Below are positions 1-28,491 of a stretch of 28,491 nucleotides of DNA, piece by piece. Location: the IMG/VR virus record IMGVR_UViG_3300032287_001224, positions 1-28,491 of that record, one strand, 5' to 3'. The first letter of the stretch is position 1. Each line of letters starts with the position of its first letter. Source of the stretch: a virus. The notes beneath the pieces are model-generated. The model saw only the letters and a list, made by a program, of their open reading frames with translations. It was not told where the DNA came from and searched no databases. The position numbers and the translations under genes were made by a program.

Positions 1-905
1 ACGGTTCAGCAGTTACAACAACAAAGAAGTTAAACCTAACTTCATTCAACGATGTTGACTCAGCACTTGCTGACATCATCGCTTACAACGCAGCAGACTC
101 AATTGATAACGTAGTAGGTCAGGTCCTGTCAGCAGGAACTGGCGTTCTATACTCAAACGGTCCATCAGGAACTACTCCAACTGCATCTTCAGGTATTCTT
201 CCTGTAGATACATTAACAGTTGCAGATATCCGTAACGCTGTTGTAACACTACGCACAAACAAGGCTCTGCCTCGTATGGGCGAACTCTATGCAGCATACC
301 TACACCCACGTCAATCAGCCGATCTTCGTGCTGAAACTGGCACAGGCGGGTTCCAAGAACTCACAAAGTATGTTGACAGAACTCCATTCGTTGCTGGTGC
401 AGTAGGCGTCCTCGAAGGTGCTTTCATCGTTGAGACACCACGTGTCCTTAACGGCCTAAAGCTCTCTACAGGTATCACACCTACAATCTCAATCACTAAC
501 GTTGCGTTAACTTCTAACGTTGCAACAATTACAACTGCTTCAGCTCACGGTCTTGGCGTAGGTCAAGTCGTAGCCGTTGCTGCAGTAACTGCAACAACAG
601 TCAACGATACTGCTGCTACAATTACAGCAGTTACATCAACAACATTCTCGTATGCTAAGACAGCATCTAACGTTACATCTGCTGCAGATACAGGAACTGT
701 TACATTCACCAACAACTACCGTGCGATTATCGCAGGTCGTGAAGCATTGGCTGAAGCACAAGCTGCAGACATCTCAACCGTTATCGGTCCAGAGATTGAC
801 GCACTACGTCGTTTCCGCACAATCGGTTGGTATTACTTCGGAGGCTTCAACCGTCTTCGTGAGTCTGCTCTCATTCGTATCGAATCAGCAGCAACAAACG
901 GATAA
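1..905 (+). CDS. Major capsid protein, N4-gp56-like, 5' end outside window
   Basis: The frame is open from base 3 to the stop at 905 (about 300 residues), so the gene begins before the window. The protein should form the icosahedral shell. The stretch coding ALPRMGELYAAYLHP followed by DLR, and the C-terminal IGWYYFGGFNRLRESALIRIE, resemble the N4-gp56 branch of HK97-fold capsid proteins. This is recognition by eye, not a search. Bases about 474-707 encode a Thr/Val/Ala-rich beta segment with an AHGLGVGQ turn, which looks like an inserted accessory domain because capsid-like helices resume after it (REALAEAQAADIST). The portal and terminase genes that normally precede a capsid gene lie at the other edge of the window. 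A GC hairpin follows the stop. Confidence 0.8.
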   Translation, partial: GSAVTTTKKLNLTSFNDVDSALADIIAYNAADSIDNVVGQVLSAGTGVLYSNGPSGTTPTASSGILPVDTLTVADIRNAVVTLRTNKALPRMGELYAAYLHPRQSADLRAETGTGGFQELTKYVDRTPFVAGAVGVLEGAFIVETPRVLNGLKLSTGITPTISITNVALTSNVATITTASAHGLGVGQVVAVAAVTATTVNDTAATITAVTSTTFSYAKTASNVTSAADTGTVTFTNNYRAIIAGREALAEAQAADISTVIGPEIDALRRFRTIGWYYFGGFNRLRESALIRIESAATNG

Positions 906-920
906 TTTCCGTTCGGCAGG

Positions 921-941
921 GGCGGGGTCAAACCCGCCTTT
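921..941 (+). terminator. GC hairpin after the capsid gene
   Basis: GGCGGG (921-926) pairs perfectly with CCCGCC (933-938) around a 6-base loop and is followed by only three T. It sits between the capsid stop and the next ribosome binding site. It could be a weak or partial terminator that lowers expression downstream of the abundant capsid message, or an mRNA-stabilising 3' hairpin. The short T tract argues against full termination. Confidence 0.4.
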
Positions 942-962
942 GTCACTTATGAAAGGTTAGAT

Positions 963-1289
963 ATGGCATACACATTAACAACACCTTACCAGTGGCAAAC
1001 TTGGGGAACAGGCTATAACGAGTTCACTCCTTATGCCCGTCTTGCAGGTCGTCGCTTTAATGGTGGAACTATTGATGGCCCTATTGCGACAAGCCTCACA
1101 GATGTAGCACGTGGACAAACAATTATTGTCAATGGCACCACTGTTACTTTAACTTTAACACCAAGCCAAGATGATCTAGCTGCTGCTAGTTACTACTTCC
1201 TTGGTGGACACGAATACGAAATTAGCGATTACCAAGCACAGGTTTTAATTAATGCTGGATATAGTGATTATGTGACCCCAATAGTATGA
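963..1289 (+). CDS. Hypothetical protein downstream of capsid gene
   Basis: A 108-residue protein starting at ATG after a GAAAGG ribosome binding site (951-956). I do not recognise the family. The N-terminal half is rich in aromatic residues (YQWQTWGTGYNEFTPYARL). The middle is a beta-rich Thr/Val stretch, and the C terminus (FLGGHEYEISDYQAQVLINAGY) is predicted helical. Its place directly after the major capsid gene suggests a virion part such as a capsid-associated or head-completion protein, but that is inference from position only. Its stop overlaps the start of the next gene by four bases, so the two are probably translationally coupled. Confidence 0.7.
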   Translation: MAYTLTTPYQWQTWGTGYNEFTPYARLAGRRFNGGTIDGPIATSLTDVARGQTIIVNGTTVTLTLTPSQDDLAAASYYFLGGHEYEISDYQAQVLINAGYSDYVTPIV

Positions 1290-1567
1290 GTAATTGCACA
1301 AGTTCTTGTAAGACAAAAGACCACCAATCATACGGTGAATGTCTAAAGCAGAATACTCCAATGTTTATGGGAGTTAATCCTACCAAGACTGGTTGGGATC
1401 AAGACAAAGTTAAGAAAGATAATAAAGAACTAAATGACTACTGGGCAGCAACCAAGCAAGGTATAGAGCCACGCTCTACCAAGCAGAAGGATATAGACGC
1501 TGCCATACAGCTTTCCAACGAAGGTGGCAAAGCCTTCGATGGGATATCAATGACGTTCAAAGACTAG
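1286..1567 (+). CDS. Hypothetical protein with cysteine-rich N terminus
   Basis: A 93-residue protein beginning in an ATGA overlap with the upstream gene. Residues 1-19 hold three cysteines and a histidine (NCTSSCK, then DHQSYGEC), which could bind a metal. The remainder is hydrophilic, with Lys/Asp-rich helices and a WAATKQGIEPRSTKQKD segment. It is unrecognised. It leads into the block of very small basic genes and probably shares their transcript. A structural or scaffolding-related role is possible from position but nothing in the sequence proves it. Confidence 0.65.
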   Translation: MSNCTSSCKTKDHQSYGECLKQNTPMFMGVNPTKTGWDQDKVKKDNKELNDYWAATKQGIEPRSTKQKDIDAAIQLSNEGGKAFDGISMTFKD

Positions 1568-1577
1568 GGAGATAACA

Positions 1578-1712
1578 ATGCCAAAAGTAGGAATGAAAGA
1601 ATTTTCATATGGCCCAAAGGGTATGAAAGCAGCCAAGATGGAAGCCAAGAAGACTGGTAAGAAGATGGTAAATAAGAAGACATCTATGAAGAAGATGGGT
1701 AAAAAGAAATAA
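1578..1712 (+). CDS. Very small lysine/methionine-rich basic protein
   Basis: A 44-residue protein (MPKVGMKEFSYGPKGMKAAK...) with 16 lysines and 7 methionines. The start has a good ribosome binding site (AGGGAG at 1566-1571). The opening MPKVG-K-F-Y-KG pattern recurs in small basic proteins of aquatic phages (from memory). The strong positive charge suggests nucleic-acid binding, perhaps inside the virion, but this is inference. The C terminus, MKKMGKKK, is nearly the same as that of the gene at 1902-2075. The stop is part of a TAATG overlap with the next gene, the first of a chain of such junctions. Confidence 0.7.
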   Translation: MPKVGMKEFSYGPKGMKAAKMEAKKTGKKMVNKKTSMKKMGKKK

Positions 1713-1834
1713 TGGAAAACTACGAAGAAGAAATTACAAAGTATCCAACACCTGATAAGCAATATGACAGTGCTAAGAAGTATGAAACATACGAATCACT
1801 ACAAACCGGTGCTATGGGAAAGGCAGCAAAATAA
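1712..1834 (+). CDS. Very small acidic/tyrosine-rich protein
   Basis: A 40-residue protein (MENYEEEITKYPTPDKQYDS...) starting in a TAATG overlap with the basic protein upstream and ending in a TAATG overlap with the next gene. Unlike its neighbours it is rich in Glu and Tyr, so it could balance or bind the basic proteins. No family is recognised. Support for it being real is the unbroken chain of coupled starts at 1712, 1834 and 1902 with no spacer. A function is not assigned. Confidence 0.6.
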   Translation: MENYEEEITKYPTPDKQYDSAKKYETYESLQTGAMGKAAK

Positions 1835-1902
1835 TGAAGAAGAAGCCAATGGCAGGAATGTGCAAGAAGTGTGGCAAGTCAAAGAAATCCTGTAAGTGCT
1901 AA
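1834..1902 (+). CDS. 22-residue Cys4 mini-protein
   Basis: A 22-residue reading frame, MKKKPMAGMCKKCGKSKKSC then KC, sits exactly between two TAATG overlaps. Four cysteines at residues 10, 13, 20 and 22 form C-x2-C-x6-C-x-C, and there are nine lysines. The spacing could hold one zinc ion as a minimal knuckle, with lysines to touch DNA or RNA. Its size is below most gene-calling limits, so it is easily missed. The exact fit in the start-stop chain is the main evidence that it is translated. It is unrecognised. Confidence 0.6.
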   Translation: MKKKPMAGMCKKCGKSKKSCKC

Positions 1903-2075
1903 TGAAGAAGGCAGAGAAAAAGGCCAAGATAGCCAAGGTAATGAAGGAATTTAAGGCAGGAACTCTTAACTCTGGTTCTAGTAAAGGACCTATTGTGAAG
2001 GGCAAGAAGCAAGCAGTTGCTATTGCACTGTCTCAAGCAAAGATGTCTAAGAAGAAAATGGGTAAGAAGAAGTAA
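1902..2075 (+). CDS. Small basic protein, DUF6496-like
   Basis: A 57-residue lysine-rich protein. The core KVMKEFKAGTLNSGSSKG, then KGKKQAVAIALSQA, matches my memory of the DUF6496 family, in which a KMHEFK...GTL and a QAIAIALSEA motif are joined by a flexible Gly/Ser/Lys piece; the family has no known function. The start overlaps the upstream stop (TAATG) and the stop is followed directly by the ATG of the next gene. The last seven residues (KKMGKKK) repeat the tail of the protein at 1578-1712. A DNA-binding or virion-internal role is inferred only from charge and position. Confidence 0.7.
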   Translation: MKKAEKKAKIAKVMKEFKAGTLNSGSSKGPIVKGKKQAVAIALSQAKMSKKKMGKKK

Positions 2076-2354
2076 ATGGCTAAGTCTCCAGCGTGGCAAA
2101 GAGCAGAAGGCAAGAACCCAAAAGGTGGCCTTAATGCAAAAGGTCGTGCCTCTGCCAAAGCGCAGGGGATGAACCTAAAGCCTCCCGTTAAAAAGGCTGA
2201 GGCTGCCAAGTCACCTAAGTCTGCAGCTAGACGCAAGTCTTTCTGTGGTCGTATGTGTGGTATGAAAGCAAAGAATACTTCTAGTAAGACCGCTAAAGAT
2301 CCAAATTCTAGGATAAACAAGTCGCTCCGCGCTTGGGATTGTAGTTGCAAATGA
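2076..2354 (+). CDS. Basic protein, DUF6321-like
   Basis: A 92-residue, strongly basic protein. SPAWQRAEGKNPKGGLNAKG near the N terminus, then NLKPPV, and RRKSFCGRMCGM in the middle with SLRAWDCSCK at the end fit the DUF6321 pattern (W-x-R-x-EGKNP-x-GGLN-x-KG, RRxSFxxRM, LxAW), which I recall from phage genomes; its function is unknown. This copy has four cysteines (two in FCGRMC, two in CSC) that may form a metal site. It starts directly after the preceding stop and ends in an ATGA overlap with the next small gene. Confidence 0.75.
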   Translation: MAKSPAWQRAEGKNPKGGLNAKGRASAKAQGMNLKPPVKKAEAAKSPKSAARRKSFCGRMCGMKAKNTSSKTAKDPNSRINKSLRAWDCSCK

Positions 2355-2515
2355 AAAAAGAAAAACCATTCTGGGAAAAAAAGAATCCCAAAGAAAAGTC
2401 AAAGACATTAACACCTGCTCAAAAGGCATCAGCAAAAGCACGGGCTAAGGCTGCAGGCAGACCTTATCCGAACTTAATAGATAACGCAGCAGCGTCTCGC
2501 AAAAAGAAGAAGTGA
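2351..2515 (+). CDS. Small lysine-rich protein
   Basis: A 54-residue protein, MKKEKPFWEKKNPKEKSKTL..., with an Ala/Lys helix (TPAQKASAKARAKAAGRPYP), a short NLIDNAAASRK stretch and a KKKK end. The start is in an ATGA overlap with the DUF6321-like gene. I recall similar LTPAQKASAKARAKAAGRPYPN tails in small phage proteins found beside the same families, so the pairing supports a real gene. It is the last member of the small basic cluster, and a ribosome binding site for the next gene follows at once. Confidence 0.7.
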   Translation: MKKEKPFWEKKNPKEKSKTLTPAQKASAKARAKAAGRPYPNLIDNAAASRKKKK

Positions 2516-2524
2516 GGTAGATAG

Positions 2525-2809
2525 GTGGCACTAGGAACATACGGCACAACACTGTCAGACGAACTTAATCGTCTTGCTAATGGTGGCACCTATCGAGCAC
2601 CAGAGGCAATGGTGGGTCAAGCACTTGCCGCCCGTCAATGGGCAGTTCAACGTTCAGTAAGCACAAATTTAACAGACACAGTAGGAGTATTAAATGCGAT
2701 TGCGGGGACCACTAGTAGTAATCGTCTTGATTATAACGGCGTATGTAATCTCATCGCTGGCACTTCTCAACTACCTGCAGCGCAAGCTCTCAGAGCGGTT
2801 TCAAGTTGA
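2525..2809 (+). CDS. Hypothetical protein before the fibre genes
   Basis: A 94-residue protein starting at GTG (2525) after GAGG at 2514-2517. It is Ala/Thr/Asn-rich with helices (LSDELNRLAN, EAMVGQALAARQWAV, TVGVLNAIAG) and no lysine excess, in contrast to the genes before it. No family is recognised. It lies between the small basic cluster and the beta-rich fibre genes, so it may be a small structural or assembly protein. Its stop overlaps the TTG start of the next gene. Confidence 0.65.
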   Translation: MALGTYGTTLSDELNRLANGGTYRAPEAMVGQALAARQWAVQRSVSTNLTDTVGVLNAIAGTTSSNRLDYNGVCNLIAGTSQLPAAQALRAVSS

Positions 2810-3147
2810 GTGCTAAATTTAATTTGGTCTGTGACCAAGCAACCACATTTAATTTCCAGTTCCAGATTCTAAACAATCAGACTCCAATAAACCTGACCAG
2901 TTATACTGGCACTATGACTGTGCGCCCCTTTGTAGGGGCTAGCACTACAACCGTAGTTGCATCTACTGCCAATGGTCGTATGGTTATTGATGGTGCTAAT
3001 GGTCGCGTTACAGTTACACTCAGCGCTGCTATTACTGGTGATATACCTGCAGCTCGTTATGCCTACGATTTGGTGCTTGACTCAGGTAGCACAATTGTCC
3101 GATACCTAGAAGGTAAGTTTATTGTGACAGGAGCGGTGACTCAATGA
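2806..3147 (+). CDS. BppU-like N-terminal beta-domain protein, likely fibre anchor
   Basis: A 113-residue, beta-rich protein. The layout resembles the N-terminal domain seen in phage baseplate and fibre proteins such as Bpp[22 protein letters not shown] near the front, a central VRPFVG, and [21 protein letters not shown] at the end. It comes right before the collagen-like gene, to which it is coupled by an ATGA overlap, so it may anchor or adapt that fibre. The best start is TTG at 2806, overlapping the upstream stop; no strong ribosome binding site is visible, so the start is uncertain by a few codons. Confidence 0.7.
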
Positions 3148-3740
3148 CAACTATTATCGTTATAGAATCAATTACTCCACAAGTAGGCGTAGAGTTTTCA
3201 TCAGACCAAGGACCGCAAGGTATCCAGGGAGTTACTGGTCCAACAGGTCCGACTGGTCCTGCGGGAGCAACAGGAGCCACAGGCTCAACTGGCGCTACAG
3301 GTGCTACGGGAGTCACCGGAGCTACTGGACCAACTGGTTCAACTGGACCTACAGGCGTAGGTGCTACTGGCGCAACAGGTCCTACGGGCGTTACAGGTGC
3401 CACAGGAGCAACTGGAGTAACTGGTGCAACAGGTTCTACTGGACCCACAGGAGTAGCAGGCGCTACAGGCCCTACAGGGCCTACAGGACCCACTGGAGCG
3501 GCAAGCACAGTGCCAGGACCAACTGGTGCTACAGGGCCAACAGGTGCTGGCGTAACCGGTGCTACTGGTTCAACTGGACCTACTGGTGTTGGAGCAACTG
3601 GCGCTACTGGCCCATCAGGAACAGCAGGAGCTGCTGGTGCTACTGGTGCTACAGGGCCTACTGGAACAACAGGTGCTACCGGACCATCAGGTTCAAATGC
3701 AACAGCGTTGCCTGATATCTTAATGTTAGGTGGGATGTAG
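3144..3740 (+). CDS. Collagen-like fibre protein
   Basis: A 198-residue protein. Residues 1-20 form a short beta-like head ([20 protein letters not shown]). From about residue 23 to 187 it consists of some fifty Gly-X-Y triplets, mostly GPT, GAT and GVT, with one break near [11 protein letters not shown] short tail ([14 protein letters not shown]) ends it. Such repeats form trimeric collagen-like rods in phage fibres. The third triplet position is often Thr rather than Pro; threonine could be an O-glycosylation site. The gene just downstream encodes a glycosyltransferase. The start is in an ATGA overlap with the putative anchor gene. Confidence 0.88.
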
Positions 3741-3749
3741 ACTTCTCGT

Positions 3750-4811
3750 ATGAGATTTCACGTTATTAGCCTGCCACATACGCAGACAACTAAAGATTAC
3801 GTCAACTGCGCTTATACCGAAAAGGTTAGGCGCTTTTGTATGATGATGAAGAACCTTGGGCATACGGTCTATCTCTATGCAAGCGAAGAAAACGAAGCAC
3901 CGTGTGATGAGTTAATTACTTGCATCACTAAAGAACAACAATTAGATGCGCTAGATGGCAAGCACTTTACTGAAGCTGCCTTTGATAATACGCTACCTCA
4001 CTGGCAAATCTTTAACAATACTGCTATCAAAGAGTTAGGCAAAAGGCTAGAGCAGAAAGACTTTATCTGCCTTATCGGTGGAGCAAGTCAGGAACCTATT
4101 GCAAAGGCTTACCCAAACCATATCAGCGTAGAGTTTGGTGTTGGTTATGGCGGAGTCTTTAGCAAATACAAAGTCTTTGAATCTTACGCTTGGATGCACA
4201 GCATCTATGCAATGTTTAAAAACCCAACGTTAGTTGATGGCAACTTCTATGATGCGGTAATCCCAGGATACCTAGAGCCTGAGATGTTTCCGTTGCAAGA
4301 AAAGAAAGAAGATTACTACCTATATGTAGGACGTATGGTAGATCGTAAAGGTTTAGTCATAGCACAGCACGTCTGTAAAGAACTAGGACTAAAGCTGATT
4401 ATGGCAGGTCCTGGTAAAAACCCAAAGATTGAATATGGCGAATGGGTTGGGCCAGTTGGCGCAGAAGAACGAGCAAAGTTAATGGGTGGCGCTATTGCGC
4501 TATTTGCCCCAACACTTTACATAGAACCTTTTGGTAACGTTGTAATCGAGGCGCAAGCCTGCGGAACTCCAACGATTACTACAGACTGGGGAGCTTTTAC
4601 TGAGACTAACCCAAATGGTGTTACCGGATATCGTTGTAGAAATTCAATGGAGTTTGCGGTAGCAACAGAATGGGTTAAGAGTTTAGACCCAGTAGCAATA
4701 CATAAGAGAGCAGTAGCGTTGTATTCACTAGATGCTATTGCACCACAATACGAGCAATACTTTGCAAGACTGCTAACTCTATGGGGAGATGGCTGGTATG
4801 AGAGGAAATAA
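3750..4811 (+). CDS. GT-B glycosyltransferase (GT4-like)
   Basis: A 353-residue protein. The C-terminal half is a clear GT-B nucleotide-sugar domain: YVGRMVDRKG at residues 192-201, LIMAGPG at 217-222, and the E-x7-E motif E259...E267 in EPFGNVVIEAQACGTP. The N-terminal half (acceptor side) includes LGHTVYLYASEENEAP. It should move a sugar from an NDP-sugar to an unknown acceptor. It is inserted among virion genes, between the collagen-like fibre and the connector, so modification of the fibre or of host surface glycans is plausible. The ribosome binding site upstream of ATG 3750 is weak. The stop overlaps the next ATG (TAATG). Confidence 0.87.
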   Translation: MRFHVISLPHTQTTKDYVNCAYTEKVRRFCMMMKNLGHTVYLYASEENEAPCDELITCITKEQQLDALDGKHFTEAAFDNTLPHWQIFNNTAIKELGKRLEQKDFICLIGGASQEPIAKAYPNHISVEFGVGYGGVFSKYKVFESYAWMHSIYAMFKNPTLVDGNFYDAVIPGYLEPEMFPLQEKKEDYYLYVGRMVDRKGLVIAQHVCKELGLKLIMAGPGKNPKIEYGEWVGPVGAEERAKLMGGAIALFAPTLYIEPFGNVVIEAQACGTPTITTDWGAFTETNPNGVTGYRCRNSMEFAVATEWVKSLDPVAIHKRAVALYSLDAIAPQYEQYFARLLTLWGDGWYERK

Positions 4812-5713
4812 TGCCAACGTTAAATGAGATGGTTGATGAGGTCAGAGCAAACCTGCAAGGGTATGCACTACGTCAAGACCGCATTACCTATGTTGCTAAC
4901 CCTGCTGGTCTAACCACTACTAGCACTGAAATTATTGTTGGTTCAGCATCTAACCTTGCTAAAGGAACTATCGAGATTGATGATGAGCTTATCTGGATTG
5001 ACTCATTTACTGCATCTAATAATACGCTCAACGTAATACCAGGATTTGGTCGTGGCTACCAAGGCACTACAGCATCACCACACTCACAATATGCACAAGT
5101 AACCCTATCTCCTACCTTCCCACGTAAGTCTATTAAGAAGGCTATTAACGATACTATTAACAGTTTCTATCCTAAGTTATGGATAGCACAACCTTATACA
5201 TTTACCTTTAACGCAAGCCAGACCACATATCCGCTACCTGATGATGCAGAAGATATCCTATTTGTTTCTTGGCAGAGCACAGGATCTAGCCTTGAGTGGA
5301 TTCCAATTAACCGTTGGCGTATGGATGGTATGGCTAACGTTGCCACATTCAATACAACTAACACTATTAACATCTATGACAATGTGCAGCCTGGTAGAAC
5401 CATTCAGGTTTACTACACTGCTACACCAAATAATCTTGATGCTAACACAGATGATTTTGCTGATGTTACCGGACTACCAGATTCCTGTCAGGATGTAGTT
5501 ATTCTTGGCGCATCATATAAGTTGCTTTCATATCTTGATGCTGGACGAATCAACCTATCAAGTGCTGAGGCAGATTTGAACGATGGCAAGCTGCCTTCAA
5601 CTGCTGGCGCTTCTGCGTCTAAATACATTTTTGCTTTATATCAACAACGGTTGCAAGAAGAATCACTTAAGTTAGCAGACAAGTATCCGATCCGTATTCA
5701 CTACACCCAATAA
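4811..5713 (+). CDS. Head-tail connector/adaptor protein
   Basis: A 300-residue protein with an N-terminal helix (PTLNEMVDEVRANL), a beta module carrying DDELIWIDSF and GFGRGYQGTTASPHS (residues about 57-97), and helix-rich parts (SIKKAINDTINSFYPKLW, then CQDVVILGASYKLLSYLDAGR). Phage head-to-tail adaptors often have this mix, with a leading helix that docks on the portal ring and a TINSFYP-like helix. The assignment is by pattern memory. The gene follows the glycosyltransferase with a TAATG overlap and precedes the adhesin genes, in keeping with a neck or tail role. Confidence 0.65.
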   Translation: MPTLNEMVDEVRANLQGYALRQDRITYVANPAGLTTTSTEIIVGSASNLAKGTIEIDDELIWIDSFTASNNTLNVIPGFGRGYQGTTASPHSQYAQVTLSPTFPRKSIKKAINDTINSFYPKLWIAQPYTFTFNASQTTYPLPDDAEDILFVSWQSTGSSLEWIPINRWRMDGMANVATFNTTNTINIYDNVQPGRTIQVYYTATPNNLDANTDDFADVTGLPDSCQDVVILGASYKLLSYLDAGRINLSSAEADLNDGKLPSTAGASASKYIFALYQQRLQEESLKLADKYPIRIHYTQ

Positions 5714-5722
5714 GGAAAACTA

Positions 5723-6550
5723 ATGACCAGTAAATTTTCATCTACCAGTATTGAAACAACGCTTCAATCTGCTATTACAACATCTGGTGCTACCTCTATG
5801 ACGGTAGCTACTGGCACTGGAAGCGCCCTTATGGGTGGTGTAACACTTGGCGCAAGTAACGTAGACGTCTTTACCGTTGCTATTGATGTAGATACAATCA
5901 ATGAAGAAATTGTTTTTATTACCAACCAGACCAGCGACACAATGACCATTGTGCGTGGACGAGCAGGCACCTCACCAACTACACACACTGCAGGTGCTAC
6001 AGTCAAGCACGTTCTTACGTCATACGATTTAACTAACTTCCAAGCAGCAGTGTCACCAGTTGCAAGCGTGGCTTTCTCTGGGTCAACATCAGGCACTACC
6101 ACAGTCCAAGCAACAGCAGTTGCCGGGACTAATACGCTGACACTTCCTGCTACAAATAGCGATACTTTGGTAGGTAAGGCAACAACAGATACTCTAACCA
6201 ATAAAACTTTAACAGCTCCAGTTATAAATACTGCAAAGATAAACCTTGCGCTTAATGCTCAAACAGGAACTACCTACACACTAGTTGCTGCAGACTCTGG
6301 CAAGTTGGTTACCTCGTCAAATGCTAGTGCGGTGGTTATAACTATTCCACCATCAGTCTTTGCAGCAGGCGAGCAGATAAACGTTCAATCAATCGGTGCT
6401 GGTCTTACCAGTTTTGCACAGGGTGCCGGTGTAACTATTACATCTACAGGTGCAACTGCAACTGCTCCTATATTGCGAGCACAATACTCAGCAGCAACTA
6501 TTATTTGCACAGCAAGTAATACCTTCACAGTGATTGGGGATCTATCCTAA
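5723..6550 (+). CDS. Beta-rich tail/fibre protein with duplicated C-terminal module
   Basis: A 275-residue Thr/Ala/Val-rich protein. Residues about 25-105 form a module ending in EEIVFITNQTSDTMTIVRGR and TTHTAGATVKHVLT, a theme common in phage tail proteins. LPATNSDTLVGK followed by TLTNKTLTAPVIN (about 140-169) is a typical fibre linker. Residues 177-275 form a beta module (LNAQTGTTYTLVAADSGKLV ... NTFTVIGDLS) that is repeated as a stand-alone gene at 6871-7224. The ribosome binding site is AAGGAAAA ahead of ATG 5723. It is probably a virion surface protein. Confidence 0.7.
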   Translation: MTSKFSSTSIETTLQSAITTSGATSMTVATGTGSALMGGVTLGASNVDVFTVAIDVDTINEEIVFITNQTSDTMTIVRGRAGTSPTTHTAGATVKHVLTSYDLTNFQAAVSPVASVAFSGSTSGTTTVQATAVAGTNTLTLPATNSDTLVGKATTDTLTNKTLTAPVINTAKINLALNAQTGTTYTLVAADSGKLVTSSNASAVVITIPPSVFAAGEQINVQSIGAGLTSFAQGAGVTITSTGATATAPILRAQYSAATIICTASNTFTVIGDLS

Positions 6551-6870
6551 TGGCAACCTATAAAGTCTTAGCACAAAGCGCACCTAGCGCTACAACTGCT
6601 ACTACGCTCTATACCGCAACCAATGCAACTATCGTATCTACACTAAATATAGCCAATACTGGAGGAGCTGCCGATACCATCCGTATCGCAGTGCGTCCTG
6701 CAGGGGCAACTTTGGCTAACTTGCACTACATTGCATACGGAGTGCAGGTCCCTAGCGGATCGCTACTAGCGATTACCACAGGTATTACCTTGGCAAACAC
6801 AGATGTTATTACAATTTATTCAACTACAGGCACTTCATCCTTTAGTGCCTTCGGAAGCGAGGGTAACTAA
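6550..6870 (+). CDS. Small beta-rich tail protein
   Basis: A 106-residue protein starting in a TAATG overlap. It is Thr/Ala-rich with a beta-sandwich-like alternation (TATTLYTATNATIVSTLNIAN, then DTIRIAVRPAG) and GSLLAITTGITLANTDVITI. Similar small proteins lie beside fibre genes in many phages and may be surface decorations. I do not recognise a named family beyond this. It sits between the two copies of the duplicated module and is followed directly by the next gene. Confidence 0.65.
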   Translation: MATYKVLAQSAPSATTATTLYTATNATIVSTLNIANTGGAADTIRIAVRPAGATLANLHYIAYGVQVPSGSLLAITTGITLANTDVITIYSTTGTSSFSAFGSEGN

Positions 6871-7224
6871 ATGGCAGTTAATCTAGTAGGAGGCACAACC
6901 TCAGCTAGCGCAGCGCTAGCCTTTAATGCTCAAACTGGAACTACCTATACCTTGGTAGCAGCAGATGCTGAGAACAAATTAGTTACCTGTTCCAATGCTT
7001 CGGCTATTACGGTAACAGTTCCACCATCAGTATTTACCGCAGGCCAGCAAATAAATGTGGCCTCAATTGGTGCTGGTCTAACTACATTTGCTCAAGGAGC
7101 AGGTGTTACTATTACTTCAACAGGTGCTACTTCGTCAGCTCCAAAACTAAGAGCACAGAACAGCGCTTGCACAGTGATTTGCACAGCAAGCAATACATTT
7201 TTGATTGTGGGTGATTTAGCCTAA
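6871..7224 (+). CDS. Stand-alone copy of the fibre beta module
   Basis: A 117-residue protein that is almost entirely the module found at residues 177-275 of the protein at 5723-6550. Both contain NAQTGTTYTLVAAD, PPSVF-AG-QIN, SIGAGLT-FAQGAGVTITSTG and NTF--VGDL, and the DNA is also visibly alike. An internal duplication followed by separation is the simplest reading. The copy here has two extra cysteines (TCSNAS, NSACTVICT). It is likely a virion surface or adhesin subunit. The stop overlaps the ATG of the glycine-rich adhesin. Confidence 0.7.
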   Translation: MAVNLVGGTTSASAALAFNAQTGTTYTLVAADAENKLVTCSNASAITVTVPPSVFTAGQQINVASIGAGLTTFAQGAGVTITSTGATSSAPKLRAQNSACTVICTASNTFLIVGDLA

Positions 7225-8879
7225 TGCCTATTCTTGGAATATACGCATCAGCAATTACAGGAAATTTAACTTTATCCGTTGACTACCTTGTAGTTGCAGG
7301 CGGCGGCGGTGGCGGTTCAGGAGTAGGTGAAGGCGGCGGCGGTGGTGGCGCAGGTGGTTTTAGAACCTCTACACTTAGCCTAACTCCATCAACAACTTAC
7401 ACTGTAACTGTTGGCGCTGGCGGTGCGGCGGGAACAGGTTCAAACGACAGTTCAAATGGTTCTAACTCGGTCTTTAGCACTATCACATCTACCGGCGGTG
7501 GTAAAGGCGGTGGAGATGGATTAAACGCGGGATCGGGTGGATCGGGTGGCGGTTCTTCTTATGCCGGTTCAGTAGGTTCTGGAAATACTCCGAGCACTTC
7601 TCCCTCTCAAGGTAATAATGGTGGAGCCGGATTAGATAATTTTCCTCTTACGGGAACTTCTGGTGGTGGCGGTGGTGGAGCTTCAGCAGTTGGTGCTACT
7701 GGTCGTGCAGCAGGAACTGGTAATGGTGGTGCTGGAACAGCATCATCTATAACCGGATCATCTGTTACTTATGCCGGCGGCGGCGGCGGTGGACAAAACA
7801 ACACTGCAACAGTTTCAACAGGTGGTGCAGGTGGTGGCGGTAATGGTGCTACCAATAACAATGAAGCAACAGCAGGAACTGTTAATACAGGCGGTGGCGG
7901 TGGCGGTCAAATGGTTGGTGCAAATACTCGCAGAGCTAAAGCAGGTGGTTCAGGTGTTGTCATAGCCCAATACTCAGGCACAGTGCAGAAAGCAACTGGT
8001 GGAACTGTAACTACATCAGGTGGAAATACAATTCATACATTTAATTCATCAGGTGACTTTATTACTGCTGTTCCTAAAGCAACTGGTGGAACTATTACCT
8101 TTGATAATACAAATAAGTATTGGGTTCATACATTTACTTCTTCGGGAACATTTACTCCAAGCGTTGCACTAACTGCTGATTATCTTGTAGTCGCTGGCGG
8201 TGGCGGCGGTGGTGGTGTAGCTGGTGGATTACAAGAAGGCGGCGGTGGCGGTGGTGCAGGTGGATTACGTTGCACAGTTACAACGACTGGCGGCGGTGGT
8301 TCACTTGAATCAGCACTATCTTTAACTGCACAAGCATATACAGTAACAATTGGAGCAGGTGGTGCTGCTTCTACAAGCGGCAACAATTCAGTTTTTGACA
8401 CAATTACTTCAACCGCTGGTGGTAAGGGCGCAGAAGGTAACGGCGGCACAGGATTCAACGGCGGTTCTGGTGGTGGCGCGGCTAATTACAGCACCGGTGG
8501 AACAGGAACAACAAATCAAGGTTTTGCAGGCGGCGCAGGAGCATCACAAAGAGGCTCTGGCGGTGGTGGAGCAGGTGCAGTAGGCGCAACAGGAACAGTA
8601 AGTGCCGCAGGCGGCGCAGGCGTAGCAACAAGTATTACAGGCAGTTCTGTTACTTATGCTGGCGGCGGTGGTGGTGGTGGAAGTTATACCGGAGGCGCAC
8701 TTCCAACAGGCGGTGTTGGAGGTTCTGGCGGTGGCGGTGCTGGTGGTAATGGAAACTCAGGCACAGGAACTGCTGGCACAGCAAATCGTGGTGGTGGTGG
8801 TGGTGGCGGTGCAGGATCAGGTGTTGCAACAGGCGGTGCAGGTGGTTCAGGTATAGTTATCATTCGTTACCTAGCATAA
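7224..8879 (+). CDS. Duplicated glycine-rich tail adhesin
   Basis: A 551-residue protein with two homologous glycine-rich domains. Domain 1 (about residues 18-255) and domain 2 (about 318-551) both begin DYLVVAGGGGGG, pass through TYTVTVGAGG or AYTVTIGAGG and TSTGGGKGG or TSTAGGKGA, and end near SVTYAGGGGGG and GSGVVIAQY or GSGIVIIRY. A linker with HTFNSSGDF and VHTFTSSGTFTPS joins them. Polyglycine-rich sandwiches are known from receptor-binding phage adhesins such as the S16/T2 gp38 type, so receptor binding is the likely role (inference). Long G-rich codon runs such as GGCGGCGGT make this stretch prone to slippage. Confidence 0.78.
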   Translation: MPILGIYASAITGNLTLSVDYLVVAGGGGGGSGVGEGGGGGGAGGFRTSTLSLTPSTTYTVTVGAGGAAGTGSNDSSNGSNSVFSTITSTGGGKGGGDGLNAGSGGSGGGSSYAGSVGSGNTPSTSPSQGNNGGAGLDNFPLTGTSGGGGGGASAVGATGRAAGTGNGGAGTASSITGSSVTYAGGGGGGQNNTATVSTGGAGGGGNGATNNNEATAGTVNTGGGGGGQMVGANTRRAKAGGSGVVIAQYSGTVQKATGGTVTTSGGNTIHTFNSSGDFITAVPKATGGTITFDNTNKYWVHTFTSSGTFTPSVALTADYLVVAGGGGGGGVAGGLQEGGGGGGAGGLRCTVTTTGGGGSLESALSLTAQAYTVTIGAGGAASTSGNNSVFDTITSTAGGKGAEGNGGTGFNGGSGGGAANYSTGGTGTTNQGFAGGAGASQRGSGGGGAGAVGATGTVSAAGGAGVATSITGSSVTYAGGGGGGGSYTGGALPTGGVGGSGGGGAGGNGNSGTGTAGTANRGGGGGGGAGSGVATGGAGGSGIVIIRYLA

Positions 8880-8889
8880 GGAGATCCAA

Positions 8890-9096
8890 ATGACCAAAGA
8901 TAATGTAACTAAAATTAAAGAAACTAAGCCAACACAATGCTTTAGTTATGAAGTTAATATGCTTGTCCATATCATTGCAGATGACGAGGCAACCGCTAAG
9001 GCTCAGCTAGATGATAAAGGCGGTATTATGACTAAACGCGATGTTAAGTTAGTAAACACAGTAACGCTTTACGGCGAAGATAAGGATAAAGAATAA
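8890..9096 (+). CDS. Small hypothetical protein
   Basis: A 68-residue hydrophilic protein starting at ATG 8890 after AAGGAG (8878-8883), an excellent ribosome binding site. It has an N-terminal Lys/Thr-rich piece, then a beta-alpha-beta layout (CFSYEVNMLVHIIADDEATAKAQL...RDVKLVNTVTLYG). No family is recognised. It is coupled to the next gene by a TAATG overlap, so the pair may work together as fibre accessory or assembly proteins. Confidence 0.65.
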   Translation: MTKDNVTKIKETKPTQCFSYEVNMLVHIIADDEATAKAQLDDKGGIMTKRDVKLVNTVTLYGEDKDKE

Positions 9097-9437
9097 TGGC
9101 ACATTTTGCTAAAGTAGTAGATGGCATTGTTGAACAAGTAATTGTTGCAGACACTGCAGAGTGGTGTGAAAACAATCTTGGTGGCACTTGGATTCAAACT
9201 TCTTATAACACCACTGGTAATACACATACACTAGGTGGAACACCATTGCATAAGAATTATGCAGGCATTGGATATACTTGGGATGGTGTTGGCTTTGCTG
9301 CGCCACAACCTTATCCATCTTGGACAAAGAACTTAGATACTTATCTATGGGAAGCACCAACTCCTATGCCAACTGATGACAAGCGTTATGAGTGGGATGA
9401 AGAAACAACATCTTGGATTGAATCACCAACACTTTAA
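9096..9437 (+). CDS. Conserved tail-region protein of aquatic phages
   Basis: A 113-residue protein with the layout MAHFAKVVDGIVEQVIVAD, GGTWIQTSYNT, HKNYAGIGYTWD and APQPYPSWT, then Y-WDEETTSWIE. I recall proteins of this layout from cyanophages and other marine or freshwater phages, mostly in tail-fibre regions and with no proven function; a fibre assembly or attachment role is often suggested. Here it is the last gene of the structural transcript, four residues' worth of sequence before a strong terminator. The start is a TAATG overlap with the preceding gene. Confidence 0.75.
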   Translation: MAHFAKVVDGIVEQVIVADTAEWCENNLGGTWIQTSYNTTGNTHTLGGTPLHKNYAGIGYTWDGVGFAAPQPYPSWTKNLDTYLWEAPTPMPTDDKRYEWDEETTSWIESPTL

Positions 9438-9454
9438 GTAATACTAGTTCTACC

Positions 9455-9479
9455 AGCCCCGCCTAGTGCGGGGCTTTTT
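9455..9479 (+). terminator. Rho-independent terminator after fibre genes
   Basis: AGCCCCGC (9455-9462) pairs perfectly with GCGGGGCT (9468-9475) around a CTAGT loop, and TTTTTATTTT follows. This is a textbook intrinsic terminator, and it closes the transcript that covers the capsid and fibre genes. Confidence 0.92.
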
Positions 9480-9504
9480 ATTTTGACGACCTAAAGGAGA
9501 TTAA

Positions 9505-11409
9505 GTGGCATACGGCGATGACATTACCGAGGGCATACCCTACGTATTATCTAATCCTTCTGGTTCTACAACCTATTCACTTACTGGTGAAGCCTTTGAT
9601 GTAGCTATCGCTGGTATGCCATTCTTCCTAATGACTAGTGATGATGCACCTTATCGTCGCGTCACAGCGCAGTATCGTAAGCAACAAATTGACCAGACAC
9701 GTGAGGCTGGAGAACAGACACTTACCGGTTGGTGGGTTAGATCTCAATCATCATTCCACCTTGGAGCTGGCATTAAATATCTTGAACCACAACAAGAAGA
9801 ATCGCTACGTTTCCAATTTACAGAGTCTAAAGGTATAGATATCTGGACTAGAGGCCAGGCTACCTTGCTTAATGACACAGCCAGTTTCTACTCAGGCTCT
9901 GCTGCTGCTCAGTTAATTGGTGTCAATGATGGAACCAATGACTGCATCTTAGTAACAGATGGAACTGCGTTAAAGAAGATTACAACTGGTGGTTCTTCAA
10001 GCACTTATACTCAAGCTGGCACAGCATCTACTATCTATAGCCTTACCACTAATGGTAAGCAATACTTCTTCATCAATGGCACCCACGTCCACCGAGGTAA
10101 CCTTGCTGGAACTACAAGCGATACTGAAATCTACAACGCATCTAGCACTACTCGTGCCACTATTCGTTATGTAAAGCAGCGCCTTATTGCTGCTATTGAC
10201 AACAAGATTTATGAACTAGATGCTAATAACGCCTCTGGTGCGCTACCTGGTGTTTTCTTTACCCATCCTAATACCTCTTGGGTCTGGTCTAGTATATCTG
10301 AAGGACCACAAGCTATCTATATCTCTGGATATGATCCAAATGGAACGTCATCATCTGTCTTTAAAATTGGCCTAGATACTGCAAATGCTAACGCTTTAGG
10401 TTTCCCAGAGTTATTAACACCTACCGTTGTTATTGATATGCCACAAGGTGAGCGCATCAATGACTTTGATGTTTACCTTGGTGCCTATGCAGTTCTTGCA
10501 ACTAGTTTAGGCTTTAGAGTAGGTATCTCTGATGCAACTGGAGACATCCAGTATGGGCCACTTCTATTTAAAGATGCCCCTTGTAACGCTATCGCTTTCA
10601 AAGATAATTATGCCTACATTGCGACCCTTGTAGATGGTGCTGCAGGTTTAGTTCGTGTAGATCTATCTACTACTGTTCTAGGAAATAGCCTATTCTTTCC
10701 TTGGGCTTGGGACCTTATAGCAACTGGCACTACTACCACTGCATCCCAAGTTGCCTTCTTTGGCAACTCAGATAGAGCTGCATTTACCAATGACAATAAT
10801 GTTTGGGCTGAATCAACTACCCTAGTAGCAAGTGGATACTTGCGAACTGGTTACATCCGTTACAACACACTAGAAGCTAAGATATTTAAGTTGATGCAGG
10901 CACGAGTAGATACTACTAACGGTGGAATCTTAATTCAATCTGTTGACTCTATTGACAACTTCTACACTATTGGTAACTTCTCACAAGAATCAGCAGTGCC
11001 AGAGATTAATATTAACTATCCTCAAACTGCCCAAGAGTATCTTGGCTTCCAGTTCACGCTGTCTCGTTCAACAACTGATACAACCAAGGGTCCATTGTTT
11101 ACTGGATACCAACTCAAGTCACTACCAGCAGTTCCACGTCAAAGACTTATCCAATACCCACTCTCCTGCTTTGATCACGAATCAGATAGTCTTGGTGTAG
11201 AGATTGGCTATGAGGGTTCTGCATATGCTCGTATGGCCCAGTTAGAGGCTATTGAATCTAACGGAGACAGCATCCAGATCCAAGACTTTAGAACAGGTGA
11301 GTCCTATATCGGCCTCATAGAAGAAATGGATTTTATTAATAGAACCCCATCAGACAAACGATTCTCCGGATACGGCGGATTACTACTAGTAACAATTCGG
11401 AGTTTATAA
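9505..11409 (+). CDS. Large tail structural protein
   Basis: A 634-residue protein starting at GTG 9505 with a strong AAAGGAG ribosome binding site (9493-9499). Much of it is beta-rich and repetitive in a propeller-like manner (YSLTTNGKQYFFINGTHVHRG, IYISGYDP, NDFDVYLGAYAVLATSLGF). The C-terminal part (about 540-634) contains LSCFDHESDSLGVEIGYEGS, QLEAIESNGD, IQDFRTGESYIGLIEEMDF and RFSGYGGLLLVTIRS, a compact beta domain. A tail nozzle/stabilisation protein or a minor tail protein are the main options. It follows a terminator, so it needs its own promoter or read-through; none is obvious in the 25-base spacer. Confidence 0.7.
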   Translation: MAYGDDITEGIPYVLSNPSGSTTYSLTGEAFDVAIAGMPFFLMTSDDAPYRRVTAQYRKQQIDQTREAGEQTLTGWWVRSQSSFHLGAGIKYLEPQQEESLRFQFTESKGIDIWTRGQATLLNDTASFYSGSAAAQLIGVNDGTNDCILVTDGTALKKITTGGSSSTYTQAGTASTIYSLTTNGKQYFFINGTHVHRGNLAGTTSDTEIYNASSTTRATIRYVKQRLIAAIDNKIYELDANNASGALPGVFFTHPNTSWVWSSISEGPQAIYISGYDPNGTSSSVFKIGLDTANANALGFPELLTPTVVIDMPQGERINDFDVYLGAYAVLATSLGFRVGISDATGDIQYGPLLFKDAPCNAIAFKDNYAYIATLVDGAAGLVRVDLSTTVLGNSLFFPWAWDLIATGTTTTASQVAFFGNSDRAAFTNDNNVWAESTTLVASGYLRTGYIRYNTLEAKIFKLMQARVDTTNGGILIQSVDSIDNFYTIGNFSQESAVPEININYPQTAQEYLGFQFTLSRSTTDTTKGPLFTGYQLKSLPAVPRQRLIQYPLSCFDHESDSLGVEIGYEGSAYARMAQLEAIESNGDSIQIQDFRTGESYIGLIEEMDFINRTPSDKRFSGYGGLLLVTIRSL

Positions 11410-11410
11410 G

Positions 11411-11611
11411 ATGACACTCACCAACTGGGCCTCACTTATCGTAGCTGGTATTGCAATTGCTACAGCCTTTGCTGCAACTATCAGATGGATGGTTAAGCAC
11501 TACCTATATGAACTGCGCCCGAATGGAGGCAGTAGTTTAAAGGATCAAGTCAACCGCTTAGAGCGTAGAGTTGATGAGGTAATAGATATGTTGATTGAGA
11601 ACCGCAAATGA
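11411..11611 (+). CDS. Membrane protein with coiled coil, candidate holin or lysis accessory
   Basis: A 66-residue protein. One hydrophobic segment (residues about 6-24, WASLIVAGIAIATAFAAT) is followed by RWMVKHYLYELRPNGG and a heptad-like coil (LKDQVNRLERRVDEVIDMLIENR). This one-membrane-helix plus coiled-coil layout is common in lysis cassettes of actinobacteriophages. It lies one base after the tail gene and overlaps the endolysin start (ATGA). It probably takes part in membrane permeabilisation or its timing; the gene at 12093-12290 is the other holin candidate. Confidence 0.7.
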   Translation: MTLTNWASLIVAGIAIATAFAATIRWMVKHYLYELRPNGGSSLKDQVNRLERRVDEVIDMLIENRK

Positions 11612-12093
11612 GCCAAGTAGATAAGTTCCTAGAAATAGCTCAGGCAGAGGTCGGCGTAGTAGAAGCCGAAGGTAACAAGGTTAAATACAATAAGAACAAC
11701 GGACAACCTTGGTGTGGTTACTTCGTTAACTGGTGTGCTACCAAAGCCAAAATAAAGATTCCTAACTGCGTTTACACACCTGCTGGTAAGGCAGGCTTTA
11801 TGGGTCTTGGCACTTGGTTCAATGCAGCAACAGAAAAGCCACAACCTGGCGACATAGTTTTCTTCGACTTCCCTGGCGGCGAGAAGGTAGACCACGTAGG
11901 AATTATCCTCAAGGATAACGGCGACGGAACAGTTACCACCATCGAAGGCAATACCAGTCCAGAGAAGAAACCAACTGGCTCACAAGCCAATGGCGGAGAA
12001 GTTGCCTTACGCATCCGTGCGTATAAAGCAAACAATAAGCGCAAGCTCGGTGTATATATCGTCGGGTTTGGCAGACCGAAATGGAGCAAGTAA
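11608..12093 (+). CDS. CHAP-domain endolysin
   Basis: A 161-residue single-domain peptidoglycan hydrolase. The CHAP motifs are complete: catalytic Cys36 in QPWCGYFVNW, GDIVFFDF at 81-88, His96 in DHVGII, and the third polar position in TIEGN (residues 111-115). CHAP enzymes cut amide or peptide bonds in peptidoglycan. No separate cell-wall-binding domain is visible; the C-terminal KANNKRKLGVYIVGFGRP belongs to the fold. There is no signal peptide, so release must depend on a holin. It sits between two membrane-protein genes, a standard lysis cassette. Confidence 0.9.
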   Translation: MSQVDKFLEIAQAEVGVVEAEGNKVKYNKNNGQPWCGYFVNWCATKAKIKIPNCVYTPAGKAGFMGLGTWFNAATEKPQPGDIVFFDFPGGEKVDHVGIILKDNGDGTVTTIEGNTSPEKKPTGSQANGGEVALRIRAYKANNKRKLGVYIVGFGRPKWSK

Positions 12094-12290
12094 TGAATAA
12101 AGCAATTCTAAAGTCAATGACAGCAACATACCTACGTGCAGGTGTAGCTGCTGTATTGGCTCTCTATCTAGCTGGCGAAACCGATCCTAAGAAACTATTA
12201 ATGGCACTAGCTGCTGCAGTTGCTGGACCGCTTCTCAAGGCACTTAACCCTAAAGAAACTGAATACGGTATAGGTTCTAAGAAGGCGTAA
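12093..12290 (+). CDS. Holin-like small membrane protein
   Basis: A 65-residue protein with two hydrophobic helices (about residues 12-27, YLRAGVAAVLALYLAG, and 35-51, LLMALAAAVAGPLLKAL) separated by a charged turn (ETDPKK) and followed by a polar tail ending SKKA. Position after the endolysin and the two-helix layout fit a holin. I chose ATG 12093, which overlaps the endolysin stop (TAATG) and has GGAG six bases upstream; an in-frame ATG at 12081 would add four residues but lacks a comparable site. A strong terminator follows. Confidence 0.72.
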   Translation: MNKAILKSMTATYLRAGVAAVLALYLAGETDPKKLLMALAAAVAGPLLKALNPKETEYGIGSKKA

Positions 12291-12316
12291 TCTAACTTTC
12301 TGCGAGGCAACATATG

Positions 12317-12359
12317 GCTCCACTCCAGGCGAATCCTGGGGTGGAGCTTATTTTTTTTA
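12317..12359 (+). terminator. Rho-independent terminator after lysis genes
   Basis: GCTCCACTCCAGG (12317-12329) pairs with CCTGGGGTGGAGC (12335-12347): 13 pairs with a single G-U, a 5-base loop, and then TTATTTTTTTT. It closes the tail/lysis transcript. On the other strand no T tract follows, so it acts mainly rightward. Confidence 0.95.
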
Positions 12360-12366
12360 TGCCGTT

Positions 12367-12594
12367 TTATTCTTTATCTACTGGGCAAGGAACGATTACT
12401 AGATTGCCACAGTTGACGCAGGTAGCGTCAAGGTGATACCAGACCAGCTCGTAGTCTTCAAAGGAAGCCATAATGTTAAAGACTTGTGACCCACAAGGAC
12501 AAACGTGTATCGGTCCCAAGGACCTTAGATCTGTGCCAAATTTATCAGGCAGACGGTTTTTATTTTTAAACAGGGTTGGTAGACGGAGCCGCAC
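12367..12594 (-). CDS. Zinc-ribbon protein, leftward
   Basis: The coding part is clear from LGPIHVCPCGSQVFNIMASF through EDYELVWYHLDATCVNCGN to VPCPVDKE. Cysteines at residues 32, 34, 59 and 62 could bind zinc. I recall very similar 70-80 residue proteins in actinobacteriophage genomes, with no function known. The frame stays open further upstream, but that part runs over a promoter-like TATAAT and an inverted repeat, so I start at GTG 12594 (75 residues); no good ribosome binding site is visible, so the start is uncertain. It is the only leftward gene between the lysis and replication operons. Confidence 0.72.
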   Translation of the reverse strand: MRLRLPTLFKNKNRLPDKFGTDLRSLGPIHVCPCGSQVFNIMASFEDYELVWYHLDATCVNCGNLVIVPCPVDKE

Positions 12595-12606
12595 AGTAAC
12601 CGTATA

Positions 12607-12644
12607 CTGACCGTTACGCGCCCCTAAAGGGCGCTCTGACCGTT
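12607..12644. promoter_or_regulatory. Direct repeats framing an inverted repeat (candidate operator)
   Basis: CTGACCGTT occurs at 12607-12615 and again at 12636-12644, 29 bases apart. Between them GCGCCC (12618-12623) and GGGCGC (12629-12634) form a perfect hairpin with a CTAAA loop. The block lies in the divergent control region, in the likely 5' leader of the leftward zinc-ribbon gene and upstream of the rightward operon. It looks like a regulator binding site or a structured leader; the binding protein is unknown. Confidence 0.5.
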
Positions 12645-12663
12645 TAAACTCGCTCACGCTCGT

Positions 12664-12669
12664 ATTATA
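12664..12669 (-). promoter_or_regulatory. -10 element of leftward promoter
   Basis: Read leftward this is a perfect TATAAT. It is about 70 bases ahead of the GTG of the leftward zinc-ribbon gene. A -35 match is poor (GTTGTT-like sequence near 12685-12690). Read rightward the same site gives TATTATA, so the element may serve both directions, but no good rightward -35 is visible. Confidence 0.5.
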
Positions 12670-12715
12670 CACAGACTCTAGTAAAACAACGCCTAGTAGG
12701 GAAAGCGGGCGTGTC

Positions 12716-13315
12716 GTGATACGATTCACGCCCAAGGAAAGAAGGTGGCCCATCACAACGGTTGTTGGAATAGAGGGTATTGATTACGCAGTTCTAGTAG
12801 CTGATAGTCAAATTACAGAATCTAATCTAGTAACTCTTGCACTTAGCACACCGAAGATAGTTGAGATAGGTAAATTCCTACTTGCTATATCCGGTGATAC
12901 TAGACCAGGAGATATACTTGCTTACAACTGGAAGCCACCTGCTTATCGTGGGGAGAATCCAGTAAGTTTTATGGGGAAGAAAGTTATCCCTAGTATTATC
13001 AAGGCTTTTAATGAAAACAACTACGACTTCAATAAGGTGGATCCAGATGGTGGTTTCGATTATTTACTTAGCTTTAACGGCAATATCTTTCGGGTTGCTT
13101 GTGACCTCTCTTTTTTCCAAAGCGATGTCGGAGCTTACGCTATCGGTAGTGGCGGTCAGTTTGCTCTTGGGTATCTTTATTCAGACATCCAGACTGATTT
13201 AGAACTAGAAGACGCAAAGCGACTCGCCCGAAAAGCAGTTGAGATTGCGTCGGTCCTTGACGTGAATACCGGCAAGCCTTTACAGTTGGTAGTCCAAGAG
13301 AGGACGATATTTTGA
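12716..13315 (+). CDS. Proteasome beta-like / HslV-like Ntn hydrolase
   Basis: A 199-residue protein. After a 13-residue basic leader the sequence TTVVGIEG begins the proteasome fold. With Thr14 as catalytic Thr1, Asp30 falls at proteasome Asp17 (VADSQIT) and Lys47 (STPKIVEI) at about Lys33; LLAISGDTRPGD and AYAIGSGGQFALGYLYS fit the later strand and the conserved GSGG turn. These are the key positions of the family, so an N-terminal-threonine peptidase is likely. The substrate is unknown. Start GTG 12716 has AGGGAAAG ten bases upstream. First gene of the long rightward operon; its stop overlaps the next start. Confidence 0.8.
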   Translation: MIRFTPKERRWPITTVVGIEGIDYAVLVADSQITESNLVTLALSTPKIVEIGKFLLAISGDTRPGDILAYNWKPPAYRGENPVSFMGKKVIPSIIKAFNENNYDFNKVDPDGGFDYLLSFNGNIFRVACDLSFFQSDVGAYAIGSGGQFALGYLYSDIQTDLELEDAKRLARKAVEIASVLDVNTGKPLQLVVQERTIF

Positions 13316-14151
13316 TTAAACGTGTAGTTATGTTTTCCGGAGGTATCGGATCTTGGGGCGCAGCCAAAATGGTTGCCAACAGATTTGGCACCGAAGGATT
13401 GTATCTAGTCTTCACTGATGTAAAGGGAAGCAATGAATCCCCACACATTGGCGAAGACGAAGATACCTACCGTTTCATTAAAGATGCTGCTGAAAATGTA
13501 GGTGGAACTTTGGTTTACCTAAATGAAGGTAGAGATATTTGGGAAGTATTTAAGGATAGAAATTTCTTAGGCAATAGTAGACTTGCACATTGTTCTCATA
13601 TTTTAAAACAGAAGCCAGCTCGTGAATGGCTTAATGAAAACTGTGATTATAGAAATACAATAGTTTATGTTGGGGTAGATTGGACTGAAACCCATCGGTT
13701 ACCAGCAATCATTAAGAACTATAAACCTTATGAAGCACAGGCTCCGCTATCAATCCCTTACTATCATTCAACTACCAAACCTTATTGGGACAAAGAAGAA
13801 CTTATGAAGTGGGCGCAGAATGAAGGATTGAAAACTCCAAGACTTTACGATCTTGGATTCTCGCATAATAATTGTGGCGGTGGCTGTGTTCGTGCAGGAC
13901 AGGGCCAATTTAAAAAACTATTAGAAGTTATGCCTGAACGCTTTGAAATGTGGGAACGCAAGGAGCAGGAAACAATTGCCCATATTGGCAAGGATGTATC
14001 CATCCTTACTGAGATGGTAGCTGGAGTTAAGAAGCCTTTGCCTTTAATTGAATTAAGGCGTAGAGTAGAGGCTAAGCAGGCAGTAGATGAATTAGATATT
14101 GGCGGATGTGGATGTTTCTTCCAAGAAGATGAGAGGGAAATTAATGAGTAA
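13312..14151 (+). CDS. PAPS reductase-like PP-loop protein with extra cysteines
   Basis: A 279-residue protein of the adenine-nucleotide alpha-hydrolase (PP-loop) superfamily: SGGIGSWGA at residues 9-17, LYLVFTDVKG near 30-39 and the VGVDWTE strand near 121-126. Cys94 (AHCSHILK), Cys188 and Cys192 (NNCGGGC) and Cys266/Cys268 (GGCGC) could hold an iron-sulfur cluster, as in sulfur-transfer members. Such phage proteins are often called phosphoadenosine phosphosulfate reductase; a role in RNA or DNA thiolation is equally possible. Start TTG 13312 overlaps the upstream stop and has AGAGAGGA ahead of it. Confidence 0.75.
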   Translation: MIKRVVMFSGGIGSWGAAKMVANRFGTEGLYLVFTDVKGSNESPHIGEDEDTYRFIKDAAENVGGTLVYLNEGRDIWEVFKDRNFLGNSRLAHCSHILKQKPAREWLNENCDYRNTIVYVGVDWTETHRLPAIIKNYKPYEAQAPLSIPYYHSTTKPYWDKEELMKWAQNEGLKTPRLYDLGFSHNNCGGGCVRAGQGQFKKLLEVMPERFEMWERKEQETIAHIGKDVSILTEMVAGVKKPLPLIELRRRVEAKQAVDELDIGGCGCFFQEDEREINE

Positions 14152-15100
14152 TCCAAAAGAGTTTTTATTAGAAGTGTTGCATCAGAAGGATGCTAACAAG
14201 TCTCGTTCTAAGCAGACCCAAGTCGGTCCATCAGAGATTGGTGGTTGCCGTCGCAAAGTTTGGTATCGGTTGAATGACCAACCTGAAACCAACTTTGCAC
14301 TGAAGAAGTTAGCTGCCATTATGGGAACTGCTATCCACTCAGAGATTGAAAAGTCTATTGAGGCTATTGATCCCAATGGTGAAAAGTATTGGGTTGAAAC
14401 TGAGGTTGAGTATGGTGGTATCAAAGCTCATATAGATTTATTTATACCAGAAACCGGTGATGTAGTTGATTGGAAAACAGTCAAGGTAAAGAACCTAAAC
14501 TACTTCCCATCAACGCAACAGCGTTGGCAGGTGCAGGTATATGGATACCTATTAGAAAAATCTGGTAAGGCTAAAGTTAACAATGTAAATCTTGTGGCAA
14601 TTGCGCGTGATGGTGATGAGGGCGATGTAAGACTGCACTCAGAACCTTATGACGAAGCAATAGCACTTGAAGCTCTTGCTTGGTTGGAAGCACTTAAAGA
14701 ATCTACGACAGCACCAGACCCTGAAAAGGATGAGAATTTTTGCAAGCATTACTGCCAGTTCTATGACGCATCTGGTGAGATGGGTTGCGTTGGTCTAAAA
14801 AAAGAACGTATACAAATCAGTGAGGTATTGATACCGGACCCTGATGTTGACAAAAATGCGTTGTTATATTTACAGTATGACGCACAGATTAAAGAACTAG
14901 AAAAACAAAAGGATTCCTTGAAGGCCAGCTTCGAGGGAGTAATAGGTAGCACTCTTAGCGGAGTGCAAATCAGTTGGACAACAGTTGCTGGTAGGTCTAC
15001 TGTTGATGACAATGAAGTTGAGAAACTTCTAGGTTTTGTTCCTAAGAAATTTGGACCAGAATCTAATCGCTTATCTATCAAACAAAGTGGAGGAAAGTAA
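14144..15100 (+). CDS. Cas4/RecB-type exonuclease with Fe-S cysteines
   Basis: A 318-residue PD-(D/E)XK nuclease. His65 (GTAIHSEIE), Asp98 (HIDLF), Asp109-x-Lys111 (VVDWKTVK) and Gln129/Gln131 (QVQVYGYL) give the RecB/Cas4 active site. Cys35 (GGCRRKVWY) with Cys200, Cys204 and Cys215 matches the split four-cysteine iron-sulfur site of Cas4 and AddB. It probably resects DNA during phage recombination or replication. Residues about 225-270 form a coiled coil (AQIKELEKQKDSLKA). I use ATG 14144, with GAGAGGGA just upstream; a longer frame to 14099 would overlap the previous gene deeply. No CRISPR array is seen nearby. Confidence 0.85.
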   Translation: MSNPKEFLLEVLHQKDANKSRSKQTQVGPSEIGGCRRKVWYRLNDQPETNFALKKLAAIMGTAIHSEIEKSIEAIDPNGEKYWVETEVEYGGIKAHIDLFIPETGDVVDWKTVKVKNLNYFPSTQQRWQVQVYGYLLEKSGKAKVNNVNLVAIARDGDEGDVRLHSEPYDEAIALEALAWLEALKESTTAPDPEKDENFCKHYCQFYDASGEMGCVGLKKERIQISEVLIPDPDVDKNALLYLQYDAQIKELEKQKDSLKASFEGVIGSTLSGVQISWTTVAGRSTVDDNEVEKLLGFVPKKFGPESNRLSIKQSGGK

Positions 15101-15487
15101 ATGGCTGCACCCGATTCAACAAAGTTACAGGCTAACTTTAAGTTACTTGATGGAACTCTTATCAATGTATACGCTTCATCACAAGCAGAACTTGAAGCAC
15201 AACTAACAACACTACAAGATGTGGCTGAACTTATTAAGTCAACATCAACAGCACTAGGTAGTGCAGGCAACGTTGCTTATGCAACACAAGCCTTTGCTGC
15301 TAAACCGGTAGTTGATACACCACCTTTTAACCCTGCTCCTGCTTCAACAGGAGCTGAACAACAATGCAAGCACGGATCAATGTCACTTCGTAGCGGAGTC
15401 AACGCACAAGGTAAAGCCTGGAAGGGCTTGATGTGTGCAGCACCGAAGGGCGCACCTGATAAGTGCGAAACGGTGTGGATCCGATAA
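15101..15487 (+). CDS. Hypothetical protein with C-terminal cysteine motif
   Basis: A 128-residue protein directly after the Cas4-like gene, ribosome binding site GGAGGAAAG. The N-terminal half is a beta-alpha unit (KLQANFKLLDGTLINVYASS, then AELEAQLTTLQDVAELIKST). An Ala/Pro-rich linker leads to a zinc-ribbon-like end: CKHGSMSLRSG, WKGLMCAAPKGAPDKCETVWI. I recall this ending (W+G--C--P-G-PD-C-P-W) in actinobacteriophage proteins next to recombination nucleases, with no proven role. A single-strand DNA or partner-binding accessory to the nuclease is possible. Confidence 0.7.
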   Translation: MAAPDSTKLQANFKLLDGTLINVYASSQAELEAQLTTLQDVAELIKSTSTALGSAGNVAYATQAFAAKPVVDTPPFNPAPASTGAEQQCKHGSMSLRSGVNAQGKAWKGLMCAAPKGAPDKCETVWIR

Positions 15488-15490
15488 GTA

Positions 15491-15757
15491 ATGAGAGAGC
15501 CTCACGAATTCGAGGCTCCATTATGTGCCGAAGTGGGCGGAGATTACTGGTTTCCTGAAATAGAAATCGGTCATCATATGCAACAGACTGTTGGCTATGC
15601 CAAATCAATCTGTGGTAAATGTCCCCACCAAACTGAATGCGCTGAATGGGGCATATATAACGAGCACCACGGTATCTGGGGCGGTCTAACCGTTAGAGCC
15701 AGGTCATCTATAAGAAGACAGCGAAACATAATAATTAGGAGAGATAACGTTGCTTGA
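15491..15757 (+). CDS. WhiB-family Fe-S transcription factor
   Basis: An 88-residue protein with the full WhiB signature: Cys12, Cys41, Cys44 and Cys50 for the [4Fe-4S] cluster, then GIWGGLT at residues 61-67 and a basic C terminus (RARSSIRRQRNIIIRR) for DNA contact. WhiB proteins bind the primary sigma factor of Actinobacteria and tune transcription; phage members such as WhiBTM4 can repress the host homologue. This is the strongest host clue in the window. It starts three bases after the upstream gene and its end overlaps the helicase start. Confidence 0.92.
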   Translation: MREPHEFEAPLCAEVGGDYWFPEIEIGHHMQQTVGYAKSICGKCPHQTECAEWGIYNEHHGIWGGLTVRARSSIRRQRNIIIRRDNVA

Positions 15758-16586
15758 TTTATCCAGAGCTTGGAGTGGTGTCCTTACCAAAGCAACACCG
15801 CTACCTGATGTATGGAGAGCCTTAGCAAATAAGCAAATCAAGTTTCGACGTGGGCAAGTATGTATGGTTGCAGCAGCACCTAATGCTGGCAAGTCAATGT
15901 TCGCATTGATATATGCAATCAGAGCGAATGTGCCTACATTATTTTTCTCTGCTGATACTGATACAACTACGGTTATGATGCGAGCTGCGGCTCATCTATC
16001 AGGACACGGACAGGTATTAGTTGAAAGCAACTTGGCTGGCAACACTCATTATTACGATCAGCATTTACCAAAACTAAATAACATTAAGTGGGTCTTTGAT
16101 TCATCACCTTCACTAGATGACCTTGAACTTGAGATTCGGGCCTATGTGGAATTATATGGACAGGCTCCAGAGTTGATAGTCATAGATAACTTAATGAACG
16201 TAGTAGCTGAAACTGATAATGAGTGGGCTGGTCTTCGTGCAATTATGATGGAACTACACGATATGGCACGTAAGACTGAAGCGTGTGTGCTGGTATTGCA
16301 CCACGTATCAGAGCAGAGTGAGTATGGTTCTACTATTAACCCACCTGCACGTCGTGCTATTCACGGTAAGGTTAGTCAATTACCGGCGCTGATACTTACC
16401 CTGGGCTATGACCCACAAGATAATGTATTAAGAGTTGCAGTAGTTAAGAATAGATTTGGACCACACGGTGCTGATGGTAAAGATTATGCTGGACTCTTTA
16501 CTAACTATGGTGCCTGTCAGATAAATGATGCTGATGCTTATGGCAGAATGTATAGACACCAAGCGATGGCGGGGAATAATGTTTGA
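15750..16586 (+). CDS. DnaB-like/RecA-fold replicative helicase
   Basis: A 278-residue RecA-fold ATPase. Walker A is APNAGKS at residues 43-49, and Walker B ends in Asp146 (ELIVIDNL). VLVLHHVSE near 205 fits the sensor strand (helicase motif 3 region), and KNRFGPHG near 250 could be the arginine-finger loop. The short N terminus lacks the DnaB primase-interaction domain, as in many phage DnaB-like or KaiC-like helicases. Start TTG 15750 has AGGAGAG ahead and overlaps the WhiB stop. With the split primase downstream it probably forms the phage primosome. Confidence 0.82.
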   Translation: MLDLSRAWSGVLTKATPLPDVWRALANKQIKFRRGQVCMVAAAPNAGKSMFALIYAIRANVPTLFFSADTDTTTVMMRAAAHLSGHGQVLVESNLAGNTHYYDQHLPKLNNIKWVFDSSPSLDDLELEIRAYVELYGQAPELIVIDNLMNVVAETDNEWAGLRAIMMELHDMARKTEACVLVLHHVSEQSEYGSTINPPARRAIHGKVSQLPALILTLGYDPQDNVLRVAVVKNRFGPHGADGKDYAGLFTNYGACQINDADAYGRMYRHQAMAGNNV

Positions 16587-16725
16587 ATGGATAGAGCGAG
16601 TCATCAGAGATAAGATCATTAAAGAGATAGAAGACTGCATTGAATATCCAGAAGATGACTACGAGCGTGGCCTTAACAGAGGTATGGCAGTAGCCATTAA
16701 TATTATTAGGAGCAAGAAGAAGTGA
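16579..16725 (+). CDS. Small charged hypothetical protein
   Basis: A 48-residue protein, mostly helical and charged (MFEWIERVIRDKIIKEIEDC, then EYPEDDYERGLNRGMAVAIN). ATG 16579 has GGGG four to seven bases upstream and overlaps the helicase stop; a start further upstream at 16525 would lie wholly inside the helicase gene and is unlikely. No family is recognised. The stop overlaps the GTG of the next gene. Confidence 0.65.
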   Translation: MFEWIERVIRDKIIKEIEDCIEYPEDDYERGLNRGMAVAINIIRSKKK

Positions 16726-16931
16726 CACACGATGAGCTGCTTGCATTATTAAAAGATTACGCCGAGTCAGCCGGACTTAGGATGGATCGTAACGCTTGGC
16801 TACTTCTTTCTGATTTAGTGGAATTACATAGGCCAGCCGGTCATTATTGTTTTTCTTGTATAGGGGAAAATGCTAACGGCGTATTATATCCGTGTCCTAC
16901 TATTGAGGCTATTGAAAAAGGGTCAACGTGA
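16722..16931 (+). CDS. Small hypothetical protein with CxxC
   Basis: A 69-residue protein starting at GTG 16722 in a GTGA overlap. It has a helical N-terminal part (THDELLALLKDYAESAGLRM) and a possible metal site built from HYCFSCIG and YPCPTIEAIEKG. I recall short actinobacteriophage proteins with a CxxC...WPC-T--AI ending, of unknown function. It lies between the helicase and the resolvase-like gene. Confidence 0.6.
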   Translation: MTHDELLALLKDYAESAGLRMDRNAWLLLSDLVELHRPAGHYCFSCIGENANGVLYPCPTIEAIEKGST

Positions 16932-16946
16932 GCGCGGTGAAATTAC

Positions 16947-17300
16947 TTGGCAAGTAAATACAACCGAGTCAAAGGTAGCATCTTTGAAACAGATGTTATG
17001 AAGTGGCTCCGTAAAGCAGGTGTCCTAGCTGAACGCTTAACTAAAGCGGGTAGCAAGGATGAAGGAGATATGGTTGTTGTCATTGCTGGCAAGACCTACA
17101 TCCTTGAACTCAAGAACAGGGCAACTTTATCGTTGCCTGAATTCTGGAGAGAAGCAGAAGTTGAGGCGCTTAACTATGCTAATGCTCGTGGTATTGGGGA
17201 AGTGCCACTGCATTACGTTGTAGTCAAGCGCCGCAACGCTGGCATAGAAAACGCTTGGGTAATCCAAGATCTTAAACAATGGTTAAAGGAGAAAGAATAA
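16947..17300 (+). CDS. Holliday-junction resolvase-like PD-(D/E)XK nuclease
   Basis: A 117-residue protein. Glu14 (KGSIFETDVMKWL), Asp41 (KDEGDMVV) and Glu54-x-Lys56 (YILELKNR) give the PD-(D/E)XK core in the order seen in archaeal Hjc-type and phage resolvases. It likely cuts branched DNA before packaging, or acts as another structure-specific endonuclease. The best start is TTG 16947 (MASKYNRVKG) with a GGTGAA site upstream. The stop overlaps the next ATG (TAATG). Confidence 0.78.
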   Translation: MASKYNRVKGSIFETDVMKWLRKAGVLAERLTKAGSKDEGDMVVVIAGKTYILELKNRATLSLPEFWREAEVEALNYANARGIGEVPLHYVVVKRRNAGIENAWVIQDLKQWLKEKE

Positions 17301-17542
17301 TGGCAACACCAGAAGGTGCTATAACTAGCACACAAACTTGGACAGAAACACCTGAAGAAGTAACACTTGAAGAAGTAACACCAGTAGTTGAAACCCTTGA
17401 CACCAAGGGTCATCCAGTAAAGTTAATAGAGAAGGTAGCAAATATGATTATGATGGGTGGTTACGCAGAACAAGTAGCAGTTGATGTTATTGAACTGGTA
17501 ACTAATTGGAAGGAACCTAAAACCAAAGCTGTTCCAAAATGA
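17300..17542 (+). CDS. Small acidic hypothetical protein
   Basis: An 80-residue protein starting at ATG 17300 with AAAGGAG (17285-17291) and a TAATG overlap. The N-terminal half is Thr/Glu/Val-rich and probably disordered (TETPEEVTLEEVTPVVETL). The C-terminal half is helical (VKLIEKVANMIMMGGYAEQV, then AVDVIELVTNW). It is unrecognised. The stop overlaps the start of the next small gene by four bases. Confidence 0.65.
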   Translation: MATPEGAITSTQTWTETPEEVTLEEVTPVVETLDTKGHPVKLIEKVANMIMMGGYAEQVAVDVIELVTNWKEPKTKAVPK

Positions 17543-17718
17543 TTTGCCACGACTGCTTAGTAGGCGGTGTATTAAACACCGAAGGCTACTACGATAAGGC
17601 CACAGACTTACACTACCAATGCGATGATAAGGGGTGCGTATGTCAGCACAAGGTTGGTCCAGGGTTGATCGTAAGAAAAGGTTCAGTGGTGCCACCGATG
17701 CAAATACAATCCCCATAG
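17539..17718 (+). CDS. Small zinc-finger-like protein overlapping the primase gene
   Basis: A 59-residue frame, MICHDCLVGGVLNTEGYYDK..., in an ATGA overlap with the upstream gene. CHDC at residues 3-6 and CDDKGCVCQH at 28-37 give five cysteines and two histidines that could hold zinc. The C-terminal third (from about residue 34) runs out of frame under the primase zinc-finger gene, which starts at 17640. I recall small actinobacteriophage proteins with a CxxC...YY...L-H-QC-D--C-CQH pattern, which supports translation. Confidence 0.6.
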   Translation: MICHDCLVGGVLNTEGYYDKATDLHYQCDDKGCVCQHKVGPGLIVRKGSVVPPMQIQSP

Positions 17719-18017
17719 GGCCAATAGTCCTAGCATTTGGTGGGGAAGTAAGAGAAGGTAAGTCCAGCTCGGTGCGTTGTGTATTGCACAACGACAGCAG
17801 GCGCAGTGCGGTAATCAATACAATAGATAATCTCTATTACTGTCATACCTGCGGTAAGGGTGGCAACGCAGTCAACTTGGTTTGTTTATTAGAGAATATG
17901 GAGTTTAAAGATGGCCTCAAACGCGCAGTCGAAATTGCTGCAGGAAGCGGCGCAACGATACGCACAGCAAATAACTCCCGAAACTCTAGTCGCACTCGCA
18001 GAACGTGGGATCTCTGA
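17640..18017 (+). CDS. DNA primase, zinc-binding domain part
   Basis: A 125-residue protein with a CHC2-type primase zinc finger: Cys47 and His50 (RCVLHND), then Cys68 and Cys71 (YYCHTCGKGGNAVNLV), followed by a helix (LENMEFKDGLKRAVEIAA). It should read the template for primer synthesis together with the TOPRIM protein. I use ATG 17640, six bases after AAGGGG; GTG 17634 is an in-frame alternative. The last 107 bases overlap the TOPRIM gene in another frame, and the C-terminal end (SGATIRTANNSRNSSRTRRT) is low complexity, as expected of a trailing overlap. Confidence 0.82.
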   Translation: MSAQGWSRVDRKKRFSGATDANTIPIGPIVLAFGGEVREGKSSSVRCVLHNDSRRSAVINTIDNLYYCHTCGKGGNAVNLVCLLENMEFKDGLKRAVEIAAGSGATIRTANNSRNSSRTRRTWDL

Positions 18018-18561
18018 GTTAGTAGCAACTGATTACCAGATAGGAACTATCGTTGAGCCTATCAATGGACACGAGATGTATGAAGGATGGATATCTATCC
18101 CATACATAACAGTCAATGGATCTTGTGTTGGCTTTAAGTTTAGGCGTCTTGATGATGGCAAACCTAAGTATGGTAGTCCTACGGGCCAGAAGGCACACCT
18201 GTATAACGTGAAAGATATTACTATTAGCAGCAAGCATATTGTTATTACTGAAGGTGAGCTAGATGCGGTCATTACTTCAGGAGTTCTAGGTATACCAGCA
18301 GTTGGAGTGCCAGGAGTGGCTGCTTGGAAGACACACTTTCCTAAGTTATTTAGTGGCTATGAAACTGTATATGTTGTAGGAGATAACGATGTTAAAGAGG
18401 ATGGCTCTAACCCAGGAGCTGAGTTCGCTAAGCGTGTCGCAAACGAGGTGATGAACTCAACTATTGTTACACTACCACCTAATATGGATATCAATGACTA
18501 CTACCTAGCCAATGGTATCGAGGCTACCCGTAACCTGCTGATAGGAGAGTCTAATGAATGA
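17911..18561 (+). CDS. DNA primase, TOPRIM part
   Basis: A 216-residue protein. The TOPRIM metal site is Glu114-Gly-Glu116 with Asp118 (VITEGELDAV) and Asp158-x-Asp160 (VVGDNDVKEDG). Upstream, GWISIPYI and VGFKFRRLDDGKPKYGSP match the RNA-polymerase-like part of bacterial primases. It lacks the zinc finger, which is encoded by the overlapping gene before it. ATG 17911 has GGAG seven bases ahead, so separate initiation is likely; a frameshift fusion is possible but no slippery run is obvious. Confidence 0.85.
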   Translation: MASNAQSKLLQEAAQRYAQQITPETLVALAERGISELVATDYQIGTIVEPINGHEMYEGWISIPYITVNGSCVGFKFRRLDDGKPKYGSPTGQKAHLYNVKDITISSKHIVITEGELDAVITSGVLGIPAVGVPGVAAWKTHFPKLFSGYETVYVVGDNDVKEDGSNPGAEFAKRVANEVMNSTIVTLPPNMDINDYYLANGIEATRNLLIGESNE

Positions 18562-18958
18562 GCGAGGAAATGGAACTAGCTCTGAGAATTTTGATAGAGA
18601 GCGGCTTCGTAGTGCTGAGTATAGACCAGACTCACAAGCAGTTCGTGGTAACCCTGCCAGTAGTCCGTTAGCAGACCACGCTGCAGTAGTAGGTTATAGA
18701 TCTATCGGTGTCAATACCGATGACCTTGTATCGTTCATAGAATCCTTCGCTTCGCTACGTGCAGGTCGTGTTAAGAATGTAGGACACGATCAGTATGCGC
18801 TAGCAAGTGGACAGAAGTTCGAGTCCTTTACTACCTCAGATACCATCAAAGAATTACTAGAGGAGATAGCTGACGCTAGCAACTACCTCGACTTCCTTGC
18901 TATCAAACTATTAAACATCCAACACACTATAGATTTGGTGCTACCTGACTGTGACTGA
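18554..18958 (+). CDS. MazG-like nucleotide pyrophosphohydrolase, tentative
   Basis: A 134-residue protein. The first 50 residues are polar and probably disordered. The C-terminal part (AGRVKNVGHDQYAL, then TIKELLEEIADASNYLDFLAI) resembles the helix pair of all-alpha NTP pyrophosphatases, in which ELLEEIADA supplies the E-E-x-x-D metal ligands. If so it could hydrolyse NTPs or dNTPs. Only one clear motif is visible, so the call is tentative. Ribosome binding site AGGAGAG ahead of ATG 18554; overlaps neighbours on both sides. Confidence 0.55.
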   Translation: MNERGNGTSSENFDRERLRSAEYRPDSQAVRGNPASSPLADHAAVVGYRSIGVNTDDLVSFIESFASLRAGRVKNVGHDQYALASGQKFESFTTSDTIKELLEEIADASNYLDFLAIKLLNIQHTIDLVLPDCD

Positions 18959-19583
18959 ACTAGACCCTGCGGTATACGACTTAGTTCCTTCCGTTACTAA
19001 TAGTATCCACCGACGCTACAAGAACTTTATAGAAAAGGCAGACTTAGCGCAAGAGTGTTATGTGTGGGCTACTTCTCGCGCTTACTATATCAACGAGCAG
19101 TTAGCCGAAGAAGATGTCGAACAATACAAACATAATTTACAACGTATCGCTTGGCAAATGCGTAGGGTAGCTGAGCGCTACGCTCGTAGACAGAAGGCCG
19201 AGAAGTCTGGCTACTCAGTAACGGATGAAACTTACTATGAGTCTGCCACCTTGGGCCAACTACTACCATTCGTTATTGCTTCGGTAGTTGACGGAACAGT
19301 GCTAGAACAGATACAAGATATGATTCAAGATGGACAACCACGTGGCTCATCATCACCATCAGAAGGTGGCAACTTACTAGCAACCCTGATAGATATTAAG
19401 AAATCTTACCTGAAGTTAGACCAGTCCGATAAGGACTTGCTACTACTTAGACATCACGAAGGTCTTACCCTTCAGCAGATAGCTGAAGCATATGGTTGTG
19501 CTTTATCTACCGCCGATAGGCGCTGTGCTAATTCACTTCGCAAGCTGCAGAACCTACTCGGAGGAGATAGCCCTTGGCGATGA
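18951..19583 (+). CDS. Sigma-70-like transcription factor
   Basis: A 210-residue protein. The C-terminal 50 residues (LDQSDKDLLLLRHHEGLTL, QQIAEAYGCALSTADRRCAN, SLRKLQ) look like sigma region 4 with its helix-turn-helix for the -35 element. Near the N terminus, KADLAQECYVWATSRAYY recalls the DL-QE-- helix of region 2, though the middle is divergent. It may direct host polymerase to late phage promoters or act only as a DNA-binding regulator. Start GTG 18951 overlaps the previous gene. Confidence 0.7.
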   Translation: MTELDPAVYDLVPSVTNSIHRRYKNFIEKADLAQECYVWATSRAYYINEQLAEEDVEQYKHNLQRIAWQMRRVAERYARRQKAEKSGYSVTDETYYESATLGQLLPFVIASVVDGTVLEQIQDMIQDGQPRGSSSPSEGGNLLATLIDIKKSYLKLDQSDKDLLLLRHHEGLTLQQIAEAYGCALSTADRRCANSLRKLQNLLGGDSPWR

Positions 19584-19963
19584 AAGAACTAGAACTATTT
19601 AATTACTTACAAGAAAGTTTATATCCTGATCTGGTAAAGAGTGAAGGTATTTTTGATTCATTCGACTGTATCAGTCAGCAAGCAGGGCATTACATAGAAC
19701 TCAAGTGCCGCCATACCCACTACCCAACCCTGCTCATAGAGGAGATGAAGTATCGCAAGCTCATAACACAGAGCGCTGAGCGCGATCTCATTCCCTTTTA
19801 CATTAACTCTACTCCACTTGGTATCTATTCCTTTGACCTAATGGATATACCTGAGCCGGAATGGGTTACTCACTGGATGCCGGTTACATCAGAGTTTGCT
19901 AACCGCAGTAAGGTAGAGAAGTTAGTAGGTTATTTAGACATAGAGGAAGCTATCAAACTATGA
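19574..19963 (+). CDS. Hypothetical protein, possibly PD-(D/E)XK fold
   Basis: A 129-residue protein. IFDSFDCISQQAGHYIELKC followed by RHTHYPTLLIEEMKYRKLI has the order Asp, then ELK, typical of restriction-endonuclease-fold proteins, but other motifs are not obvious and the role is unknown. The C-terminal part (VTHWMPVTSEFANRSKVEKL) gives no clue. TTG 19574 has AGGAG seven bases upstream and overlaps the sigma-like gene; ATG 19580, two codons on, is an alternative. Its stop overlaps the FmdB-like gene. Confidence 0.65.
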   Translation: MAMKELELFNYLQESLYPDLVKSEGIFDSFDCISQQAGHYIELKCRHTHYPTLLIEEMKYRKLITQSAERDLIPFYINSTPLGIYSFDLMDIPEPEWVTHWMPVTSEFANRSKVEKLVGYLDIEEAIKL

Positions 19964-20136
19964 TTTATGATTACAAGTGTAAGTGTGGTTCGACCTTACA
20001 AGTAGAGCGCTCTATTCACGAGGAAGCTAGCAACCCTGTTTGCTATGACTGCCACGAAAGTATGGAGAGGGTATGGTCCTCCCCTCCTGTTACTTTCCGG
20101 GGTCCTGGCTTCTACTCCACCGATCACGCTAAGTAA
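19960..20136 (+). CDS. FmdB-type zinc-ribbon protein
   Basis: A 58-residue protein starting at ATG 19960 in an ATGA overlap. MIYDYKCKCG, then CYDCHESMERVW and FRGPGFYSTD, match the FmdB/CxxC_CxxC_SSSS family: a YxY-C-x-C-G start, a second C-x2-C (residues 28 and 31), and an F-G-GFYSTD end. These ribbons are often called putative regulators; the true role is unknown. It is the last gene of the rightward replication operon and is followed by a terminator. Confidence 0.82.
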   Translation: MIYDYKCKCGSTLQVERSIHEEASNPVCYDCHESMERVWSSPPVTFRGPGFYSTDHAK

Positions 20137-20142
20137 ATAGTA

Positions 20143-20170
20143 AAGCCCCACCGACGGATAGGTGGGGCTT
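20143..20170. terminator. Bidirectional terminator between convergent operons
   Basis: AAGCCCCACC (20143-20152) pairs perfectly with GGTGGGGCTT (20161-20170) across an 8-base loop. Rightward it is followed by ACTTATT, leftward by TACTATTTACTT. It lies between the rightward replication operon and the end of the leftward methyltransferase gene, where a two-way terminator is expected. Confidence 0.82.
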
Positions 20171-20201
20171 ACTTATTGCGGGGACGGAAAGAGGGTTTAC
20201 A

Positions 20202-20807
20202 TCAACCCGCAATGTCAAAGGTATCACAGATACCCTGAACAATCCATTCAACAACAGGAACTGCTACCGCATTTCCCATCTGCTTATATCTATGTGTATC
20301 TGGTTGTCCTTCAGTCCACCCATCAGGAAAACCTTGGAGTCTTTCACACTCTAGCGGCGTAAGTCTGCGAACAATAGAGTTGTCAGCTATTGCGTGTGGT
20401 GAAGTTGTATCAACAGTAAACATTGGCTCTCCTTCTTCTGTATGTCCCTTGCCTTGTGGACCAGCAGTATCAGATCTACCAATAACTGTATTTTGAATAC
20501 CAATAACTTGTGCTACTAGCGGCATATTGTTTCCTCCTGTCCCCATCCTTGCCTGTAAAGTATTTATCTTGTCATCTTGAAGTCTTATATCATTTACTCT
20601 ATTGCCATAGAAAACAAATAAAGTTTGGTCATTACTGGTAGCTATAGTTAAACTCCTATCTTCGGAAAGTAAAGCGCCTTTACCCCCCCCTGGTTTACCT
20701 GCTCGCATACGGACAAGGATAGCAACAGTTGCCCGAACATCTCCGTTATCAAATGCGTTCAAGGTCGGAACTACCCCCCCCCTCAATCCACGTTTCATAG
20801 TCTTCAT
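20202..20807 (-). CDS. C5-cytosine DNA methyltransferase, C-terminal fragment
   Basis: A 201-residue frame covering the end of the target-recognition region and the last conserved motifs: RRLTPLECERLQGFPDGWT (motif IX region) and RYKQMGNAVAVPVVEWI (motif X). The first residues (MKTMKRGLRG) are in the wrong frame. In the frame between the two fragments the DNA reads KRRRAQ-TNEDYETWIEGG, as expected for the family, and joins VVPTLNAFDNGDVRAT here across a run of nine G (20774-20782). One base fewer in that run restores the frame. Either a sequencing slip or a real mutation would separate this part from the catalytic half. Confidence 0.8.
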   Translation of the reverse strand: MKTMKRGLRGGVVPTLNAFDNGDVRATVAILVRMRAGKPGGGKGALLSEDRSLTIATSNDQTLFVFYGNRVNDIRLQDDKINTLQARMGTGGNNMPLVAQVIGIQNTVIGRSDTAGPQGKGHTEEGEPMFTVDTTSPHAIADNSIVRRLTPLECERLQGFPDGWTEGQPDTHRYKQMGNAVAVPVVEWIVQGICDTFDIAG

Positions 20808-21637
20808 TAGTCTGCGCTCTGCGCCGCTTGGTGAACCACAAGGTTCTCGCTTCCTCCACCTAAATCACCGCCGTTAGCTCGTAAAGTTCCAACACCTTCG
20901 GTGTATCCACCAAAAGATGATGAAGTTACGACGATATTATCTTCAGGTCTTTTGTATGTGGTGGCAGTAATGGTTGTTACTCCTTCGGTATATCCTGCGA
21001 AACTCGACTGACCAAAGCTTCTTGCAGCGCTGGTGGTAACATCTTGCCCCTGCGACTTGATCTCCGCAGGATTCCTTCGCAAGCCTTTGGGCTTAAATAA
21101 TACTTCGTCTGGACCTCTTGCCCCTGAAGAACGTCGGCCAACGACGAAGACACGGCGCCGTCTTTGGGGAACTCCGAAGTGCTGAGCGTCAAGAGTCCTC
21201 CAGGCAACAGAATACCCGAGGTCTGCCATCGTCCCGAGGACGACTCCAAAATCTTTTCCTTCGTTACTGGATAACAGACCAGGGACGTTTTCGAGTATGA
21301 ACCATTCTGTTTGCGTTTCTTCCACAACTCGGGCAATCTCCCAGAATAACCCGCTTCGTTCGCCAGCCAAGCCAGCCCTTTTGCCAGCAACGCTGAGGTC
21401 TTGGCAGGGAAATCCTCCTGTAATAATTCCTCTGCTTGGATTAAATCCGACATCTATTAGGTCCTTTCCCGTTACTGTTGTTACATCGTTGAATTGTTTT
21501 GCGTTAGGGAACTTGCGTTCCAATAGAGCCTGACAATGCTTATCTATCTCCACGTTAGCAACAACATTAACTCCGTTGCGTTCCATAGCCAGATCAAAGC
21601 CACCTACTCCTGCGAATAATGATACTCCTGTTAGCAT
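20807..21637 (-). CDS. C5-cytosine DNA methyltransferase, catalytic N-terminal fragment
   Basis: A 276-residue frame with FAGVGGF (motif I, residues 8-14), GGFPCQDLS with catalytic Cys78 (motif IV), ENVPGLL (motif VI, 116-122) and QRRRRVFVVG (motif VIII, 158-167). It lacks motifs IX and X, which lie in the adjoining fragment. The end after SENLVV is out of frame: dropping one base near 20836-20837 leads into KRRRAQ-TNEDYETW. The variable region has two related segments (FAGYTEGVTTI, FGGYTEGVGTL). No restriction partner is seen, so self-protection from host enzymes is the likely role. AAGGAG precedes the ATG. Confidence 0.85.
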   Translation of the reverse strand: MLTGVSLFAGVGGFDLAMERNGVNVVANVEIDKHCQALLERKFPNAKQFNDVTTVTGKDLIDVGFNPSRGIITGGFPCQDLSVAGKRAGLAGERSGLFWEIARVVEETQTEWFILENVPGLLSSNEGKDFGVVLGTMADLGYSVAWRTLDAQHFGVPQRRRRVFVVGRRSSGARGPDEVLFKPKGLRRNPAEIKSQGQDVTTSAARSFGQSSFAGYTEGVTTITATTYKRPEDNIVVTSSSFGGYTEGVGTLRANGGDLGGGSENLVVHQAAQSAD

Positions 21638-21729
21638 TTAATCTCCTTAGTATTTATTAAAGATAACCATAATTCCAATGTATCTTTTTTAATTGGACCA
21701 CTTTCAAACCACTCTTCAACTGTTGTCAT
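21631..21729 (-). CDS. Very small hypothetical protein before the methyltransferase
   Basis: A 32-residue frame, MTTVEEWFESGPIKKDTLEL... ending LINTKEIKC, between the lysozyme-fold gene and the methyltransferase. Its stop overlaps the methyltransferase ATG by seven bases, and its ATG directly follows the preceding stop. Composition looks protein-like, and the junctions fit coupled translation. It is unrecognised; a leader-like role for the methyltransferase is possible. Confidence 0.5.
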   Translation of the reverse strand: MTTVEEWFESGPIKKDTLELWLSLINTKEIKC

Positions 21730-22173
21730 TTAGTAATAGTTGTGCTTTCTCTGGAAAGCGTTGGCTCTACAAGGTGTGTCGAACCTGTGGTCAATGTATC
21801 TAAGACCACGAAGGATTTGCGTAGCAGGATCTCTGCTTGTCTCTCCAAGGTGTTGAGCAATGCCGAAAGCTGTTGATCTTGGCTTGCCCTTGTGGTCAAT
21901 TGGTCTGGCGTAATTGTCAAACCTGCTCTCACGGGTCCAAAGGGATTCAAGGCAGCGCCATTGCTCTCCCTGCCACCCGAAAGCAAGGTAAGCGTAACTC
22001 TTGGCGAGCTTTTTGTTCTGTAACTTTTGCTCATAAGTTGCCGGTCCGTGATTGATTACTGGTTTGTGTGGTTTCAGTTTCACTTCTATTGGTATCGGTC
22101 CTGGTGTGAGTGTCCACACTAGAAGTAGTATTGCCGTGAATGTCAAGCCAAGTCTTCCCCTGCGTGTGATCAT
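21730..22173 (-). CDS. Lysozyme-fold (transglycosylase-like) protein with membrane anchor
   Basis: A 147-residue protein. Residues about 9-24 (LGLTFTAILLLVWTLT) form a membrane helix or signal anchor. The C-terminal domain has EQWRCLESLWTRESRFDNYA, with Glu82 as the likely catalytic acid, and then STAFGIAQHLGET and YIDHRFDTPCRA, as in lysozyme-like/SLT proteins of actinobacteriophages. It would cut peptidoglycan at the membrane surface. It is not in the lysis cassette, so a role in DNA entry or superinfection exclusion is possible. AGGAG lies 7 bases ahead of ATG; the first 143 bases overlap the upstream gene. Confidence 0.75.
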   Translation of the reverse strand: MITRRGRLGLTFTAILLLVWTLTPGPIPIEVKLKPHKPVINHGPATYEQKLQNKKLAKSYAYLAFGWQGEQWRCLESLWTRESRFDNYARPIDHKGKPRSTAFGIAQHLGETSRDPATQILRGLRYIDHRFDTPCRANAFQRKHNYY

Positions 22174-22315
22174 TTAACTTCTCCTGTTCAAAATAAAGTC
22201 TATATTCCTCACGATGAGCCTTTGCTAACTTGACTAGCGCTCTCCCTCTCGCTCGCTGGTAGTTGCGCTGCCTTACTGACATCTTGACAGCAGTAGCTAA
22301 CCTTCTATTCTCCAT
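22031..22315 (-). CDS. Small basic hypothetical protein overlapping the lysozyme-fold gene
   Basis: A 94-residue protein. The N-terminal part (MSVRQRNYQRARGRALVKLA, then HREEYRLYFEQEK and GKTWLDIHGN) resembles short Arg-rich actinobacteriophage proteins of unknown function. The last 45 or so residues are Thr/Ser/Arg-rich and run out of frame over the start of the lysozyme-fold gene. The ATG used is 22315; Met12 is an alternative start. It overlaps the small membrane gene upstream by 11 bases. Confidence 0.65.
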   Translation of the reverse strand: MENRRLATAVKMSVRQRNYQRARGRALVKLAKAHREEYRLYFEQEKLNDHTQGKTWLDIHGNTTSSVDTHTRTDTNRSETETTQTSNQSRTGNL

Positions 22316-22388
22316 CTATCTTTTCCTCTCCAGCTATGATCAAAGTAGCAATTGACAATACAATTATTATACCAATAGCCAAGGTCAT
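22305..22388 (-). CDS. 27-residue single-helix membrane peptide
   Basis: A 27-residue frame, MTLAIGIIIVLSIATLIIAG plus EEKIDGE: one hydrophobic helix and a short acidic tail. Its ATG overlaps the stop of the gene at 22385-22648 and its stop overlaps the next start, filling the gap exactly. Small one-helix peptides of this kind occur in phage operons, but no function can be given. It is below the size most gene finders accept. Confidence 0.5.
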   Translation of the reverse strand: MTLAIGIIIVLSIATLIIAGEEKIDGE

Positions 22389-22648
22389 CGGGTAATCCTT
22401 TCAAGGGTATTGTTTATAGTGGCTAGTATTAGGTAGGTTATATCTATCGGCTCGCCTACTATCGAGGCGTCCTCGCCCTCCTCCGCCCAAGCAGTAACAA
22501 ATATGCGTGAGTTGAAGGGTGAGTTGCGCCAATACTTGACACACTCAGTTACATCTCCGCCTCCCCATACGGCTATCCCTTGCGGGTCTACCACCTCATA
22601 GAAGGTTACGTTAGTGTTCTTACCCTTGAAGCTGATTACATTACTCAT
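22385..22648 (-). CDS. Hypothetical protein in leftward operon
   Basis: An 87-residue protein starting at ATG 22648 (MSNVISFKGKNTNVTFYEVV...), with AAAGG just upstream and a stop/start overlap with the zinc-ribbon gene before it. The frame extends upstream by 23 codons but that would run over the neighbouring gene. It looks like a small alpha-beta protein (GIAVWGGGDVTECVKYWRNS, RIFVTAWAEEGEDASIVGE). The centre (DPQGIAVWGG---ECVKYWR) hints at a surface binding partner, but no family is recognised. Confidence 0.65.
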   Translation of the reverse strand: MSNVISFKGKNTNVTFYEVVDPQGIAVWGGGDVTECVKYWRNSPFNSRIFVTAWAEEGEDASIVGEPIDITYLILATINNTLERITR

Positions 22649-22788
22649 ACCTTTACTCTCTTTCCATATCGCTTGTCGTGGTAACCCTTGTATTCTTTTA
22701 TCCAATTTTGGACACACTTAGGGCAGGTATTTAGCCCACTTAATTGCTCTTTTGGTATATCAATACCACACTTCTCACACTTACTCAT
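22645..22788 (-). CDS. Small zinc-ribbon protein
   Basis: A 47-residue protein: MSKCEKCGIDIPKEQLSGLN, TCPKCVQNWIKEY, and a basic tail (HDKRYGKRVKV). Cys4, Cys7, Cys22 and Cys25 form two C-x2-C knuckles, a classical zinc ribbon. It is preceded by the recurring AAGGGCGAGA start cassette and its stop overlaps the next ATG. Probably a DNA-, RNA- or protein-binding regulator; the target is unknown. Confidence 0.7.
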   Translation of the reverse strand: MSKCEKCGIDIPKEQLSGLNTCPKCVQNWIKEYKGYHDKRYGKRVKV

Positions 22789-22963
22789 TCTCGCCCTTTC
22801 CTTCAATAGATCCACCAATTACACGGGTATCGTCGCAATATCCCAATTCAATCCCACCCACTAATGGGTGTTCACTATCCTCATTAACTAATTTCATAGC
22901 CTCGGCAAGACTTGACGCCTTAACTACGTAATCCACTTCTAAAGTTACTCTATAACTGTTCAT
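22781..22963 (-). CDS. Small hypothetical protein
   Basis: A 60-residue protein, MNSYRVTLEVDYVVKASSLA..., then EAMKLVNEDSEHPL and DDTRVIGGSIEGKG. The beta-alpha-beta pattern is like small phage proteins of unknown role. I use ATG 22963 because it stands at the same distance from AGGG as in the recurring GAGAGAGGGCGA cassette; an ATG three bases earlier (22966) is possible. It has the same opening pattern (Y-VT-EV-YVV) as the gene at 23119-23289 (YEITMTFNYVI), suggesting relatedness. Confidence 0.65.
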   Translation of the reverse strand: MNSYRVTLEVDYVVKASSLAEAMKLVNEDSEHPLVGGIELGYCDDTRVIGGSIEGKGENE

Positions 22964-23126
22964 CATCGCCCTCTCTCTCTTGTAGTTGTATTTCTGCTAG
23001 TGCGTGGGTCATACGCATTAGGTTACGCATACCCATATCGGTATTGCCGGAGAATATCTGCTGAATAGCTAACTTCTCGCAAAGATCCGCCTTAGCTTGG
23101 TAATACTCCGGTGTTGGCTTACTCAT
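22950..23126 (-). CDS. Small helical hypothetical protein
   Basis: A 58-residue protein starting at ATG 23126 (MSKPTPEYYQAKADLCEKLA...). It is helical, with an even mix of charges, and ends QEREGDDEQL. The region upstream of this ATG (GAGGTGGGGGCTG) is a plausible ribosome site, and the start overlaps the stop of the gene before it. A longer frame up to 23189 is possible but would overlap that gene deeply. It is unrecognised. Confidence 0.62.
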   Translation of the reverse strand: MSKPTPEYYQAKADLCEKLAIQQIFSGNTDMGMRNLMRMTHALAEIQLQEREGDDEQL

Positions 23127-23289
23127 CAGCCCCCACCTCTTTCCATACGTTAGTGTTGCCTTGAAATTCCACTTCAGTATCCGCGTCAATATCTAGGAAT
23201 GACGGGAACTCGAAGTGTTCTAGGGTTTTCTCTATATCATCTGTATTTATCACGTAGTTAAACGTCATAGTTATCTCATACTTAGTCAT
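23119..23289 (-). CDS. Small hypothetical protein, acidic
   Basis: A 56-residue protein starting at ATG 23289 (MTKYEITMTFNYVINTDDIE...), with AGAGGG eight bases upstream. It is acidic with a beta-alpha-beta-like opening. A start at 23307 in a TAATG overlap would add six residues. The similar opening of the gene at 22781-22963 suggests an old duplication within this operon. The stop overlaps the following gene. No function can be assigned. Confidence 0.6.
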   Translation of the reverse strand: MTKYEITMTFNYVINTDDIEKTLEHFEFPSFLDIDADTEVEFQGNTNVWKEVGADE

Positions 23290-23306
23290 TACTTTTCCCT
23301 CTTTCA

Positions 23307-23417
23307 TTATTGGTTACGCAAGGAGGCTATCTCCTTGGCGTCCTCGTTCTCTTGCTCGTCCTTATCTTTATCTCTCTCGTCCTCATCCAGATCCCAATCT
23401 GGCTCGCCGTCGTTCAC
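23307..23417 (-). CDS. Very small, highly acidic protein
   Basis: A 36-residue frame starting at GTG 23417 that overlaps the upstream stop (TAGTG): NDGEPDWDLDEDERDKDKDE, then QENEDAKEIASLRNQ. More than a third of the residues are Asp or Glu, so it could mimic DNA or bind a basic partner. GGAAGG precedes the GTG. Near its end a perfect 7-pair hairpin (23319-23337) encloses an AAGGAG sequence. It is unrecognised and its existence rests on the overlaps and composition. Confidence 0.5.
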   Translation of the reverse strand: MNDGEPDWDLDEDERDKDKDEQENEDAKEIASLRNQ

Positions 23418-23656
23418 TAGTCGCCACCTTCCCACTCGCCACAGCTCTCGCATATCCAATCGCTAACGGTGTTTTGCCACACTAAAGTATCTTCCTTACA
23501 CTTAATACAAGGGTGTTGTGTGTAGCCGTCGCTTCTCTTGCGCTCGCCCTCTCTCTCACTCTCGTTTATAGCTCGGTCAAATTCAATTGCCAGGTAGGTC
23601 ATCGCCCAGATCACCAACAAGCTCATAAATAATGCGGTCAAAATAAAACTAATCAT
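23417..23656 (-). CDS. Membrane-anchored zinc-ribbon protein
   Basis: A 79-residue protein. Residues 3-24 form one membrane helix (SFILTALFMSLLVIWAMTYL), followed by a charged linker and a zinc ribbon with Cys50, Cys53, Cys69 and Cys72 (HPCIKCKED ... WICESCGEW). It would place a small ribbon at the inner membrane face. ATG 23656 follows the GAGAGAGAGGGCGAGA cassette. Function unknown; surface exclusion or host-membrane interaction can only be guessed. Confidence 0.7.
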   Translation of the reverse strand: MISFILTALFMSLLVIWAMTYLAIEFDRAINESEREGERKRSDGYTQHPCIKCKEDTLVWQNTVSDWICESCGEWEGGD

Positions 23657-23737
23657 TCTCGCCCTCTCTCTCTTTCTCGTGTGTAGGTTAGTCTAGCATA
23701 GGTTTGGGAAAGTCTCTCTCGCCCTCGCCCTCTCTTT

Positions 23738-23845
23738 CTTTCCTGGAATTATCGGTTTTCGTGCCGATGTTTCCCAATTGCCCCCCGCCGAAATCGGGGG
23801 GTAATCGGCAGAAATCGGATCTTTTTTCTGCTTTTCCTAAAGCTC
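23738..23845. promoter_or_regulatory. Gap with phased ATCGG repeats and a G/C hairpin
   Basis: The 189-base gap 23657-23845 has no gene. CCCCCCG (23781-23787) pairs perfectly with CGGGGGG (23795-23801). ATCGG occurs at 23751, 23793, 23804 and 23814, with CCGAT at 23764; the last three ATCGG are 11 and 10 bases apart. CAGAAA (23809-23814) and TTTCTG could form a further stem around GATC. The leftward transcript crosses this gap between two zinc-ribbon genes. A promoter, operator or attenuator is likely; no clear -10/-35 pair is seen. Confidence 0.45.
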
Positions 23846-23989
23846 TTAGTTCATCCCCCACATTTGGCGGATTTCTTGAGCCGTCGGCATTGGCTTAGAG
23901 TCAAACTCTAAGGCGTGACAGTTGAGACATCTACCTTCGGGAAATACAGACCATTGGTCTATTTTCATTCCACAATCTGCGCATTTCAT
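23846..23989 (-). CDS. Small zinc-ribbon protein
   Basis: A 47-residue protein with two knuckles: MKCADCGMKIDQW, then CLNCHALEFDSKPMPTAQEI and RQMWG. Cysteines are at residues 3, 6, 21 and 24. I recall the C-L-C-HA-EFDSKP-PTA--IR-MW pattern in phages of actinobacteria, without a known function. It starts just after the stop of the 202-residue gene and is the last gene before a non-coding gap. Confidence 0.7.
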   Translation of the reverse strand: MKCADCGMKIDQWSVFPEGRCLNCHALEFDSKPMPTAQEIRQMWGMN

Positions 23990-23991
23990 AA

Positions 23992-24600
23992 TTAAACCGC
24001 CTTTCTTTCTTGGTAGTTCTCGTAGGTTTTGAACATTTCGCTTTTCTTGGTGTAACTCTTGGAAGAATAGAAATCAAATCCCATCTCACTAGCGATAGAC
24101 CATAAACCGCGACTCTTTCCCTCTTGCGGTAGGTAGCCAAGTTCTAACAGTTTCTTTTGTGCCTCATATTCAAATTGTGAGCCGTAGCCATATTGAAAAG
24201 GTAAAATCGCAACTTGCCCACCATCTACCCAAATGCGGGCAGAAAAATAAGAGTTTCCATTTACCTTGTCGAACCATTCCCGCGCCTCAATGAATAAAGA
24301 GCGGGCGATTTTGTGGCTTAAGGCGTCGTTCACATTACGAACCGCGCCCAAATCTGTTCCGCCGATGTTGTAAGTGATTAATTCATCTTCGGCGGGTGTG
24401 CCTAGTTCGTAGCGTTTCCAATCGTAAATGGTGGCGATAGTTCCATCTTCAAACTTAATTCCCCATTCGATGGTGATTTTCCCGTCGAATTCGTTTTCGT
24501 ATTGGGTAGGTTCGCCGAAGGCGTTTGTTAGTTTTGCGCGGGTAGTTAAAACGCTACCTTGTAGCCAAGTTCCCGATGTTTCTTCTGTTCTTTTAATCAT
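23992..24600 (-). CDS. Hypothetical two-part protein
   Basis: A 202-residue protein. The first half has a beta meander (LTNAFGEPTQYENEFDGKIT, then IEWGIKFEDGTIATIYDWKR) and a YNIGGTDLGAVRNVNDAL segment. The second half contains FSARIWVDGGQVAILPFQYG, YGSQFEYEAQKKLLELGYLP and a Lys/Ser-rich end. Phage proteins with a YNIGG...V--AL core and an LPF-YGYG--Y-Y---LL core exist (from memory) with unknown function. It starts in a stop/start overlap with the first gene of the leftward operon. It is the largest unknown in this operon. Confidence 0.7.
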   Translation of the reverse strand: MIKRTEETSGTWLQGSVLTTRAKLTNAFGEPTQYENEFDGKITIEWGIKFEDGTIATIYDWKRYELGTPAEDELITYNIGGTDLGAVRNVNDALSHKIARSLFIEAREWFDKVNGNSYFSARIWVDGGQVAILPFQYGYGSQFEYEAQKKLLELGYLPQEGKSRGLWSIASEMGFDFYSSKSYTKKSEMFKTYENYQERKAV

Positions 24601-24899
24601 TAGTTCTTTTCCTTTCCTAGTTGTGAGCAGATTTCCTCAACAGATAAAACCATTAAATCCCAAGTTTCTTTTTCGATGTTGTTATCGAAATTAGGGAACA
24701 CTTTATAAATTGCATTTGATATTTCTTCTGTAAGTTCGTTTATTTTTCTTTCTGTTGATGTTTGTCCCTTGCATTTGTAGCAAGTAAATTCAATAAATGA
24801 ACCATAACGGACAATTGCCTCGCCCTGTTCTAGTGGCTTTACCTCATCACAGACTAAACACCATTGAGTTTCGCCTAGCGTAAGATCTTTTTCTAACAT
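24600..24899 (-). CDS. Zinc-ribbon protein, first gene of leftward operon
   Basis: A 99-residue protein. Cys14 and Cys17 (WCLVCDEV), then Cys40 and Cys43 (FTCYKCKG), make a zinc ribbon; the C-terminal half is helical (INELTEEISNAIYKVFPNFD, then ETWDLMVLSVEEICSQLG). It leads the leftward operon, with AAGAGGAA just upstream of ATG 24899 and a 7-pair hairpin before that. As the first gene of an early-looking operon it may be a regulator, but no family is recognised. Confidence 0.7.
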   Translation of the reverse strand: MLEKDLTLGETQWCLVCDEVKPLEQGEAIVRYGSFIEFTCYKCKGQTSTERKINELTEEISNAIYKVFPNFDNNIEKETWDLMVLSVEEICSQLGKEKN

Positions 24900-24914
24900 T
24901 TCATTTCCTCTTTC

Positions 24915-24939
24915 TTGGAAGGGTTTCGGTGTCTTCCAA
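24915..24939 (-). promoter_or_regulatory. 5' leader hairpin of leftward operon
   Basis: TTGGAAG (24915-24921) and CTTCCAA (24933-24939) form a perfect 7-pair stem with an 11-base loop, ending 15 bases before the first ATG of the operon (24899) and next to its ribosome site. It could protect the message or control translation. No convincing -10/-35 pair was found upstream; TATCGT/TAGACA at 24947-24952 and 24972-24977 have a 19-base spacer and are weak. Confidence 0.45.
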
Positions 24940-25445
24940 TAGGTAGACGATAGCAGAAAAAAGGAGAGGCGTGTCTATTCTATTTGAGGTTTTCTTTCCT
25001 TTCTTTTTCAGCTCGTGCCACAGATACCGGTGGACATTTGCCTGGTATTTGTCCAAGTCTTGTGGATTGGTTGAGAGTTAGACAGCGGCGCGAGCTTTAT
25101 CCAAGATCTTTTTGTGTGTCAATCGGTGGGCAATCGGTGGCAGATTGGGGGCGCTATCGGTTAGCCGTCGAAGGGTTAGGGGATTGGATTGGTTAGTGAA
25201 ATTGTGCCGATTAAATAGTAAGCCCGCGCCACGGCACTAACCACCCCGCCTTGCCGTTCATTGCCACCGATACGGGCAGGGCAGGGCAAAACAGGAATGG
25301 CAACGGCGCAAAAAAACACACCCCCCCTTGTTTAAGTGACGGTGGTGTTGTATTGTGTAGCACGAATAAATATTTTGACTAAAGTGAGATCCCCGTAATT
25401 AGACAGTAGGCCCCCCGTCTGTATAGGTATTTAGTGAGTTACACC
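24940..25445. other. Non-coding part of the divergent region
   Basis: I see no convincing gene here. An open frame at 24984-25196 crosses the iteron array and is Arg/Trp-rich without a family. Besides the repeats there are GTGCCG (25204-25209) pairing with CGGCAC (25232-25237), a GGGCAGGGCAGGGC run (25275-25288) and a C-run near 25320. TTGACT at 25375-25380 could be a rightward -35 element, but no good -10 stands at the right distance. Confidence 0.5.
25120..25162. repeat. Iteron-like ATCGG repeats
   Basis: CAATCGGTGGG (25120-25130) is followed directly by CAATCGGTGG (25131-25140), a weaker copy with ATTGG at 25144 and another with ATCGG at 25156. The cores start at 25122, 25133, 25144 and 25156, that is 11, 11 and 12 bases apart, close to one helical turn. 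Relatives are CCGGTGG at 25027 and, inverted, CCACCGAT at 25264. This looks like a binding array for a replication initiator or repressor. It lies in the 850-base region between the leftward operon and the terminase. Confidence 0.55.
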
Positions 25446-25656
25446 ACAAATAAAAGATTTATTTGTAAAAAGCGGGAAATGCTTAAAATTTACTGCCTTA
25501 TACAGTATAGGGAGCAAATCTTTATACGCTTTGATTTGCGACCAACGGTTGGCCTCTGGCGAGGCCCCCTAGGGCTGAGCCTAGTTTTACCCCTCAGTTC
25601 GCTGTGGCTCCTTCGGGCGCTAAGCCCGAACAGTTGCGGTGCTGCGCACCGCTTTT
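25446..25656 (+). ncRNA. Candidate structured RNA or packaging region: run of perfect hairpins
   Basis: Perfect stems follow one another: ACAAATAAA/TTTATTTGT (25446-25454/25458-25466, 9 pairs), TATAC/GTATA (25499-25509), GCAAATC/GATTTGC (25514-25520/25533-25539), GGCCTC/GAGGCC (25551-25556/25561-25566), CTAGG/CCTAG (25569-25573/25580-25584, then TTTT), TTCGGGC/GCCCGAA (25612-25618/25624-25630) and GCGGTGC/GCACCGC (25636-25642/25646-25652, then TTTT). The last is terminator-like, so a rightward small RNA ending near 25656 is possible. A cos/pac site or origin just before the terminase gene is the alternative. No known RNA family is recognised. Confidence 0.5.
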
Positions 25657-25725
25657 AATCGGGATAGTTCTATTAAAATGCTAGACGCCTAGTAATAATC
25701 TCCCCTAGTATAAAATGAGAATTTC

Positions 25726-25739
25726 GCGCCTCGCGGCGC
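25726..25739 (+). promoter_or_regulatory. Hairpin at the terminase ribosome binding site
   Basis: GCGCC (25726-25730) and GGCGC (25735-25739) form a perfect stem around TCGC, ending just before the terminase AGGAG (25743-25747). A TATAAA-like element lies at 25709-25714 and CCTAGTA occurs twice (25688-25694 and 25704-25710), so a promoter with a short structured leader is plausible, though no -35 match is seen. Confidence 0.4.
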
Positions 25740-25752
25740 TTTAGGAGATGAC

Positions 25753-27615
25753 GTGGCAGAAAACTCAGCAGATATAGCTAAGAGGATTATCCTTGGCTGT
25801 ATAGCAGAAGGTATGACCGTAGACGCCGCTTGTGCCTCGGCTGGCAAGTCTATGAAGACTTATGAATATTACCGGCGCACCGATAAGGTCTTCGCCGACA
25901 AAATGGATCGCACTAGGCTAGGTCTAAAGGATAAGGCTTTTGCCTCCGGCGATGTCCACGATATAACCTTCGCCGAGTTTAGACAGCGCTTTTTAAATTC
26001 CAAGACTTTTGGTCATCAGCAAAATATCGTAGATGTAATTGAGGGTCGTGAACCTTCGTGGCTACACCCATCTATGAAGTATGAGCCTGGCCTATCTGAT
26101 AATAGAATCCTTATTAACATCCCGCCAAACCACGCCAAGTCTATGACGATAACCGTTGACTACGTTACTTGGCAGGTAGCTCGTAATCCTAACTTTAGAG
26201 TCTTGATAGTATCCCAGACTCAACGCCTAGCCTCCGACTTTCTCTACGCCATAAAGCAACGCCTAACACATCCAATGTATCAGGACCTTCAAAGTGCATA
26301 TGCTGCTGGCGTAGGGTTCAATTCTAAGTCAGCCTCCTGGCAAGCAACTCGAATCACCTTCGGTGATGAACTACGTGAGTCCGGTGAAAAAGACCCAAAC
26401 ATCGAGGCTGTTGGTATCGGCGGTCAGATTTACGGTAAACGTGCCGATATGATTATTGTAGACGATGCAGTTACCTTGTCTAATGCAAATGACTTTGAAC
26501 GCCAAATCAAGTGGCTAACACAGGATGTAAGGTCCCGTCTTAACCCTACTGGTAAATTAATTATTATTGGCACAAGAGTAGCCTCTGTAGATCTCTACAA
26601 AGAACTACGCAACGAAGACAGATACCCAGGCGGCCTAGTCCCTTGGAAGTATCTGGCTATGCCAGCTCTGCTGACAGTTGATGAAGACCCCGACAAGTGG
26701 GAAACCCTTTGGCCCTACTCTGATGCACCATTCGATGGGCAGACCGAAGTAGAACTAACACCAGATGGCCTATACCCTCGCTGGTCTGGACGTAACCTTT
26801 ATAACGAACGCCAAGCAATGGACGCTTCTACTTGGGCTTTGGTATATCAACAACAAGATGTATCAGAGAACGCATCCTTTGACCCAGTATGTGTTCGTGG
26901 TTCTATTGATGGTATGCGTAAAGCAGGTCCGTTAATCGGCGGGCATCCTGGACATCCACGAGATTTAAATGGCTTTAGTATTATCTGCGGCTTAGACCCT
27001 GCGATGATTGGTGATACCGCAGCTATCTGTTATGCCATTGACCGATCAACCAAGAAAAGGTATATCGTAGATGCTATTAAGATTAGCCGTCCGTCTCCAG
27101 CCGCTATCCGTAATCTTATTTTTGATTGGACATCCCTCTACGCACCCAGTGAATGGATCGTCGAAAAGAACGCCTTCCAATCCTTCTTAACACAAGACGA
27201 AGGTATCCGTCAGCACTTAGCTTCTAAGGGTGTGCAGTTTAAAGAACACCATACTGGTAACAATAAGTGGGATAGCGGATTTGGTGTAGCTTCTATGTCT
27301 ACCCTATTTGGCACTAAGCAATTTGATGGCAAGCACCATAGAGATAATCTAATACATCTACCATCAGACCAGACCGAGAACATTAAGGCTTTGATAGAAC
27401 AGTTAATTACCTGGACACCTACCACTAAGGGTAAGACCGATATGGTAATGGCTCTTTGGTTCTGTGAGATTAGAGCAAGAGAAATGATTAACTATGGTAA
27501 CTATGCTACTCACCATATGAAAAACCCGTTCTTATCTCGCCACGAGATAGGTAAGCGAACAGTCATCAACTTAGATGAAGCCTTCGCTGAACAAAACAGA
27601 ATGAAAATAATCTAA
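25753..27615 (+). CDS. terL: Terminase large subunit with N-terminal helix-turn-helix
   Basis: A 620-residue packaging motor. Residues 1-55 look like a DNA-binding helix-turn-helix (GMTVDAACASAGKSMKTYEY) of the kind found in small terminase subunits. The ATPase part has Walker A PPNHAKS (124-130) and Walker B IIVDD (234-238); RVLIVSQTQRLASDF follows the usual strand. The RNase-H-like nuclease part has Asp415 (CGLDPAM), Glu471 (IVEKNAF) and Asp563 (KTDMVMAL). It should cut and pump genome concatemers into the prohead. GTG 25753 has AGGAG five bases before it. No separate small subunit gene is seen. Confidence 0.9.
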   Translation: MAENSADIAKRIILGCIAEGMTVDAACASAGKSMKTYEYYRRTDKVFADKMDRTRLGLKDKAFASGDVHDITFAEFRQRFLNSKTFGHQQNIVDVIEGREPSWLHPSMKYEPGLSDNRILINIPPNHAKSMTITVDYVTWQVARNPNFRVLIVSQTQRLASDFLYAIKQRLTHPMYQDLQSAYAAGVGFNSKSASWQATRITFGDELRESGEKDPNIEAVGIGGQIYGKRADMIIVDDAVTLSNANDFERQIKWLTQDVRSRLNPTGKLIIIGTRVASVDLYKELRNEDRYPGGLVPWKYLAMPALLTVDEDPDKWETLWPYSDAPFDGQTEVELTPDGLYPRWSGRNLYNERQAMDASTWALVYQQQDVSENASFDPVCVRGSIDGMRKAGPLIGGHPGHPRDLNGFSIICGLDPAMIGDTAAICYAIDRSTKKRYIVDAIKISRPSPAAIRNLIFDWTSLYAPSEWIVEKNAFQSFLTQDEGIRQHLASKGVQFKEHHTGNNKWDSGFGVASMSTLFGTKQFDGKHHRDNLIHLPSDQTENIKALIEQLITWTPTTKGKTDMVMALWFCEIRAREMINYGNYATHHMKNPFLSRHEIGKRTVINLDEAFAEQNRMKII

Positions 27616-27628
27616 GTAAGGACATACA

Positions 27629-28491
27629 TTGCTATCAGTCAAAGAAGTAGACGCTAAAGTATCGCGTCTGAAATCGCGCTCTGCAGCGCGAGATCAGCGT
27701 ATGCGCGATGTCCTTTCCGTGCGTCAGGGCGATATCTCTAAGGTATTCCCGTCTATGTTCTCAGAGGAATATCCAAAGCCTCTAGTTGCAAACTTCATTG
27801 ACGTAGCAGCACGTGACCTTGCAGAAGCTATGGCACCACTGCCATCCTTTAACTGTTCAGCAACCAATATGGTTTCCGATGCGGCGCGTAAGGCAGCAGA
27901 TACTAGAACTCGTATTGCCAACTTTTATGTAACCAACTCTGATTTACAACTACAGATGTATACCGCAGCCGATTGGTATAACACCTACGGTATGTGTATT
28001 GGTATGGTTGAGATGGATTACGATGACAACAATCCTCGTATTCGTATGCTAAATCCATTTGGCGTCTACCCAGAGTTAGATCGCTATGGTCGCACCTTGT
28101 CCTTAACACAGATAATTGTTACTGATGCCGAGTCTTTAGCAGCGCAATACCCAGAGTTTTACGACCAAATACTAGGTCGAAACCAGTATCAACTATCTTC
28201 TCCTTATATTTCAATGGTTCGCTACCACGATAAAGACCAAGACTTACTTTATTTACCAGAGCGTAAAAATCTAATTTTATCTCAAACTAAGAACGTTCTT
28301 AACAAGTGTATGGCACGAACAGTTATGCGTTCATCTCTTGACGGTGAAGCACGTGGTCAATTTGATGATGTGCTATCAGTGCAACTTGCACGTGCTCGTT
28401 TTGCTATCCTTCAGATTCAAGCTGCTGAAAAATCTATTCAAGCACCTATTGCTATTCCACAAGATGTGCAAGAGTTGGCCCTTGGCCCAGA
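27629..28491 (+). CDS. Portal protein, 3' end outside window
   Basis: The frame is open from TTG 27629 to the window edge (287 codons). Ribosome site TAAGGA. The order of features fits portal proteins: an N-terminal helix (VDAKVSRLKSRSAARDQRM), the LVANFIDVAARDLAEAMAPL helix and the TDSDLQ-like YNTYGMCIGMVEMDYD strand, LNPFGVYPELDRYGRT, then RSSLDGEARGQFDDVLSVQL with AAEKSIQAPI. The portal forms the 12-fold ring through which the terminase pumps DNA. Terminase-portal order is standard. The rest of the gene lies outside. Confidence 0.82.
   Translation, partial: MLSVKEVDAKVSRLKSRSAARDQRMRDVLSVRQGDISKVFPSMFSEEYPKPLVANFIDVAARDLAEAMAPLPSFNCSATNMVSDAARKAADTRTRIANFYVTNSDLQLQMYTAADWYNTYGMCIGMVEMDYDDNNPRIRMLNPFGVYPELDRYGRTLSLTQIIVTDAESLAAQYPEFYDQILGRNQYQLSSPYISMVRYHDKDQDLLYLPERKNLILSQTKNVLNKCMARTVMRSSLDGEARGQFDDVLSVQLARARFAILQIQAAEKSIQAPIAIPQDVQELALGP

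Follow-up and report, generated by a model that had tools for sequence, protein, structure and literature searches.

A conserved, predicted structured RNA with promoter-like and terminator elements upstream of the terminase gene in lake phages of probable actinobacterial hosts

A run of hairpins (25446-25739) directly upstream of the terminase gene in an IMG/VR virus record of 28,491 bases, hereafter referred to as the window, is mostly a conserved RNA of about 150 bases which is apparently undescribed. On balance we favour the view that the run is where the terminase (late structural) operon of an actinophage family has its promoter and leader, whereby transcription, its start and control by readthrough are deduced from sequence; the RNA would then probably work as a leader that turns the late genes on or off. 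The real unit is predicted to extend over about 25433-25674, with a terminus region ahead of it (Table 1).

Table 1. Features of the region upstream of the terminase gene, in window coordinates
Feature	Position	Strand	Sequence or size	Basis or remark
Terminus-like motif (probable)	25205..25225	+	TGCCG-N6-TAGTNNGCCC	relatives and contig-end cluster
Second conserved DNA motif	25368..25387	+	AAATATTTTGACTAAAGTGA	possible right border region of terminal repeat
CRP-like box	25433..25448	+	AGTGAGTTACACCACA (TGTGA-N6-TCACA)	conserved at fixed spacing
Stem 1	25446-25466		9 bp	lineage-specific
Stem 2	near 25470-25484		AAGCG/TGCTT, 5 bp, one G-U	overlaps promoter-region dyad
Promoter-region dyad	25473..25495	+	CGGGAAAT...ATTTACTG	arms change together
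-10-like element	25501..25506	+	TACAGT	TATAGT or TACAGT in relatives
Predicted structured RNA	25507..25656	+	about 147 nt	R1 match and terminator
Helix H2 (stem 3)	25514-25520/25533-25539	+	GCAAATC/GATTTGC, 7 bp	double changes
Hairpin H3 (stem 4)	25551..25566	+	GGCCTC/GAGGCC, 6 bp	alternative, overlaps H4
Helix H4	25563..25576	+	GGCCC-CCTA-GGGCT	double changes
Stem 5	near 25570-25584		CTAGG/CCTAG, 5 bp	lineage-specific
Invariant segment	25587..25617	+	TTACCCCTC..T.CGCTGT.GCT...TCGGG	invariant columns in A1 and A2
Helix H6 (stem 6)	25612..25630	+	TTCGGGC-GCTAA-GCCCGAA, 7 bp	pairing on A3
Intrinsic terminator hairpin (stem 7)	25636..25656	+	GCGGTGC-TGC-GCACCGC-TTTT	stem 25636-25652, 7 bp, then TTTT
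Post-terminator sequence	25659..25674	+	TCGGGATAGTTCTATT	conserved in A1
Tandem repeat	25688..25710	+	CCTAGTA x2, spacing 16	repeat in window
Stem 8	25726-25739		5 bp	lineage-specific
Terminase large subunit gene	25753..27615	+		PHROG 38, E = 1.3e-62

Results

The unit and its distribution

The terminase gene is accompanied downstream by that of the portal (PHROG 104). A WhiB gene at 15491 makes an actinobacterial host of the window phage probable, and 'Ca. Planktophila' is the host of phages with a 47% identical terminase (PMC10202952). A terminase search yielded 80 contigs of 84-100% identity, and nearly all contigs reaching far enough upstream contain the promoter-RNA-terminator unit in front of this gene. 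Altogether, well over 100 related contigs of IMG/VR contain the unit on the terminase strand and upstream of this gene, with CRP-like box, TATA-GGGG start, dyad, helices H2/H4/H6, invariant segment and intrinsic terminator. A 31-base pattern representing the most conserved segment of the element was matched in at least 120 stretches and, among the matches listed with a terminase in the stretch, is always found on the same strand just upstream of it, at a distance of 105-722 nt. The 171 loci extracted, some of them one contig fetched twice, were reduced to 94 by dropping near-identical copies. Neither the 31-base pattern nor a terminase relative was found in GTDB genome contigs, which therefore provide no prophage or host link, and blastn against the phage collection returned two 22-nt matches only, which were taken as chance.

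The stretch between the element and terminase varies. In L019, L020, L072, L368 and L390 an additional protein-coding stretch separates the two and the element is kept, and ARAGORN predicts tRNA-Arg (ACG) genes between them in L052 (537-612) and L065 (477-550). An imperfect hairpin which resembles a small mobile cassette is inserted there in L001, L002, L005, L007 and L068; in L002 its arms are of 32 nt and 78% complementary. At the end of the 40.7 kb contig L013 (positions 1-376), the terminase-upstream region is inverted and the element lies on the opposite strand; this end was set aside as a possible misassembly (or a real inversion).

The hairpin run and its fold stability

The eight stems listed in the first-pass annotation are all present in the sequence, stem 2 with one G-U pair, and stem 8 adjoins the AGGAG preceding terminase as described. 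They do not constitute one set: stem 3 (H2) and stem 6 (H6) are conserved in relatives, and stem 7 is conserved in its position. Stem 4 (H3) is found in part of the families only, showed no double changes on alignment A2 (see below), and its bases overlap the better supported hairpin H4. A 74-aa open reading frame at 25434-25658 was rejected as a gene on the basis of a missing PHROG match and of indels and stops in relatives.

The folding energy is lower than that of shuffled sequence. For 25440-25750 (+ strand) an RNA MFE of -102.3 kcal/mol was calculated compared to -86.0 +/- 5.2 kcal/mol for 100 dinucleotide shuffles (z = -3.11), one of which was as low. Across 94 relatives, however, the predicted transcript reaches a mean z of just -1.6, and so does its reverse complement. 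Fold stability alone is thus a weak signal, and its similarity on the reverse strand counts against the leader model.

Paired substitutions

Support for a structured RNA comes instead from paired substitutions between relatives and from a terminator conserved in position. Because the sequence families differ, the helices were read family by family and tested on A2, which contains 30 sequences of families with one H2 type. Clear paired substitutions were detected in H2 and H4. In H2, where 96.7% of the cells on A2 are paired, double changes affect 4 of 6 pairs on the unfitted A2 and 5 of 6 on A3, the alignment of sequences matched by covariance model R1. The second pair of H4 occurs as GC, UA and CG, with 29 double changes on A3. 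H6 is paired in 88% of the A3 cells and shifted or replaced in some families.

Model R1 matches the window at 25507-25638 with 123 bits. Its search of 96 clade sources yielded 96 matches, L013 being inverted and cut by the contig end. On A3, double changes are found in 10 of 16 pairs and the covariation score amounts to 0.267, whereas shuffles score 0.095 +/- 0.007 and slid structures no more than 0.071; A3 is fitted to R1 and relatedness inflates the double-change counts, and the double changes in H2 and H4 are also observed on the unfitted A2. Cells with G-U and A-C combinations number 24 vs 9 in H6, 77 vs 13 in the promoter-region dyad, 12 vs 9 in H2 and 8 vs 8 in H4. As the G-U excess is clear only in H6 and the dyad, the strand evidence stems mainly from the terminator and H6, and this restriction also speaks against the leader model.

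The pattern of the invariant segment, in its RNA form UUACCCCUC...CGCUGU...UCGGG, is contained in at least 120 contigs. Pairing of its CCCC with the 5' GGGG or the post-terminator GGG was considered and dropped, the bases being nearly invariant and offering no covariation to judge by. Several families show folds in which CGCUGU pairs with the stem before the U-tract, too inconsistently for this pairing to be claimed. RNAalifold on a MAFFT alignment produced a poor consensus because H2 and the part preceding H4 vary between families, and was replaced by hand-set helices and the covariance model.

A scan of the window and four relatives against Rfam revealed no family at the gathering threshold and only noise with E up to 5, and no description of the element was found in the open-access literature searched. 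Within the bounds of Rfam 15 and this literature, the RNA thus qualifies as undescribed, as surmised from the sequence.

The terminator and the stretch up to terminase

In 73 of 84 relatives, a stem with an energy of -7 kcal/mol or lower is found in front of a U-tract at a like place, with differing sequences; its median is -15.7 kcal/mol vs -5.7 kcal/mol for shuffles, 42% of which also reach -7. A conserved position combined with a changing sequence fits the behaviour of a terminator. In the folded sequences of several families the conserved CGCUGU segment constitutes the 5' side of this stem, around H6. A few relatives (L009, L010, L012, L015, L021, L356 and L360) are devoid of the 3' domain and the terminator and in some others the T-run after H6 is missing, which argues against the leader model. 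At a place like that of the post-terminator sequence, Streptomyces phages contain TCGGGATCATTCCTCC or close variants. The tandem word in front of terminase is family-specific in L002, L028, L073 and L009 (CCGGTAT, CCAGTATT, CTTGGTA) and its spacings differ, as if matched to a co-evolving DNA-binding protein.

The main rival of the leader model is a trans-acting small RNA, binding for example host RNA polymerase or mRNA, with a separate terminase promoter perhaps located at the CCTAGTATAAA repeats. Its promoter and terminator would be discrete and it would be present in one copy per phage, as observed; the strong sequence conservation of the CCCCUC-UCGGG segment and the fact that a gene or tRNA may separate the element from terminase are likewise in its favour. 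However, the same-strand place directly upstream of terminase, seen among the matches listed, would be needless for a trans-acting RNA and the post-terminator stretch is conserved too, so that we consider this reading unlikely, albeit not negligible.

The promoter region

The layout of the promoter region supports the leader model. The CRP-like box is matched at 8-10 of 10 positions in 85 of 85 relatives of sufficient length; among shuffled flanks, 0.5% reach 9/10 matches. Its distance to the base before GGGG is 53-54 or 68-69 nt in relatives and 68 nt in the window. These two classes are 15 bp apart, not whole helical turns, which argues against simple CRP activation and, to that extent, against the leader model. 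The dyad is placed between the box and the -10-like element; its arms are, for example, CGCTAAA/TTTAGCG, CGGTAAA/TTTACTG or CGGGAAA/TTTCCCG in relatives and contain one mismatch in the window. CCTTATATAYAGTAGGGG is highly conserved at the -10-like element of relatives, and the RNA is expected to start near 25510-25514. A sigma-70 region 4 protein encoded at 18951-19583 is a candidate factor for this promoter.

In Beephvirinae, Streptomyces phages whose terminases are about 42% identical to that of the window, the nine records with GGGG after TATATATA have the box at 53 or 54 nt. These phages also contain a second box, at 100-110 nt, and the annotated start of terminase is preceded by a hairpin-rich leader of 222-248 nt. 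The box spacing of 53-54 nt, the dyad, TATATATA-GGGG and a structured leader followed by terminase are thus common to the window clade and to Beephvirinae including Manuel and FlowerPower. In contrast, the leader RNA sequences of these Beephvirinae are not alignable with those of the window clade; the R1 search of Manuel, FlowerPower and the LanE43-phage sister clade gave nothing convincing, weak matches with E >= 1 being noise, and by eye no U-tract stem was recognized at the matching place of the Streptomyces leaders. We regard the promoter layout common to such distant phages as the best sign that the arrangement is functional. In the sister clade (L198-L277 and L195, with the cultured 'Ca. 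Planktophila' phages), a TATA promoter likewise follows a dyad and hairpins precede terminase, the sequence being unrelated.

The genome terminus

The terminus-like motif is matched at 11 or more of 13 positions in 60 of 102 relative loci vs 0.6% of shuffles. Counted upstream from the UUACCCC segment, 28/87 contigs retrieved by the element end at less than 500 nt and 0/87 at 500-1500 nt; 13/87 end at 324-366 nt, where the terminus-like motif is located, and three start exactly at GT..GCCC, whereby these ends are those of assemblies and many contigs run through the terminus region. Of 119 relatives, 115 contain CTAAAGTGA with at most one mismatch. The ends of three contigs are located 23-62 nt beyond the second motif. 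Direct terminal repeats of 276 bp in Manuel and 253 bp in FlowerPower start with GTCCC and stop just before the promoter region; the repeat of 396 bp in the Abafar record has different borders. The two motifs probably delimit a terminal repeat or mark the genome terminus. The packaging terminus appears to be positioned about 230 nt upstream of the run, with the left end near G25218, and for the window's clade we infer, from contig ends and motif only, a terminal repeat starting near 25218.

According to the first-pass annotation, the placement of the run would fit a packaging signal, an origin or a structured small RNA such as the packaging RNA of phi29. A pac or cos site within it might be conceived since the run adjoins terminase, contig ends are enriched nearby and the CCC..GGG segment exhibits partial dyad symmetry with one covarying pair. 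It is improbable, as the end cluster and terminus motif lie outside 25446-25739, few contigs end inside the element, and the terminator hairpins and RNA-type pairing would be left unexplained. The upstream terminus and the terminal repeats of the Streptomyces relatives on that side imply that the packaging cut is probably made outside the run, and also render a phi29-type pRNA unlikely. An RNA working in this manner would agree with the size of about 150 nt, the structure, and the place and persistence beside terminase, but Rfam provides no match, the window terminase is of the full-length PHROG 38 type, and pRNA has been described as unique to phi29-like phages (PMC11476376). In view of this, and as positive evidence was not found, we rate it as quite improbable. 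An origin of replication is very improbable: the large non-coding region, the divergent gene blocks on either side and the dyads and direct repeats might suggest one, but these parts are accounted for by the promoter and terminator architecture, no iteron array was found, and the cumulative GC skew peaks elsewhere, near 19-20 kb. Of the interpretation in the annotation, the structured and, as far as searched, undescribed RNA is supported.

Discussion

The leader model is supported by the constant place and orientation of the element directly ahead of terminase, the covariation of H2 and H4, a terminator whose place is kept while its sequence turns over, a box spacing that is fixed in the relatives and the same in Streptomyces phages, and an order that matches lambdoid late operons. 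We propose the following scenario: The structured RNA would be initiated near 25510 by a promoter that carries a CRP-like box and, next to its -10 element, a dyad; it would fold into H2, H4 and the 3' domain and normally stop at the intrinsic terminator at 25656, ca. 100 nt before the terminase start. Terminase and the later genes would be expressed only as RNA polymerase reads through the terminator, aided either by the RNA or by a factor of phage or host origin bound at the dyad. An antitermination factor was not identified, and no Q family was detected among the proteins scanned. It is a rather doubtful possibility that the element represents a new RNA class, widespread among phages infecting abundant freshwater actinobacteria, which itself acts on the host RNA polymerase in cis, by protein-independent antitermination, or in DNA packaging.

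The element defines an RNA family which is missing from Rfam and occurs once per phage in a large lake-phage group, the probable hosts of which are actinobacteria according to the WhiB gene and the 'Ca. Planktophila' link (PMC10202952); for this group a probable genome terminus is located as well. As the promoter layout is common to Streptomyces phages amenable to laboratory culture, the control of late genes in actinophages can now be tested directly.

The put antiterminator RNA of HK022 is a structured, two-hairpin RNA at early operons. Like put, the window RNA is structured, lies at the start of a phage operon and could act on RNA polymerase in cis; unlike put, it belongs to a late operon, and no resemblance was found in a comparison based on Rfam only. 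The phi29 pRNA, of 174 nt with 120 sufficient (PMC11476376), is related in size range and in its context of phage genome end and packaging gene. Differences are the lack of a covariance-model match and of a phi29-type terminase, and the operon promoter and terminator architecture of the window.

The late leader of lambda is the 6S RNA between pR' and tR'. The lambdoid order of promoter, short leader RNA and intrinsic terminator before the late genes is also found in the window, and the binding site beside the -10 element has a putative counterpart in the covarying dyad of the window. In lambdoid late operons Q binds between -35 and -10 and polymerase then passes the terminator, and 21Q resembles sigma region 4 (PMC6606751); a 21Q-like role of the window's sigma region-4 protein is a speculation by analogy. 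The window unit differs from pR'-tR' in its unrelated sequence, the CRP-like box and the conserved internal RNA structure, and its phages differ from the lambdoid ones in probable terminal repeats, actinobacterial hosts and no Q homologue shown. The kind of element, a phage late leader with terminator, is known; novelty lies in the RNA, in the layout of its promoter and in the group of phages concerned.
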